Of a stretch of DNA of 57,603 bases, positions 1-57,603 are shown piece after piece (position 1 is the stretch's first letter; each line of letters starts with the position of its first letter). The translations under genes were made by a program, and so were the position numbers. This DNA is from a bacterium. GTDB taxonomy: Bacteria; Bacteroidota; Rhodothermia; Balneolales; M1805. The DNA is taken from contig SBGQ01000044.1 in NCBI GenBank assembly GCA_006226965.1, positions 1 through 57,603 on the forward strand. The letters are read 5' to 3'. A model generated the notes under the pieces. It saw only the letters and a list, made by a program, of their open reading frames with translations, ran no database searches and was not told where the DNA came from.

Positions 1-2253
1 CCAAGTACCGTTAAAAAAACGACAACGGGTATTTCGGCAGAACAAAAAGTGATTACGAATACTACAAGCGTAAAAACAACGGAGTCGGCTAAACCCGCAG
101 TTGAAAGTAATCTACCGGGTGAAAAGACAAAAAATGGGTTATCAGTAACGGATTCTAAGAAATCTGATTCATTGGTAAGCAATACAAAACAGGTGCAAAC
201 TTCTGTAGGAGAATCTAATGTTCCGTCAAAACAGACTCTGGCTAATACGTCTGTAACGAATACAAAAGCTGAAGCGAAATCTGCATCTGCGGCTAATCAA
301 ACGCTTGGAAATGCTGCACAATCGAAGCCTGATGGACATCAATCTAAATCTGTAACAATTGTTGAAGTAAGCTCAGATTCAAAGAAAGCAGATGTTGTTT
401 CAACTAAAGCCGCCCCTCAAAATCAAACTGATGCTAAACAAACTAAAGGAGTAGTATCCGAGTCTAAACCAAATCAGTTCAAAGAGTCATCTATAGATTC
501 AAAAACAGAACGAATTGAAGTAAAAACAGCGGAAAAAAACACTCCAAATCCGGCATCAAGTACAGAAAAAGTATCCGTTCATTCTCAAAATGAATCACAA
601 AAAACGGAAACTATAAGTTCGGCTAAATCGATTGAATCAAATGCGAGTGAGTTTGTATCCAAAGAAAAACAAAATCAGCAGATGGATACAAAAATTCAGA
701 AATCGGACAGCACTCTTGAGGACTTGAAACCACAGGTTGATGTGTCTAAAAGAGCAATTGTTTCTGAGAAAGCAGAAAAACCTATTTTGCATGCTGATAA
801 CTCAGCACAAGAAAAAGCAGAGTTCAAACCTGCATCACTTAAAAATAATGCTGAATTACAAACAAGTGGTACAAAAGAAGACGATTCGGTTAAAACAGAA
901 AAACCGTTAAGCATTGATACGGAATTTATTCCAGTAGATGAGCAATCGGATGTTTCCGAACACAGTTCAATTGATGATTATGAGCATATCAAATCCGTTG
1001 CTATTGAAGCACAAGCGTTTATTAATGCAAACTCGGCAACAGCTGTTGATTTGAAGCCTAATCAAACCTCTACAAAACACTCTGATAGCAATAGTGTAGA
1101 TGTGAAATTGGGTACTGAACGAACGAATGCCAAGACAAGTGCTACAATCGAACAAAAAGTGAGTACAAATCAGGTTCAAAACGCTACCGAAAAGCAGTCT
1201 GTTTTTAGTCATAAACTGAATGAAACGCAAGCTCAGCAAGTTAGTCCTGAGATTCAGCGAGCATTGTATTACGGTAAATCGAAACGTGAAGCGGATTCAA
1301 AACTAGCATCAAATACAGAACAAGAAGTACGTTTGTTTAATAAAAATGAACGCGTTACTATTTCTGAAACGGTGAAAGCTGAAACGTCGAACACCAACTC
1401 TTTTGGTACTAATACACCTAAGTCGGAATTGGTAAGTCAGCAAAAAGCAAATGAAAGCGGAGCACAATCAAGTCAAGGCAAAGTGCTTGATCTCCCAATT
1501 GATATTGAGAAAGAACGTGGAAATTCGTTAACAGCCGAAGGTGTAAAAGAGGCTTCAAAATCTGCAAAAGCATTTAGTTTGAAAACAGATAAAAATGAGA
1601 AAGCAGAACAGAAAAAAGATGGATTTACTAGTATTTCCTCATCTAAAAAAGAAGAATCAGGAGCAGTAAATTCTGTAAATGCAGATTCTGTTTCAACTGA
1701 ACTAAGCGGTAGTGTAACAGAAAATCCAAATCCGATACATGAACAGTCGCTACAGCATCAAAACGCAGAAATACGCGGTGATGTAACGGTTATTTCTAAC
1801 CAAGTAAGGAAAGATTTTCCAATTAAAATGGCGCATGTATTGAGAAATATGCCTCAATTTGAAAATGAGCGCCCACAAGAACTTTGGCACAAACATCGCT
1901 TTGTGACAGATGAAGGGAAAGCAATAAACATGGCGGTTCGCAAGTCTGAAGGAGTTGTTCAACTCCAGATAAACGGAGGATCACCAGAGCTTACCCGAAT
2001 CATTCAACAGCATGTGCAAGAGATTAGAGATAATCTTCAACAGAAGTTGGATGTGCGTATCGAAATCCAATTCACTAATCCTGACCAAAGCGGCTCCGGC
2101 CAGCAGCAATCAGGACAATCTGAAAAAGGCCCGGGGGTTGGGAAACTTATCGGATTAAATGATGCAGATTCGATACATTCCGAGAGTTCAGGTAAAACTG
2201 AATCTCAACAATCAAAAATCGTTCAGCCGGAATATGACGGCTGGACAGCATAA
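1..2253 (+). CDS. fliK: Flagellar hook-length control protein FliK (5' end missing)
   Basis: FliK is the secreted ruler that sets hook length and switches the export apparatus from hook to filament substrates. The frame is open from base 1, so the GTG at position 49 is an internal codon and the true start lies upstream. About 750 residues are visible. The first 570 or so are low-complexity, rich in Ser, Thr, Lys, Glu, Gln and Asn and almost without hydrophobic clusters, as expected of an exported, unfolded ruler. The C-terminal part (from about 1800) is an ordered FliK-type domain with a segment around VVQLQINGGSPELTRIIQ followed by a helix and the beta strand RIEIQF. The tail is Gly/Ser/Gln-rich. 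It lies 18 bases before flgD. The identity rests on the C-terminal domain and position, because the N-terminal part is not alignable. Confidence 0.85.
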   Translation, partial: PSTVKKTTTGISAEQKVITNTTSVKTTESAKPAVESNLPGEKTKNGLSVTDSKKSDSLVSNTKQVQTSVGESNVPSKQTLANTSVTNTKAEAKSASAANQTLGNAAQSKPDGHQSKSVTIVEVSSDSKKADVVSTKAAPQNQTDAKQTKGVVSESKPNQFKESSIDSKTERIEVKTAEKNTPNPASSTEKVSVHSQNESQKTETISSAKSIESNASEFVSKEKQNQQMDTKIQKSDSTLEDLKPQVDVSKRAIVSEKAEKPILHADNSAQEKAEFKPASLKNNAELQTSGTKEDDSVKTEKPLSIDTEFIPVDEQSDVSEHSSIDDYEHIKSVAIEAQAFINANSATAVDLKPNQTSTKHSDSNSVDVKLGTERTNAKTSATIEQKVSTNQVQNATEKQSVFSHKLNETQAQQVSPEIQRALYYGKSKREADSKLASNTEQEVRLFNKNERVTISETVKAETSNTNSFGTNTPKSELVSQQKANESGAQSSQGKVLDLPIDIEKERGNSLTAEGVKEASKSAKAFSLKTDKNEKAEQKKDGFTSISSSKKEESGAVNSVNADSVSTELSGSVTENPNPIHEQSLQHQNAEIRGDVTVISNQVRKDFPIKMAHVLRNMPQFENERPQELWHKHRFVTDEGKAINMAVRKSEGVVQLQINGGSPELTRIIQQHVQEIRDNLQQKLDVRIEIQFTNPDQSGSGQQQSGQSEKGPGVGKLIGLNDADSIHSESSGKTESQQSKIVQPEYDGWTA

Positions 2254-2271
2254 AAAGGATTCATAGACTCT

Positions 2272-2946
2272 ATGGATGCAATTTCACAAATTCGGTCGGA
2301 TACTTCGGCAATTAACAGAGCAAACAGTTCACTCGGTGGTGAATTGGGTAAAGATGAGTTTTTGCGCTTATTAGTAACGCAATTACAGAATCAAGACCCG
2401 GTAAACCCGATGGACAGCTCCCAGTTTGCTTCTCAGCTTGCCCAGTTCAACTCGGTTGAGCAATTGATAAATGTTAATGATTCATTAACAGCAATGGCTC
2501 AGTCTCAAGAGTTAATTGGAACAGGTTTGAATAATACCTTAGCATCTTCCTTACCGGGTAAAACTGTTAAAGTAGCTACCAATCAGTTAAAGTTGGATAA
2601 TAGTAGAGAAGTTCCAGTTCTCTATGAATTAAGCACCGGCGCAACTGAAGTTGAGGTAAATATTTATAACAGCAATGGCACTTTGGTTCGAACCGAAACT
2701 CTGGAAAACAAAAGTTCCGGTGAAAACACATATACCTGGGATGGCAAAGGCGATAGCGGAAAAAATCTTCCTGAAGGAGATTATTACGTTACGGTTAGTG
2801 CTAAAAACGGGGAAAATGCTGTTGAGGCAGCTACTTACGTAAAAGGCGAAGTAGCAAAAGTAAAATACACCAGTAACGGCGTTCAATTGTTGGTAAACGG
2901 CATGTACGTTGGTCTTGGTGATGTTGAAGAAATCGGAGTTGACTAA
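2272..2946 (+). CDS. flgD: Flagellar hook assembly scaffold FlgD
   Basis: FlgD is the cap that sits on the growing hook and guides polymerisation of FlgE; it is shed when the hook is complete. The 224-residue length is normal. Residues 25-43 carry the family signature (LGKDEFLRLLVTQL, then QNQDPVNP), followed by the conserved DSSQFASQLAQFNSVEQL stretch. The C-terminal half has the FlgD Ig/tudor-like region with a TYTWDGKGDSGKNLPEG motif. The ATG is preceded by AAAAAGGA. It sits between fliK and the small flagellar-operon gene, as in many flagellar operons. Confidence 0.96.
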   Translation: MDAISQIRSDTSAINRANSSLGGELGKDEFLRLLVTQLQNQDPVNPMDSSQFASQLAQFNSVEQLINVNDSLTAMAQSQELIGTGLNNTLASSLPGKTVKVATNQLKLDNSREVPVLYELSTGATEVEVNIYNSNGTLVRTETLENKSSGENTYTWDGKGDSGKNLPEGDYYVTVSAKNGENAVEAATYVKGEVAKVKYTSNGVQLLVNGMYVGLGDVEEIGVD

Positions 2947-3012
2947 ACTCTGATGTAACATAAAGTTCGTTTCAAAACGAGCGTTCTTTGAAATACTAAT
3001 ACAAGTCGAGGT

Positions 3013-3420
3013 ATGGACTTACGACATCTGACCGGTAGGGTCAATCCTATAGATCCGGTTCAGAAACCTGTCCAAAGCACACCCGTTCAGGCTCCGCTTT
3101 CGCCATCCGGTGAAACGTTTGCCCAGATTCTGGAGCGTGCACAACAGGGAAACCGGACCTTACAGTTCTCCGGCCATGCCTTAAAGCGATTGGAAGACCG
3201 CAATATTCAACTCAATGAAACAGATTTGATGCGAATAAATGAAGCGGTTAACCGAGCAGCCGAAAAGGGCAGCCGTGATACGTTGGTGCTTGATGGTGAA
3301 CACGCATTTGTGGTCAATGTCCCCAACAGAACCGTTATTACAGCAGTAGATCAAATGGAATTACGCGATCGCGTATTTACTCAAATCGACAGTGCTGTTT
3401 TAACAAAACCAAACTTATAA
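3013..3420 (+). CDS. Small flagellar operon protein (TIGR02530-like)
   Basis: This 135-residue protein belongs to a conserved but poorly understood family found between flgD and flgE in Gram-positive and spirochete flagellar operons. The diagnostic part is the C-terminal half: FSGHALKRLEDRNIQL, a helix with EAVNRAAEKG, then a strand pair containing HAFVVNVPNRTVITAVD. The N-terminal 40 residues are Pro/Gln/Ser-rich and probably disordered. GTCGAGG upstream of the ATG can serve as a ribosome binding site. Its role is unproven; position suggests help in hook assembly or export of hook proteins. Confidence 0.85.
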   Translation: MDLRHLTGRVNPIDPVQKPVQSTPVQAPLSPSGETFAQILERAQQGNRTLQFSGHALKRLEDRNIQLNETDLMRINEAVNRAAEKGSRDTLVLDGEHAFVVNVPNRTVITAVDQMELRDRVFTQIDSAVLTKPNL

Positions 3421-3429
3421 AAAACAAAT

Positions 3430-3482
3430 TGGGCTGGACCCGCAAGGGAAGCCCAGGTGCACTTGAACGATCGATAGTGCAC
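3430..3482 (+). promoter_or_regulatory. Two-hairpin leader upstream of flgE
   Basis: The 102-base spacer before flgE contains two adjacent stem-loops. The first pairs TGGGCT (3430-3435) with AGCCCA (3450-3455) and, across a small internal loop, CCC (3439-3441) with GGG (3446-3448), closed by a GCAA tetraloop of the GNRA type. The second pairs GTGCACT (3457-3463) with AGTGCAC (3476-3482) around a 12-base loop. Neither is followed by a T-run, so these do not look like terminators. They end about 40 bases before the flgE start. A role in mRNA stability, processing or ligand sensing is inference. Confidence 0.55.
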
Positions 3483-3522
3483 TCTTCCTAACGTCAAAAA
3501 AAACAATTACTGAGGTAATCTT

Positions 3523-5175
3523 ATGTCATTAATGAGATCTCTAGCAGCCGGTATTAGCGGGATGAAAGGTTTTCAAACCAAAATGGACGTAATCGGCAAC
3601 AATATTGCAAACGTAAATACAGCTGGTTTTAAAGCTAGCCAAGTAAACTTCGCAGAACTAGTTTCTCAAAGTTTAACCAAACCTGATGCACGCTTTGGCT
3701 CAGCTCCAAGCTTGTACAATCAGGTAGGTTTAGGTTCACGTGTATCTTCAATTTCACGTGACTTTACCCAAGGTGCTATCACTTCAACAAATGTAAAAAC
3801 CGATTTAGCTATTCAAGGTAACGGCTTTTTCATGGTAAATGATGGTACTCAAAATTACATCACACGTGCAGGTAATTTTAAATTTAATGCTGATGGTAAT
3901 TTAGTAACTGATGCGGGTTTATATGTACGTGGTTTTAATGCAAACGCTGATGGTACTGTAATCAATGGTGGTTCTGCTGAAGATATCCGCGTAAACTTTG
4001 GTGATATCTATGCACCACAAAAAACCTCATTGGTTAACTTAGCCGGTAACTTGAATTCAAACACAAGTGTTTCTCAAGTATTAGCAAGTTCAAATGCATT
4101 TACTGATGGAAGCAACGCATTAGCTGTTGGTACTCAGGATTTAGCGACAATGAACCAAACCAATGTGGCATTAGTTGATGGTGATACAATTGATATTACC
4201 GGAACAGATAATGCAGGTAACGCTATTGCTGCTTCATTTACGTATGGTGCTGCAAACGACGGAACTACTCTTGATGATTTAATTTCTGTTATCAACACAG
4301 CATTCGCTGGTGAAGCAACAGCAACTCTTCAAGACGGAAAAATCGTAGTTAAAAGTGATAAATTAGGCGACAGCAGCTTAAGCATAGGCTTAGCAATGGG
4401 TGCCGGAGCAACTGGTGATATCAACTTCTCTACATTAAATGTAAGTGTTGAAGGTGCTACAAACTCTACATTAATTAGCAACACCGTATACGATACACAG
4501 GGTGAAGCTCATACATTGTTAACAACATTCACTCAAACCGACTTCAACAAGTGGACTATCGAAGCCTCTTTCTTGAACGGTGAGTCAGTTTCTGCGGTAA
4601 ACGGTGTAAACGGAACAACAACTATGGATATCGAATTTGATGATGAGGGTCGTTTAATTACTCCATCAAATGGTTCTTTCTCTGTTGAATTTGATCCGGG
4701 TAACGGTGCAGAATCAATGAATTTCGATGTTGAAATCAGCGATCCTGTGGTTGGTGCCATCACCCAATTTGATGGTGCAGCATCTGCTAACTTCGTAAAA
4801 CAAGATGGTTATGCTCAAGGTGATTTAACCGATTTCTATATTGATGCAACTGGTTTGATTGTTGGTACTTACAGCAACGGTAGAAGCAAAAACTTAGCAC
4901 AAATGGGTGTTGCAACTGTAGCAAACCAAAACGCTCTTGTTCATACAGGAAACGGTTTGTTCTCAGTAAATACACAAGCTGGTGATTTAATCATTGGTAG
5001 TGCTAAAAACTTACCTGATACAACTATCAGTTCTGGTTTCTTGGAGTCATCAAACGTTGACTTAGCACAAGAATTCACTGAAATGATTGTTGCACAACGT
5101 GCATATCAATCAGCAGCACGTGTAATTACTACTTCAGATCAATTACTGAACGAGATTACTCAGCTGAAACGTTAA
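3523..5175 (+). CDS. flgE: Flagellar hook protein FlgE
   Basis: FlgE polymerises into the hook, the flexible joint between rod and filament. The 550-residue protein has the classic flagellar rod/hook N-terminus (SLMRSLAAGISGMKGFQTKM, with NIANVNTAGFKAS following), the FlgE central strands (IQGNGFFMVNDG), a variable exposed domain at about 170-400, and the C-terminal coiled coil ending EFTEMIVAQRAYQSAARVI. The start ATG follows TGAGGTAATCTT, a reasonable Shine-Dalgarno sequence. Codon choice is more uniform than in neighbouring genes (GGT, GTA, TTA, CGT favoured), consistent with high expression. A structured leader precedes it and a terminator-like hairpin follows it. Confidence 0.97.
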   Translation: MSLMRSLAAGISGMKGFQTKMDVIGNNIANVNTAGFKASQVNFAELVSQSLTKPDARFGSAPSLYNQVGLGSRVSSISRDFTQGAITSTNVKTDLAIQGNGFFMVNDGTQNYITRAGNFKFNADGNLVTDAGLYVRGFNANADGTVINGGSAEDIRVNFGDIYAPQKTSLVNLAGNLNSNTSVSQVLASSNAFTDGSNALAVGTQDLATMNQTNVALVDGDTIDITGTDNAGNAIAASFTYGAANDGTTLDDLISVINTAFAGEATATLQDGKIVVKSDKLGDSSLSIGLAMGAGATGDINFSTLNVSVEGATNSTLISNTVYDTQGEAHTLLTTFTQTDFNKWTIEASFLNGESVSAVNGVNGTTTMDIEFDDEGRLITPSNGSFSVEFDPGNGAESMNFDVEISDPVVGAITQFDGAASANFVKQDGYAQGDLTDFYIDATGLIVGTYSNGRSKNLAQMGVATVANQNALVHTGNGLFSVNTQAGDLIIGSAKNLPDTTISSGFLESSNVDLAQEFTEMIVAQRAYQSAARVITTSDQLLNEITQLKR

Positions 5176-5195
5176 TATTTTTAATTAACTTCGCG

Positions 5196-5219
5196 GTGAG
5201 CCGGTTTATACCGGCTCAC
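5196..5219 (+). terminator. Hairpin between flgE and motA
   Basis: A perfect 9-base-pair stem, GTGAGCCGG (5196-5204) with CCGGCTCAC (5211-5219), closes a 6-base loop and is followed by TTTATTAATT. It lies 20 bases after the flgE stop. Because motA, also on the plus strand, follows 23 bases later, it is probably a partial terminator or a 3' stabilising hairpin that lets the hook message exceed the stator message. Confidence 0.7.
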
Positions 5220-5242
5220 TTTATTAATTAAATTTGCAAGAC

Positions 5243-6118
5243 ATGGAAAAATCTTCTGCAATTGGTATTGGTGCCGGACTTGGCTTAATCACACTTTCAA
5301 TTTTAGTTGAAGGCGGACTAGGGTCATTTGTAAGTGTTTCCTCCATGATTATTGTTTTGGGAGGTGTACTTTCGGCCTGTCTGGTAAACTATCCCATGGA
5401 AGATTTATTAAATGCACAACGTGCTATACAAAAAGCATTTGCCGGCCAAAAAATTGATATGATTCGTCATATTGAAATGTTTACCATTTTCTCAAGAAGA
5501 GCAAGAAGAAATGGCTTATTGGTTTTAGACGAAGATATTCGTTATATCGAAGACCCGTATTTAAAAAGTGGGATGGAATTAGCAGTTGACGGGATTTCAG
5601 AGGATAATTTAGTTAAGATTTTGAATGATGAAATTGATGCGGTCGAAAAAAGACACGATTTGAATTATAGAATTTTAAATTCCATGGCAACCTACTCTCC
5701 TGCTTTTGGAATGATAGGAACATTAATAGGTTTAATTTTAATGCTCCGAAACCTAAGTGATTCCGGTGGAATTGGCCAAGGTTTATCTGTTGCTCTTATT
5801 ACAACATTTTATGGTACAATATTTGCCAACTTAATTTTCGCTCCTTTAGGCGGTAAACTTAAAGAGTACTCCGAAAAAGAGTTAAACGAAAAGAAAATGT
5901 TACGTTCAGGGATTATTGCACTTGCAAATGGCGAAAATCCACGAATTTTAGAAAAGAAAATGTTAAGCTACTGTAGCGCTGATGAAAAAAGTGAATACAA
6001 CAGAATTTTTGGCACTGCCAGTATCAATCAGCAACAGGAAGATAAAATGTATAACCACTGGATAAATCAACAGAAGGAAAAATGGGAAAGTACGTTGACA
6101 GATCTTCAAGCTGGTTAG
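5243..6118 (+). CDS. motA: Flagellar stator protein MotA
   Basis: MotA forms the ion-conducting stator with MotB and pushes on the rotor protein FliG. The ATG at 5243 was preferred to the TTG at 5234; no clear ribosome binding site is present. The protein has about 291 residues. Two N-terminal transmembrane segments (residues about 6-24 and 32-53) are followed by a cytoplasmic loop of about 100 residues with many charges, then two more segments including TYSPAFGMIGTLIGLILML and ALITTFYGTIFANLIFAPL, both typical of MotA/TolQ/ExbB proteins. The C-terminus is a charged cytoplasmic tail. The gene overlaps motB by 37 bases, indicating translational coupling. Ion specificity cannot be read safely. 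Confidence 0.95.
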   Translation: MEKSSAIGIGAGLGLITLSILVEGGLGSFVSVSSMIIVLGGVLSACLVNYPMEDLLNAQRAIQKAFAGQKIDMIRHIEMFTIFSRRARRNGLLVLDEDIRYIEDPYLKSGMELAVDGISEDNLVKILNDEIDAVEKRHDLNYRILNSMATYSPAFGMIGTLIGLILMLRNLSDSGGIGQGLSVALITTFYGTIFANLIFAPLGGKLKEYSEKELNEKKMLRSGIIALANGENPRILEKKMLSYCSADEKSEYNRIFGTASINQQQEDKMYNHWINQQKEKWESTLTDLQAG

Positions 6119-6801
6119 TAACCTATTCTGACTTCATAACACTGTTATTGGTGTTTTTTGTGGTTTTTTATGCCATTACACCGGGAGTTGAGGAGTCAAA
6201 ACTAAAAGCTATTCAATCTGCATTTGACGGTGGCGAAGGTATTTTGAATGAAAGTTCTGTAATCCCTATTGATGCACTCGCTGAAAAAATGAAGCGCAGT
6301 GAGCGTTGGGAGGCATTAAATACCTACATAGCGGAAAATAATTTAGGCGATCAGGTTCAGATTGATTTAATGGAAACCGGTAACCGAATTATTTTAAAGG
6401 AATCACTTACTTTTTTAAGCGGTGATTTTAATCTGTTAGATAAATCAAAAAATATTTTACGCGAAATTACTTATCTGTTTGATGAGACCATTGCAGAGGT
6501 TGAAGTACAAGGACATACCGATAATATTCCGGTAAGATCTTCTCGATATCGCTCAAATTGGGATTTAGGTGCAGAACGTTCAATTTCCGTTTTGTTATTT
6601 TTGCTTGAAAACACGAACCTTCCACCTGAAAAGTTCAAAGCCAGCAGTTTAGGAGAATATCAGCCAATCGCAGATAACGCTGATGCTTCCGGCAGAGGTT
6701 TAAATAGAAGAGTAGAAATTTTGATTCGATATAATCAAACTGAGGAACCTCAAGGTCAACCGCAATTACCCGGCTTTCCGGCAACTCAGGATATCAACTA
6801 A
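6082..6801 (+). CDS. motB: Flagellar stator protein MotB
   Basis: MotB anchors the stator to peptidoglycan and carries the ion-binding aspartate. The 239-residue protein has one transmembrane segment (about residues 11-33) with the key Asp at position 17 in YSDFITLL. The C-terminal OmpA-like peptidoglycan-binding domain starts near residue 139 and contains GHTDNIP, NWDLGAERS and a final RGLNRRVEI. GAAGGAAAA stands just before the ATG, a strong ribosome binding site embedded in the end of motA. The C-terminal 20 residues are Pro/Gln-rich and probably flexible. Confidence 0.95.
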   Translation: MGKYVDRSSSWLVTYSDFITLLLVFFVVFYAITPGVEESKLKAIQSAFDGGEGILNESSVIPIDALAEKMKRSERWEALNTYIAENNLGDQVQIDLMETGNRIILKESLTFLSGDFNLLDKSKNILREITYLFDETIAEVEVQGHTDNIPVRSSRYRSNWDLGAERSISVLLFLLENTNLPPEKFKASSLGEYQPIADNADASGRGLNRRVEILIRYNQTEEPQGQPQLPGFPATQDIN

Positions 6802-6807
6802 AAGAAT

Positions 6808-7314
6808 ATGGCAAAAGCAGATTTAACCGGTACAAAAGGATTAGATTCGGATAACATTCCGGTAGTAACCATTCCTCGTTCGTTTAGAAAGAGCTATGGA
6901 AATACATTTTTAATGATTGCTATTTTAGTTGCTGAAGCAATTGGATCGTACACAATTATAGCACTAAACTATCAATCAATCTATGAATGGGTGTATGGTG
7001 CGCCTCCAAATTTTGGAGTGAATTACGAATTTGCGAACATCACAATAAATCCGGCAGAATCGAAAGGACAACGCTTTTTAGTGTGTTCAATCAGTATTCA
7101 AATGCGTGATGAAGGTGATCTTGAAAGTGTTCAACGAAATGAGTTTATCGTGAAAGATGCGATTAACACATTACTTAGTAAGAAAACAGTTGACGAACTG
7201 CAAAGTGTTGATTCCAGAATCAACCTAAAGCAGGAAATAGGATTGGTTATTAATTCCATCTTAGGTGAATCGGCTGTAAGAAATGTATTTTTCACAAAAT
7301 ATGTGATGCAATAA
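6808..7314 (+). CDS. fliL: Flagellar basal body-associated protein FliL
   Basis: FliL is a single-pass inner membrane protein that rings the stator and supports motor torque. The 168-residue product has a cytoplasmic N-terminal stretch of about 33 residues, a transmembrane segment around residues 34-55, and a periplasmic domain of the FliL/stomatin-like kind with FANITINPAESKGQRFLVCS and the C-terminal VRNVFFTKYVMQ, which matches the usual family ending. The linker between the membrane and the domain (about residues 56-72) is aromatic-rich. It sits six bases after motB and directly before fliM, the standard place for fliL. Confidence 0.88.
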   Translation: MAKADLTGTKGLDSDNIPVVTIPRSFRKSYGNTFLMIAILVAEAIGSYTIIALNYQSIYEWVYGAPPNFGVNYEFANITINPAESKGQRFLVCSISIQMRDEGDLESVQRNEFIVKDAINTLLSKKTVDELQSVDSRINLKQEIGLVINSILGESAVRNVFFTKYVMQ

Positions 7315-7332
7315 CTCGAAAGAGGCGAAATC

Positions 7333-8319
7333 ATGGTTTCAAAACTTCTCTCACAAAACGAAGTAGATGCGCTGCTCAATCAGTTTTCAGATGTTCCTGA
7401 AACTGCTGAGCCTATCGTGGTTGTGCCCAAAAAAGAAGTAGTTAACTACGATTTTAAACACCCAAAATTGGTTTCCAAAGAACAAATGCGTTCTTTGCGA
7501 AATCTGCACGAAGCTTTCGCTCGTAACCTATCTGTAGCATTCACAAATATGTTAAGAACTATTGTTGATATTCAGTTCTTAACGATAGACCAGGTTGTGT
7601 ATTCTGAGTTCGTTCAATCTATAGCCTCTCCCAGTGCCTTGTTTATTTTTACTGTTGAAGAATGGGGCGGTGAAGCGGTAATGGAAATTGACCCTCGTTT
7701 CTGCGTGTTTTCGGTAGAACGCCAAAGTGGTGGACGCAGTAAAGAAATGACTTTTCGTCGCGAAATGACCAATATTGAAGAAAAGGTTATGTCGCGCATT
7801 ATGAACCGTGTGTATTCAGAGTTGCAGGAAGCCTGGAGCCAGTTTATGCAATTAACGGTTTATCAACATTCTTATGAAAGCAATCCGGAAAACATCCAGA
7901 TTATTTCAGCAATGGAACCGGCTATTGTCGTGTTTTATCAGATTTCAGTATATGATAGCCGTGCCGTATTCAATTTATGTTACCCTTACGCCCTGCTGGA
8001 AAAAGCTTTGTCGAATTCCTTATTTCGCAATGCAAATCAAATGCGTAAGGATGATTTGGAACCTGAACAACGTGCTATTTACCGCGACCATTTGAAAAAA
8101 GTACAAGTTCCGGTGCAGGCTGTTTTGGGAAAAACCCAGATAACAATTCAAGATTTAATAAAAATGCAGGTCGGCGATGCGATTACATTAAATCGCCGGG
8201 TTGAACAACCTTTGGATGTGCTCATCAACAATCACAAAAAAATGAAAGCATTCCCGGGGCAAATGCGCCGACACAAGGCCATTAAAGTGTACGATTTTAT
8301 TGACGAAGACAAAGAATGA
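7333..8319 (+). CDS. fliM: Flagellar motor switch protein FliM
   Basis: FliM is the C-ring subunit that binds phosphorylated CheY and controls the direction of rotation. The 328-residue protein begins with the CheY-binding motif LLSQNEVDALL (residues 5-15). A middle CheC-like domain follows, with KEQMRSLRNLHEAFARNLS and GGEAVMEIDPR, and a C-terminal SpoA domain (about 250-320) with TQITIQDLIKMQVGD. The ATG follows GAAAGAGGCGAAATC, a good ribosome binding site. The neighbouring fliN/fliY completes the switch complex. Confidence 0.96.
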   Translation: MVSKLLSQNEVDALLNQFSDVPETAEPIVVVPKKEVVNYDFKHPKLVSKEQMRSLRNLHEAFARNLSVAFTNMLRTIVDIQFLTIDQVVYSEFVQSIASPSALFIFTVEEWGGEAVMEIDPRFCVFSVERQSGGRSKEMTFRREMTNIEEKVMSRIMNRVYSELQEAWSQFMQLTVYQHSYESNPENIQIISAMEPAIVVFYQISVYDSRAVFNLCYPYALLEKALSNSLFRNANQMRKDDLEPEQRAIYRDHLKKVQVPVQAVLGKTQITIQDLIKMQVGDAITLNRRVEQPLDVLINNHKKMKAFPGQMRRHKAIKVYDFIDEDKE

Positions 8320-8334
8320 TAAAGGAATAATGTC

Positions 8335-9393
8335 ATGGAAGCTCAAGTACTAGAACAAGGGCTAAAGAATCAGCTGCCAGCAGTTGAGGAATTTCTCAAA
8401 GCTATCTTATTAAAGAAAATCAATGTGGAGGTTTCTGCAACCAGTGTTGCCGATGCCGAGATGGTTGTTGAGGCCTTAAAAACCGGAACAGCGGTTGTCT
8501 CCGTTAAAGATCAGATTTTTAATACCACGGTATTTATTGCTTTTGATGATAATTGGATTCCACAATTATCAACTGCAATGCTCGGCGTTGAAGAGCAAGA
8601 GGTTAATGAAATTACCAGAGATTTAATCAAAGAATTCACCTCACAATTATTCGGAACCATTCAGGTTTCTTTGCAGGCAGATGAAATTCCTGTTGAACCG
8701 GGTCCTGTTGAAATATTAAAATCGGCACAAATTGCCTCCGGTGTTACAGGGCAAAATTATTTTATTGCCCAAGTAGATGTATCCGGAAAATTTACAATTG
8801 ATGGTGATGAACAGCCGCAGTTGGCAATGATTGTAGCATTCGAAGTTCCAGATGAAGATACCATCAACGAAATTATGGGTTTAGGTGAACCGGAAGTTAT
8901 TTCTGCACCGGCTTCTAAAGCTTCAGCTTCTGCAGATACGGCTTCCGATGACGATATTGAAGCAGCATTTGCTGAAATGCCGATAGCTCAAAAAGAAACA
9001 AAACCGGCTCAACCCGCTCAGCCTAAAAAAGATAAAGAGCGCGAAAAAGCTAAAGACTTACCGCCGGTTAGTAGCAGACCTGTAGAATTCGAAGACTTTA
9101 ATCCTTTTTCTGATGTAAAAAGTGAAGTGGAAGTACGTAATCTCGACATCTTAAAAGAGGTTGAACTTGATATTTCTGTAGAACTTGGTCGGAAAGAATT
9201 ACCATTAGGTGATGTATTGCATTTAGTTCGTGGTTCTGTAATTGAGTTAGATAAATTAGCGGGTGAACCTGTAGAAATTTATGCTAATGGTCACCGCATT
9301 GCAGAGGGCGAAGTTGTTGTAATTGATGAACACTTTGGCGTACGAATCACCAATTTAGTTTCTACAAAAGAGCGAATTGAAAGTTTGAGATAA
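8335..9393 (+). CDS. fliN: Flagellar motor switch protein FliN/FliY with CheC-like domain
   Basis: At 352 residues this is much longer than a simple FliN (about 130) and has the FliY layout. An N-terminal CheC-like domain spans about residues 10-185. An acidic, Ala/Pro/Lys-rich linker spans about 185-255. A C-terminal SpoA domain (about 265-350) contains LDISVELGRKELPLGDVL and GSVIELDKLAGEPVEIYANG, the FliN signature. The CheC phosphatase motif (Asp/Ser-x3-Glu-x2-Asn) appears as D96, E100 and S103, so the catalytic Asn is missing and CheY-P phosphatase activity is doubtful. AAAGGAATAATGTC precedes the ATG. The stop overlaps the fliO start as TAATG. Confidence 0.93.
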   Translation: MEAQVLEQGLKNQLPAVEEFLKAILLKKINVEVSATSVADAEMVVEALKTGTAVVSVKDQIFNTTVFIAFDDNWIPQLSTAMLGVEEQEVNEITRDLIKEFTSQLFGTIQVSLQADEIPVEPGPVEILKSAQIASGVTGQNYFIAQVDVSGKFTIDGDEQPQLAMIVAFEVPDEDTINEIMGLGEPEVISAPASKASASADTASDDDIEAAFAEMPIAQKETKPAQPAQPKKDKEREKAKDLPPVSSRPVEFEDFNPFSDVKSEVEVRNLDILKEVELDISVELGRKELPLGDVLHLVRGSVIELDKLAGEPVEIYANGHRIAEGEVVVIDEHFGVRITNLVSTKERIESLR

Positions 9394-9938
9394 TGCTGTT
9401 TAAAAGTTCTTCTGCGGGAGCTTCCAAATCGGTATTAAAACCAGTTTTAATTTTATCAGCAATATTGCTGGTATTGTGGATGATTACCTTGTCTCAATCG
9501 GGTGATAATACATCACAAGAACAAACAACTGTTGAAGAACAAGCTCGAATCGATTCCCTTAGATTAATTTTAGGTACAACTGAAAGCAGGACTGTCGAAA
9601 AAAAGGGCGATAACTTGTTTAATAGTGCCTTTCCGGTTTTTTTGTTGCTGATATTAGGTATAGCCGGAGTTTGGTGGTGGTCTCAAAAAAAAGGAACACC
9701 GGCAAATGTTATTTCCAATGTGGTAGCTGAACAAGAAATTGGCCCGGGGCAATTCATTAAAATTGTAAGTCTGGGTGATGAATACTTGGTTTTAGGGGTT
9801 ACACCGCAATCGGTGAATTTATTAAAGAGCATATCAAAACAAGATTGGGATCCTTCTGCCTTAGTAAATCAAAAGGCGCAAACTACATCGATTTTTTCAC
9901 AGATGTTAAAACGAGCTGAGGGAAATGAAAATGCTTAA
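9393..9938 (+). CDS. fliO: Flagellar biosynthesis protein FliO
   Basis: FliO stabilises FliP during assembly of the export gate. The 181-residue protein has a first hydrophobic segment at about residues 15-30, which may be a signal or anchor sequence, and a clear transmembrane segment at about 74-92 (FPVFLLLILGIAGVWWW). The cytoplasmic domain that follows contains IGPGQFIKIVSLGDEYLVLG and VTPQSVNLLKSI, as in FliO. It starts within the fliN stop codon and overlaps fliP. FliO is poorly conserved, so position between fliN and fliP supports the call. Confidence 0.88.
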   Translation: MLFKSSSAGASKSVLKPVLILSAILLVLWMITLSQSGDNTSQEQTTVEEQARIDSLRLILGTTESRTVEKKGDNLFNSAFPVFLLLILGIAGVWWWSQKKGTPANVISNVVAEQEIGPGQFIKIVSLGDEYLVLGVTPQSVNLLKSISKQDWDPSALVNQKAQTTSIFSQMLKRAEGNENA

Positions 9939-10683
9939 AAAATGGCTAATAGGTTTAGTAATAGTACTTCCTCTTCTGCTCATTATTGGTGATGTTGCAT
10001 TCGCTCAAGGCGTTCCTAAGATAGATTTAAGTATTAGCCCGGTTGAAGGCAAAGACGACTACTCGATTGCTATTCAAACAGTTATACTTTTAACAATTTT
10101 GAGTTTTGGGCCTGCATTCATCACAATGATGACCTCTTTTACTCGAATCGTAATAGTATTCTTTTTTATGAGAACGGCTTTGGGAACTCAGCAATCACCA
10201 CCGAATCAGGTTCTTATAGGTTTAGCCCTGTTCCTTACTATTTACATTATGATGCCTGTTTTCAATAAAATAAATGATGTAGCCATACAACCGTATTTGA
10301 GTGACCAAATTACGCAGGCGCAAGCATTAGAACGTGGTGCTGTTCCTCTTAAAGAATTCATGCTAAAACAAACCAGAGAAAAAGATGTGCTGTTGTTTAT
10401 GGATTTAGCAAACCTGAAAACAGTTGGCTCCGTAGATGATATGCCACTCTATGTTGTGGTTCCTGCTTATGTGATTTCAGAGTTAAGAATAGCATTTCAA
10501 ATTGGATTCTTGATTTATCTACCATTCTTAGTAGTAGACTTGGTGGTCTCTTCAGTACTTCTTGCGATGGGGGTCATGTTCTTACCGCCTGTTTTGGTGT
10601 CATTACCGTTTAAAATTTTAATCTTTGTATTAACAGACGGTTGGTATCTTCTTGTTGATTCTCTTGTTCGAAGTTTTAAATAA
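9931..10683 (+). CDS. fliP: Flagellar type III export gate protein FliP
   Basis: FliP forms the pore of the flagellar protein export gate with FliQ and FliR. Two ATGs lie 6 bases apart (9925 and 9931). The ribosome binding site GAGGGA (9918-9923) is correctly spaced only for 9931, which also gives an 8-base overlap (ATGCTTAA) with fliO. From this start the protein has 250 residues: a cleavable signal peptide ending near VAFAQG, then four transmembrane segments. Family motifs include TSFTRIVIVFFFMRTALG, QSPPNQVLIGLALFLT and the C-terminal LVVSSVLLAMGVMFLPP. Confidence 0.96.
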   Translation: MLKKWLIGLVIVLPLLLIIGDVAFAQGVPKIDLSISPVEGKDDYSIAIQTVILLTILSFGPAFITMMTSFTRIVIVFFFMRTALGTQQSPPNQVLIGLALFLTIYIMMPVFNKINDVAIQPYLSDQITQAQALERGAVPLKEFMLKQTREKDVLLFMDLANLKTVGSVDDMPLYVVVPAYVISELRIAFQIGFLIYLPFLVVDLVVSSVLLAMGVMFLPPVLVSLPFKILIFVLTDGWYLLVDSLVRSFK

Positions 10684-10689
10684 ATCGGA

Positions 10690-10959
10690 ATGAATACTGA
10701 GATTGGTCTTTATTGGATTCAGGAAATGTTAACAGCAACAGTTGTTCTTGCCGGTCCGTTGTTAATTGCTGCGCTTGTTATCGGTTTAATGATATCGATC
10801 TTCCAGGCAGCAACCTCAATTCAGGAAATGACCTTAAGTTATGTGCCGAAAATGGTAGTTATTGTAATTATTCTGTTTTTCTTTTTTGGATATATGCTTC
10901 AATACGGGATTTCATTCTTGCAACGAATTTTTGACTTCATTCCACTAATTGCTCGTTAA
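10690..10959 (+). CDS. fliQ: Flagellar type III export gate protein FliQ
   Basis: This 89-residue protein with two transmembrane helices (about residues 13-38 and 50-75) matches FliQ in length and sequence: LLIAALVIGLMISIFQAATSI followed by QEMTLSYVPKMVVI. It lies six bases after fliP and eleven before fliR. FliQ wraps around the FliP-FliR core and stabilises its closed state. Confidence 0.96.
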   Translation: MNTEIGLYWIQEMLTATVVLAGPLLIAALVIGLMISIFQAATSIQEMTLSYVPKMVVIVIILFFFFGYMLQYGISFLQRIFDFIPLIAR

Positions 10960-10970
10960 CTAAAATTGTT

Positions 10971-11744
10971 ATGAGCGTATTCGACCCCCAATTTATAGTA
11001 ACTGCTTTTATAATTATGGTACGAGTTACCAGCGTAATTATGGCTGCACCATTCTTTGGGTCAATGCAATTCCCTGTTCGAGTTAAAGTGTTTTTCGCGC
11101 TTTCTGTAACCTTGTTATTATACCCGGTTATTCCGCTCCAGGGTGTAATGGTTCCTTTAGATGCAACTAATTTGGAAGTTGTAATCCTTATTGTAAAAGA
11201 AATGTTGATTGGAGTTGCTATGGGTTTAGCCGGACAAATCGTTTTTGGCGGAATTCAATTTGGCGGGCAGTTTATTTCCATTCAAACAGGTTTAGGGTTT
11301 GCGAACATTATTGATCCAAACACTCAAACTCAGAACCCAATCATTTCTCAAGTAATGATTCTGCTGGGAATTGTTTTATTTCTTGCAATTGGAGGTGATG
11401 CCATTTATTTACGGGCGCTTAAAAAAAGCTTTGAAATTGTACCGCTCGGAACGGCAACATTTGCAGAAAGTGGACCGGAGTTTATAAAAATGGCTACGCA
11501 GATATTTGTTATCGGTATTCAGTTGTCAGCGCCGTTTATTATCGTATTATTTTTGATGGACTTATCCTTCGCCATTTTTGCGAGAATTATGCCTCAGGCG
11601 AATATCTTTTTTATCTCGATGCCGCTTAAAGTATTAGCGGGAATATTGATGCTTCTTTGGGTCGTTCCAAAACTCGGAATAGCTTTTAATCAATTTTTCC
11701 AGGTGTTATTTAAATTTCTTGAGCGAATTATTCTTGCCGTTTAA
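10971..11744 (+). CDS. fliR: Flagellar type III export gate protein FliR
   Basis: FliR is the last subunit of the FliPQR export gate. The 257-residue protein has six predicted membrane segments and family features such as VRVTSVIMAAPFFGSMQFP near the N-terminus, KEMLIGVAMGLAGQIVFGG, and GFANIIDPNTQTQNPIIS. No strong ribosome binding site is visible, so translation may depend on fliQ. The stop codon overlaps that of the opposing methyltransferase gene, so flhB and flhA, which usually follow, must lie elsewhere. Confidence 0.96.
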   Translation: MSVFDPQFIVTAFIIMVRVTSVIMAAPFFGSMQFPVRVKVFFALSVTLLLYPVIPLQGVMVPLDATNLEVVILIVKEMLIGVAMGLAGQIVFGGIQFGGQFISIQTGLGFANIIDPNTQTQNPIISQVMILLGIVLFLAIGGDAIYLRALKKSFEIVPLGTATFAESGPEFIKMATQIFVIGIQLSAPFIIVLFLMDLSFAIFARIMPQANIFFISMPLKVLAGILMLLWVVPKLGIAFNQFFQVLFKFLERIILAV

Positions 11745-12550
11745 GAAGGGATTAATCGCGTAAAACAAACAATGCCGCGTACAATTTGCCGCGTTACTAA
11801 GAAGCCTGCCTTTTCAAAGAGGGCATTCGACTCCTCTTTAGACCAAAATTGAATTCCACTTAATTTAATAGGCTCCTGAAGAAGTTTTCCGTACCAAGAA
11901 TCTGCTTTCAAGAGATGCATTATAAATAAAACACCGTCTTTTTTTAGAATACGACGGAATTCATAGAGCACTTTTTGTGGATCGAAAAACTCATTTAATG
12001 AACCTCCGCATGCAATACCATCAAATGATTCCGAGAAAAAGGGCATATTAGAGGCATCGGCTCTAAACAGATATACATTTGCCTGCTCTTTAATGCAACG
12101 TTCACGAGCTTCAAAAAGCATTTCTTTTGAAAAATCTAAAGCTACAATATTGGCTTGCGGTTGTTGTTTTGCAATGGCTCTTGTGTATAAAGCCGTGGAA
12201 CAACCGGCATCTAAATAGAGTCCGTTTTCAGAAACGCTCATCCAATCACGCAGTAATTGCTGTTCTTCTTCTATTGGAAAGGTCTCTCCCGTCATTAAAC
12301 TGAGTGCTTTAGTGCGCCATAAATCTTCGTATAAAGAAGCCGTTAATTTCCAATGATTGGTCATTTGTGCTAGTGAAGACTGACTCGTGGACTCGTCAAA
12401 TAAATCAAGAATATTTTGTTCAATCTGATATTCATCACCCACTTTACTACAAACGCTACCTGACATAGGCTTTTGCAGCAACTTCATTTTTGAAGGGATT
12501 TCGATAGATTCTCTATCATTTTTTGGTGAACGAATACTCAGATTTTGCAT
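11741..12550 (-). CDS. Class I SAM-dependent methyltransferase
   Basis: This protein of about 269 residues has a class I methyltransferase fold of the Methyltransf_11 type. Motif I is LDAGCSTALYTRAI, followed by an acidic strand end in VALDFSKEML, then LFRADASNMPF and FDGIACGGSLNEF, and a post-core LKKDGVLFIM. An N-terminal extension of about 75 residues has one Cys and a short segment resembling the metal-binding lead-in seen in some rRNA and quinone methyltransferases, but too degenerate to name. The substrate is unknown. ATG 12550 was chosen over the GTG at 12556. The stop shares the bases TTAA with that of fliR. It lies 53 bases after the SAM hydrolase gene on the same strand. Confidence 0.75.
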   Translation of the reverse strand: MQNLSIRSPKNDRESIEIPSKMKLLQKPMSGSVCSKVGDEYQIEQNILDLFDESTSQSSLAQMTNHWKLTASLYEDLWRTKALSLMTGETFPIEEEQQLLRDWMSVSENGLYLDAGCSTALYTRAIAKQQPQANIVALDFSKEMLFEARERCIKEQANVYLFRADASNMPFFSESFDGIACGGSLNEFFDPQKVLYEFRRILKKDGVLFIMHLLKADSWYGKLLQEPIKLSGIQFWSKEESNALFEKAGFLVTRQIVRGIVCFTRLIPS

Positions 12551-12603
12551 AAGCACAGAAATTTTTGAGTTCAGGCTACGAACGAAAACGCCTATCGTTT
12601 CAG

Positions 12604-13404
12604 CTATTTAAATAAAATAGTTACCGGTGCTCCTTTTTCAACACCTAACATAACTTGCGCATTTCCTTTGTTAATAGCGACTTCAATCATACCGGTAGAG
12701 CCAACAATAGCTGTAGATTCACCTTCCGGTACAGCGCTAAATGAGCTTGATAAACCATGAATAATGGTGTTTCCGACATATATTTTACAGCTTCTGCCAG
12801 ACAGTGATTGGTTATATAAATCGCGCGAAATGTTGGTAACCAAGTTTCCAAAATGATCGATATGAACAACCCAGCCATTAATAGATTCTTTGTCGTTTGT
12901 AGGCGTTGCCCATCGATAGGTTACAATTTCACTAATAGGATTACCTAAATCTTCTAAAGGAACCCCCTTAGAAATATGAGCAGCAACAGGCGCAAAAATA
13001 TCTCTGCTTTGGAAAATGTTAGAACGTTGACTAGACCAGTAACTCGTATTGGTTAATTCGAATGCCTCATATGTAAATTGATCACCAATTAAAGAAAAGA
13101 GACCATTATCAGGACCTACAAAAAGTTGATCTTTTATACGAACCGCGAGAGGTTTGCGATTAGTTCCCGTTGTTGGGTCAACCATTGCTAAATGAATGGT
13201 ACCTGAGGGGAAATTAAAGGCGGAGTTTTTTAAAACCCAAGCACAAGCCATAATATCTTGTGCCGGGATATCGTGAGAAATATCAATAGGAATGCAGGTG
13301 CGATTGATACTTAGAAGCGTAGCTTTAATGGAGGCTACATAATGATCTTTAGTACCTAAATCCGAAGTGAGGGTAATAATTGAATTTTCTTGGTTATCAA
13401 GCAT
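12604..13404 (-). CDS. SAM hydroxide adenosyltransferase (SAM hydrolase, DUF62 family)
   Basis: Members of this family hydrolyse S-adenosylmethionine to adenosine and methionine using a water-derived hydroxide; the fluorinase and chlorinase enzymes are relatives. The 266-residue length fits. Signature segments are ITLTSDLGTKDHYVASIKA near the N-terminus, PIDISHDIPAQDI, HLAMVDPTTGTNRK, and LFVGPDNGLFSL, together with the C-terminal domain segment VVHIDHFGNLVTNI. The loop after TSDLGTKD is short, as in the hydrolases and not in fluorinase. The ATG overlaps the last 8 bases of dnaN (ATGCTTGA), so translation is probably coupled. The biological role of this family remains unclear. Confidence 0.9.
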   Translation of the reverse strand: MLDNQENSIITLTSDLGTKDHYVASIKATLLSINRTCIPIDISHDIPAQDIMACAWVLKNSAFNFPSGTIHLAMVDPTTGTNRKPLAVRIKDQLFVGPDNGLFSLIGDQFTYEAFELTNTSYWSSQRSNIFQSRDIFAPVAAHISKGVPLEDLGNPISEIVTYRWATPTNDKESINGWVVHIDHFGNLVTNISRDLYNQSLSGRSCKIYVGNTIIHGLSSSFSAVPEGESTAIVGSTGMIEVAINKGNAQVMLGVEKGAPVTILFK

Positions 13405-14512
13405 GTGAGTTTAGCATAACCGGCATCACCAACATAAGCATCTGTTGATTTACATCTTCATCGGCCGGACGAACCACACCTGCTCTGTTAGGAGTTGAAA
13501 ATTCAAATAATAAATCGTCGCTTTCTACATTGGTAATCACGTCAGCTAAATAACGCGCATTAAATCCAATAACCATCGATTCGCCTTCGAATTCACATGG
13601 AACAGCTTCTTTCGCTTCAGAGCTCATATCGATGTCCTCGGCTTGAATTTCAACGGTATTAGACTTTAAGCTCATTCTTATTTGGCGAGTGTTTGTGCTT
13701 GAGAAAACAGATACACGACGAACTGTTGCCAATAATTCTTGCTTATCCACTTTCATTTTTTTCTCGTTATCACGTGGGATAACCGCTTCGTAGTTAGGAT
13801 AAACTTCGTTGATTAAACGAGTGATGATAGATGTAGAATCAGCTTTGAACTGAACATGATCAGAGCTTACATATATCATACAAGAATCACCTTCAAGAGC
13901 TTTTAAAACAAGGTTTAAAGCTTTTTCAGGAACAATGAAATTCATTTCATTTTTTGAAACCAAATCTTTACGGATAACTTTTACCAAGCGGTGGCCATCA
14001 GTTGCAACAATTTTACTTTCTTCAGCACCAATTTGAAAAAATACCCCCATCATAGCAGGACGTAAATCATCTGTAGAAACGGCAAAACTGGTTTTTTTTA
14101 TAACTTCTTTGATAACATCTGCATCGGTTTCGAAGCCATTGCTTTCATCCAACTTTGGTAATTCAGGGAAATCAGCAGATTCTTCCCCAACCAATTTATA
14201 ATCACCTTTATCGGTTTTAAAACGAACAATATTTCTGTCATCAACATCAAAATAAACAGGGATATCCGGTAATTGACGCAAAATTTCCAAAAGACGTTTA
14301 GCCGGAACGCAAACAGAACCGTCAACCTCAATATCTGCGGATATGTGTTCAACAATTGAAATTTCTAAATCTGTAGCGCTCAGTCCTAATCGACCGTCAG
14401 CGGCTTCAATTAAAACGGTTTCTAAAATGGGTAAAGTTGCTTTATTTGGAACCGCTCCAATAACTGAACTTAAACCTTTTACAAGTTCTCCACTAGAAAT
14501 GCTGAATTTCAT
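13397..14512 (-). CDS. dnaN: DNA polymerase III sliding clamp (beta subunit)
   Basis: The beta clamp encircles DNA and tethers the replicative polymerase. The 371-residue length matches the family. Visible features are the N-terminal MKFSISSGELVKGLSSVIGAV, then LPILETVLIEA, LSATDLEISI and GDYKLVGEESADFPELP in domain 1. YPNYEAVIPRD lies in domain 2, and FNARYLADVI in domain 3. The C-terminus ends MLMLVMPVML, the strand contributing to the peptide-binding pocket. dnaA, recF and gyrB are not nearby; instead the gene leads a minus-strand unit with the SAM hydrolase and a methyltransferase. A 110-base divergent spacer separates it from the glycosyltransferase gene. Confidence 0.97.
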   Translation of the reverse strand: MKFSISSGELVKGLSSVIGAVPNKATLPILETVLIEAADGRLGLSATDLEISIVEHISADIEVDGSVCVPAKRLLEILRQLPDIPVYFDVDDRNIVRFKTDKGDYKLVGEESADFPELPKLDESNGFETDADVIKEVIKKTSFAVSTDDLRPAMMGVFFQIGAEESKIVATDGHRLVKVIRKDLVSKNEMNFIVPEKALNLVLKALEGDSCMIYVSSDHVQFKADSTSIITRLINEVYPNYEAVIPRDNEKKMKVDKQELLATVRRVSVFSSTNTRQIRMSLKSNTVEIQAEDIDMSSEAKEAVPCEFEGESMVIGFNARYLADVITNVESDDLLFEFSTPNRAGVVRPADEDVNQQMLMLVMPVMLNSHA

Positions 14513-14622
14513 ACTATTGCTCGTATTTGAATTTTTTTTGGATTTCGCCCTAATATAGGACTTCCCTCACAATCAATCATTCTTATTTACTTCATTTTCT
14601 TAGCATTTAACTTAACTAAAAC

Positions 14623-15771
14623 GTGAAAATAGCTTATCTGATTCAATATTTTGGTCCATCTGACAATAGTTTCGCCTCAGGTAGAAGCTATGATTTTGCT
14701 ATTGAGTGGGCAAAATCCGGACACGAAGTATGGGTTATTTGCTCTGATGCGTATTTGATTGATAAAAACAAACCGATTCATTTTCATGATTTACCGATTC
14801 ACGTTCATGTAATCAAACAAAATTATCAGAACGAGTTTGGTGTTTTAGCCCGAATACAAGCGTTTTTTTGGTTTAGTTTGAAAGCATTACACCTCTTGTT
14901 AACCAATCCCAATAAGTATGATGTTTTATATGCAAGCTCAACACCGTTAAGCATTGGAATTGTTGGTTGGATACAAAAATGGTTTACACGAAAAAAATGG
15001 ATATTTGAAGCCAGAGACTTATGGCCTGATTTCCCGATTCAAGTACTTGGAATTAAAGATTCTAAATTGGGAAAATGGTTATTCAAATTGGAGGAAAAGT
15101 TATATCAGAATGCAGATGAAATTATTTGTCTATCACCGGAATGTGAACAAGTTTTATTGAAAGAAAAGCTGGTATCCTCAAAAAAAATCTCTATGATTCC
15201 CAATGGGTTTTCAGAATATCAAGAGGCAGAGGCCGAGCAAAGTTCTGTTTCATACGAATATGGATTTTATGAAGGCGCGCTTGGTAAAGCTAATGGTATA
15301 CATTGGTTAATGGATTTTGTAGATGAAGTCTTGAAGTTAAATAGTACTATTCATTTCAAAATAGCTGGCTTTGGAGTTATGAGTAAGAAAATCGATACAT
15401 GGCTTAGAGTGCATGAACATCAAAATAGAATTCATTTTTTAGGATTGATTTCAAGAAAAGAAACAAATAGAGTACTAAAGGCAGCACAGTTTTCAGTAAC
15501 CTGTTTTTCAGATTATGCTATTTTGACAACTAATTCCCCCAATAAACTTTTCGATGCGATAGGCTTAACTATTCCGGTTGTTACAAATATGAATGGGTGG
15601 ATTGGTGATTTGGCAATAGAATATGGAGGAATATCAGAATCCGATCCACGCTTAGCTGCTAAAGAAATTTTAATCAAAATGAAAAATAAGCTGCCGGATA
15701 GACCAAAACTACATTTCGGTCGTTCAAAATTGGCTTTTCATGCACTTTCAGTCATTGAAAAATGTGGATAA
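14623..15771 (+). CDS. Glycosyltransferase family 4 protein
   Basis: This 382-residue protein has the two-lobed GT-B layout of family 4 glycosyltransferases. The N-terminal lobe begins MKIAYLIQYFGPSDNSFASG, with a HEVWVIC strand; the donor-binding lobe has FKIAGFG and HFLGLISRKE, followed by SPNKLFDAIGLTIPVV, where the usual EX7E pattern is weak. EARDLWPDFPIQVLG resembles WbuB-type N-acetylfucosamine transferases of polysaccharide pathways. It starts with GTG; the only nearby ATGs are far inside the fold. It probably adds a sugar to lipopolysaccharide or capsule, but the donor and acceptor are not readable. It is divergent from dnaN. Confidence 0.8.
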   Translation: MKIAYLIQYFGPSDNSFASGRSYDFAIEWAKSGHEVWVICSDAYLIDKNKPIHFHDLPIHVHVIKQNYQNEFGVLARIQAFFWFSLKALHLLLTNPNKYDVLYASSTPLSIGIVGWIQKWFTRKKWIFEARDLWPDFPIQVLGIKDSKLGKWLFKLEEKLYQNADEIICLSPECEQVLLKEKLVSSKKISMIPNGFSEYQEAEAEQSSVSYEYGFYEGALGKANGIHWLMDFVDEVLKLNSTIHFKIAGFGVMSKKIDTWLRVHEHQNRIHFLGLISRKETNRVLKAAQFSVTCFSDYAILTTNSPNKLFDAIGLTIPVVTNMNGWIGDLAIEYGGISESDPRLAAKEILIKMKNKLPDRPKLHFGRSKLAFHALSVIEKCG

Positions 15772-15776
15772 CTTTG
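15769..15776 (+). promoter_or_regulatory. Bacteroidota-type -7 element before the PorV/PorQ-like gene
   Basis: TAACTTTG matches the TAnnTTTG consensus. It overlaps the stop codon of the glycosyltransferase gene and lies 22 bases before the next ATG. No clear -33 TTG is placed at the expected distance, so this is only a candidate. Confidence 0.35.
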
Positions 15777-15798
15777 AAGTATTGACTATTTTTACTTT

Positions 15799-16872
15799 AT
15801 GATTCGCTTCTTTGCAGTAGTACTCTTTTTATTAACATCGATTTCACCAATGGCGGCTCAAAAGCTAAGCCAAGCAAAATATGGTGGAGACTTTTTAAGT
15901 GTTGGCGGCGGAGCTAGGGCTTTAGCGATGGGAAGTGCATATTCCGGTATTAGTAATGATGTTAGCTCAATTTATTGGAATCCGGCGGGCTTAGTAAATC
16001 TTTCAAAAATGGAAATGTTATACATGCACTCAGAACGATTTGAAGGCATTGTTGGGTACGACTTTGCTTCGATTGCGTTTCCGGTGACAAATACGGATGG
16101 TGTTGTGGGTGTGGCCTTTATTCGCCAAGGCGTTGATAATATTCCAAATACCTTGAGTGCATACGATTACGTGAATAATCAACCATTGCCTAATCCTGAA
16201 AGCTATATAACTCGATTTAGTTCTTACGACATGGCGTTTTTTGTGAGTTATGCTCAGCCGTTGAGTGAAGTAAACTCTTGGGGAGTAAACTTTAAAGTAT
16301 TAAATAGTAAAATCGGTCCGTTTGCGGAAGCTTGGGGATACAGCTTAGATGTCGCTTTTCAGGAAAGAGATGAAAACTACAGCTGGGGGATAATGATTCA
16401 AGATGTAACAACATTATTCAAATTCTGGCAAACGAACAGAGAATCCTTAAAACAACTTGAAAATTTTGATGATATCATTCCAAGTGGGCAAAGTGAACAA
16501 GTATTGCCGACTGTAAAACTTGGATATGGCTACTTTTTCCGCTTTGGCAATAAATTGAGTCTAATTGCAAGTGCTGATACAGATATAAAATTTGAAAACT
16601 TACAATCGTATTACCTAAACTGGGGAAAAGTAAGTTTTGAGCCACATATTGGTACAGAATTTGGCTATAATAGCATGATTTTTGTTCGTGCCGGACTAAC
16701 GGATTTTTTTATTGATGAAAAAGGGAACTATACCATGTCGCCAACGTTTGGTTTAGGACTTGGCTTTTCAAAAATAGAATTAGATTACGGAATGGGATCA
16801 TTGATGGGAATGAGTTCAGATTTAGGTCAAACTCATCGCATTTCATTAAAGCTAAAATTAAATCCCTTTTAG
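15799..16872 (+). CDS. PorV/PorQ-family outer membrane protein
   Basis: A signal peptide (about residues 1-20, ending in AAQ) precedes a predicted outer-membrane beta-barrel of the PorV/PorQ (UPF0164) family. The diagnostic segment is FLSVGGGARALAMGSAYSGI, continuing to DVSSIYWNPAGLVNLSKMEM. In Bacteroidota, PorV acts as the shuttle of the type IX secretion system and PorQ helps anchor secreted proteins; other family members have no known role. The 357-residue length fits. The C-terminus ends in a Phe (LKLNPF), as usual for barrels assembled by BamA. The next gene encodes a lipoprotein, so the pair may work at the outer membrane. Confidence 0.75.
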   Translation: MIRFFAVVLFLLTSISPMAAQKLSQAKYGGDFLSVGGGARALAMGSAYSGISNDVSSIYWNPAGLVNLSKMEMLYMHSERFEGIVGYDFASIAFPVTNTDGVVGVAFIRQGVDNIPNTLSAYDYVNNQPLPNPESYITRFSSYDMAFFVSYAQPLSEVNSWGVNFKVLNSKIGPFAEAWGYSLDVAFQERDENYSWGIMIQDVTTLFKFWQTNRESLKQLENFDDIIPSGQSEQVLPTVKLGYGYFFRFGNKLSLIASADTDIKFENLQSYYLNWGKVSFEPHIGTEFGYNSMIFVRAGLTDFFIDEKGNYTMSPTFGLGLGFSKIELDYGMGSLMGMSSDLGQTHRISLKLKLNPF

Positions 16873-16939
16873 ATTTTGATTTAAAAACCGATAATTTTAG
16901 TAACATCAATCACTTAATATTTATCGATACTAGCAAAAC

Positions 16940-18367
16940 ATGAAAATTAAACAAGCCGCAATCTTTTTATCACTGGCTTTTTTGGCATGGGGATGTCCAC
17001 AACCTGTGTCTGATTTTGATGTTACGACCGATTACTATCCGCCGGTATTCATGTATGCGAATGGAAATGGGGAATTAAGGTTGCTGAATATTGAATTTTC
17101 AGATGCCGATACAACATATCAAGTTGAACGACTTGCAACACTTGGCACCCCTACATCATTTTTTGGCGGAGTTGATTTGACCTGGTACAATTCATACGAT
17201 ATTAGTAAGTATGATGAAGTAGATACTTTAGTTAGGTCTATTGCAGTATTGAACAGAGTAAATCCAGTTAATCCTACTTACAATTATATGTTTCAGCGTC
17301 AGTTTGTGGGTATTAACGAGAATAGAAAAATAGGATTTTTGGAATATTATTCAGAGCTAAATAAGCGTTATGACTATTTGTTACAATGGAATTATCCGTT
17401 AAGCGGAGATAGGGCTGTGAAGTTCATTGATAAGTATTCCTATGTTTTATTGTATTCTGATGAATGGATTGAGAGACCTAATGTAGAAAAACCTATTGAT
17501 GTGCCGTATTCAGGTAGAGCATTACATTTATTGAGATATAGTTTTTCTGCATTGCAATCTCAGTTAGGAGAAGTAATAACTACTTTTTCAATTGGTGACG
17601 GCCGTGTAGATGTATATAAAGACAAGCCAACATCTGAAGGAAATAATCATTTAAGCGTAAGTGCAAATGGGGAGTTTTTTATTGTATGGGCACCATATTT
17701 TAATGTTTTAGGATATTCTCCCTATATACTGAGAACAGACGGTACATTAGCGTTTAATCCGAATATTGTAAAGTTTAGCTGGACAGATAGATATTTCGGA
17801 CAATCCATGTTTGCTTTTGAACCTAGCACTACCAAAGATTCTGTGTTTGCTATGGGTGATATTAATTATAGATCCGTAAAAATTGTTGAGTTGCCAACAA
17901 CACTTGGTACTCGATTTACTGAATTACAAACTAAATCAATTAGTGAGTTAATACCACAGGCTGCAGGTGTATCGTGGGCAGAGTTTCAAAGATCGAGAGC
18001 TTGGTATATGACATTTAATAGTACCGGAACCAAGTTAATTATTACTCACTCTCTAAATGGCGTTGATCCTGTTCTTGTAGTTTGGGATTTACAAACCAAT
18101 GCAGTACAAAGATACGATGTGAATTCACTTGGTTTAGACCGGACCTATCAGACGATGGGTAAAGCTGAATTTGCATACAATAGTGCAAATAAAAGCCTTC
18201 TTTATTTTATGGCGGCAGATACTCTTGGAGACGACCGTGCTGATTTCTTCTACATTGATATAAATAGTGCAAATCCCCAATTGAATCGTATTAACTGGGA
18301 TAACATGAAGTTCAGAAACCTTCCAACCGAAACTCCTGATAAAGCAACAGACTTAGTTGGAAGGTAA
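16940..18367 (+). CDS. Lipoprotein of unknown function
   Basis: The N-terminus has a lipoprotein signal with lipobox LAWGC (Cys at about residue 19), so the mature 457-residue protein should be lipid-anchored in the envelope. Recurrent short segments such as LLNIEFSDADTTYQVERLA, LSVSANGEFFIVWAP and KLIITHSLNGVDPVLVVWDL suggest a beta-propeller-like structure, although no repeat is regular enough to be sure. No family was recognised. The end overlaps the predicted miaA start by 11 bases. Confidence 0.7.
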   Translation: MKIKQAAIFLSLAFLAWGCPQPVSDFDVTTDYYPPVFMYANGNGELRLLNIEFSDADTTYQVERLATLGTPTSFFGGVDLTWYNSYDISKYDEVDTLVRSIAVLNRVNPVNPTYNYMFQRQFVGINENRKIGFLEYYSELNKRYDYLLQWNYPLSGDRAVKFIDKYSYVLLYSDEWIERPNVEKPIDVPYSGRALHLLRYSFSALQSQLGEVITTFSIGDGRVDVYKDKPTSEGNNHLSVSANGEFFIVWAPYFNVLGYSPYILRTDGTLAFNPNIVKFSWTDRYFGQSMFAFEPSTTKDSVFAMGDINYRSVKIVELPTTLGTRFTELQTKSISELIPQAAGVSWAEFQRSRAWYMTFNSTGTKLIITHSLNGVDPVLVVWDLQTNAVQRYDVNSLGLDRTYQTMGKAEFAYNSANKSLLYFMAADTLGDDRADFFYIDINSANPQLNRINWDNMKFRNLPTETPDKATDLVGR

Positions 18368-19274
18368 CTCAAATCAAGAGTTTTTAATCATTGGCCCAAC
18401 AGCTTCGGGGAAATCATTTTTAAGCCACGAATGGGCAAAAAAGCATGACGGGGTAGTTATTTCTGCAGATTCCCGCCAATCCTATAAAATGCTTTCAATT
18501 GGTACGGCCAAGCCTAGTGAAAAGATGTTGCAAGAGGTCGAGTATTTTAACATCTCTCAATTTTTTCCGAATGAAAAAGATGATGCCGTTTCGTTTTTAA
18601 ACAGAATAGAAAAGTGGAAAAAGCAAATTAAAAAACCTATCGTTTATGCGGGTGGAAGCACTTTATATCAACAGGCATTAGTGTTTGGATTCAGTGATAT
18701 TCCAAGCAGGAATGACGAAAACCAGGCTGAGTTAGAGCGTATAGAGAATGAAAAGGGATTAAATTATTTATTTGAGTGGCTTCAAAAAGTTGATTTAGAG
18801 TATAGTAGAAAAATGGACGGGTTGAATCGACACAGAATTTATAGAGCATTGGATGTTTTTATGCAAACCAATAAACCGTTTTCTAGTTATCATGAAGAGG
18901 AGCAAAAAAGCCCAAGAATTCCAGTTTTTCAAATTCAAACAGATAGAGATATACTAAAAGAGCGAATTAAAAAAAGAGTTGCTGAAATGTTTGATGACGG
19001 ATTAATTGCCGAAGTTCAATTTATTTTAAGTGAAGGATACAATTTTGATGACCCCGGAATGCAAACTATCGGGTATCAGGAATGGCAACTTTTCTTAGAA
19101 GGAAAAAAAAACATTAAAGAAATGGAAGAGTTAATTGCTACAAAAACATGGCAATATGCGAAAAGGCAGTTAACTTGGATGAAAAAATGGGATTTTGCTA
19201 TTCCGATTGTTCTGAATGAGGCTAATATTCAAGAAACAATTAATCAGATTGACAGCTATTTACAAAGCAAATAA
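18357..19274 (+). CDS. miaA: tRNA dimethylallyltransferase MiaA
   Basis: MiaA adds a dimethylallyl group to adenosine 37 of tRNAs that read codons beginning with U. The 305-residue protein has the P-loop GPTASGKS (residues 13-20), VISADSRQSYKMLSIGTAKP, the YAGGSTLYQQ segment, and the C-terminal IGYQEWQLFLEG and RQLTWMKKW motifs. The start is a TTG at 18357; no in-frame ATG precedes the P-loop, and upstream codons would extend into the lipoprotein gene. The overlap suggests co-expression with that gene. Confidence 0.93.
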   Translation: MEGNSNQEFLIIGPTASGKSFLSHEWAKKHDGVVISADSRQSYKMLSIGTAKPSEKMLQEVEYFNISQFFPNEKDDAVSFLNRIEKWKKQIKKPIVYAGGSTLYQQALVFGFSDIPSRNDENQAELERIENEKGLNYLFEWLQKVDLEYSRKMDGLNRHRIYRALDVFMQTNKPFSSYHEEEQKSPRIPVFQIQTDRDILKERIKKRVAEMFDDGLIAEVQFILSEGYNFDDPGMQTIGYQEWQLFLEGKKNIKEMEELIATKTWQYAKRQLTWMKKWDFAIPIVLNEANIQETINQIDSYLQSK

Positions 19275-19287
19275 ACAAGATAAAACT

Positions 19288-19295
19288 TAAATTTG
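19288..19295 (+). promoter_or_regulatory. Bacteroidota-type -7 element before purS
   Basis: TAAATTTG fits TAnnTTTG and lies 28 bases before the purS ATG in the 49-base spacer after miaA. A start site just downstream would leave a leader of about 20 bases. Confidence 0.4.
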
Positions 19296-19323
19296 GCTTT
19301 CCTCAAATCCCAAATCATTCACT

Positions 19324-19572
19324 ATGTATAAAGCCAAAGTTTATATTACTCTCAGAAAATCAATTCTTGACCCTAAAGGAAAAGCGACCTTACATGCATT
19401 ACACAGTTTAGGTTACAATTCAATTCAAGAAGCTCGTATTGGTAAATACATTGAATTGAATGTAGAAGCAGCCAATGAAGACGAAGCCAATCAACTGGTA
19501 AAAGAAGCTTCTGAAAAGCTATTAGCTAACATGGTAATGGAAGATTTTACTTTCGAACTCGAAAAAATCTAA
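19324..19572 (+). CDS. purS: Phosphoribosylformylglycinamidine synthase subunit PurS
   Basis: PurS is the small structural subunit that joins PurL and PurQ in the fourth step of purine synthesis. The 82-residue length and the sequence (YKAKVYITLRKSILDPKGKA, then LHSLGYNSIQEARIGKYIEL) match the family. It is followed four bases later by clpS, then purQ. The large subunit purL is not in the window. Confidence 0.95.
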   Translation: MYKAKVYITLRKSILDPKGKATLHALHSLGYNSIQEARIGKYIELNVEAANEDEANQLVKEASEKLLANMVMEDFTFELEKI

Positions 19573-19576
19573 ACTA

Positions 19577-19867
19577 ATGGCAGAGAATCCTCTCGTTGAA
19601 CTGGATTTAATTGAAAAACTTGAACAAAAAAATGAGTTAAAAGCTCCTTGGAACTGCATTTTGTTCAATGATGATTTCCACACCTTCGACGAAGTTATTT
19701 ACCAAATAATGATTGCTACTGGCTATGTACAGGAAAAAGCCGAGCAAATCGCAATGAATGCTCACAGTGCAGGAAAGGCTGTAGTTTATTCTGGTGAAGC
19801 AGAGGAGTGTCTTAGGATAAGTGCCATTTTAGAAGAAATATTTTTATTAACAGAAGTACAAGGTTAA
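19577..19867 (+). CDS. clpS: ATP-dependent Clp protease adaptor ClpS
   Basis: ClpS delivers proteins with bulky N-terminal residues (N-degrons) to ClpAP or ClpCP. The 96-residue protein has the core segment WNCILFNDDFHTFDEVIYQI, corresponding to the LxNDDxxxxxxV substrate-pocket motif, and the NAHSAGKAVVYSG segment with the conserved His. About 25 N-terminal residues form the expected flexible arm. It is placed between purS and purQ, with gaps of four and two bases, so all three are surely co-transcribed. No clpA or clpC is present here. Confidence 0.93.
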   Translation: MAENPLVELDLIEKLEQKNELKAPWNCILFNDDFHTFDEVIYQIMIATGYVQEKAEQIAMNAHSAGKAVVYSGEAEECLRISAILEEIFLLTEVQG

Positions 19868-19869
19868 CA

Positions 19870-20559
19870 ATGAATTTTGGTGTTTTAGTTTTTCCGGGCT
19901 CAAATTGTGATCACGATGCCTACCATGCAGCAGCTCATATATTAGGTGCCGATACAAAGTTTATATGGCATAAAGACACTGATCTAGGTAACAGTGACGT
20001 TATAATCGTCCCCGGTGGATTTTCTTATGGGGATTATCTTCGAAGTGGCGCGATTGCTAAATATTCTCCGGTAATGAAATCAGTTATTGATTTCGCGAAT
20101 AAAGGCGGTTTGGTAATTGGGATATGTAACGGAATGCAAATTTTAACAGAAGCACAATTGGTTCCGGGTGCAATGCTTCATAATGAGCAATTACGTTTTA
20201 CTTGTAAGCAAACCTATATCAAAACAAAGTCGAATAAGACTGCATTTACATCAGGTTTATCAGTAAATGAAGTACTACAAATTCCTATTGCACATGGTGA
20301 GGGGAATTATTTTATTGATGAAGACGGTTTGAAAAGCTTGCAAGATAATGACCAAATTATATTTACTTACTGCGATTCAGATGGCTTAGAAACACCGGAA
20401 GCTAACCCGAACGGAACATTACTTAACATTGCTGGAGTTTCCAATAAGCAAGGGAATGTGTTGGCGATGATGCCACATCCAGAACGTGCTGTTGAAAAGC
20501 AATTAGGCTCAGACGACGGTTTAAAAATATTCGAATCGATTTTATCCTTTGCACGATAA
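19870..20559 (+). CDS. purQ: Phosphoribosylformylglycinamidine synthase subunit PurQ
   Basis: PurQ is the glutaminase that supplies ammonia to PurL in purine synthesis. The 229-residue protein has the class I glutamine amidotransferase fold: VLVFPGSNCDHDAYHAA at the N-terminus, VPGGFSYGDYLRSGAIA, the catalytic Cys86 in GICNGMQ, and the His/Glu pair in MMPHPERAVE. PIAHGEGNY is typical of PurQ. Together with PurS it shows that this organism uses the three-part PurSLQ enzyme and not the single-chain PurL of enterobacteria. Confidence 0.97.
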   Translation: MNFGVLVFPGSNCDHDAYHAAAHILGADTKFIWHKDTDLGNSDVIIVPGGFSYGDYLRSGAIAKYSPVMKSVIDFANKGGLVIGICNGMQILTEAQLVPGAMLHNEQLRFTCKQTYIKTKSNKTAFTSGLSVNEVLQIPIAHGEGNYFIDEDGLKSLQDNDQIIFTYCDSDGLETPEANPNGTLLNIAGVSNKQGNVLAMMPHPERAVEKQLGSDDGLKIFESILSFAR

Positions 20560-20569
20560 ATTCCGGTAA

Positions 20570-21313
20570 ATGCGAACAATTAAAACTCACGATTTAATTA
20601 AAACCTATGGGAAAAGAACTGTTGTTGACAAGGTGTCAATTACGGTTTCTCAGGGTGAAATAGTGGGTTTGTTAGGGCCAAATGGTGCCGGTAAAACAAC
20701 TACATTTTATATGATAGTCGGTCTGGTTCAGCCAGAATCCGGTAAAATTTTATTGGATGATGTTGAGTTAACACACAAGGCTATGTATGAGAGATCTCGA
20801 CTAGGAATCGGGTATCTTGCACAAGAAGCCAGTGTATTTAGAAACTTAACGGTTAGGCAAAACCTTGAATCCATCCTTGAGTTTTTCAAATTAAAAAAAC
20901 AGGAAATTCGTGAACGTGCAGATAAACTTATTGAAGAATTTTCCCTTCAAAAGGTTGTCAATACAAAAGGTTATAGTTTATCAGGAGGCGAAAGACGTCG
21001 TACAGAAATTGCAAGAGCAATAATTACAGACCCCGCATTTTTGTTGTTAGACGAACCTTTTGCCGGAGTTGATCCGATTGCTGTAGAAGATATTCAACAG
21101 ATAGTTTCTAATTTGGTAAACAGAAACATCGGAATTCTGATTACTGATCATAATGTGCACGAAACGTTAGCTATTACAAATCGTGCATACCTACTTTTTG
21201 AAGGAAAAGTATTAAAAGAAGGTACTGCCAATGAACTCGCAGAAGATGAAGAGGCCAGAAAGTTGTATCTTGGAAATCAGTTTACTTTAGAACGGTATAA
21301 AACAAACTCATAA
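20570..21313 (+). CDS. lptB: Lipopolysaccharide export ATP-binding protein LptB
   Basis: LptB is the ATPase of LptB2FGC, which extracts LPS from the inner membrane. The 247-residue protein has Walker [10 protein letters not shown] (residues 36-44), the Q-loop in [20 protein letters not shown] (specific to LptB, which has QE plus VFR at this point), signature LSGGERRR, and Walker [16 protein letters not shown], with the H-loop in ITDHNVHET. The Q-loop wording separates it from amino-acid transporters of the same superfamily. Its presence implies an LPS-bearing outer membrane. The partner genes lptA, lptC, lptF and lptG are not in view. Confidence 0.95.
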
Positions 21314-21320
21314 TCGGATT

Positions 21321-21644
21321 ATGTTTAAAGAAATTTCAGTAAATGAGCTTAAGGCAAAGAAAGATGCTAAAGAACCATTTGTATTGGTTGATGTAAGAGA
21401 AAACCATGAGAAAGCATTTTCTGATATGGGCGGAATATTAATTCCATTAAGCAAATTCGAATCAGAGTATGCAAAGCTGGAAGAGTTTAAAAATCAAGAA
21501 ATTATATTGTACTGCAGATCCGGTGCTCGCAGCGCACAAGCAGCCATGTTTTTATTGTCAAAAGGTTTTACAAATGTGAGAAATCTGGTAGGCGGTATAA
21601 ATAAATGGGCGGTCGAGATAGATAATAGCTTATCTACTTACTAG
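21321..21644 (+). CDS. Rhodanese-domain sulfurtransferase
   Basis: This 107-residue protein is a single rhodanese domain. It has VLVDVRENHE near the N-terminus, the active-site loop CRSGARS with the catalytic Cys at residue 65, and VRNLVGGINKWA at the C-terminus. Such stand-alone domains transfer sulfane sulfur in varied pathways, and the substrate cannot be read. It follows lptB by seven bases. Its 3' end overlaps the opposing outer-membrane gene by 11 bases. Confidence 0.9.
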   Translation: MFKEISVNELKAKKDAKEPFVLVDVRENHEKAFSDMGGILIPLSKFESEYAKLEEFKNQEIILYCRSGARSAQAAMFLLSKGFTNVRNLVGGINKWAVEIDNSLSTY

Positions 21645-22332
21645 ACAAATTAAATCGTACTTTTATTTGATTTTTGAACAAGGCATCAGACCCAAGTTCC
21701 CCATATTGGCCAATATTGTCTAAATAATCAGTATTGGTGAAAACCCAACTTAATTCATACCCAACATTAAAACGAGAGTTTGTAAACAATTGAAGCCCAA
21801 GTCGTAATGGGATTTGTGTAATTATTCGAGGGTAGGTTTCATTTGGAGCTCTAAGCTCTGGTATTTCTCTAAGGTTTCTATCTTCTAAATCTTTAACAGA
21901 GAAGTCTAAAATTCCAATCCCAACGCCTGTATAAAACTCATACCAGTCTCCGCTAAAATATATCCAGTTAAATCCAATTGTAGCATGTAAAAAATCTCCT
22001 TTGATGAATCGCGGAAGAGAATCTGTACGTTGACTACTGAATTGAAAATGATCAACTTTTGAATCTAAAGAGTAATCTCCTTCATATTTACCCATTCCTA
22101 TCTCAACAACTAAATAAACAGATTCATCAAAATTATGCTCGAATCCAAAATCAAAGCCTAGTTGACCTTGAACCGAATTGGGTTTATAGAAGGAACCGGT
22201 AATCGGGTTAAGATCTCCGACATACGAATTTTGAGTAACAGATAAAGAGATTCTGTTTTGAGCAGATGTACTCACAGTTGCAAATAAAAGAAGACTAAAT
22301 CCTAAAAAGAGTAGCCTTTTTGGGGTAATCAT
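21634..22332 (-). CDS. Predicted outer membrane beta-barrel protein
   Basis: A signal peptide (residues 1 to about 25, ending STSAQ) is followed by about 205 residues of alternating strands with many aromatic residues, for example VYLVVEIGMGKYEGDY, LHATIGFNWIYFSGDWYEFY and FNVGYELSWVFTNTDY. This is typical of a small outer-membrane barrel. It begins five bases after rho on the same strand, so it is likely read from the rho message. No specific family was recognised. Confidence 0.6.
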   Translation of the reverse strand: MITPKRLLFLGFSLLLFATVSTSAQNRISLSVTQNSYVGDLNPITGSFYKPNSVQGQLGFDFGFEHNFDESVYLVVEIGMGKYEGDYSLDSKVDHFQFSSQRTDSLPRFIKGDFLHATIGFNWIYFSGDWYEFYTGVGIGILDFSVKDLEDRNLREIPELRAPNETYPRIITQIPLRLGLQLFTNSRFNVGYELSWVFTNTDYLDNIGQYGELGSDALFKNQIKVRFNLSSK

Positions 22333-22337
22333 GGTAA

Positions 22338-23603
22338 TTATCCGTATGCAGCAATTTGATTTAAAAGCTCTTTATTACTTTCGGTTCGTTTCAACACCTG
22401 TAATAAGCTAATCATTGATTCTTTAGGATTTTTCTTAAGTAAATATCTTCTAACCAAATTACGCTCATCAAGAGAATCCTTAATGAATTTTTCTTCATTT
22501 CGGGTTCCTGAAGCAGAGATATTTATTGCTGGAAAAACTCGATCATTTGCTAACTCTCTGTCTAAAACGAGCTCCATATTACCCGTACCCTTAAATTCTT
22601 CGAAAATAAAATCATCCATTTTTGAATTTGTTTCGATAAGACAGGTAGCGATAATGGTTAATGAGCCTCCGTTTTCAATTTTTCTGGCTGAGCCAAAGAT
22701 TTTTTTAGGTATTTCTAATGCTCTGATATCTAAGCCGCCCGAAAGGGTTCTTCCACTGTTTGATTGCATTGCATTGTAAGCACGTCCCATACGTGTTAAA
22801 GAGTCTATCAAAAGAACAGCATCCTGACCTTGTTCGGCTTTCCTTTTCACATAGCCGAGAGCCATTTCTGAAACGCGTACATGAGATTCCGTAGCTTTAT
22901 CGTTCGAAGAAGCAAATACTTTTGCTTTTGTTGTTCTAATGAAATCTGTTACTTCTTCCGGACGTTCATCTACTAAAAGAATCGCTAATTCAATATTAGG
23001 GTGATTTTCCTCAATGCTTTCAGCAATTTTTTTCAGTAGAACAGTTTTTCCTGTTCGGGGAGGCGCAACAATTAATGCTCGTTGACCTTTACCGATAGGC
23101 GCAATCAAATCAACAACACGCATTTCAACATTGGTAGGCTCTGTTCCCAAAATGATTTGCTCAATTGGCATGATGGGTTTTTGAAATTCAAAACGTTGGA
23201 TTTTTGTCCAATCACCGGCCGGTTTACCGTTAATTAATTCAATACTTGAAACATGTTGATTTCCTCTTTGGTCAACTTCGTATTCACCCTCTAAAATTAA
23301 ACCGCTTCTTAAGCTGTTATGGTGTACTTCTTTTGGAAATAAGAATGGGTCTTTAGGGCTTGATGAAAACTCATGGTCGAAACTTCTTATAAAGCCGTAA
23401 TCTTTTTGATTTACTTCGATAACACCTTTATAGCGCCCGCCAAAAATTACATTTTCGTTAGCAATAAACTCTGGAACACCCTTACCGGAATTATTGTGTT
23501 TATTCCCTAGGTTGTTTTTTCCTTTGTTCTTGGGTTTATTCTTATTGCGTCGCTTTTTGTTATTGTTATTGCGATTTTGATTATTCGAAAAATGTTGAGC
23601 CAT
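22338..23603 (-). CDS. rho: Transcription termination factor Rho
   Basis: Rho is the RNA-dependent hexameric ATPase that ends transcription of untranslated RNA. ATG 23603 (MAQHFSNNQ) was chosen over a TTG at 23621, giving 421 residues. The N-terminal 40 or so residues are almost only Asn, Lys, Arg and Gly, a basic disordered insertion typical of Rho in Bacteroidota and some others. An OB-fold RNA-binding domain (GVIEVNQKDYGFIRSFD) follows, then Walker A in APPRTGKTVLLKK, Walker B in AILLVDERPEEV, and the Q- and R-loop regions near RMGRAYN and SGRTLSGGLD. The TPR gene upstream on the same strand is closed by its own terminator. Confidence 0.97.
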   Translation of the reverse strand: MAQHFSNNQNRNNNNKKRRNKNKPKNKGKNNLGNKHNNSGKGVPEFIANENVIFGGRYKGVIEVNQKDYGFIRSFDHEFSSSPKDPFLFPKEVHHNSLRSGLILEGEYEVDQRGNQHVSSIELINGKPAGDWTKIQRFEFQKPIMPIEQIILGTEPTNVEMRVVDLIAPIGKGQRALIVAPPRTGKTVLLKKIAESIEENHPNIELAILLVDERPEEVTDFIRTTKAKVFASSNDKATESHVRVSEMALGYVKRKAEQGQDAVLLIDSLTRMGRAYNAMQSNSGRTLSGGLDIRALEIPKKIFGSARKIENGGSLTIIATCLIETNSKMDDFIFEEFKGTGNMELVLDRELANDRVFPAINISASGTRNEEKFIKDSLDERNLVRRYLLKKNPKESMISLLQVLKRTESNKELLNQIAAYG

Positions 23604-23691
23604 AAAAATGAATGAATGCAAAAAATAAGATCTGAATTAGACCTGTTAAATTTTTTGGTAAATAATTAAGTGTTTTTTTAATTGAGGTAGG

Positions 23692-23723
23692 CAAAAAAAG
23701 GCGAATCCCTATTGGATTCGCCT
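23692..23723 (-). terminator. Terminator after the TPR gene
   Basis: Read on the minus strand, a perfect 10-base-pair stem (AGGCGAATCC with GGATTCGCCT, 23699-23723) with a 5-base loop is followed by seven T. It lies 35 bases after the stop of the TPR gene and separates that unit from rho. Confidence 0.9.
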
Positions 23724-23758
23724 AAATATAAAACTTGGATTGGAATTATGAAAGTGTA

Positions 23759-25090
23759 TTAACGGATTTTAGTTGATTCGTTAATCCACTCGTAACACTC
23801 TCTCAGGCTTTTGTCAATTTTAATGTCATTTCCTTTTGTCCAGCCTTTAAAGAATTTTTCTTCTGCAGTAGGAGTTACAGGCTGATAGGATTTATAGAGG
23901 TTATTTACCATTGATGTTACCTCAGCATCAACTTGCTTAGCTTTGTCTAAATAATCTAAAACTAACCAGTAAACCGCTTTGTCTTCTCTTTCCATATTTG
24001 ATGAAGCGCACAAACTTACGGCTTGAGCATAAACGCCGGCTAGCTTAATGTAAGGCTGACCCCAATTTGGAGCTTCGCTTATTGCTTTTTTAGCATTGTC
24101 ACGAGCTTTTTTGAGGTCTTCAATTAACAGATAGGTATCAGCCAATTCGTAGTAAACCTGAGCTTTATCTTTCTTCTCGGTTGCTAATTTTAAAGCTTCA
24201 TTCAAAAAGTTGATTGCATCTTTGTTATTGCTATTCTTTTTAGATATAGTGGCCATCGTCATTACGTTTTTGAAGTTTGGATTAACTTCATACATCGTTT
24301 TTGCAGTTACAACGGCTTTTTCCAAATTGTTTTGTTTTAAATAAAGCTCATAAAGTTCATTCAAAATGGAAATGTCTTTAGGAGCATCAGCTAATTTGCC
24401 TTCTAGAAATACAATTCGTTCAGCCGGATTACTAAATAACTGGTCCTGTACTTTTTCGATAAACGACTTTGTACCATCATCAGCAAACTCTGAAGTCTTA
24501 TTGATAATTGCTAATGCTTTATCTTTTTCTCCTTGGGTAACAAGGTTTTGAAGAGTAATTTGAACATAATAACCGGAACCGAGTTTGGTAATGCGTTCAG
24601 GATTCATGTCAATCAATGTTTGATAATCAGCATAAGCCTTGGCGTAACCATCATTGATAAAGTCTGCATTTTCCTGATAAAAACGACCACGTTTTAAAGT
24701 CCAATCAAAAATGTCTATTTCATCCGGAGTATTGATAGCAAAAACTCGTCCGAAATAAGTAATAGAAGAATCTAATAAGCTGCTTTTTTTAGTAGGATCC
24801 TTTTCTTTTTTTGCTAATTGAACATAAATGTCAATCATTTTTTCGAAAACGTCTTCACCTTTATACTGTTGAAGCTCTTCCATTTTTTTAGGGTTGCATT
24901 TCATTAATGCCTCTCCATAAAGAATGGCTAAATCATAGTCTTTAGTCTTATAGCTTTCAGAGAAGATAGAAAACACTTCTAAAGCCCCTAAACCATAAGG
25001 ATAACAGCTTTCTTCTTCTTGTGCCTGAACATTAACTGCAGATGATGCAACTAATAGAAACGCGAGTAACAGTTTGTAATAATGTTTCAT
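23759..25090 (-). CDS. Secreted TPR-repeat protein
   Basis: A signal peptide (residues 1-24, ending NVQAQ) precedes about 420 residues of helical repeats. Several tetratricopeptide-like units are visible, for instance near ISILNELYELYLKQNNLEKA, AINFLNEALKLATEKKDKAQ and VYYELADTYLLIEDLKKARD. A Cys pair lies near the mature N-terminus. The mature protein is likely periplasmic, perhaps a scaffold for envelope assembly. It is the last gene of a unit that includes a FadL-like barrel and a DUF4270-like lipoprotein. No specific name can be given. Confidence 0.75.
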   Translation of the reverse strand: MKHYYKLLLAFLLVASSAVNVQAQEEESCYPYGLGALEVFSIFSESYKTKDYDLAILYGEALMKCNPKKMEELQQYKGEDVFEKMIDIYVQLAKKEKDPTKKSSLLDSSITYFGRVFAINTPDEIDIFDWTLKRGRFYQENADFINDGYAKAYADYQTLIDMNPERITKLGSGYYVQITLQNLVTQGEKDKALAIINKTSEFADDGTKSFIEKVQDQLFSNPAERIVFLEGKLADAPKDISILNELYELYLKQNNLEKAVVTAKTMYEVNPNFKNVMTMATISKKNSNNKDAINFLNEALKLATEKKDKAQVYYELADTYLLIEDLKKARDNAKKAISEAPNWGQPYIKLAGVYAQAVSLCASSNMEREDKAVYWLVLDYLDKAKQVDAEVTSMVNNLYKSYQPVTPTAEEKFFKGWTKGNDIKIDKSLRECYEWINESTKIR

Positions 25091-25105
25091 AGTGATGTAT
25101 GTTTG

Positions 25106-26365
25106 TTACTGTAATTGTCTTTTAAAGAACATAAACTCGGACAGGTTAATTACGAGCTTCATAGTAAAAATATTTTCCTGAACGAGTGAATTATTTGTTG
25201 TGCCTAGACGACCATATTCAAAATTGAGGTCAATAGATGATAAAGAGTACGGTGAAGGAATGCTAAATCCTCCATGTAAACTAATCTTAGAAATTGAATT
25301 AGATTGTATGTTTAAATAGCCAGTATCTAAGGATGCGCCAAGTTTTAGAGAAACGGTTGAGAAAAAACCAGTTGAGCTTCGTAGCTCAGGAGCATACATA
25401 AATCCACCACCGATTCGTAAACGATCATTATAAGAATATGACGCAGATGGAGCATTTGTGCTTGACCAATTTTCGTACAAAATATCAGTAGCAGTTATCC
25501 AGTTACGATTCCAGTAATACGTGGCACCAACTTTTACAGAAAAAGGAAATTTTGTAGTCCCTTTGTTTAGCTCAGTAGTAATAGGTTGTTCAGAACCAGA
25601 AGAAATAATGGTTGCTTTTTGATATAAGCGAGTTGATAAGTCGGTTGAAAGCTTAAACGTTGCTCCGAGAACTAGGCGATCGTATTTAGATCTAAGTTCG
25701 TTTTTATGGAAAATGACCCCGAATTCGTGGGCAAAGCCGGAATAATAGGTATTTAAACCTTGTAGTGTGGAACTATAGGTGTAATCTTGAAAAGCAGTAA
25801 TCATATCGTGTTTAATAGAGCCGAATATAAAACTCGGTGAATAACCTATTGAAACATATTTACTAATGGCGTAGCCAACACCTAATTGAAGACTATTTAA
25901 GCCACCTGTTCCGCTGAATTCGGAAACAATTAGCGTGGTATCGTTTAATAAAGTTTGACTTTGTTGCCCCCTGTAGTTTACATAACTCAATGTATTTAAT
26001 GAGGTTGACAAACTGAGTTTTCCTTTATCTATCGGGAATATAAGTCCAAGGTCTCTAGCATTAAAGTCAGAATATGATGACGAAGCACCATTTTGTGTAC
26101 CCGTATAAGTTGATTGCTCAATAGTGCCTAATGCAGTTGTATTCGCATAAAAACTTAATAAAGAAGGGTTTGAGAAATTGGCACTACTCAGATAATCAAA
26201 AGCAACACCATTTAAACCTAGTGCTTCACCTGTTCCAGACATTGATTGGTTTAGTGTCCCTAATCCATATGAACCATAGAAAGAAGCTGAACTATTTTTG
26301 GACTGACTAAGTGCAAAATGGGAAGAAAATATAAATACAAGTAATAATGTAAGATGCTTATACAT
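25106..26365 (-). CDS. FadL/OmpP1-like outer membrane beta-barrel protein
   Basis: A signal peptide (1-21, ending FALSQ) precedes a 400-residue chain of beta strands. The N-terminal region resembles FadL/PorV-like transporters: YGLGTLNQSMSGTGEALG, then SSANFSNPSLLSFYANTTAL. The C-terminal strands end in MKLVINLSEFMFFKRQLQ. Gene position between a DUF4270-like lipoprotein and a TPR protein suggests joint work at the outer membrane. FadL relatives import hydrophobic compounds, but no substrate is suggested here. The gap to the upstream gene is only two bases. Confidence 0.6.
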   Translation of the reverse strand: MYKHLTLLLVFIFSSHFALSQSKNSSASFYGSYGLGTLNQSMSGTGEALGLNGVAFDYLSSANFSNPSLLSFYANTTALGTIEQSTYTGTQNGASSSYSDFNARDLGLIFPIDKGKLSLSTSLNTLSYVNYRGQQSQTLLNDTTLIVSEFSGTGGLNSLQLGVGYAISKYVSIGYSPSFIFGSIKHDMITAFQDYTYSSTLQGLNTYYSGFAHEFGVIFHKNELRSKYDRLVLGATFKLSTDLSTRLYQKATIISSGSEQPITTELNKGTTKFPFSVKVGATYYWNRNWITATDILYENWSSTNAPSASYSYNDRLRIGGGFMYAPELRSSTGFFSTVSLKLGASLDTGYLNIQSNSISKISLHGGFSIPSPYSLSSIDLNFEYGRLGTTNNSLVQENIFTMKLVINLSEFMFFKRQLQ

Positions 26366-26367
26366 AA

Positions 26368-27594
26368 TTATTTCTCCTCAACCTCAATGTATGTAATGAT
26401 AATTTTGGGTTTGTATACAGCAGAGGTACCGTTATAGATTAGTTTATTTCCAAAAAAACCATCGTTAACTCTAATTGTAGCATAAAAGGATTCATTTTCA
26501 GGTAATTCATAGCCTAATACGACACTGTTGATTAAACTTGTAATATTAACTTTAAATAATCCGTTGGATTCTAGTGAGCTAAAGCTGATGAAATTCCCAA
26601 CAATTTTAGACTCTAAGTCGATTGATGACGAGTTGTATATAATAAAGGAACTTGTACTATTGTCACGAAATTGAGCACTTCGAGCAGAATTGGTTAATAT
26701 AGTATCAGCGTAAAAATAAATTTCAGCTTTTGATAAATTTTTTACCCCAATTGTTTGACCGTTAATTCGTAAGCTATCATCGGATTGAACATCAAAATCA
26801 AACTTATAGAACTGTGAATTAAACGTATCAAGTACCGTGTGTTGAGAATTAGTATAATCGATTTGGTTAGCTTTACTTTGGAATATACCTACTTGGTTCA
26901 TCGTTACGTTGTAGGTTGTATCGGTTTCCAAGATTTGTAGTGATATTCCACTAGATTGGAGCGCTTTAATTGCTTGAGCATTCACCCCTTTCATGGCAAA
27001 ACCATAAATTGTGTTTTTATAAAGCGAGTCTCTTAAGCTAAGACTAGAATCGGTATTAGCCGTGTATTGGTAGAATATATTGCGGTAGGTTTGCGACCAT
27101 GCCAATGGTAAGTTAACATAAAAGGTGTCAACAGCAGCATCTACAGTAACACTTGATAAAACATTGGGGCTTGTGGTTAATTCTGTTGAATAGCTCAGTT
27201 CATTACCTCTCCAACGTTGAGTAATCTCATGAAGATTAAAATCAACATTTATTGTTGAATCTCCATAGGTGTCAGCAATAATGAATCGCAATCTCATTGC
27301 AGTTTCAGGCTTAATCGTATCTATGGTAGTTGTATAACCAAGCAGGGTGGGTAACATATATGCGGTTAAGTCAAAGTCACCAAATGCAGGATCTGAAATA
27401 ACGCCTACAGATAGATAGGTTAAATTTCCTGAATACTCATTACGATTAACAAGCTCGAAGTCTGTTAAGCCTAATGTGTCAACTTTGATAACTGATTGAA
27501 AGGGTAAATTATCGCCGCCAACAGGAAGTTGATTTTTACAACTTATACCTAATATCAATAAAATGGCGAAAATGAATAGGCGATTTGGCCTCAT
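26368..27594 (-). CDS. DUF4270-like lipoprotein
   Basis: The N-terminus has a lipobox ILGISC (Cys at about residue 19). The rest is rich in strands: VDTLGLTDFELVNRNEYSG, YLSVGVISDPAFGDFDLTAYM, and a C-terminal SFYATIRVNDGFFGNKL. The segment about a past state being saved in a regular series of strands and the size (408 residues) are like DUF4270 proteins. In Bacteroidota those genes often stand next to a short glycogen synthase and pantothenate genes; here the half-size glycogen synthase is immediately upstream, which supports the call. No function is established for the family. Confidence 0.6.
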   Translation of the reverse strand: MRPNRLFIFAILLILGISCKNQLPVGGDNLPFQSVIKVDTLGLTDFELVNRNEYSGNLTYLSVGVISDPAFGDFDLTAYMLPTLLGYTTTIDTIKPETAMRLRFIIADTYGDSTINVDFNLHEITQRWRGNELSYSTELTTSPNVLSSVTVDAAVDTFYVNLPLAWSQTYRNIFYQYTANTDSSLSLRDSLYKNTIYGFAMKGVNAQAIKALQSSGISLQILETDTTYNVTMNQVGIFQSKANQIDYTNSQHTVLDTFNSQFYKFDFDVQSDDSLRINGQTIGVKNLSKAEIYFYADTILTNSARSAQFRDNSTSSFIIYNSSSIDLESKIVGNFISFSSLESNGLFKVNITSLINSVVLGYELPENESFYATIRVNDGFFGNKLIYNGTSAVYKPKIIITYIEVEEK

Positions 27595-27614
27595 ATAGTT
27601 AATTAAGATAAATG

Positions 27615-28409
27615 TTAGTTGTCGCCGGCAATTTCTTTGTAAAAATCACTGAATTTTGATGATACATCAGCCGGAGCGCCCTGAATAACGACGGGTTCTT
27701 TACCAAATTGTTCAAAGATTGGATGAAATTCTTTGTCAACGTAATTACCAGTTACTACATAGTCAGCATATTTAACACCAGCTTTTACAAAATCTAGTTT
27801 ACCGTCAGTTAACAAGTCGCTTACGTCTAAGTCAGAAAGACCCATTAAATCCAAGATTTTTGTATCTAAGAATCCGTGATGCTCTGGTGTGTGTAGGTTG
27901 TAGATAACCTTTACGTTTTCGAAAAGTGGGTTATCTGCATATTTGGTTTTTAACAATAGAGGTAAAATTCCTGAAGCCCAGTCGTGGCAGTGAACAATAT
28001 CTGCATTCCAGTTCAAGCGTTTTACCGTTTCTAAAACGCCTTTGTTGTAAAGCGTTAAGCGTTCATCATTATCGGTAAAGAATTCATTTTTACCGTCGTG
28101 GAACATGAATTTGCGTTTGAAATACGTGTCGTTATCTAAAAAATACACCTGAAGTTTTGCATTAGGGATGCTTGCAACCTTAATGCGCATCGATTCAACA
28201 TTTTTTCCAACCTCAACTTCGATACCCGAGAGACGAATTACCTCATGTAACCTATTTCTTCTATCACTAATTGAACCATATTTAGGAAGTAAGATTCTAA
28301 TCTCGAAACCTTTATCCTGCAACGATGCAGGTAAAAAACGTAGCATATCTGCTGTGCTTGTCATTTTTGCGAAAGGGGAAATTTCAGCAGCAGCGTAAAG
28401 AACTTTCAT
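27615..28409 (-). CDS. Glycogen/starch synthase catalytic N-lobe, half-length (GT5-like)
   Basis: The 264 residues correspond only to the N-terminal lobe of glycogen synthase, which is normally about 480. Recognisable segments are MKVLYAAAEISPFAK, EIRILLPKYGSI, and IVHCHDWASGILPLLLK, with YNLHTPEHHGF after it. The Lys-x-Gly-Gly-Leu ADP-glucose motif near residue 15 is replaced by KMTSTAD, and the whole C-terminal donor-binding lobe is absent. The stop is clean and the next gene begins 20 bases later, so this is a stable short form and not a sequencing break. Short forms are known in Bacteroidota. Catalysis alone is doubtful; a regulatory or accessory role is possible. Confidence 0.75.
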   Translation of the reverse strand: MKVLYAAAEISPFAKMTSTADMLRFLPASLQDKGFEIRILLPKYGSISDRRNRLHEVIRLSGIEVEVGKNVESMRIKVASIPNAKLQVYFLDNDTYFKRKFMFHDGKNEFFTDNDERLTLYNKGVLETVKRLNWNADIVHCHDWASGILPLLLKTKYADNPLFENVKVIYNLHTPEHHGFLDTKILDLMGLSDLDVSDLLTDGKLDFVKAGVKYADYVVTGNYVDKEFHPIFEQFGKEPVVIQGAPADVSSKFSDFYKEIAGDN

Positions 28410-28466
28410 GTTTAATATTCTCGATTATGAGTTAAGGTGAACCGTGAGCGAACCCACAAAACAGAA

Positions 28467-28491
28467 GGAGGGAAAGTGTTCATTTCCCTCC
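28467..28491 (-). terminator. Hairpin upstream of the half-length glycogen synthase
   Basis: GGAGGGAAA (28467-28475) pairs perfectly with TTTCCCTCC (28483-28491) around a 7-base loop. On the minus strand it is followed by TTCTGTTTTGTGG, a poor T-tract. It lies within the 140-base gap between malQ and the glycogen synthase gene and could be a weak terminator or a leader structure. Confidence 0.5.
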
Positions 28492-28509
28492 AAAGCTTAT
28501 AAATAAGCT

Positions 28510-28532
28510 AAAGCCCTATAAAATAGGGCTTT
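28510..28532 (-). terminator. Hairpin after malQ
   Basis: AAAGCCCTAT and ATAGGGCTTT form a 10-base-pair stem with a 3-base loop, 18 bases after the malQ stop. The T-run is better on the plus strand (TTTTTGCTGTTTTTTT) than on the minus strand. A third palindrome, AGCTTAT-AA-ATAAGCT (28494-28509), adjoins it. Confidence 0.6.
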
Positions 28533-28549
28533 TTGCTGTTTTTTTAAAG

Positions 28550-30100
28550 TTAATTTGCGTCTTCGGCTTCCATTTCTACGATATTCGCATCGGGCGCCTG
28601 ATTTTTTATGTCTCGGTTCGATATGGCGATGAAATGTTTTAAAGAATTGGCATCCACATTTTTGAGCATTTCGGGTGTAAAGCGCCATTTCCAGTTACCT
28701 GAACTCGTTCCGGGATAGTTCATTCTATGAGCAGTTCCTAAATTCATGTAATCTTGAAGCGGGAAAATCGCCATTACAGCATTGGATAACATTCCTAAGC
28801 GAATTAGCTCCCAGTTGATAGTGTTTCCACTGCTTCTGGTGTATTCTCGTACACGATGCTTTTCAAGCTCCGTTCCTTGTGAATACCAACCGAGAGTTGT
28901 ATCGTTATCATGCGTTCCGGAATAAACCACACAATTCGATGTGTTGTAATTATGCGGTAAGAAACTATTTCCTGCATTATCAGCAAAAGCAAATTGCAGG
29001 ATTTTCATACCGGGGAAATTGTATTTATCACGCAAGGCTATAACTGATGTGGTTAGAACACCTAAGTCTTCAGCGATGATTGGGATATTGCCAAGTTCTT
29101 TTAATATGGTATCGAATAATTTAAAAGCAGGCCCTTTTACCCATCTGCCGTTAATAGCTGTTTTTTCGCTTGCTTTAATTTCCCAATAGGCATCAAAACC
29201 TCGGAAGTGATCTACGCGGATAGAATCGAATAGGTGGAACATTTGTTTGAAACGCTCAATCCACCAGCTAAAATTATCTTTTTCAAGAACTTTCCAGCGG
29301 TAAAGCGGGTTTCCCCAAAGCTGGCCTGTTTCAGAGAAATAATCCGGCGGTACTCCGGCAACTAATAAACGATTCCCGTTTTCGTCAACTTCAAAATATT
29401 CAGGATGTGACCAAACGTCTGATGAGTTGTGGTCAACAAAAATCGGAATATCACCAATAACCTGAATTCCGAGCCCATTAGCATAATTTTTAAGACTTAG
29501 CCACTGACTGAAAAACTCAAACTGTACCCAAAGGTGGAAATCAACCTCAGTCTTTAATTTTTTAGACCATTTTTTGATGCCGTCTTTTGTTCTTTTTCTG
29601 ATGTCTTCATCCCAAGTATTCCATGGTTGTTTTCCATGAAATTCAGAACAAGCCATGAAAAGAGCATAATCTTCAAGCCAATAGCTGTTTTGTTTTTTGA
29701 AAGCGGTAAATGCTTTTTTGTCCTCGGCAGTTTGTTTTTCGTAATACGAACTGGCTGCTTTTCTGAATAAACGGTCTTTTAGTTCAAATGAACGTTCATA
29801 GGTTACTTCAGTACTTAATGGAATACCGATGTGCTGAACATCAGCATATTCCAATAAACCTTTTTCGACTAAAATATCCGGACTAATTAAATAATGGTTT
29901 CCCGCAAAAGCAGAGTAACTGGCATAGGGCGAGTTACCATACCCGGTTGGGCCCAAAGGAAGGATTTGCCAAACAGATTGATCTGTTTCGGCTAAAAAAT
30001 GAAGAAACTGTCTTGCGCTACTACCTAAGTCACCAATTCCATATCGAGTTGGAAAAGATGTCGGATGTACCAAGGTTCCGGCGGAACGCTTAAAATTCAT
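28550..30100 (-). CDS. malQ: 4-alpha-glucanotransferase MalQ (GH77)
   Basis: MalQ (disproportionating enzyme) moves alpha-1,4-glucan segments between chains. The 516-residue protein follows the compact GH77 layout. Landmarks are RYGIGDLGSSARQFLHFLAE near the N-terminus, the SPYASYSAFAGN motif, IRVDHFRGFDAYWEI with the nucleophile Asp, IPIIAEDLGVL with the acid/base Glu, and SGTHDNDTTLGWY with the third carboxylate. The family's C-terminal part RMNYPGTSSGNWKWRF is present. It lies 19 bases after glgB on the same strand; together with glgP and the half glycogen synthase it makes up glycogen metabolism. Confidence 0.96.
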   Translation of the reverse strand: MNFKRSAGTLVHPTSFPTRYGIGDLGSSARQFLHFLAETDQSVWQILPLGPTGYGNSPYASYSAFAGNHYLISPDILVEKGLLEYADVQHIGIPLSTEVTYERSFELKDRLFRKAASSYYEKQTAEDKKAFTAFKKQNSYWLEDYALFMACSEFHGKQPWNTWDEDIRKRTKDGIKKWSKKLKTEVDFHLWVQFEFFSQWLSLKNYANGLGIQVIGDIPIFVDHNSSDVWSHPEYFEVDENGNRLLVAGVPPDYFSETGQLWGNPLYRWKVLEKDNFSWWIERFKQMFHLFDSIRVDHFRGFDAYWEIKASEKTAINGRWVKGPAFKLFDTILKELGNIPIIAEDLGVLTTSVIALRDKYNFPGMKILQFAFADNAGNSFLPHNYNTSNCVVYSGTHDNDTTLGWYSQGTELEKHRVREYTRSSGNTINWELIRLGMLSNAVMAIFPLQDYMNLGTAHRMNYPGTSSGNWKWRFTPEMLKNVDANSLKHFIAISNRDIKNQAPDANIVEMEAEDAN

Positions 30101-30119
30101 ACACTAATAATCTTTATTG

Positions 30120-32318
30120 TTAATTCTTTTTGAAGAACATACCGGCCAATGGAGGTACGGTTACATGGATATGATATGGATGCCCCTGCCACTCACCTTT
30201 TACGGCATATGCAGGGTCGGTTAGCACATGGCTACCGCCATATCGTTCATGGTCGCTGTTATAGATGGAAACGTATTCTCCGGGTTCCGGTACCCCAACT
30301 TTGTAATGTTTGTAAACAACGGGTGTGAAGTTAAAAAGACAAAGTACTTCATCTTCTTTTTCTTTGGAGTATCTCATAAATGAGATTACAGACTTTTCAG
30401 CGTCTGAAAAATCAATCCACTCAAATCCTTCCCAATCGTAATCAACTTCATACATAGCTGCTTCGTACTTGTAAAGGGTATTGAGGTCTTCAATCAGTTG
30501 TTTTATTCCTTTGTGTCGATCAAAATTCAAAAGTGGCCAGTCGAGTTCGGAGCCGAAATTCCATTCACCCCATTGCCCGAATTCGGTGCCCATAAATAAA
30601 AGTTTTTTTCCGGGATGCGCATACATATAGGAAAGCAGTAAGCGCAGATTGGCGGCTTTTTGCCAATCGTCTCCGGGCATTTTACTTATCATGGAACGTT
30701 TGCCATGTACAACCTCATCGTGTGAAAATGGCAGAACGAAGTTTTCAGTAAAAGCGTAAATCATCGAGAAAGTAAGCTGGTTTTGATGATAACGACGGAA
30801 AAGAGGGTCAACCTCGATGTATTTCAACGTGTCGTTCATCCAACCCATATTCCATTTGAAATCGAATCCTAAACCGCCAATATAGGTGGGGCGAGAAACC
30901 ATTGGCCAAGCTGTAGATTCTTCAGCCATCGTTACAGTTCCCGGAAATGTTTTATGGATAGCAATATTGAATTTTTTTAGGAATTCGATGGCTTCCAGAT
31001 TTTCTCTTCCGCCAAATTTATTCGGAACCCATTCCCCTTCTTTTCTGGAATAATCCAAATACAGCATAGACGCAACGGCATCTACTCGTAAACCATCAAT
31101 ATGATATTTATCTACCCAGAAAAGCGCATTTGAAATTAAAAAGTTTAAAATCTCAGCTCTGCCAAAATTGAAGATATTTGTTCCCCAATCTTTGTGCTCG
31201 CCTTGGCGCGGATCAGCGTGTTCATAAAGGTGTGTACCATCGAATAAACGCAATCCGTGGTCATCTTTTGTAAAGTGTGCAGGAACCCAATCTACGATGA
31301 CACCGATTCCGTGTTTATGACATTCATCAATAAAAAACATGAAATCGTGCGGTGAACCGAAACGAGATGTAGGTGCAAAATACCCTGTTACCTGATATCC
31401 CCAAGAAGGGTCATAAGGGTGTTCGGCTATCGGTAATAATTCGATATGGGTAAAGCCTAATTCTAGAACATAAGGAATGAGTTCGGCTGCAAGTTCACGA
31501 TAAGAAAGAAAGTCATTATCAGCAGTGCCTTTTCGTTTCCAAGAACCCAAGTGGACTTCATAGATTGAAATCGGTGCATCTAGAGCTTGTGTTTTTTCGC
31601 GATTGGCAACCCACTCGTCATCCGTCCATTTAAAACCGTCTAGTTTAGAAACAATGCTTGCTGTTTTCGGACGTAATTCAGATTCAAATGCGTAAGGGTC
31701 TGATTTCAGAAACGGAATGGATGAAAACGGCGTTGCAATTTCATATTTATACAAGGTGCCGGCTTCGAGACCGGGTATAAACATTTCCCACAAACCCTGA
31801 TCGTGGTATTTTCTCATGATGTGTAAGCGTCCGTCCCAATTATTAAACGGACCTACCACACTCACACGGCTTGCTGATGGAGCCCATACAACAAAAGTAA
31901 CACCTTTAACACCATCAACTTCAACGAGGTGTGAGCCCATGAAGCGATAAGCTTGCTCGTGATTGCCTTCACCCCAAATTTGCAAATCAAATTCTGTAAT
32001 TTGAGGTCCGAAAGCATAAGCATCGTGTTTTTCAATTACACTGTCATCATTTTGGGTGATTTTTAACGTGTACCCTTTTTTTATAGCGGTGTTTTTTACA
32101 GTGGCTTCAAATAAAGCTGAATCGTTAATTCTTGATGCTTGTACCGATTTGGTTTTTCCGCCGAATACAATTTCAACCTGTTTTACATACGGTTGAAAAA
32201 CACGGATTACGGAAGTTGTTTCGTCAACTTTGTGAGTACCTAACACGGAGAATGGATCGTTAAATCTTCCTTCTTCAAGTTGCGCAATAAGTTTTTCCTC
32301 TATCACGACCAAACCCAT
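30120..32318 (-). CDS. glgB: 1,4-alpha-glucan branching enzyme GlgB (GH13)
   Basis: GlgB makes the alpha-1,6 branches of glycogen. The 732-residue length and architecture are typical: an N-terminal CBM48-like module ([12 protein letters not shown]), a second CBM48 ([20 protein letters not shown] and [13 protein letters not shown]), the GH13 barrel with [20 protein letters not shown], the nucleophile Asp in [17 protein letters not shown], the acid/base Glu in TMAEESTAW, and the third Asp in [12 protein letters not shown], then a C-terminal beta domain. The presence of both CBM48 modules places it in the long-form bacterial group. The ATG at 32318 opens a malQ-containing unit. Confidence 0.97.
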
Positions 32319-32426
32319 TATTTATAAATTATAGTTTACATTGAGCTCAAAATACACATTTTATTTATTTATAGAACACTTGGAAGAGGCGGAACAATTG
32401 AAGTTCATCGGAACCGCTTCCTTTAG

Positions 32427-32434
32427 TACCTTTG
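32427..32434 (+). promoter_or_regulatory. Bacteroidota-type -7 element before the LolC/E-like gene
   Basis: TACCTTTG fits TAnnTTTG and stands just four bases before the ATG at 32439. If used, transcription would begin at or next to the start codon and give a leaderless message. An upstream TTG at 32398 is a little too far for the ideal spacing. Confidence 0.4.
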
Positions 32435-32438
32435 GGTC

Positions 32439-33656
32439 ATGAACGTTGAACACTTAATTGCAAAGCGCTATTTATTTTCAAAGAAAAGTATATCACTAAT
32501 CTCTTCATTAACGTGGATTAGTATTGCAGGAATAACTATTGGTACAGCCTTATTAATAATTGTATTATCTGTGTTTAATGGATTTTATGATTTGATAAAA
32601 CAATTATTACTTTCAAACGACCCGCACATACGAATAGAGCATACACATGAGCGTTTTTTCGGAAATTATACCGCACTTATTCCCGAGGAATTAAAAGAAG
32701 ACATCGTTAGTATTGAATACTTTGTTGAAGGTAATTGTTTAGTTACTAGAGCAGGGCGAAAAGATTATGTTACCCGTGTTAAAGGCGTTTCATTACCGCT
32801 CAATGAAGATTTATACCCCGTAGTTAGCGGAGTCGCCGATTTAAATGTAAGAAACAAAGTGCCGGGAGTGCTGATAAGTGAAAGTCTGGCTCAAGAACTG
32901 CGATTATATCAGGACGATACCATTTCCTTATTAAGCGCCGATGGTATAAGAAGAAGTTTAACGCAATTTGGCGGTCCAAGAACCTTGGGTTTTCAAATTA
33001 ACGGAACTGTTTCTTTGCGAGAAATCGTATCAGAGCCATTAGCTATTGTTGATATCCGTGCTGCGCAACGCTTGTTTTATTTGCAGGATGAGGTTTCCGG
33101 TATTGATATCCGTTTTAAAAATGAAGAAATGGCCAATCACTATAAGCCGCTTTTTGAGAAAGCGCTGGGTGACTCATTTACCATTAAAACATGGTATGAT
33201 TTACAAAAGACTCTTTACGATGTAATGAGTATGGAAAAATGGGCTTCTTATGCAATCTTGATGATAATCGTATTGGTTGCCATTTTAAATATCGTTGGTT
33301 CATTAACCATGATTGTCATCCAAAAGAAAAAAGACATCGGCATTTTAATGGCTATGGGATTGAGCGAATCCAGAATCAGACAAACGTTTAGAAGACAAGG
33401 GTTTTTAATTGGTCTGATTGGATGCGGAATCGGAGGTTCGGCCGGAATACTAATTTCTCTTGTTCAAGAACACTTTGGTCTTGTAAAACTTGCCGGGTCG
33501 GAATCGTTCATTATTGATGCTTACCCAATTGCAGTCGAGTGGTTCGATGTAGGCTTTATTATTATTTCTTGTTTGATGCTTTGTGTAATGGCTGCTTGGT
33601 TCCCTGCAAATAAAGCATCAACAACACAAGTAGCTGATGCACTTCGTTACGAGTAG
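32439..33656 (+). CDS. LolC/LolE-family lipoprotein-releasing ABC transporter permease
   Basis: The 405-residue protein has the FtsX/MacB-like permease layout: a first transmembrane segment (about residues 22-50, including ISIAGITIGTALLIIVLSVFN), a periplasmic domain of about 200 residues, and three C-terminal membrane segments at about 265-395. The N-terminal IAKRYLFSKKSISLISSLTW and the phrase VRIEHTH-like DPHIRIE are usual for LolC/E. LolCDE moves outer-membrane lipoproteins out of the inner membrane, matching the many lipoproteins coded nearby. No ATPase (lolD) is adjacent. Bacteroidota usually encode one LolC/E-type permease, which may work as a homodimer. Confidence 0.85.
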   Translation: MNVEHLIAKRYLFSKKSISLISSLTWISIAGITIGTALLIIVLSVFNGFYDLIKQLLLSNDPHIRIEHTHERFFGNYTALIPEELKEDIVSIEYFVEGNCLVTRAGRKDYVTRVKGVSLPLNEDLYPVVSGVADLNVRNKVPGVLISESLAQELRLYQDDTISLLSADGIRRSLTQFGGPRTLGFQINGTVSLREIVSEPLAIVDIRAAQRLFYLQDEVSGIDIRFKNEEMANHYKPLFEKALGDSFTIKTWYDLQKTLYDVMSMEKWASYAILMIIVLVAILNIVGSLTMIVIQKKKDIGILMAMGLSESRIRQTFRRQGFLIGLIGCGIGGSAGILISLVQEHFGLVKLAGSESFIIDAYPIAVEWFDVGFIIISCLMLCVMAAWFPANKASTTQVADALRYE

Positions 33657-33657
33657 T

Positions 33658-35286
33658 CTATTCGTTATAAGAATCAGGTAAATCGTTTTCATAAAGCACG
33701 ACATCGCCTGTTTCGAGCAGTGGTTTTACCAATTCATTGGCTTCAAACAAAGATGAAACCACTTTCATGTTGTCCGGATTTCCCTCTGCATTTTTGTAGC
33801 CTAAAACCAATGGTTCAGAGCGTTTTTTACCAACGAAAACGGTGAGTTCCAAATCGGCTTTCCCAATAATTTCACCTAAAATCCGGTTTTCTTCAAATTC
33901 CTTATCTCCCAGCTCAACCATTCCCGGAGTAATGATAATGCGCTTACCGGTTTTAAATTGGGCTAAAATATCAACTGCATTTGCAGCGCCGACAGGATTT
34001 GAGTTAAAGGCATCATCAATAATTAATAAACCGCCTTGTTTTTTTAACTCTAAACGATGTTCTATCGGTTGCATTCGTTTGGCAGCCAATGCGATTGTTT
34101 CTAATCGTAGCCCAAGTTGATGAGCTAATGCCACAGATAAAATCATGTTTTGAACATTATGTTTGCCCAAAAGCGGCATTGAAATGCGTTGCGATGAACC
34201 ATCCGGCGCAATTGCAGTAAATAAGCACCCATTCTCATCATAAGAAATATCTTTAGCCTGATAGTCGCCTTCGTCTAAACCGGCTGTAATTATTTTTGCA
34301 TGTGTATGTGTTTTCATCGCCATCACAAACGGGTCGTTCGCATTTAGAATTACTGTACCTCCGTTTTTTTTGAAGCGCACGATTTCCGATTTGGTATCTG
34401 CAATGGCTTGTTGTGAGCCGAATGTTTCTAAATGAGCTTTGCCCACGTTGGTAACCACAGAAATATCAGGCGGAGCAATTTCACACAACTCCTGAATATT
34501 ACCCAAATAACGAGCGCCCATCTCAAGTACCAAAATTTGGTGATTTGGCAACAAATCGTTGTTTATCACTTTACAAATTCCCATTGGAGTATTAAAACTT
34601 CCGGGAGTTGCCAAAACGTGGAATCGCTCTTGCAATAAATCGCGAATCATAAATTTTGTACTGGTTTTTCCGTATGAACCTGTTATTCCGATTACTTGTA
34701 ATTGCGGTAGCTCTTTTAGTTTTGCTGATGCTTCTTTTTTAAACCCGTTTTGATAGTAATTCTCTAGCGGTTTCATTAAAAAGCCAGCTAAAAGAACCGC
34801 AAATGGAGCCAAAAATCCGCATACTACAATTCCGAAAATGGCGAAAGTTGGCTGTATAATTTCGGTTGGGATGGTGATAGATGAATAGATGCCCCAACTA
34901 AGTATCGGTAGAGAAACAATTATGGAGGTGATTGTTTGCCGAACCATTCTTGGAGTAAAGGTAATCGGCTTCTTTTGTTTTTGTCTGTACTTACTCGTTG
35001 AAAAAAACCAAAACAGAAGTGCGATTGATAGAACTAAAGAATGCGTTGTAAGTGTGAGGTATTTGTATCCGAGAATGTGTGCAATTAACAAGATGTAAAT
35101 AAAATAATACTCGGATGGTACAATACTTTTACTCCAGTTAATTTTAATCCAACTCCAGAATTCATTGGTTTTATACCCATTCAGTTGTGCCATGTGTAAG
35201 AAATAACTGTATCGGAAATACAGGTATCTAAAACTAATCAGGCAAGAAAAGATGAATAAGTAATCCAAGAACTGGAAGTATCGCAT
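33658..35286 (-). CDS. Membrane-anchored Mur ligase, MurF-like
   Basis: The C-terminal 350 residues are a Mur ligase. The P-loop ITGSYGKTS begins at residue 201, followed by VLEMGARYLGNI, VTNVGKAHLETFGS and IIDDAFNSNPVGA, all characteristic of MurF (UDP-MurNAc-tripeptide D-Ala-D-Ala ligase). The first 190 residues are not the usual UDP-binding domain but four or five membrane segments (about 5-24, 62-80, 82-96, 118-134, 146-170). The protein is therefore MurF-like with a membrane domain. Whether it is the cell's only MurF or a relative acting on another substrate is open. The end is one base from the stop of the permease gene. Confidence 0.8.
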   Translation of the reverse strand: MRYFQFLDYLFIFSCLISFRYLYFRYSYFLHMAQLNGYKTNEFWSWIKINWSKSIVPSEYYFIYILLIAHILGYKYLTLTTHSLVLSIALLFWFFSTSKYRQKQKKPITFTPRMVRQTITSIIVSLPILSWGIYSSITIPTEIIQPTFAIFGIVVCGFLAPFAVLLAGFLMKPLENYYQNGFKKEASAKLKELPQLQVIGITGSYGKTSTKFMIRDLLQERFHVLATPGSFNTPMGICKVINNDLLPNHQILVLEMGARYLGNIQELCEIAPPDISVVTNVGKAHLETFGSQQAIADTKSEIVRFKKNGGTVILNANDPFVMAMKTHTHAKIITAGLDEGDYQAKDISYDENGCLFTAIAPDGSSQRISMPLLGKHNVQNMILSVALAHQLGLRLETIALAAKRMQPIEHRLELKKQGGLLIIDDAFNSNPVGAANAVDILAQFKTGKRIIITPGMVELGDKEFEENRILGEIIGKADLELTVFVGKKRSEPLVLGYKNAEGNPDNMKVVSSLFEANELVKPLLETGDVVLYENDLPDSYNE

Positions 35287-35320
35287 AGTGCAATAGTTAG
35301 TGGGTTTCGGGTAAAAGATT

Positions 35321-35353
35321 CGCCTAAGATAGTAACTTATGGTATCTTAGGCG
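35321..35353. promoter_or_regulatory. Perfect 11-bp inverted repeat in the divergent spacer
   Basis: CGCCTAAGATA (35321-35331) and TATCTTAGGCG (35343-35353) form a perfect inverted repeat with an 11-base centre, midway between the divergent MurF-like and nucleotidyltransferase genes. The two half-sites are 22 bases centre to centre, about two helical turns, as for a dimeric regulator. A hairpin in the leader RNA is the alternative. No T-run follows. Confidence 0.55.
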
Positions 35354-35389
35354 CCGCCAAGTTAAATCAAAATCAATTGGGTATTAATC

Positions 35390-36394
35390 ATGAAATTAAT
35401 CATTCCTATGGCCGGAAAAGGAACTCGTCTGCGTCCTCATACGCATACAACTCCTAAGCCATTGCTTCCTGTTGCAGGGAAAATGATAATCGAGAGAATT
35501 ATTGACACATTTAATGAAACATTAGACCGCAAAATTGACGAAGTCGTATTTGTATTGGGTGATTTTGGTGACGAAGTAAAACACCGCCTCGAAGATATGT
35601 GTACGAAATACGGCGCTGCGGCATCATTCTATAAACAAGATGTTGCTCGCGGAACGGCACATGCCGTGTATTGTGCGGCCGAAAAATTAGAAGGCGAAAT
35701 TATCGTTGTTTTCGCTGATACCCTTTTTGATGTAAGCCAAAAGGTAAAAGTTGATAATGCCGATAGTGTTATTTGGTTAAAGGAAGTTGAAGACCCGCGT
35801 CGTTTTGGAGTGGCTGTTCACAAAGGCGAAGTAATAACTGATTTTGTGGAAAAGCCATCTGAACCAATTTCAAAATTGGCGATTATCGGAGTTTATTACT
35901 TTAAAAGTGGTGAATCTCTTAAAAAAGAAATTGAATATTTGTTAGAAAACAATGTAACCGGACACGGAAACGAATATCAGCTTACAGATGCGCTCGATCG
36001 ATTACTTAAAGATGGAAAAGTGTTTAAATCTGCAACTGTTGATGAGTGGTTGGATTGCGGAACCATTGATGCTTGGATTGAAACATCAGAAGTAGTTCTT
36101 GCAAAAGAGCAAAAAGAGATTAACGATGCAAATTATCCGGGTTGTACATTCACTCAACCTGTTTATTTAGGTGAAGGCGTTGAGTTGAACAATTCACATA
36201 TAGGGCCGAATGTTACAGTTGACGCCGGTGCAAAAGTTTTCAACTCAAAACTGTCTAACACCATTGTGTTAACGAAAGCTGTTGTTGAACAATCAGATTT
36301 GAATCATTCAACGGTTGGTCAACATGCACGTGTAAAGGGCGCCAAAGGTGAAGTACACGTTGGCGATCACTCAATTGTAAACTCAGAAGTATAA
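35390..36394 (+). CDS. Sugar nucleotidyltransferase with beta-helix tail
   Basis: The 334-residue protein begins with the nucleotidyltransferase signature MAGKGTRLRPHTHTTPKPLL and VAGKMIIERI, followed by VEKPSEPISKLAIIGVYYF and WLDCGTIDAWIE. These place it with glucose-1-phosphate thymidylyltransferases and GDP-mannose or UDP-glucose-type pyrophosphorylases. The C-terminal 80 residues carry left-handed beta-helix hexapeptides (VYLGEGVELNNSHIGPNVTV). The nucleotide and sugar cannot be fixed from sequence. Supply of ADP-glucose for glycogen is possible given the nearby glg genes, but GlgC-specific motifs are not obvious. It converges on the uspA-like gene across a shared terminator. Confidence 0.85.
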   Translation: MKLIIPMAGKGTRLRPHTHTTPKPLLPVAGKMIIERIIDTFNETLDRKIDEVVFVLGDFGDEVKHRLEDMCTKYGAAASFYKQDVARGTAHAVYCAAEKLEGEIIVVFADTLFDVSQKVKVDNADSVIWLKEVEDPRRFGVAVHKGEVITDFVEKPSEPISKLAIIGVYYFKSGESLKKEIEYLLENNVTGHGNEYQLTDALDRLLKDGKVFKSATVDEWLDCGTIDAWIETSEVVLAKEQKEINDANYPGCTFTQPVYLGEGVELNNSHIGPNVTVDAGAKVFNSKLSNTIVLTKAVVEQSDLNHSTVGQHARVKGAKGEVHVGDHSIVNSEV

Positions 36395-36413
36395 CTTTTA
36401 TACCAGCTTGATT

Positions 36414-36455
36414 AAACAAAAAAGGCTTTTGGGTATCCAAAAGCCTTTTTTGTTT
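36414..36455. terminator. Bidirectional terminator, nucleotidyltransferase / uspA
   Basis: A perfect 19-base-pair stem (36414-36432 with 36437-36455) surrounds the loop GTAT. The GC-rich core GGCTTTTGG is flanked by A-runs and T-runs on both sides, giving a working terminator for each convergent gene. Confidence 0.95.
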
Positions 36456-36469
36456 GAAAGTGTTTAGCG

Positions 36470-36910
36470 TTATTTAATAACAGTGATAACACATTGCATG
36501 TGGTGTAAAATGTAGTTAGAAACACCACCGGATAATAAATCGGTAATTTTCCAACGGTAGTCAGAACCACCCATAATGATATGATCGGTTTGATTTCCTT
36601 TGGCAATTTCAACAATAACTTGACGAGGCTCACCAATTGCAACCATAGTTGAAACTGTTTCGGCTTCGCCGGCTGCAATAAGAAAACGTTCTTTTGCTTC
36701 TCTCAAAATCTGCTTTCCGCGTTCTTTTTCTTTCGTTAATGCAGTTAACGGATTGCGGCTTTGCGTATCGTATGGATCCGGAATTACGTGAATAATTAAA
36801 ACATTCGGTTTTGGATCTAAAAATTTATACAGCTGAGCGGCATATTCCACGGATAAGTTCGCGTATTTCGAACCATCTGTTGCAATTAACCATCTTGTTG
36901 GCAGTTCCAT
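36470..36910 (-). CDS. Universal stress protein (UspA family)
   Basis: This 146-residue protein is a single Usp domain: WLIATDGSKYANLSVEYAAQL at the N-terminus, VLIIHVIPDPYD, and IIMGGSDYRWKITDLLSGGV near the C-terminus. The ATP-binding Usp motif is Gly-x2-Gly-x9-Gly-Ser/Thr. Here the second Gly is replaced (GGSDY) and the final pair is GG, so ATP binding of the MJ0577 kind is doubtful. It stands alone with a 178-base divergent spacer to cca; nothing else was seen in that spacer apart from a promoter element near cca. Confidence 0.88.
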   Translation of the reverse strand: MELPTRWLIATDGSKYANLSVEYAAQLYKFLDPKPNVLIIHVIPDPYDTQSRNPLTALTKEKERGKQILREAKERFLIAAGEAETVSTMVAIGEPRQVIVEIAKGNQTDHIIMGGSDYRWKITDLLSGGVSNYILHHMQCVITVIK

Positions 36911-37075
36911 AGCTCCTGAAAATTTATAAATGTTTGCCCCTTTAATTTGGAGAATATAATCAAGTTTTTTGTAATTACAAGTCTTGAAAGGGGCTTATCG
37001 GACATTAAAATGCAAAGATAAACCATTGTAAGACAGGAAAAAACATTTTCTGAAACGAATTGCAACTTGAATCCA

Positions 37076-37083
37076 TATCTTTG
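37076..37083 (+). promoter_or_regulatory. Bacteroidota-type -7 element before cca
   Basis: TATCTTTG matches TAnnTTTG and lies five bases before the ATG at 37089. The same octamer stands before AMP nucleosidase and arginine deiminase. The start site would fall at or beside the start codon, giving a leaderless or near-leaderless message. Confidence 0.5.
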
Positions 37084-37088
37084 CCCAC

Positions 37089-38525
37089 ATGCACAACCGT
37101 GAAATGGTACATTTTCCTAGTTTATTTAATTCGGAAATACAGCACATTTTTAAAACCATAGCCATTGCAGCGCAAGAGGTAAACCAAGACGCATATATAA
37201 TTGGCGGGTTTGTGCGAGACTTTTATTTATCAGATAAACCGGGAAAAGAAAGAACAGATATAGACTTTGTCACACTTGGTTCCGGCATTAAATTGGCTGA
37301 AAAAGTAGCTGAGTTATTAAAAGCGAAACAGCTTTCTGTTTTTAAACGATTCGGTACAGCTCACATACATTTTAAAGGGTACGATTTAGAGTTTGTAGGT
37401 GCCAGAAAAGAAAGTTATTCGCCCGATTCCCGAAAACCTGTAGTTGAAAATGGAACGCTTCAAGATGACCAAAATAGGCGGGATTTTACGATTAACGCAC
37501 TTTCTTGGAGTTTGAAGAATTATCCGGAGGGGAAATTACACGACCCGTTTGGCGGGTTAGCAGATATTGAAAAGCGAATCATAAGAACGCCTTTAAACCC
37601 TGAAGAAACATTCAGCGACGATCCGTTGAGAATGATGCGCGCTATTCGATTTGCAACAACGCTCAATTTTGATATAGACCCTCAGACTTTTCAGGGAATT
37701 CAAAAGATGGCAAAGCGCCTAGAAATTATTTCAAAAGAGCGCATAATTGAAGAGTTGAATAAAATTATCAGCTCGAACCAACCATCACTTGGATTTGCGT
37801 TGCTCTTATCCTCTGAGTTATTGCACCAATTTTTACCTGAAATGGTAGATTTATTGGGTGCCGAAGAAATGGATGGTGTTGGCCATAAAGATAACTTCTG
37901 GCACACCTTAAAAGTCTTGGATAATGTATCGAAAGTAAGCGAGGATTTATGGTTGCGTTGGGCGGCAATCTTACACGATATCGCCAAGCCGGCTACAAAA
38001 CGATTTGATAAGCGTGTAGGGTGGACATTCCATGGTCACGAAGCCTTGGGAGCAAAATGGGTTCCGCGAATTTTCAGAAGGCTATCACTTCCGCTTGATG
38101 AGCGCATGAAATACGTACAAAAGTTGGTTCGCTTGCATCTGCGTCCAATTTCTTTGGTTGATGATATCGTTACAGACAGCGCCATTCGACGATTACTATT
38201 TGATGCAGGTGATGATATAGACGATTTGATGAAGCTTTGCCGCGCTGACATCACCTCTAAAAATCCCAAAAAAGTGCAGCGTTATCTCGATAACTTCGAT
38301 AAAGTGGAAGAAAAGCTGATTGAGGTTGAGGAGAAAGATAAAATTCGGAATTGGCAGCCGCCGATAAAGGGCGAAGACATCATGAAAGCCTTCAACTTAA
38401 CACCAGGAAAAGAAGTCGGATTGATTAAAAAAGCAATTGAAGAAGCCATTTTGAACGGTGATATCCCAAACGAATATGATGCTGCCTATCAATTTATGCT
38501 CACATTTAAAGATAAATTAGCTTAA
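37089..38525 (+). CDS. cca: CCA tRNA nucleotidyltransferase with HD domain
   Basis: This enzyme adds or repairs the 3' CCA of tRNA. The 478-residue protein has the class II nucleotidyltransferase head: GGFVRD (residues 39-44), the two metal-binding Asp in DIDF (57-60), RRDFTINALSWSL, and DPFGGLADIEKRIIRTP. The RNA-binding domain (DDPLRMMRAIRFATTL) follows. A C-terminal HD domain contains WAAILHDIAKP at about residue 297. Close relatives include poly(A) polymerase I, but the HD domain favours CCA-adding enzymes. It is followed five bases later by ispE. Confidence 0.93.
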   Translation: MHNREMVHFPSLFNSEIQHIFKTIAIAAQEVNQDAYIIGGFVRDFYLSDKPGKERTDIDFVTLGSGIKLAEKVAELLKAKQLSVFKRFGTAHIHFKGYDLEFVGARKESYSPDSRKPVVENGTLQDDQNRRDFTINALSWSLKNYPEGKLHDPFGGLADIEKRIIRTPLNPEETFSDDPLRMMRAIRFATTLNFDIDPQTFQGIQKMAKRLEIISKERIIEELNKIISSNQPSLGFALLLSSELLHQFLPEMVDLLGAEEMDGVGHKDNFWHTLKVLDNVSKVSEDLWLRWAAILHDIAKPATKRFDKRVGWTFHGHEALGAKWVPRIFRRLSLPLDERMKYVQKLVRLHLRPISLVDDIVTDSAIRRLLFDAGDDIDDLMKLCRADITSKNPKKVQRYLDNFDKVEEKLIEVEEKDKIRNWQPPIKGEDIMKAFNLTPGKEVGLIKKAIEEAILNGDIPNEYDAAYQFMLTFKDKLA

Positions 38526-38530
38526 AAAGT

Positions 38531-39409
38531 ATGAGTGAACACGCTATATGGAAGGCTTCTTCCTATGCCAAGATTAATGTTGGCCTACATGTTTTGAACC
38601 GTTTACCCAACGGCTATCATGAAATAGAAACAGGTTTTGCCTTTATTGAGTGGTTTGATGAAATAACTATGCAGGAAGCAAAAAGCATGGAAGTTTCAAT
38701 AAATGATTATCGGTTGATGAACGATAATAACACCTTGATTCATAAAGCGATTCAGGTTTTAAAAGATGCCGGTTTTACAGTTCCGAATCTAAAGATTGAT
38801 GTAAATAAACGAATTCCACTTGGCGCGGGTCTCGGTGGTGGAAGTTCAAATGCTGCTTTAACCCTTCGAATGATTAACAAAATTGCAAAGTTGGAAATCG
38901 AAGAAAAGAAACTTTTGGAATTAGGAGCAAGCTTAGGTGCTGATGTTCCTGTTTTTATAAAAGGTGAACCTTGTTTTGCAACAGGAATTGGTACAACATT
39001 AAAAAAAGCAGCTATTCAGCCCGATGCATGGATTGTTACCGTATATCCAAATGAAAGCTCATCAACAAAAGAAGCGTATGAAAACTGTGAACCCAACTCG
39101 GATCGCGAATATCACTTATTAGATGAGCTGCAAACAGGTGAATTAGAAGAATGGCGATATTTTTTGGAAAACGATTTAGAAAAAACAGTTATTCCATATC
39201 ACCCGATAATCGGTGATTTTAAAGATCAAATGTATGATTTTGGAGCTATGTATGCTGCAATGAGTGGAAGCGGTTCTTCAGTTTTTGGGCTTTTTGAGCA
39301 AGACTTTGTTGCACTATCCGCTTATGATGCGTTTATTAGGCTCGGTTATCCGGCTAGTGTAACCCGACCGGGATTTAAGCCGGACCTTGGCATATATAGA
39401 ATAGACTAA
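38531..39409 (+). CDS. ispE: 4-diphosphocytidyl-2-C-methyl-D-erythritol kinase IspE
   Basis: IspE is the ATP-dependent kinase of the methylerythritol phosphate route to isoprenoids. The 292-residue protein has AYAKINVGLHVL-like SYAKINVGLHVLNRLPNGYH at the N-terminus, the GHMP kinase ATP loop PLGAGLGGGSSNAAL (about 96-110), GADVPVFIKGEPCFATGIG, and AMSGSGSSVFGLF near the C-terminus. Its presence means this organism makes isoprenoids by the MEP pathway. It is co-oriented with cca. Confidence 0.96.
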   Translation: MSEHAIWKASSYAKINVGLHVLNRLPNGYHEIETGFAFIEWFDEITMQEAKSMEVSINDYRLMNDNNTLIHKAIQVLKDAGFTVPNLKIDVNKRIPLGAGLGGGSSNAALTLRMINKIAKLEIEEKKLLELGASLGADVPVFIKGEPCFATGIGTTLKKAAIQPDAWIVTVYPNESSSTKEAYENCEPNSDREYHLLDELQTGELEEWRYFLENDLEKTVIPYHPIIGDFKDQMYDFGAMYAAMSGSGSSVFGLFEQDFVALSAYDAFIRLGYPASVTRPGFKPDLGIYRID

Positions 39410-39511
39410 ACTAAACAGGTACAAATCAGAAAAGCTTACACAAACATTTTTGAGAAATAAGCAAAATAGCGCATTTTTAGGCGCTTTTACTTTGAAAGAA
39501 AACTAATACTT

Positions 39512-41980
39512 ATGGCAAAAAAATCAGCTGTTGTTAATCCTCCTGCGGGTCTGGATGTGGAGTCGTTAAAAGCCGATATCCAAAGACATTTAAAATATAC
39601 TTTGGCAAAAGACGAGTACTCCTCAACTGAATGGGATTTATATCAAAGCGTTGTGCTTTCGGTTATGGACCGTTTACACGAGCGCTGGATCGAGACTCAA
39701 CAATATTACTATAAGAAAGATGTAAAGAGGGTATACTACCTCTCTATGGAATACTTAATCGGGCGTTTGTTGGATAATGCTTTAATCAATTTGGGCATTT
39801 TGGATGAAGTTAAAGGCGCCTTAGCTGATTTAGGTATCGACTATGAAGAAATCAGAAATGCTGAATGGGATGCCGGTTTAGGAAACGGTGGTTTAGGTCG
39901 TTTAGCGGCTTGTTTCTTGGATAGTATGGCTTCCTTGGGCATTCCGGGTTATGGATATGGAATTCGCTATGATTTCGGAATTTTTTATCAAAAAATTGTA
40001 AGCGGTTTCCAAAAAGAAAGTCCGGATTTATGGCTTCGTTATGGAAATCCATGGGATATTGTTCGTCCGACCGTGAACTATCCGGTTCATTTTTATGGTG
40101 AGTCGTTACCCTACACGGATAGCGAAGGTCGTTTACGTTTTAAATGGGAAAACACAGATGTAGTTGAAGCAGTAGCTTACGACACTCCTGTTCCCGGTTT
40201 TAAAAACAACGTGGTAAACAACTTACGTTTATGGAAAGCCAGCTCATCAAAGTCGTTCAACTTAGAAATTTTTAATCAGGGTGATTACATTAATGCTGTT
40301 CGAGAAACTGAATTGCATGAAAACATCTCTCGAGTATTGTATCCGAACGACAAAGTGTTTGTTGGACAGGAATTACGACTCAAACAAGAATATTTCTTAG
40401 TGAGTGCAACGCTTCAGGATATTTTACGCCGCTTTAAAAAGCAGTACAGCGATTGGAGATTGTTACCTGAGAAAGTAGCCATTCAATGTAATGATACGCA
40501 CCCGAACTTAGCTGTTCCTGAATTAATGCGAATCTTGTTGGATGAAGAAGCGCTCGATTGGGATACTGCATGGGAAATCACAGAAAAAACCATTGCATAC
40601 ACCAACCATACGTTGATGCCTGAGGCATTAGAGCGTTGGCCGGTTTCTTTGATGCGCCATTTATTACCACGCCATTTGCAAATCATATACGAAATCAATA
40701 ATCGCTTTTTAAATAAAGTGAGAGCTGAAATGGGTGAAGACATTAACCTGATTCGCAGAATGTCGATTATTTCTGAAGGCAGCCAACCTGATGTAAGAAT
40801 GGCTTCTTTAGGAATCGTAGGTTCCAGAAAAATAAACGGTGTATCTGCCCTTCACAGCGATTTGCTCAAGAAAACCTTGTTCAAAGATTATTATGAACTA
40901 TGGCCGGAGAAATTCACCAACAAAACAAATGGTATTACACCTCGCCGTTGGTTAAAGCAGTGTAACCCGGAATTAGCAAATTTGATTACTTCTAAAATTG
41001 GCGAACATTGGGTAACACATTTAGATGACCTCAAACAAATTGAAAAATTCTCAACAGACAAAAAGTTTAAAAAAGAGTTTGCGAAAATTAAACTCGAAAA
41101 CAAAAAGCGTCTGGCCGAATACGTAAAAGTGAAAATGGATATCGACTTGAATGTAAATTCTATGTTTGATGTGCAGATTAAGCGTATTCACGAGTACAAG
41201 CGTCAGTTGATGAATGCATTGCACGCCATCGTGTTATATAACCGAATTAAAGATAATCCATCAGCGAAATTCCAGCCTAGAACTATTCTGTTTGGTGGAA
41301 AAGCAGCGCCGGGTTATTACATGGCAAAAATGCACATCAAATTGATAAACAGCATTGCTGATAAAGTGAATAACGACCCGCAAGTCGGCGATAAGTTAAA
41401 AGTAGCGTTCTTGCCTAATTACTCCGTTTCATTGGCCGAAAAAATGATTCCGGCTGCGGAATTATCTGAGCAAATTTCAACTGCGGGTATGGAAGCGTCC
41501 GGTACGGGTAACATGAAGTTCGCTTTAAACGGAGCGTTAACCATCGGAACTTTGGATGGTGCAAACGTTGAAATGAAAGAACACATCGGTGACGATAATA
41601 TTTTCATTTTTGGTTTAACCGTTGAAGATGTTGAGAAAATTCGTCGTGAAGGGTATAGTGCTTACGAGCATTATATGCGTCAGCCGGAGTTAAAACGTGC
41701 ATTAGATCAGTTAAAAGAAGGTTTCTTCTCTCCTGAGCAACACGATTTATTCCAACCAATTGTAAATGCCATCTTGCACGACAACGATTATTATTTAATC
41801 TGTGCTGATTTTGAGCACTATGTAAACATGCAGGACAAGGTTTCTGAATTGTATCAGGATCAGGATAAATGGAATGAGATGGCTATTCTAAATACCGCGC
41901 GTATGGGATATTTCTCTTCTGACAGAACGATTAATGATTACAACGAAGAAATTTGGAGAGCCGGAACGGTTAAATTCTAA
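39512..41980 (+). CDS. glgP: Glycogen phosphorylase GlgP (GT35)
   Basis: GlgP releases glucose-1-phosphate from glycogen. The 822-residue chain matches the long, eukaryote-like and GlgP/MalP type. Features are RVYYLSMEYLIGRLLDNAL, NAEWDAGLGNGGLGRLAACF, YGIRYDFGIFYQ, RRMSIISEGSQPDVRMASL, NKTNGITPRRWL, RIHEYKRQLMNALH, and the pyridoxal phosphate region EASGTGNMKFALNGALTIGT with its binding Lys. The gene follows a 102-base gap containing a weak GC stem (AGCGC with GCGCT, near 39468-39485) that may act as an attenuator. A strong terminator follows. Confidence 0.97.
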   Translation: MAKKSAVVNPPAGLDVESLKADIQRHLKYTLAKDEYSSTEWDLYQSVVLSVMDRLHERWIETQQYYYKKDVKRVYYLSMEYLIGRLLDNALINLGILDEVKGALADLGIDYEEIRNAEWDAGLGNGGLGRLAACFLDSMASLGIPGYGYGIRYDFGIFYQKIVSGFQKESPDLWLRYGNPWDIVRPTVNYPVHFYGESLPYTDSEGRLRFKWENTDVVEAVAYDTPVPGFKNNVVNNLRLWKASSSKSFNLEIFNQGDYINAVRETELHENISRVLYPNDKVFVGQELRLKQEYFLVSATLQDILRRFKKQYSDWRLLPEKVAIQCNDTHPNLAVPELMRILLDEEALDWDTAWEITEKTIAYTNHTLMPEALERWPVSLMRHLLPRHLQIIYEINNRFLNKVRAEMGEDINLIRRMSIISEGSQPDVRMASLGIVGSRKINGVSALHSDLLKKTLFKDYYELWPEKFTNKTNGITPRRWLKQCNPELANLITSKIGEHWVTHLDDLKQIEKFSTDKKFKKEFAKIKLENKKRLAEYVKVKMDIDLNVNSMFDVQIKRIHEYKRQLMNALHAIVLYNRIKDNPSAKFQPRTILFGGKAAPGYYMAKMHIKLINSIADKVNNDPQVGDKLKVAFLPNYSVSLAEKMIPAAELSEQISTAGMEASGTGNMKFALNGALTIGTLDGANVEMKEHIGDDNIFIFGLTVEDVEKIRREGYSAYEHYMRQPELKRALDQLKEGFFSPEQHDLFQPIVNAILHDNDYYLICADFEHYVNMQDKVSELYQDQDKWNEMAILNTARMGYFSSDRTINDYNEEIWRAGTVKF

Positions 41981-42000
41981 TTTTTCTGAAATCAGTTTTG

Positions 42001-42032
42001 AGCCATGCAGGATTACTTGCATGGCTTTTTTT
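42001..42032 (+). terminator. Terminator after glgP
   Basis: AGCCATGCA (42001-42009) pairs with TGCATGGCT (42018-42026) around an 8-base loop, followed by seven T ending at 42032. It is 20 bases after the glgP stop. Its tail overlaps the last codon of the opposing NUDIX gene. Confidence 0.92.
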
Positions 42033-42573
42033 ATTTGATTTTCAACAGCCACTGAGCAACTCCGGCCCAAATAAGTGAATGGTCAATTTTTCCTGATTTT
42101 ATCCAGTCTAAAAACTCTTGTTCGGAAACGCTTAGAATTTCAATCTCTTCCATTTCATCCAAATCTTGAGCTGAAACGAGTTTGCAATCCTTTGCATAAA
42201 AAAGATGCGTATAGTTTGTCATAAATGCAGGGTTTACGGCGGTTTTACCAAGGAATGTCCAATTGTCTGACTCATACCCCGTTTCTTCGAGTAACTCTCT
42301 TTTTGCGGCAAGTAAGGGGTCTTCATTTTTGTCGATAGCGCCACCTGGAATCTCAAGGGTAACGGCATCAATGCCATGCCGATATTGTTTTACTAAAATG
42401 ATTTCTCCTGATGTAGTTTGCGCAATCACATTTATCCAATCCGGTGCTTTAATGGAATAAAAAGTTCCAGTTTTTTCATGTGATGAAGCATGATGCGAAT
42501 GAACACTTAAAATGGAAGTTTTGAGAATTTCTTTCTCAGAATCACGTGTCCACTTGTCGATTTTTGAATTCAT
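42031..42573 (-). CDS. NUDIX hydrolase, ADP-ribose pyrophosphatase-like
   Basis: The 180-residue protein carries a complete NUDIX box (about residues 78-100): GAIDKNEDPLLAAKRELLEE and TGY after it, with all metal-binding Glu present. The preceding ILVKQYRHGIDAVTLEIPGG and the following NPAFMTNYTHLFYA are typical of ADP-sugar pyrophosphatases (NudF/NUDT5 type). The likely substrate is ADP-ribose or a related nucleoside diphosphate sugar. Given the neighbouring glycogen genes, ADP-glucose is also conceivable. It ends in the glgP terminator and diverges from AMP nucleosidase. Confidence 0.9.
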   Translation of the reverse strand: MNSKIDKWTRDSEKEILKTSILSVHSHHASSHEKTGTFYSIKAPDWINVIAQTTSGEIILVKQYRHGIDAVTLEIPGGAIDKNEDPLLAAKRELLEETGYESDNWTFLGKTAVNPAFMTNYTHLFYAKDCKLVSAQDLDEMEEIEILSVSEQEFLDWIKSGKIDHSLIWAGVAQWLLKIK

Positions 42574-42598
42574 GTTTTCAGGGATTGGTTGGTATGCC

Positions 42599-42606
42599 TA
42601 TCTTTG
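42599..42606 (+). promoter_or_regulatory. Bacteroidota-type -7 element before amn
   Basis: TATCTTTG fits TAnnTTTG, 30 bases before the ATG at 42637 in the 63-base divergent spacer. A leader of about 25 bases with an AAAGTAAGTAAAGG stretch would result. Confidence 0.45.
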
Positions 42607-42636
42607 AGCGAAAAAGTAAGTAAAGGTACTGATTAG

Positions 42637-43821
42637 ATGACTACAACTTTTTCGATTTTACCGGATAATAAACGCTCTGAAGATGATTTAAATGCGCTGG
42701 TTTCAAAAGCCTGCGATGTAATGGAGGAACTCTACGACCAAGGTTATTATCCTAAAATGACCGTTAAACGTTCTTGGTCGGAACACAATCCGGTAATTGA
42801 AGGTGAATTTGCAAAACCCAAAGCTTATCGTTGGTATCTCACTAGAGAAATAAAAAAATTAGTTCAGCACGGTGCTGAAGTAGTTGTTGATACCGAGAGA
42901 AAAGCAGTTCCCTTAAACGATCCGCTTTTATTAGATGCACTCGACGAAGAAGATTGGGATATCACACAAAAAAAATTATTCCTTTTTAAAGCTGAACGGA
43001 TTGATATCTCGCTAAATCGTCTCGAACATTATACCGGAACTGGTGCAGAAGACTTTCAACGAAATATTTTATTTACCAACTATGATATGCACGTGGAAGT
43101 TTTCCGCGAAAAATATCCCGATTGTGTGAAGCCTTCTAGAAAAGGTGTTCAGATGCCGGCTTATCATCACAAATTGCCAAATAACGAGGGTTTAACACTG
43201 ATAAATATTGGTGTTGGTCCATCAAACGCAAAAACCTGTAGCGACCATATCGCTGTTTTACGCCCGGATTTAATGATTATGGTCGGCCACTGCGGTGGTT
43301 TGAGAAACCATCAGGAAATTGGAGATTTTGTGTTGGCATCTGGTTATATGCGTGCTGACGGTGTGTTAGATGATTTATTACCGCTTCATGTACCCATTGC
43401 CCCGACTTTTACCTTGAATTTATTCTTACAGGAAGCGTTGCGCGAAAACAAATTGAATTACAGAATCGGAACGGTGTACACGACAATGAACCGAAACTGG
43501 GAATTCAGCAAGAAAAAATCGATTCAGGATATTCATTTAAGCCGTTCTATCGCAATTGATATGGAATCAGCGACCTTGGCAACAAACGGATTTCGTTATC
43601 GCATACCACATGCGACATTGCTTTGTGTTAGTGATAAACCTTTACACGGTAAGCCAAAATTGAGTGGACCTGCCCAGTCGTTTTACGAAAACTCTAAAAA
43701 ACTCCATTTAGACGTGGTAATTCGTGCTATTGAATTGGCAAAACAACAACATCCGACAGGATTACCAACATCAAGTATTCGTGCCTTAAACGAACCGTTG
43801 ATGGGCGGGCCTGATGCTTAA
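42637..43821 (+). CDS. amn: AMP nucleosidase
   Basis: Amn cleaves AMP to adenine and ribose-5-phosphate. The 394-residue protein has an N-terminal regulatory domain (YPKMTVKRSWSEHNPVIEGE, RWYLTREIKKLVQHGAEV) and a C-terminal nucleoside phosphorylase-like domain with LINIGVGPSNAKTCSDHIAV, IMVGHCGGLRNHQEIGDFVL and AIDMESATLATNGFRYRIP. The order and motifs match AMP nucleosidase and not purine nucleoside phosphorylase. It is shorter than the E. coli enzyme (484) because of a smaller N-terminal domain. Its end overlaps the next gene by eight bases (ATGCTTAA). Confidence 0.94.
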   Translation: MTTTFSILPDNKRSEDDLNALVSKACDVMEELYDQGYYPKMTVKRSWSEHNPVIEGEFAKPKAYRWYLTREIKKLVQHGAEVVVDTERKAVPLNDPLLLDALDEEDWDITQKKLFLFKAERIDISLNRLEHYTGTGAEDFQRNILFTNYDMHVEVFREKYPDCVKPSRKGVQMPAYHHKLPNNEGLTLINIGVGPSNAKTCSDHIAVLRPDLMIMVGHCGGLRNHQEIGDFVLASGYMRADGVLDDLLPLHVPIAPTFTLNLFLQEALRENKLNYRIGTVYTTMNRNWEFSKKKSIQDIHLSRSIAIDMESATLATNGFRYRIPHATLLCVSDKPLHGKPKLSGPAQSFYENSKKLHLDVVIRAIELAKQQHPTGLPTSSIRALNEPLMGGPDA

Positions 43822-44251
43822 GTTTAGATTAGCAACTTTGGATGAGGTAATTCCACTTCGCCATGAAATTCTAAGAAAAGGTCGTCCGGTTGAGACGGCC
43901 TTTTTTCCAGAGGATAAGGAATCAGAAACCCGTCATTTTGGTTTATTTGATGAATCCGGTGTTATTGCTTGTTGTTTAACCATCATACCAAAAAATTATA
44001 AAGAAAACGATGCGTGGCAGCTGAGAGGTATGGCAACCCGCGCCGATTTACAAGGTAATGGTGTTGGAAGTCAATTGGTTGAGAAAGCAATAGACTTTAT
44101 GCAAGAGGTTCAGAGTAAGTCGATTATTTGGTGCAATGCAAGAGAAGCAGCATGTCGTTTTTATGAAAAACTGGGCTGGAAAATCGATTCTGAAAAGTTT
44201 GATATCGATCCGATTGGACCTCATTATAAAATGCTGAAAGTGTTAGAATAA
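43814..44251 (+). CDS. GNAT-family N-acetyltransferase
   Basis: This 145-residue protein is a GNAT domain: MLKFRLATLDEVIPLRHEIL at the N-terminus, LRGMATRADLQGNGVGSQLV containing the acetyl-CoA loop (R/Q-x2-G-x-G/A as QGNGVG), and ARE-AACRFYEKLGWK-like REAACRFYEKLGWKID at the C-terminus. The acceptor substrate cannot be inferred. It is translationally coupled to amn by an 8-base overlap. Confidence 0.88.
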   Translation: MLKFRLATLDEVIPLRHEILRKGRPVETAFFPEDKESETRHFGLFDESGVIACCLTIIPKNYKENDAWQLRGMATRADLQGNGVGSQLVEKAIDFMQEVQSKSIIWCNAREAACRFYEKLGWKIDSEKFDIDPIGPHYKMLKVLE

Positions 44252-44253
44252 GT

Positions 44254-44730
44254 ATGTTTCCGTTGGCTTTGGTTAACTTAATTCACAAAAACCTTTCTAC
44301 AGTTTTGCAATTTGTATATTCAAGAAATGAGTTTATAGAATTAAGACAAGTAAATATTGTGGGTAACTGGCCTCAACTTGATGAAGTACTTTTCAATGAA
44401 CCAGAAAAAAAAGCAAATAGAGCAATAGTAGAGTTAGCATTGCACTTGAGAATTCTGGATGATGATCAAAAACTTAATGACTATATAAATAAGACAAATT
44501 CTGGGATCATTTTTGGGACAGTCATAAAAAAAACAAGAGAGACTGAAAAGTTGACCCTAAGAGATGTTTCGAATAAAATTATACACTGCAAAAAATTCGA
44601 TTGGGATTTAACAAATCAAAAAGACTCTAAAATAATTTGTTACTCTGATAATAATGATGAAAAGTCTAATTGGGTCAGGGCGGATATTAATATTACAGCT
44701 CTTGCTGCATTTTGTGGAATGCTAAGATAA
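44254..44730 (+). CDS. Hypothetical protein with an N-K-I-I-H motif
   Basis: This 158-residue protein was not assigned to a named family. It looks mostly helical (residues 1-115), with RAIVELALHLRILDDDQKL and a LTLRDVSNKIIHC segment (R103 to H111). Similar LR-x3-NKIIH segments occur in short hypothetical proteins of scattered bacteria. The remaining C-terminal part has predicted strands (SKIICYSDNN, NWVRADINITALAAF). Compared with neighbours it is richer in AAA/AAT codons, hinting at recent arrival. It follows the GNAT gene by two bases and is closed by a strong terminator. Confidence 0.65.
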   Translation: MFPLALVNLIHKNLSTVLQFVYSRNEFIELRQVNIVGNWPQLDEVLFNEPEKKANRAIVELALHLRILDDDQKLNDYINKTNSGIIFGTVIKKTRETEKLTLRDVSNKIIHCKKFDWDLTNQKDSKIICYSDNNDEKSNWVRADINITALAAFCGMLR

Positions 44731-44755
44731 AAAAGCCCGAGATATCGGGCTTTTT
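44730..44755. terminator. Bidirectional terminator between the hypothetical gene and panD
   Basis: An 11-base-pair perfect stem, AAAAAGCCCGA (44730-44740) with TCGGGCTTTTT (44745-44755), closes on GATA. T-runs flank the stem on both strands, serving the two convergent genes. Confidence 0.93.
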
Positions 44756-44758
44756 AGT

Positions 44759-45154
44759 TTAATCTTCAGGGATAATTTCGTTTGCGTAAACCGAATAGTT
44801 CATCACATCTATCGGGTCATTGTTTTTATCTACAATAACCACTTTCGGTTTGTGTGATTTTGCTTCTTCTGGCGTCATTTGAGCGTATGAGATAATTATT
44901 ACACGATCTTTAACTTGTGCCAAGCGAGCTGCGGGACCGTTTAAACAGCAAATACGACTGCCGCGTGGACCTGGAATTGTATAGGTTTCTAATCGTGACC
45001 CATTGTTGATATTGACTACCTGTACTTTTTCATACGGAAGTAATTCAGCTAACTCAAGCAATTCTTCATCAATTGTGATACTGCCTTCATAAAACAGATT
45101 GGCTTCTGTAACACTCATTTGGTGAAGCTTAGATTTGAATAATGTTAATAGCAT
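44759..45154 (-). CDS. panD: Aspartate 1-decarboxylase PanD
   Basis: PanD makes beta-alanine for pantothenate synthesis. It is made as a 131-residue proenzyme that cuts itself at Gly24-Ser25 (YEGSITID) to form the pyruvoyl group. Other landmarks are [17 protein letters not shown], the [20 protein letters not shown] stretch and [11 protein letters not shown]. It lies eleven bases after panC. Confidence 0.97.
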
Positions 45155-45165
45155 AGCTTACAGGG

Positions 45166-46011
45166 TCAAAAAGTAAAATGGATATTGTCGATTAAACGCG
45201 TTGTGCCTAAAAATACTGCGGCTGCTAAAATATACGTTTTTCCGTGAATAATTTCTTGAACGGGTTGAAGGTCTGAATCGTTCACAAGTTCAATATAATC
45301 AATTCTGAATCCAACTTGTTCTGCTGTGAATAGTGCGTGGTTGAGTGCTTTTTGAACCAGTTCACTGTTAACAATCTCTAGTTTGCAAGCTCCTAAAATT
45401 TGGTATAGATGTGGTGCAATCGCGCGCTGTTCATCAGATAAATAACGATTGCGAGAGCTTAATGCTAAACCGTCTTTCTCACGAACCGTTTCTCCCAGAA
45501 CTAATTCTACGGGTAAATCTAATTCGTCAACCATTTTGCGAATAATCACACATTGTTGAATATCTTTTTTTCCAAAGAATGCTTTATCAGGTTGAACGAT
45601 ATTGAACAATTTGTTTACAACTTGCAAAACACCTTCAAAATGTCCCTTTCGTGAACGACCGCACAAATGTTCATTTAATGCCGTAATTGAAAAAGTGATA
45701 TGTTGTTTTTCAACATACATTTCCTGTACATCAGGAACAAATACGGCTTTAACTCCAACCGATTCAGCAATTTCTACATCACTTTCAAGTGTTCTTGGGT
45801 AACGAGAATAGTCTTCATTGGGTCCGAATTGAGTCGGATTTACAAAAATAGAAACGATTACAGAATCGGTTTGGGAAACAGCTTGTTGCATGAGGTTTTT
45901 ATGTCCTTCGTGCAAGGCTCCCATCGTTGGTACAAAACCAACGGATTTTCCTGAATCGCGTTGTTCACGAACCCAGTTTCTAACATCTTGCTTTGTGCGG
46001 AGTATCTGCAT
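45166..46011 (-). CDS. panC: Pantothenate synthetase PanC
   Basis: PanC joins pantoate and beta-alanine with ATP. The 281-residue protein has the nucleotidyl-binding motif PTMGALHEGH (28-37), NPTQFGPNEDYSRYPRT, LCGRSRKGHFEGV, FGKKDIQQCVIIRKMV, and a C-terminal half with SSRNRYLSDEQR. Both GXXH and KMSKS-like motifs are recognisable. It pairs with panD in a two-gene unit; panB is not in view. Confidence 0.97.
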   Translation of the reverse strand: MQILRTKQDVRNWVREQRDSGKSVGFVPTMGALHEGHKNLMQQAVSQTDSVIVSIFVNPTQFGPNEDYSRYPRTLESDVEIAESVGVKAVFVPDVQEMYVEKQHITFSITALNEHLCGRSRKGHFEGVLQVVNKLFNIVQPDKAFFGKKDIQQCVIIRKMVDELDLPVELVLGETVREKDGLALSSRNRYLSDEQRAIAPHLYQILGACKLEIVNSELVQKALNHALFTAEQVGFRIDYIELVNDSDLQPVQEIIHGKTYILAAAVFLGTTRLIDNIHFTF

Positions 46012-46037
46012 GTATTTTCTGAAAAAGGATTACAGAT

Positions 46038-46071
46038 AAAAAAAGCGATGGAAGTTTCAAATCCATCGCTT
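46038..46071 (-). terminator. Terminator after the E2 gene
   Basis: Read on the minus strand, AAGCGATGGA pairs with TCCATCGCTT (46043-46071) around a 9-base loop and is followed by seven T. It lies about 44 bases after the E2 stop and separates it from panC. Confidence 0.9.
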
Positions 46072-46114
46072 CGGGCTTTTGTCAATGGATAAGAAAACTT
46101 ATCCGATTGTTTTG

Positions 46115-47470
46115 TTAAATGCTTCGGTTCATGTCGAATTCTTCTAACAACTGCTTAACGCGTTGTAAGAAAGCGCCGCCCATGGCACCGTCAATAATTC
46201 TGTGGTCGTAACTCATAGAGAGGTAAACCATATGGCGAATGGCAATTACGTCACCTTCTGGTTGTTCGATTACAACCGGACGCTTAACAATTGCACCGGT
46301 ACCAAAAATGGCAACTTGCGGTTGGTTGATGATTGGTGTTCCCATCAAGTTTCCAACTGAGCCATAGTTTGTTAATGTAAACGTACCGCCAACTAAATCT
46401 TCAGGTGAAAGTGATTTTGTACGAGCTTTACCTGCTAATTCACTTACAGATTTAGCTAATCCGTAAAGATTCATTTCGCCTGCATTTTTAATTACAGGAA
46501 CAATTAATCCGCCAACGCCTGCTTCGCCTAGAGCTACAGCAATTCCATAGTTTATTCCTTTTTTGATGAGGATAGAATCGCCATCAACAGAACTGTTCAA
46601 CAATGGAAATTCTTTTAATGCCTGGATAGTTGCTTCAACGAAAAACGGAGTGTAGGTAAGAGAGAAACCGTATTTCTTTTGGAATTCGTTTTTGTTTTTC
46701 TGGCGGTATTGAACCAAACGAGTAACATCAGCTTCGTTGAATGTAGTTACGTGTGCAGAAGTTTGTTTAGAACGAATCATGTGTTCCGCAATTAATTTGC
46801 GCATACGATCCATTTTAACCACTTCAACATTGTTTTGCGGAGAACTGATATTTAATTCACCAGCATGAATTTTACCGGCTGCCGGAGCCGGAGCTGCCAT
46901 TGGTTGCGGAGCCGGAGCGGGTGCAGAAATACTAGGTGTTGATGTGCCTGATTTTTTAGCAGAAATATAATCGAGAACATCTGCTTTGGTTACACGACCA
47001 TTTGAACCTGTGCCTTTGATGGCATCTAAATCAGCTTGATTCAATCCTTCTTCCTTGGCAATGGAGCGAACCAATGGAGAATAAAAGCGTCCGTCATCAT
47101 CTTTTTGTGATTCAGTAGGAGTTTCTACTGGAGCAGGCGCTGCAACCGGTGTTGGCTCTGGAGTTTTTTCAACAGCAGGAGCAGCTTTGGGCTCTTCTTT
47201 TGGCGCCGGAGCAGAGGCAGCTGCGCTTGCATCAGTTTCAATAATAGCAATTGGCTTACCTACTTCAACGGTTTCGCCTTCTTCTGCTAAAATTTCAACG
47301 ATAATACCGGCAATAGGAGCAGGCACTTCAGAGTCAACTTTGTCAGTAGCGATTTCGAGAACGGTTTCATCTAATTCAACTGAATCGCCTACTTTTTTCT
47401 TCCATTCAATCACAGTTCCTTCCATGATTGATTCGCCCATTTTGGGCATGACCATTTGTTCGCGAGCCAT
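46115..47470 (-). CDS. Dihydrolipoamide acyltransferase, 2-oxo acid dehydrogenase E2
   Basis: E2 subunits carry the lipoyl arm that moves acyl groups in pyruvate, 2-oxoglutarate or branched-chain 2-oxo acid dehydrogenases. The 451-residue protein has one lipoyl domain with the modified Lys44 (EIATDKVDSEVPAP), a long Ala/Pro linker (80-120), a peripheral subunit-binding domain (SPLVRSIAKEEGLNQADLDAI), a second Ala/Pro linker, and a catalytic domain with the active-site His423 and Asp427 in DHRIIDG. The lipoyl wording fits branched-chain or 2-oxoglutarate types. The E1 and E3 genes are absent here, so the complex cannot be named. Confidence 0.9.
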   Translation of the reverse strand: MAREQMVMPKMGESIMEGTVIEWKKKVGDSVELDETVLEIATDKVDSEVPAPIAGIIVEILAEEGETVEVGKPIAIIETDASAAASAPAPKEEPKAAPAVEKTPEPTPVAAPAPVETPTESQKDDDGRFYSPLVRSIAKEEGLNQADLDAIKGTGSNGRVTKADVLDYISAKKSGTSTPSISAPAPAPQPMAAPAPAAGKIHAGELNISSPQNNVEVVKMDRMRKLIAEHMIRSKQTSAHVTTFNEADVTRLVQYRQKNKNEFQKKYGFSLTYTPFFVEATIQALKEFPLLNSSVDGDSILIKKGINYGIAVALGEAGVGGLIVPVIKNAGEMNLYGLAKSVSELAGKARTKSLSPEDLVGGTFTLTNYGSVGNLMGTPIINQPQVAIFGTGAIVKRPVVIEQPEGDVIAIRHMVYLSMSYDHRIIDGAMGGAFLQRVKQLLEEFDMNRSI

Positions 47471-47644
47471 TAGGTGGATTGGTTATGTTGTTAACATTCT
47501 TTGTTTGTGGGAGAAGAAGCTCTGGAACCGCTTTTCTGTAAGCGGTAAGCCACTCTCGACATCATCATTTAGCGCGTAAAGTTACACAAAATGCTAAAAC
47601 AATGTTCTATCAGTTTTGCATGTCACTAATGCCATTTTATGACA

Positions 47645-47660
47645 CTGTATGGTGATACAG
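47645..47660. promoter_or_regulatory. Short inverted repeats upstream of the E2 gene
   Basis: The 204-base gap between the peptidase and E2 genes has CTGTAT-GGTG-ATACAG (47645-47660), and just before it a wider inverted pair TGTCA/TGACA. They may be an operator for E2 or a weak terminator of the peptidase gene. The rest of the gap shows no gene and no clear -7 element. Confidence 0.3.
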
Positions 47661-47674
47661 AGATTTATTGCTGG

Positions 47675-48526
47675 CTAAACTCCTAATAAATAAGCATGTA
47701 CGATATCAAGGACTTGTAATACATCCTTCTTAAAAACTTTTTCATTAGCCTGATGGTATGGGAAAATTGCCGGTTCGAGCGCAATTGATGGTGCCGGAAC
47801 TAGTGCATTCCGGTTGTAAACTCTACCGTAAATCAAATAATCATTGGTGTTGTTAGCAAGGCGAATTTCCGGGTGAATAGCTTGGATTTCTGATACAATT
47901 TTGTCGGTTACAGCTTTTTGTTCTGCTGTTGGTGTAAGCTTGAAATAATCCCACCATTCAGAATAAAGCGCGACGCCTGATTCTCCTTTAAAAAGCGGAG
48001 TGGTATCGATGGTAATAATCGCTTCAGGCTCAATGTCTTCTTCAATTAAAAAGCGGCTTAATTCTTCAGCGCCTTGCCCGTGGGTTACATGTCTACCATT
48101 ACCTTTTAATCGTTCAGGATGATGTTTTAAGCCATAGCTTTCTTCCATTTCAGAAAACAAAACAACAATATTCGGATAATCGAATTGAGCAGCTTGTTCT
48201 AGAATAGTTAAACAAACGCCTAAACCGACGGTATTGTCTAATTGACCTTCAAGTTCAGTTTCAGTTTCAGAAAAAGGCAATGTTTCTAGGGTTAAATCAC
48301 CAAAATGGTCGATTTTATCGAGATGAGCAGTTAAAACAACGGTTTTGTCAGTTTTTTTTCCGGGGATTTTAATAGCAAGATTATTGGTACCGATTTTTTC
48401 AAGCGTTGCATTTGGGATTAATCGAACCACAGATTCGATGTAAGGATGTAAACGTTCTTCATAAGTGGAAAAAGAAGGAACTTCGGCACAACGCTTGATG
48501 TGTGAAAAAACAGATGTGTTAGTCAT
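47675..48526 (-). CDS. M20/M28-like zinc peptidase
   Basis: The 283-residue protein has the metal ligands of the co-catalytic zinc peptidase superfamily: His in TAHLDKID, the bridging Asp in GQLDNTVGL, the catalytic Glu pair in FSEMEESYG, Asp in ITIDTTPL, and His in FPYHQANE. It lacks a signal peptide, so it should act in the cytoplasm, perhaps as an aminopeptidase or deacylase. The spacing fits M28/M42-type enzymes but is not conclusive. The gene overlaps the upstream DUF952 gene by eight bases. Confidence 0.75.
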   Translation of the reverse strand: MTNTSVFSHIKRCAEVPSFSTYEERLHPYIESVVRLIPNATLEKIGTNNLAIKIPGKKTDKTVVLTAHLDKIDHFGDLTLETLPFSETETELEGQLDNTVGLGVCLTILEQAAQFDYPNIVVLFSEMEESYGLKHHPERLKGNGRHVTHGQGAEELSRFLIEEDIEPEAIITIDTTPLFKGESGVALYSEWWDYFKLTPTAEQKAVTDKIVSEIQAIHPEIRLANNTNDYLIYGRVYNRNALVPAPSIALEPAIFPYHQANEKVFKKDVLQVLDIVHAYLLGV

Positions 48527-48839
48527 GTTTAACAGAACTTATAGTAACAGATTTAATTTCATTTAATTGAATATCGCGATACACATGCGGAAAAAAACCA
48601 TGACCATAGCTGTCTTCAAAAATCAAAGAATTTCCAAGGCTTTCTTGGTCCAATTCTAGTAAAACAACTTGGTTAGAGTCAGAGAAAAAGCGGGAAATGG
48701 TACCTGCTAATTGTTCTTGAGTTGAACAGTGAATAAATCCCTCAGATTTTAACGATTCGGGTGCTAGATAACCCATTTCCTGATAATGTTCCCATTCGTT
48801 TTGGGTAGTAATGTGATACACGGTATTTTCATTCATCAT
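48519..48839 (-). CDS. DUF952 family protein
   Basis: This 106-residue cytoplasmic protein has the DUF952 pattern: VYHITTQNEWEHYQEMGYLA, EGFIHCSTQEQL, VVLLELDQESLG, and FFPHVYRDIQLNEIKSV. Family function is not established; the fold is thought to be related to ADP-ribosyl-handling domains. It is coupled to the peptidase by an ATGACTAA overlap. Only 17 bases separate it from the divergent TPMT-like gene. Confidence 0.85.
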   Translation of the reverse strand: MMNENTVYHITTQNEWEHYQEMGYLAPESLKSEGFIHCSTQEQLAGTISRFFSDSNQVVLLELDQESLGNSLIFEDSYGHGFFPHVYRDIQLNEIKSVTISSVKHD

Positions 48840-48856
48840 AGGTAAAGATACCCAGA

Positions 48857-49519
48857 ATGGAAATTAGTTATTGGCAAAGCCGCTGGAATAAAAATAAAAT
48901 CGGATTTCATAGTCCGGTTGTGAATTCCTATTTGCATCAATTTGAATCACAGTTGTTAGAACATGCTGGAAAAACGGTATTAGTTCCACTTTGCGGGAAA
49001 ACACCGGATATGCTGTGGTTGGCCGAAAAAGGGTTTAATGTAATTGGAATTGAAGTTGTTCGAGTAGCTTGTGAAGCATTTTTCCTTGAAAATCAACTGG
49101 AATACACTGTTGAAAAGAAGGGAAAATTCCATTGTTATAACTCGGGTTCTATTCAAGTTTGGTGCGGTTCCATTTTTGATTTTCCAAGAAAAGAATGGAA
49201 AAAAGTTAATTGGGTCTACGACAGGGCATCGGTTGGTGCTTTACCTCCTGCTATGAGAAAAAAATATTATGATTTATTGAATGAGAAGGCGATCTGTGGA
49301 ACCAATCTAATGATGCATACATTTGAATATGATGAACAGGTATTGCAGGGACCGCCCTTTTCGGTATTAAAAAATGAAATCCAATATCATTTAAAATCAG
49401 ACTGGGAAATTGAGTATTGGTTTGATGAAGAGGTTTTACAAAAATATCAACGATTTAAGACAAAGGGGCTAATCAGCTTAAAAGAACAAGTGTATTGGAT
49501 GAAAAAAAAGACAGAATAG
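48857..49519 (+). CDS. Thiopurine S-methyltransferase (TPMT) family protein
   Basis: The 220-residue protein begins with SYWQSRWNKNKIGFH, then LVPLCGKTPDMLWLAEKGF (the TPMT cofactor loop) and VIGIEVVRVACEAFF, followed by DRASVGALPPAMRKKYYD. This is the TPMT pattern, which includes bacterial enzymes that methylate selenium, tellurium or thiol compounds; natural substrates are not known here. The gene is divergent from DUF952 by 17 bases and shares no overlap with neighbours downstream. Confidence 0.9.
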   Translation: MEISYWQSRWNKNKIGFHSPVVNSYLHQFESQLLEHAGKTVLVPLCGKTPDMLWLAEKGFNVIGIEVVRVACEAFFLENQLEYTVEKKGKFHCYNSGSIQVWCGSIFDFPRKEWKKVNWVYDRASVGALPPAMRKKYYDLLNEKAICGTNLMMHTFEYDEQVLQGPPFSVLKNEIQYHLKSDWEIEYWFDEEVLQKYQRFKTKGLISLKEQVYWMKKKTE

Positions 49520-49615
49520 TGTCATTTTCACTTTTTTTAGGCATATTTGCATATCATTCAGGGGGCTTATAAATTCAGCCCGATTTTATTCATTCTTAAG
49601 ACATTTTTAAATCAA

Positions 49616-50080
49616 ATGGATATTGAAAAAAGGAATAGACTTATCAGTGTGGTCTTATTTATCGTAATAGTTGCCCTAGGCTATGTTTTATACGATTCTA
49701 TCACAACTCCATATAAAGAAGAAATGGCACGCAAAGCAATGATTGAACGCGTTCGCTTACGTATGTCTAATGTTCGTGATGGATTAGTGTATTACAGAAA
49801 TAAGAATGATAAATTCCCAAAAGAGATTGATTCGTTAATTACATTTTTAAAACGTGATTCTATCAGCGTATCAATGGGTGATTCTTTATACGGTTCGTCT
49901 TTCAAAAAAGGAAAATTTACCTTCGATAGTTTGTTGTTCTCTCCAAGAACAGGTAACAAATTTTCATACGCTTTAAATGACACCATTCGTCCGAATATCT
50001 ACTTATTAAAAGACCCTGATTCAGACGATCATATTGGTTCTTTAACAAAAACTACGAGTTTGAACGCTCCTAGCTGGTAA
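49616..50080 (+). CDS. Hypothetical single-pass membrane protein
   Basis: ATG 49616 (MDIEKRNRL) was preferred to a TTG at 49547, giving 154 residues. A transmembrane helix (about residues 9-26) is followed by a helix of charged residues (EEMARKAMIERVRLRMSNVR) and a domain with YYRNKNDKFPKEIDSLITFL, VSMGDSLYGSSFKKG and LLFSPRTGNKFSYAL. The layout, a membrane helix followed by a long amphipathic helix and a small strand domain, recalls type II secretion pseudopilin-like proteins but has no prepilin cleavage site. It precedes the next unknown gene by eight bases. Confidence 0.6.
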   Translation: MDIEKRNRLISVVLFIVIVALGYVLYDSITTPYKEEMARKAMIERVRLRMSNVRDGLVYYRNKNDKFPKEIDSLITFLKRDSISVSMGDSLYGSSFKKGKFTFDSLLFSPRTGNKFSYALNDTIRPNIYLLKDPDSDDHIGSLTKTTSLNAPSW

Positions 50081-50088
50081 TCCGAATC

Positions 50089-50943
50089 ATGCCGGAGACC
50101 AAAACATTAGGACTCTGTTTTTCCTCTAGACAACTGTATTATTCTATTAGTGACAGTTCAGCACCCAATCGTGTTCAGCACATTGGGTGTTTTGATTTTA
50201 GCTTCAATGTTGCAAGAAGCATTCGTACACAAGATGCTGAGAGCTTCCCGGCTGTTTACGATCTAGTTGGTCGTTTAAAAAAAGAATTTCACATAAACCG
50301 ATTACAACTTCTAACAGTATCTGACCACGAGTGCTGGACTACACTTCCAAAATTGGTTTACGATGATGCCGAAGAGCGCGAAGCACATCTTTCCATCATT
50401 ATGAAGGGAATTCAAAGGAATAATTGGGAAGTAAATTGGCACGATTTATCGAATCGTGATTTCAAGTTAGCTTCAATTCGGAATTCTGTTATCATGGAAG
50501 GTTTTATGCGTTTAGCCGAACATGTTCATGAAGCCAATTATGTAAGCTCATTTGAGTTGGGCGATATGTGGACTCGACACCGCGGCGAAAAAGGCTCTTT
50601 TATGATGGTACAAACCATTCCGGGTTTGTTATCCATTTCCTCATACATTTTAGGCAAGCTGCGCGGAACAACCTATATCCATTTTGACGACCCGGAAGAT
50701 TTACCTTATTTGTGGATGTATTATGCAAATCATGTGAAATGGATGTCCGGATTATATGATCATGTGTACATTTTCGGGTCGGAATCTGAACAAATAGAAC
50801 GGGTGCTGAGAAATGTTATTGATAGCAGCGCACCTATTAACCGTTTTGACTCGTTGGTTTCTATGGGCGTTGAAGCACAGGAAGAAACATACGGATTTAG
50901 CCTTGAAGCCGCCTTCCCCGCCATTCTTTTAAGTATTTCATAA
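50089..50943 (+). CDS. Hypothetical protein, DUF3822-like by position
   Basis: The 284-residue protein has no signal peptide. Its start LGLCFSSRQLYYSISDS and the later VQTIPGLLSISSYILGKL resemble the strand patterns of actin/hexokinase-fold proteins such as PilM. In many Bacteroidota a protein of this length and style (DUF3822) stands directly before rsmD, as here with 12 bases to rsmD. The family call rests on position and size more than on sequence. It may form a pair with the membrane protein just upstream. Confidence 0.55.
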   Translation: MPETKTLGLCFSSRQLYYSISDSSAPNRVQHIGCFDFSFNVARSIRTQDAESFPAVYDLVGRLKKEFHINRLQLLTVSDHECWTTLPKLVYDDAEEREAHLSIIMKGIQRNNWEVNWHDLSNRDFKLASIRNSVIMEGFMRLAEHVHEANYVSSFELGDMWTRHRGEKGSFMMVQTIPGLLSISSYILGKLRGTTYIHFDDPEDLPYLWMYYANHVKWMSGLYDHVYIFGSESEQIERVLRNVIDSSAPINRFDSLVSMGVEAQEETYGFSLEAAFPAILLSIS

Positions 50944-50955
50944 TTCAAGTTTTAT

Positions 50956-51531
50956 ATGCGCATTATAACCGGATCATTAAAAAACAGAAGACTTTCTATG
51001 CCTAAAGGTGTTGAGACAAGACCAACAACCGACCGCACTAAAGAAAGTTTATTTAATATTATCACGGTTAGAAAAGGAATTGAAGACGCCTCGATTTTAG
51101 ATTTATTCTCTGGCTCCGGAAACTTGGCATTTGAGGCTATATCAAGAGGTGCTGCAAAAGCACTATGTGTAGAAAACAATCGTAAATGTGTGCAAAGCAT
51201 CGAAAAAAATGCAGAACTATTTGATGTTAAGTCTCAAATACGTGTACTTCCAAGCGATGTGTGGTCTTTTGTAAATGGTATGCCCACAGCTTACGATATT
51301 GTATTTGCCGATCCGCCATACGATTATCCCTATATGGCAGATTTAGTTGAAGCAGTTATTCATAAAGGTTGGTTGAAAGAAGACGGGTGGTTTGTTTTAG
51401 AGCATGATGCAAGGCATAATTTTACAGTACATCCAAATTGTGTTTTTGCAAAACCTTATGGCAGAACTACTGTTACAATATTCTTAACTCAACCTGTGCA
51501 GGAAGAATTGAGCGACGAAGAAGAGGAGTAA
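50956..51531 (+). CDS. rsmD: 16S rRNA (guanine(966)-N(2))-methyltransferase RsmD
   Basis: RsmD methylates G966 of 16S rRNA. The 191-residue protein has MRIITGSLKNRRLSMP, RPTTDRTKESLFNII, cofactor motif LDLFSGSGNLAFEAISRG, and the catalytic DPPY in VFADPPYDYP. The C-terminal tail is acidic (ELSDEEEE). Its last codons contain AAGAGGAG, the ribosome binding site for coaD, so the two are coupled. Confidence 0.95.
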   Translation: MRIITGSLKNRRLSMPKGVETRPTTDRTKESLFNIITVRKGIEDASILDLFSGSGNLAFEAISRGAAKALCVENNRKCVQSIEKNAELFDVKSQIRVLPSDVWSFVNGMPTAYDIVFADPPYDYPYMADLVEAVIHKGWLKEDGWFVLEHDARHNFTVHPNCVFAKPYGRTTVTIFLTQPVQEELSDEEEE

Positions 51532-51533
51532 TT

Positions 51534-52037
51534 ATGTCGGGTGGTAAAGCCATATATCCCGGGTCTTTTGACCCTATAACCTACGGGCACTTAGATATTC
51601 TACAACGAGCAACAGAAATGTTCGATAAAGTTGTACTTACCGTAGCTGTAAATACCCAAAAGAAATACGTTTTTGAAGCTGATGAGCGCCTAAAATTAAT
51701 TCAGGCTTGCATTGAAAATGAACCGTGGGCACATAAAGTTGAAATCGATCAATTCACTGGATTATTGGTTGATTACTGCTCTCAGAAAGGAATATATACC
51801 TTAATTCGAGGCGTTCGACAGATTTCGGATTTTGAATATGAGTTTCGCATGGCCTTGATGAATCGCCGACTGAATAATAAAGTAGATACCGTGTTTTTGA
51901 TGCCTGATGAAGAGCTTACGTTTGTATCAGCAACAATGGTACGAGAAGTTGCCTATTGGGGCGGAGAGCTCAATCACTTTGTGCCTAAAGTGGTAGCCGA
52001 TGAGCTGAAAAAGAAATACGCTAAAAAAGACGATTAA
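51534..52037 (+). CDS. coaD: Phosphopantetheine adenylyltransferase CoaD
   Basis: CoaD makes dephospho-CoA. The start ATG 51534 (MSGGKAIYPGSFDPI) is fixed by the ribosome binding site AAGAGGAG in the rsmD tail; an open frame farther upstream only overlaps rsmD. The 167-residue protein has YPGSFDPITYGHLD with the nucleotidyl-transfer His, VAVNTQKKYVFEADERL, and TLIRGVRQISDFEYEFRMAL. rsmD-coaD is a widespread pair. With panC and panD it belongs to coenzyme A biosynthesis. It ends head-to-head with the SirB1-like gene, sharing TTAA. Confidence 0.96.
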   Translation: MSGGKAIYPGSFDPITYGHLDILQRATEMFDKVVLTVAVNTQKKYVFEADERLKLIQACIENEPWAHKVEIDQFTGLLVDYCSQKGIYTLIRGVRQISDFEYEFRMALMNRRLNNKVDTVFLMPDEELTFVSATMVREVAYWGGELNHFVPKVVADELKKKYAKKDD

Positions 52038-52891
52038 TCTTTATAAAACTGTTCGTGCAGCTCAATGAGCATCTTTAATTTTACAGCTTTCGTTACATCT
52101 TGCTGCTTTTCAAAACTGTATTGCAAATTTCGCATAGTACGTACGAGCATTTGTGAGTAAGTCGCTTTTTGAAAATATTCCGGTCTTGATTCCACACCGT
52201 TAATTTTCAGAAAATAATCGCATTCCTTCTTGGTCAAAAATTTTCCATGTTGATAGGGATCGATATACGTTATTTCTTGCTCGCACTCAAACATCAAAAT
52301 AAAATGCATGGGCATATTTACACCAAAAAAAGGAAGTTCGAGTCTATCAGCTAATGAAAGAACAACCATTGCTAGTGATAGTGGAATACCTCTTTTGTTT
52401 TCCAACACACGATTCATGTATGAGTTTTCAGGTTTAAACAAATCATCACCCACTCCATCAAAGCCTTCATCCTGAAAAACAAACGTTAATAATCTATTCA
52501 TTTGTTCGTTAGGGTCGAGCGCGTATTGAATATCAGATGCAATAAACCGCGCCATATTATCCATTTTTTGTTTTACAACTGATGTACGAAAAGTCGGGTC
52601 ATCAAAACGGGTTAAATACAAAATGGCACGTTCTAAGTGAGCAAAGGTGCTTAAACCTTCCGAATACAATTCAAAAAAGTCCTGATAAAGCCCCGGAAAC
52701 GTTAAATCGAACAATAAATTTGCGGCGATTTTTTTAGAATCTTCAGATGCTGTTTCTACACGGCATTCATCAAGTAAAGGAACAGCTGAATCACCTAATT
52801 GATAAAAACGATTGAGTACTTCTTGCTTAATAAACGGATCGGGATCCTCAAGCAAGAATAACATGGATTGTATCTCTGATTTGGTTGTCAT
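52034..52891 (-). CDS. SirB1/transglutaminase-like family protein
   Basis: ATG 52891 (MTTKSEIQ) was chosen over a TTG at 52951, giving 285 residues. An N-terminal part has HEAT-like helices (DPFIKQEVLNRFYQLGDSAV). The middle is a SirB1-type transglutaminase-like core: NSYMNRVLENKRGIPLSLAM, LELPFFGVNMPMHFILMF and ITYIDPYQHGKFLT, with the conserved His and Asp present and no active-site Cys, as is usual for this subfamily. Function is unknown in general. It converges on coaD. Confidence 0.85.
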   Translation of the reverse strand: MTTKSEIQSMLFLLEDPDPFIKQEVLNRFYQLGDSAVPLLDECRVETASEDSKKIAANLLFDLTFPGLYQDFFELYSEGLSTFAHLERAILYLTRFDDPTFRTSVVKQKMDNMARFIASDIQYALDPNEQMNRLLTFVFQDEGFDGVGDDLFKPENSYMNRVLENKRGIPLSLAMVVLSLADRLELPFFGVNMPMHFILMFECEQEITYIDPYQHGKFLTKKECDYFLKINGVESRPEYFQKATYSQMLVRTMRNLQYSFEKQQDVTKAVKLKMLIELHEQFYKD

Positions 52892-53043
52892 GCGGGAAAA
52901 GGTACTAAAAAGCTGAAAGAATTGAGGAAGAAGGCTTTCAAAAGGGTGCAAAAATTGACGTATTAACTATGTATCGAAACAGTATTTGTATTGCGAATCA
53001 ATAACTTAAATCATAAATTTAGCCAAGACTAAATATTGATTTT

Positions 53044-53877
53044 ATGTTTGAAAATTTAACCCAATGGTTTTATGGCATCTCACCGGTAAATCAGGCATTA
53101 CTTGCCGGGATTTTTACATGGGGATTAACAGCTGCAGGTGCCGGACTCGTTTTTTTAACCAAAAGTGTGAATTATAAATTGCTGGATTCCATGATGGGAT
53201 TTGCAGCAGGAGTAATGATAGCCGCGAGTTTTTGGTCTTTATTGGTTCCGTCAATCGAAATGGCTGCGCAGCAAGGAGTTGTAGAATGGGTTCCTGCGGC
53301 AGTCGGATTTTTATTAGGAGGATTGTTCTTGCGTTTGTGCGACGCATATTTGCCTCACTTACACTTGGGATTACCTAAAACAGAAGCTGAAGGTGTGCCG
53401 ACATCATGGAAGAGAACAACCTTATTGGTTTTGGCGATTACCTTGCACAACATTCCTGAAGGTTTGGCAATAGGTGTCTTATTCGGAGCGTCAGCGGCGG
53501 GCGCAGAATTTGCAGGAAATGCAACGGTGCTAGCTGCAATCAGTCTTGCCGTAGGTATTGGCATTCAAAATTTTCCGGAGGGTTTAGCTGTTTCTATGCC
53601 TCTGAGACGCGAAGGTATGAGTCGTGGTAAAAGCTTTTGGTACGGACAGCTTTCTGCAATAGTTGAACCAATTTCTGCAGCTTTTGGTGCTTGGGCAGTT
53701 ATTGCCATTGAGCCCATTTTACCATATGCACTTTCATTTGCAGCTGGCGCAATGATTTATGTGGTTGTAGAGGAATTGATACCTGAAACTCAACAACGTG
53801 AAAACACGGATATTGCTACCATGGGAACGATGATTGGTTTTGTAGTAATGATGGTTCTTGATGTTAGCCTTGGATAA
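53044..53877 (+). CDS. ZIP-family metal transporter
   Basis: The 277-residue protein has eight predicted membrane segments and the two metal-site motifs in helices 4 and 5: HNIPEGLAIGVLFGA and NFPEGLAVSMPLRREGMS. The second motif has Asn in place of the usual His, which may change metal preference. ZIP proteins import zinc, iron or manganese into the cytoplasm; the ZupT/GufA-like group is the closest. The loop between helices 3 and 4 contains HLHLGLPKTEAEG with two His. The 92-base spacer before it shows no clear promoter. A terminator follows. Confidence 0.92.
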   Translation: MFENLTQWFYGISPVNQALLAGIFTWGLTAAGAGLVFLTKSVNYKLLDSMMGFAAGVMIAASFWSLLVPSIEMAAQQGVVEWVPAAVGFLLGGLFLRLCDAYLPHLHLGLPKTEAEGVPTSWKRTTLLVLAITLHNIPEGLAIGVLFGASAAGAEFAGNATVLAAISLAVGIGIQNFPEGLAVSMPLRREGMSRGKSFWYGQLSAIVEPISAAFGAWAVIAIEPILPYALSFAAGAMIYVVVEELIPETQQRENTDIATMGTMIGFVVMMVLDVSLG

Positions 53878-53878
53878 A

Positions 53879-53902
53879 AAAAAGCCTCAAGAGAGGCTTT
53901 TT
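53879..53902. terminator. Bidirectional terminator, ZIP gene / smpB
   Basis: AAAAAGCCTC (53879-53888) pairs with GAGGCTTTTT (53893-53902) around AAGA. Runs of A and T on both sides suit termination in each direction, five bases after the ZIP gene stop and four before the smpB stop. Confidence 0.92.
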
Positions 53903-53905
53903 ACT

Positions 53906-54382
53906 TTAAACTGAAAACTGACTTGTTTTATACTCGCGCTTAAGTTCTCGAGTTGTATCTCTTTCAGCTATACTATCGCGCTTATCATGCTTTTTCTTTC
54001 CTTTGGCTAAACCAATCTGAACCTTGGCAAAACCCATTTTAAAATAAATTTTTAAGGGAACCAAGGTATAGCCTTTTTGAGTAAGCGCTTTATCAATCTC
54101 GGCTATTTCTTTTTTATTTAACAAGAGTTTTCTTGTTCGAGTAGCTTCGTGATTGTTATATGAGCCGAATTCAAACTCCTTGATGTACAAGTCTTTTAAA
54201 AGGACTTCACCGCTATCCATATAGGCAAAAGCGTCACCAAAACTTACATTTCCTTTGCGTACCGATTTTACTTCGGTTCCTTGCAGAGCAATTCCGGCTT
54301 CATACGTTTTCTCAATGTGATAATCGAATGTAGCTTTTCGGTTAGTTATAGATGCGGGTGCTTTTTTTTCTGATGAAGCCAT
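53906..54382 (-). CDS. smpB: SsrA-binding protein SmpB
   Basis: SmpB binds tmRNA and rescues stalled ribosomes. The 158-residue protein has NRKATFDYHIEKTYEAGIAL, the TEVKSVRKGNVSFGDAFAYM stretch, the KIYFKMGFAKVQIGLAKGKK region and the basic C-terminal tail (KKKHDKRDSIAERDTTREL) that mimics mRNA in the decoding centre. The ssrA gene itself was not seen in the window. Confidence 0.97.
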   Translation of the reverse strand: MASSEKKAPASITNRKATFDYHIEKTYEAGIALQGTEVKSVRKGNVSFGDAFAYMDSGEVLLKDLYIKEFEFGSYNNHEATRTRKLLLNKKEIAEIDKALTQKGYTLVPLKIYFKMGFAKVQIGLAKGKKKHDKRDSIAERDTTRELKREYKTSQFSV

Positions 54383-54390
54383 TTTAGCTC

Positions 54391-54870
54391 TTATTCTGCG
54401 ATTTCTTGTGGGACTTCGCGACCCATTTGTTTGTAAATATTTTCAATCTGACCGATTTCTGCTTTTGCTTTTTCGCTTTCAGGGTCTAACTGAAGCGATC
54501 TTCTAAGATGAGCTAATGAACCGGTCATACGTTCTCTCATTCCTAAATGCTCGCCATAATATTCGAGGAAAATTCCGTAGTCAAGATGAGCTTTTGCCAG
54601 TTTTGCTTTGGTTTCAGCATTATTCAAATCTCCGGCTTTTAATTCAGCAATTTGTTTTTCTAGAAAAGCTTGATTTTGTTTTCTGATTTCCAATGCTAAA
54701 GCCGTTGTTTGTTCGGTTGATGGCAAATTAGACAAGAGTTGTAAAGCTTCGCGATATTCATGCTTTTCCATCATAGCTTGAACTTGGCTATCAATGTCGT
54801 TTTTCTTTTCTGAGCTTGAACACGCTACAAATGCCATCATCACAACAGCAAACAGGAATACATTTTTCAT
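54391..54870 (-). CDS. TPR-like lipoprotein
   Basis: ATG 54870 (MKNVFLFAV) was chosen over a TTG at 54882. The 159-residue product has a lipobox MAFVAC (Cys at about residue 17) and then two or three short helical repeats: EALQLLSNLPSTEQTTALAL, AKLAKAHLDYGIFLEYYGEH, AHLRRSLQLDPESEKAKAEI. It probably sits at the membrane surface as a small tetratricopeptide lipoprotein of unknown partner. It is eight bases upstream of smpB. Confidence 0.75.
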   Translation of the reverse strand: MKNVFLFAVVMMAFVACSSSEKKNDIDSQVQAMMEKHEYREALQLLSNLPSTEQTTALALEIRKQNQAFLEKQIAELKAGDLNNAETKAKLAKAHLDYGIFLEYYGEHLGMRERMTGSLAHLRRSLQLDPESEKAKAEIGQIENIYKQMGREVPQEIAE

Positions 54871-54888
54871 AATAAAATTCAATTAAAA

Positions 54889-56073
54889 TTAAGAGGTGAA
54901 AAGATACAGAGGGTTAGGACTTATACACAAAATGAATAATGCCATCGCAAACCAGCCTAAAATTTTTCTGGTTGGGTCTAAACGTTGTTCATATAAAACG
55001 GGTGGATGTTCAATTTTTACAAAAACAATGATGAAAACCATCCAAATAGCCCAACTGGTAAAGCCGTTCCAATTTGCCGCATCAAACACGTTAATCATTA
55101 TGAATGTAATAATAAGTGACACGGAGCCGACAGAAACCGCCCATTTAATATTGTTGTGATACGCTTTTTGCAACATTAGAAACAAAAGTGCCCCCCAAAT
55201 TGCCCAGGCGTAATAACCAAGATTTGCACTGTACGAGGTAAGCATTTCGTTCAAAATCGGGATGGTGCCAATGCCTCCTAAAACGGATAAAGCCCCGTAA
55301 AATAATCGAGCAATAAAACGATGTTTTTTAAATCCAATCAATCCATAAAGTATATGTCCGCCATCTAATTGACCGATTGGCATAAGATTTAAAGCTGTAA
55401 ACAATAAACCTAGCCAACCTGCGAAAAGAACCGGATAATGATACATTTCCCACATGGGCGGAACATTGTTAAAAAATTGCGCCAAAAAGGAATACAGTAG
55501 GGTGTTTCCCAACATTAATACACCGCCTTGGTTGATGTCTGAAACGAACGGAGCATCGGGGAATTCTCCATAAGCTTTTATGTAAGCGTGTAAATCATCA
55601 TGAAACGTAAATTGATAGGCGTATTCCGGACCCGGTAAAGTTGCAAATCCGATGAGTAAAGTTGTAATTGCTACAACAAAACCGGCCAAAGGTCCTGCAA
55701 TGCCGACATCATATAATTTTTTTGTTGTTTGAATACGTTCTTTGATGCGAATTACAGCACCCATTGTTCCTATTGGTGAAATAAGCGGCAAAGGAATAAA
55801 ATAGGGTAAAGTTGATGCTACACGGTGAACCACTGCCGCGATGTAGTGGCCAAATTCGTGAGTGGTAAGAAAAAGAATCACCAAAGACGCAAAAAGAATA
55901 GAATCGCCAATTGAATAGAAAAAACCTTGTCCGGAAAAAGCTATTGAAGCAAAAGTTAATACAAACAAAGAAATATGTCGAAACAGGACTTTTTTTGTGA
56001 TTCCAAGTCTATCAAAAAGTGTTTGCTTTTCCTGAATATCAACGATTTCGTAATTGCTTTGAATTTCTTCCAA
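54889..56073 (-). CDS. Site-2-type zinc metalloprotease (M50 family)
   Basis: The protein is an integral membrane protease: HEFGHYIAAVVHRVAS with the HExxH zinc motif, PLISPIGTMGAVIRI, GIAGPLAGFVVAI, and the third ligand in LNLMPIGQLDGGHILYGL. About seven membrane segments are visible over 394-418 residues. Such enzymes cut transmembrane anti-sigma factors or other membrane proteins; the target is not known. The start is uncertain: TTG 56073 avoids overlap with arginine deiminase, while GTG 56145 would overlap it by 58 bases and add a basic RQRRR stretch. It is transcribed with arginine deiminase. Confidence 0.88.
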   Translation of the reverse strand: MEEIQSNYEIVDIQEKQTLFDRLGITKKVLFRHISLFVLTFASIAFSGQGFFYSIGDSILFASLVILFLTTHEFGHYIAAVVHRVASTLPYFIPLPLISPIGTMGAVIRIKERIQTTKKLYDVGIAGPLAGFVVAITTLLIGFATLPGPEYAYQFTFHDDLHAYIKAYGEFPDAPFVSDINQGGVLMLGNTLLYSFLAQFFNNVPPMWEMYHYPVLFAGWLGLLFTALNLMPIGQLDGGHILYGLIGFKKHRFIARLFYGALSVLGGIGTIPILNEMLTSYSANLGYYAWAIWGALLFLMLQKAYHNNIKWAVSVGSVSLIITFIMINVFDAANWNGFTSWAIWMVFIIVFVKIEHPPVLYEQRLDPTRKILGWFAMALFILCISPNPLYLFTS

Positions 56074-56087
56074 GGTATTCTGTTTTC

Positions 56088-57317
56088 TTAAGATTCTCGC
56101 GAAACCGGCATCGTCATACAGCGTGCGCCGCCTCTGCCTCTGCACAATTCATTTCCAATAAATGAAATGGCCAATTTGGTTTCAGGAGTTGGGTTAAACG
56201 ATTTGTCTTTGTAACGATCAATAAACTCAAATTGGTTTAATAATTCGTAACCATTTTCTTTGAGTGTGTTAAATGTATTGGTATTTCGCTCATATCCAAC
56301 AATTACACCGGGTGCTAAAGCAAAAACATTTGCTCCATCGGTCCATTGCTCACGGCTCTGATAAATCGGTAAATCTCCACCGCAATTAATAAAATTCACA
56401 GCATGTCCGAGTTTAGCTTCAAGTGCGTAATGTAGTGAAGGCATAAGCTTTGTTACCATTTCTCCGGATTCACTTTTCGATAGACAAACAACGTTATCTT
56501 TTCGTTTAATGATTGCCGGCGGGTAAACAATACATTCGTCATGTGAAGCGAATGTGAAAATCGTATCCAAATGCATAGAAGCGCGCTGTTTTGGAATATC
56601 AACAATTAACACATCTTTGATGCCAAATTTGAAAAAGGCTTCAGCCGCTTTCATAATTCCTGAGAAGGAAGTCCTTTCACTCATACCAACTAAAACGAGG
56701 TCTTTAGAAGGAATTAACACGTCGCCGCCTTCGATGGAATCGTAATATTCCAAGCGAAAAGCTTGTTCGCGAACTTTTGCAAAAAGCGGATGATATTCAA
56801 CAACGGTATCCATGAGCATCGATTCTCTGGCACGTGCTTTTTTTGCCGCTCTTGAAATGATGATTCCATCGTTGATAACTGCTGCTAAATCTCTGGTAAA
56901 TAAAATATTGGGAGATGGATAAATGCTAAAACCGCGAAGCCCGTCCGTGCGGCCGTTTATTGCAAATTCCAATAATTCGTTTGGTGATAGCATTCCCAAT
57001 TCTTGTTGAATCGGAGTTAAGTTCCATTCGGGAAATCGGTGAACTAGCAAATCGATGAAATAGGCGCGGGCATCTTCTTTTTGAAAAGCATCATAAATTA
57101 AATCACAAATTTCAAAAACACCGCCACCGCTTGGTAAAGCCGTTTTGAAAATATCGATCATGGCTAAGTGCTCTTCCCGTGCATCTGTTTCAAAAATGAT
57201 GTCATCAAATAACAATTCATCTTTTATATCGGGACTTACCAAGGTTACTTCTTTACCGGGTGTGTGTACAACAACTCCATTCAAACGTCCGGTTTCTGAC
57301 GATACATGTATGTTCAT
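56088..57317 (-). CDS. arcA: Arginine deiminase
   Basis: The enzyme converts arginine to citrulline and ammonia, the first step of the arginine deiminase pathway. ATG 57317 gives 409 residues. Family marks are MNIHVSSETGRLNGVVVHTP at the N-terminus, ELLFDDIIFE, FTRDLAAVINDGIIIS, the GGDVL guanidino-binding segment, ASMHLDTIFTF with a catalytic His, and the nucleophile Cys400 in the C-terminal GRGGARCMTMP. arcB (carbamoyltransferase) and arcC (kinase) are absent from the window, so a full ATP-yielding pathway is not shown. It is preceded by a -7 promoter element and a tandem-repeat region. Confidence 0.94.
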   Translation of the reverse strand: MNIHVSSETGRLNGVVVHTPGKEVTLVSPDIKDELLFDDIIFETDAREEHLAMIDIFKTALPSGGGVFEICDLIYDAFQKEDARAYFIDLLVHRFPEWNLTPIQQELGMLSPNELLEFAINGRTDGLRGFSIYPSPNILFTRDLAAVINDGIIISRAAKKARARESMLMDTVVEYHPLFAKVREQAFRLEYYDSIEGGDVLIPSKDLVLVGMSERTSFSGIMKAAEAFFKFGIKDVLIVDIPKQRASMHLDTIFTFASHDECIVYPPAIIKRKDNVVCLSKSESGEMVTKLMPSLHYALEAKLGHAVNFINCGGDLPIYQSREQWTDGANVFALAPGVIVGYERNTNTFNTLKENGYELLNQFEFIDRYKDKSFNPTPETKLAISFIGNELCRGRGGARCMTMPVSRES

Positions 57318-57349
57318 ATTCTCCAAATAGATCTATCTAAATTATAGTT

Positions 57350-57357
57350 CAAAGATA
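57350..57357 (-). promoter_or_regulatory. Bacteroidota-type -7 element before arginine deiminase
   Basis: On the minus strand this reads TATCTTTG, a match to TAnnTTTG, 32 bases upstream of the ATG at 57317. The tandem-repeat region begins about 30 bases farther upstream, at the place where -33 and upstream contacts would lie. Confidence 0.5.
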
Positions 57358-57387
57358 GTTATTCTTGGGTGAAAAGGCGTATATGGA

Positions 57388-57443
57388 AAAGGTATAAAGG
57401 TATAAAGGTATAAAGGTATAAAGGTGTAAAGGTGTAAAGGTGT
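57388..57443 (+). repeat. Octamer tandem repeat AAAGGTAT/AAAGGTGT
   Basis: Seven adjoining 8-base units: four AAAGGTAT (57388-57419), then three AAAGGTGT (57420-57443). The A-to-G change in the seventh base is shared by all later units, showing local duplication after mutation. Confidence 0.97.
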
Positions 57444-57448
57444 AAAGG

Positions 57449-57469
57449 TTTTAGGTTTTAGGTTTTAGG
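57449..57469 (+). repeat. Heptamer tandem repeat TTTTAGG
   Basis: Three perfect 7-base units follow the octamer array directly. A further partial copy (TTTAGG) reappears at 57488. Confidence 0.95.
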
Positions 57470-57486
57470 AGTAAGGAGTAAGGAGT
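57470..57486 (+). repeat. Heptamer tandem repeat AGTAAGG
   Basis: Two full units and a third partial one of a different 7-base sequence adjoin the TTTTAGG array with no gap. Confidence 0.9.
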
Positions 57487-57526
57487 ATTTAGGTTTTAAG
57501 TTTTTTGAATCAAAAATTTCTAAAAT

Positions 57527-57603
57527 CCGACATCCGACATCCGACATCCGACATCCGACATCCGACATCCGACATCCGACATCCGACATCCGACATCCGA
57601 CAT
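57527..57603 (+). repeat. Heptamer tandem repeat CCGACAT, continuing past the window
   Basis: Eleven perfect 7-base CCGACAT units fill 57527-57603 and reach the last base of the window, so the array is longer than seen. It is not a CRISPR, as there are no spacers. Between it and the AGTAAGG array lie about 40 bases of AT-rich sequence. Confidence 0.97.

Follow-up and report, generated by a model that had tools for sequence, protein, structure and literature searches.

A patch of 7-8 bp tandem arrays upstream of an arginine deiminase gene in a Balneolales genome is a dispersed member of the heptamer-repeat kind

Four families of tandem repeats at the end of a contig

The last 216 bases of a 57,603-nt stretch of DNA from a bacterium of the order Balneolales (hereinafter, the window, i.e. 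the whole of the stretch analyzed) contain four different families of 7-8 bp tandem repeats next to the 5' end of an arginine deiminase gene. Such an arrangement raises the question of what this patch is, by what route its arrays arose, and whether changes in their length might vary the expression of the neighboring gene, as had been proposed from the sequence.

All four families, which the original prediction had located at 57388-57603, were detected there by Tandem Repeats Finder, and all are given here on the forward strand. The octamer array (57388-57449; 7.8 copies of AAAGGTAT, 98% match, score 103) consists of four copies of AAAGGTAT followed by AAAGGTGT. The TTTTAGG heptamers (57446-57469; reported as AGGTTTT, 3.4 copies, score 48) and the AGTAAGG heptamers (57467-57487; reported as AGGAGTA, 3.0 copies, score 42) come next, and overlap from end to end joins these three arrays without a gap into a left, G-rich arm. 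Thus, the claim that the arrays follow each other is borne out for the first three families but not for the fourth, the CCGACAT heptamers (57525-57603; reported as ATCCGAC, 11.3 copies, 100% match, score 158), which are set off by a 37-base spacer (57488-57524) that lacks tandem structure and ends in AAATTTCTAAAAT. The CCGACAT array forms a right arm that is G-rich on the reverse strand and extends up to the contig end. The window is the entire contig C179 (1-57603) of a 3.78 Mb genome assembled in 184 contigs; hence the last array indeed runs off at a true contig end and not at an arbitrary cut, the array is an assembly break point, and the 11.3 copies are those counted up to that break.

As a chance control, period-7 and period-8 arrays were scored in 50 Markov-resampled windows, which yielded 14 such arrays in total, with a top score of 42 and none at 100 or above. 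An array with a score of 42 is, taken alone, at the edge of chance, whereas the cluster of four is beyond it. An Rfam search gave no match at E-values up to 1.

The arginine deiminase gene

The 5' end of the arginine deiminase gene (56088-57317, reverse strand; PF02274, E = 3.2e-73) faces the arrays as originally described, with the ATG at 57317 and the first perfect repeat unit at 57388, 70 bases apart. Bacteroidota promoters carry a box with the consensus TAnnTTTG, and the sequence TATCTTTG (57357-57350, reverse strand), which fits this consensus, is the only such box seen between the gene and the patch, with the arrays starting 30 nt behind it. The box is weak evidence of a promoter because 50 TAnnTTTG boxes are present in the window; scans for sigma-70 promoters and for terminators detected neither a promoter-like site on the strand of the arginine deiminase gene nor any terminator-like site. 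Given the location of the TATCTTTG box between the arrays and the ATG, changes in array length would fall behind the probable promoter. Phase-variable promoters have the array in the core promoter or in the coding region of the controlled gene, and relative to the putative promoter the arrays lie in neither.

The proposal that array length alters arginine deiminase transcription, making the patch a contingency (phase-variation) switch, draws on the location of the arrays directly upstream of the gene. However, the only TAnnTTTG box there lies within the 70 nt that separate the ATG from the first perfect unit, and the composite to which the patch belongs (see below) recurs at dozens of unrelated places, where it flanks unrelated genes and chiefly abuts stop codons at gene 3' ends. 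We therefore consider such a switch extremely improbable: control of the arginine deiminase gene by the patch is unsupported, and there is no sign that the patch was built for such control.

A composite repeat dispersed in the genome

A search of the organism's own genome with positions 57300-57603 as the query identified 47 matching places, so that copies of the repeats exist well beyond the locus at which they were noticed. The sample examined further comprises 36 own-genome stretches around these matches and the window, 37 altogether, with one additional fetched stretch, from genome G022, excluded. Tandem Repeats Finder assigned period 7 to 72 of the 115 arrays in this sample and period 8 to another 13, although the array density of the 36 stretches is biased upward because they were fetched for matching the window. 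By comparison, less selected 289 kb of the same genome (further contigs plus additional parts of those already sampled) contain no more than two arrays of period 7 and eight of period 8, which indicates that the patches are not everywhere in the genome. In 24 of the 37 stretches, the window included, a 7-8 bp array touches a true contig end (for example, in contigs C179, C70, C79, C20, C54 and C96), and thus this repeat family visibly fragments the assembly.

Many copies have a common core in which the words GGTGTAA and AGTAAGGAGTA are followed by AAATCAAAAATCTGCCATCAACCATCAAAAATTTCTAAAAT and then by (CCGACAT)n. Alignment of 17 flanks upstream of CCGACAT showed GGTGTAA in 10 of them, TCTGCCATCA in seven, and AGTAAGGAGTA and AAATTTCTAAAAT in six each; the latter exact word is the one that ends the spacer of the window copy, so other loci of the genome have the same spacer end ahead of their CCGACAT arrays. 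Most other copies contain a CCATCAACCATCA part, which is missing from the window copy. These features are consistent with the 216-base patch being one copy of a dispersed intergenic composite that combines a G-rich arm of 7-8 bp units, a short spacer and a C-rich CCGACAT arm; this assignment is part of the explanation developed below and is graded jointly with it.

In view of this core, the composite could be regarded as a small mobile element, non-autonomous and inserting at the ends of genes, whose termini are the expandable arrays. Indeed, AAATCAAAAATCTGCCATCAACCATCAAAAATTTCTAAAAT precedes CCGACAT, often after GGTGTAA and AGTAAGGAGTA, at many loci, and both ends of a copy can be flush with genes, as in L037 where, by eye, a stop codon is on one side and a start codon a few bases off the other. 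Nevertheless, neither a transposase nor a target duplication has been demonstrated, the core varies, the right arms of L034 and L042 follow unrelated sequence, and single arrays occur in other taxa without the core. We regard the mobile element as unlikely.

Strand polarity at gene boundaries

On their G-rich strand, CCGACAT arrays read (ATGTCGG)n, and the 5' end of this strand is often flush with a stop codon or within 2 nt of it, with junctions such as TGA/GATGTCGG and TAA/GATGTCGG or with overlaps of one to two bases between the array and the stop. The phase of the repeat unit at the junction varies, so the constant is the adjacency and not a target sequence. With genes called as open reading frames picked by length, not by trained annotation, and with related loci included in the counts, the G-strand 5' end of the 7-8 bp arrays in this genome lies within 5 nt of a same-strand stop codon in 20 of 52 cases, compared to 1 of 53 at the other end. 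The median distance to a gene 3' end is 1 nt for the G-strand 5' end (n = 28) and 197 nt for the G-strand 3' end; to a gene 5' end, the respective medians are 63 nt (n = 17) and 198 nt. When each region-arm is given one vote, the G-strand 5' end is the one nearer to a gene in 26 of the 27 own-genome cases, with a single exception.

Where a G-rich and a C-rich arm share an intergenic gap, the order is G-then-C in all seven own-genome regions, including the window; 12 multi-array regions were found overall, and convergent inverted pairs are present. Most arrays obey two rules: the G-rich strand has its 5' end next to a gene and, in gaps that contain both kinds of arm, the G-rich one comes first. 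The window complies with this polarity: its G-rich arm begins on the far side of the TATCTTTG box, at a distance of 70 nt from the arginine deiminase ATG. The genes whose stop codons meet an array (23 listed, 16 of them scanned) have varied housekeeping functions and include those for enzymes of histidine and tryptophan synthesis, a LeuA-like enzyme, coproporphyrinogen oxidase, HMG-CoA reductase, TrkH, an alpha-2-macroglobulin and a histidine kinase.

Arrays of CCGACAT in other phyla obey the gene-adjacency rule as well. A scan of species genomes for (CCGACAT)4 retrieved at least 104 stretches, of which 80 were listed, so that the taxonomic spread is that of a sample; those listed come from Algoriphagus, Oceanobacter, Thalassolituus, Zhongshania, Gilvimarinus, Acinetobacter, Planctomycetota, Acidobacteria, Bacteroidales, Saprospiraceae, Patescibacteria, Streptomyces and others, with Litoribacter ruber represented by locus L133. 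In species other than the source of the window, a same-strand stop codon lies no more than 5 nt from the G-strand 5' end in 35 of 114 cases against 1 of 108 at the opposite end and, when CCGACAT arrays are left out, in 13 of 37 against 1 of 37. The region-arm vote places the G-strand 5' end nearer to the gene in 43 of 54 cases (11 exceptions); without CCGACAT, the 15 of 21 votes amount to a weak trend.

The possibility that CCGACAT is a special heptamer was rejected. It was detected in 2 of the 128 genomes of the order and in 2 of the 394 genomes of the phylum, and its backwards control was found in 2 of the 394 as well; because it is no more common than this control, the only unusual feature is its spread in the present genome (213 overlapping hits). 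Another heptamer, GATTTCA (four copies), was found in 3 of the 394 phylum genomes compared to 1 of 394 for its control. One genome of the phylum (G498) has the same array coordinates as G135, the genome with the Litoribacter ruber locus L133, from which the phylum is taken to be Bacteroidota.

Turnover of repeat units at orthologous gene ends

The genus Algoriphagus was surveyed for two genes, both chosen because in one species a CCGACAT array follows the stop codon; each matched 57 of the 59 genomes, and 30 of these 57 loci were read per gene. With a lag-7 array defined as a run of at least 9 matches within 70 nt downstream of the stop codon, arrays were found at 9 of 30 orthologous 3' ends of the gene for an ABC-F-type ATPase and at 6 of 30 of the gene for a 4Fe-4S protein. 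No other lag between 3 and 15, except for 14, reached this threshold at the same 30 + 30 ends. The repeats comprise eight distinct circular units, namely TCGGATG, GGTCAGT, CAGTTGG, GCAGTTA, AGATTTC, TGGATGT, TCGGTTG and TGTCAGA. By eye, the sequence that follows the array looks conserved despite the change of unit (TAAGGCGAACTTAG after TCGGATG and TAGGCTAACTTTGA after GGTCAGT). The units differ and the period of 7 is constant at both orthologous stop codons, which implies that the place recurs and the sequence does not. The lag of 7 does not characterize 3' regions in general, as it was found at 1 of 202 ends in unselected stretches from an Algoriphagus-genus genome (G169), 0 of 161 in G024 and 1 of 199 in G011.

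The number of perfect copies at orthologous loci is 13, 12 and 5 in three Algoriphagus species, 22 versus 5 in Zhongshania, and 14 versus 6 in two Phycisphaerales. These differences between species make the origin of the arrays by slippage, as initially suggested, plausible. Nevertheless, pure slippage fails to explain the polarity, with the G-rich strand running away from the gene, the placement of the edge exactly at the stop codon, and the replacement of every unit of an array between species.

The Algoriphagus arrays at seven 3' ends (L203, L205, L208, L313-L315 and L317) are located between stop triplets, in the order stop, array, TAA or TAG, a bracketing that by eye resembles a three-base duplication. 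At five others (L218 and L221-L224), an inverted pair of GTAA-type heptads comes right after the same ABC-F-type stop codon. In Acinetobacter sp. HY1485, an 18-copy CCGACAT array (L140, 149-275) is flush at one stop codon; among 30 orthologous Acinetobacter loci, a lag-7 array was found at this query locus only and at none of the 29 others.

Possible function in RNA

The sense orientation of the arrays and their flush position at stop codons would fit a functional element at RNA 3' ends, in which the G/U-rich sense transcript right downstream of the stop codon, folded into either a hairpin that can be extended or a G-quadruplex of two layers, terminates transcription or shields the 3' end of the mRNA. 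Pure (GAUGUCG)n, the self-pairing of which runs through G-U wobbles, folds better than shuffled sequences (z = -4.73 in L032 and -5.15 in L203); furthermore, the array slot in some Algoriphagus species holds inverted heptad hairpins (z = -4.20 in L218 and -6.03 in L222), and in L229 it holds a plain terminator-like hairpin (z = -5.37). The window patch itself, however, folds like its shuffles (z = -0.51), and L053 folds worse (z = 1.58). All eight Algoriphagus units reach the maximum of 6 self-paired positions out of 7 on the sense strand, and none of the eight does so on the antisense strand, but units with permuted letters pair alike (6.8 of 8 expected for Algoriphagus, P = 0.25; 7 of 15 observed against 7.2 in the own genome), and AGTAAGG pairs at only 2 of 7 positions. 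Because permuted letters self-pair as often, the letter order is not selected, leaving only the G/T-rich composition of the sense strand to explain, and a self-pairing hairpin as a general rule was rejected. Terminator-like sites are not enriched after arrays: they were found at 1 of 9 array genes versus 70 of 255 genes in the own genome and at 2 of 23 versus 54 of 290 in others, i.e. in this small sample they are, if anything, rarer, a trend that might reflect replacement of terminators by the arrays. Taken together, an RNA 3'-end element appears doubtful although conceivable.

A tentative model for the origin of the arrays

The explanation that we favor, to the whole of which we assign a probability of about 0.52, combines the composite repeat described above with three processes. 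The arrays would gain and lose units of 7-8 nt through replication slippage, would be copied between loci by recombination, and would spread over non-essential gaps until a functional boundary is reached, either a stop codon or, as at the arginine deiminase gene, the back of a promoter. On this view, the majority of copies would be filler, tolerated and devoid of a dedicated role, and any effect of a patch would be expected at the 3' ends of neighboring transcripts as opposed to the initiation of arginine deiminase transcription. Slippage agrees with the purity of the period-7 arrays and the differences in copy number, copying between loci with the core that is common to many copies, and growth up to a selection-protected boundary with the flush edges. 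None of the three accounts for the polarity. In place of filler, the patches may alternatively have a role at transcript ends.

Polarity that points outward from either side of a gap, along with the replacement of whole units between flanks that look conserved by eye, would be accommodated by a dedicated addition process that extends the arrays outward from the gene boundary, in the manner of telomere repeats on a G-rich 3' end, and can swap units. We know of no enzyme or template for such a process, however, the diversity of units is too great for a single template, and slippage from different seeds explains much of what is observed; accordingly, dedicated addition seems highly unlikely. It is also improbable, in our estimate, that bacteria from several phyla have in common an active mechanism by which 7-base repeats are written at the ends of genes, always with the G-rich strand leading away from the gene, and the unit is erased and rewritten between species such that place and period are inherited and sequence is not; the window patch would then be the genome-wide two-armed form of such repeats.

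Should the polarity rule hold, the stop codon of the preceding gene sets the start of an array, the direction away from the gene sets its strand, and a neglected class of repeats known mainly as breakers of assemblies becomes open to tests of how 7-base units are made, of the reason for the polarity, and of why the unit changes at a constant place. The two Algoriphagus sites represent a ready comparative system for these questions.

Relationship to known heptamer repeats

Mrazek and co-workers have reportedly described a class of long simple sequence repeats with units of 5-11 bp (LSSR 5-11). The arrays described here resemble this class, as it is reported, in unit size, tandem length and an apparent tendency to expand; the class is not known to follow a positional or strand rule. 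As in that class, the long perfect arrays of the window exceed chance expectation.

The closest precedent is the GGGNATC and GGGGA(C/T)T heptameric repeats of Xanthomonas and Nostoc (Rehm et al. 2015; PMC4692102). In that work, the GGGNATC repeats are near the 5' ORF, show a stop-codon bias, form convergent pairs and vary in sequence between relatives, and no role was found for them. The arrays in the present genome likewise have seven-base units, are intergenic with varied neighboring genes, lie nearer to the ORF on the 5' side of the G-rich strand in either orientation, in many cases overlap or adjoin sense-strand stop codons, include convergent inverted pairs, and vary in length and sequence between related organisms. 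Thus, the seven-base period, the location of the G-strand 5' end by an ORF or stop codon, and the convergent pairs are all found here. The GGG tract is not: the units contain at most GG, the four in the window having GG or CC only, GGG is found in 0 of 15 own-genome heptamer units, and octamers are included. In addition, the CCGACAT arrays, mostly of 7-13 copies or more and many of them cut by contig ends, appear longer than the four-unit preference reported by Rehm et al.; several unit families are combined in one composite with a common spacer; and the phylum is Bacteroidota.

The TAACTGA heptamer repeats are present in Beggiatoaceae, Cyanobacteria and some Bacteroidetes (PMC4679880, which also mentions LSSR). 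These are intergenic heptamer arrays too, and in the Bacteroidetes cases they share gaps with other heptamers, with contigs often ending inside; however, most of them are forward-oriented and immediately precede start codons, and neither the TAACTGA unit nor this position is that of the arrays analyzed here. The (GATAGRA)n satellite of Chloroflexus aurantiacus resembles the present case in that one heptamer is scattered through one genome, and no gene-boundary rule is reported in the available text (PMC6749651). A literature search, mostly outside subscription journals, found no report of the composite, of the CCGACAT family or of the turnover of units at Algoriphagus stop codons. The patch is real and dispersed and belongs to the heptamer repeats, a kind whose positioning has already been described; its composite form is seemingly undescribed.

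Other repeats

The octamer family TTGATTAG / ATCAACTA is present at further sites, namely L305 (12912-12958), L311 (1-95), L058 (6025-6119) and L061 (2341-2409); two sites have 11.9 copies at a contig end. At three loci (L031, L035 and L036), a second dispersed repeat, which has a small TTCACGTTTCGTGAAG-like palindrome, is located before the CCGACAT arm in place of the usual G-rich arm. This repeat looks like an element of the REP or MITE type, and its copy in L036 has the matching ends CCCTCTT...AAGAGGG.
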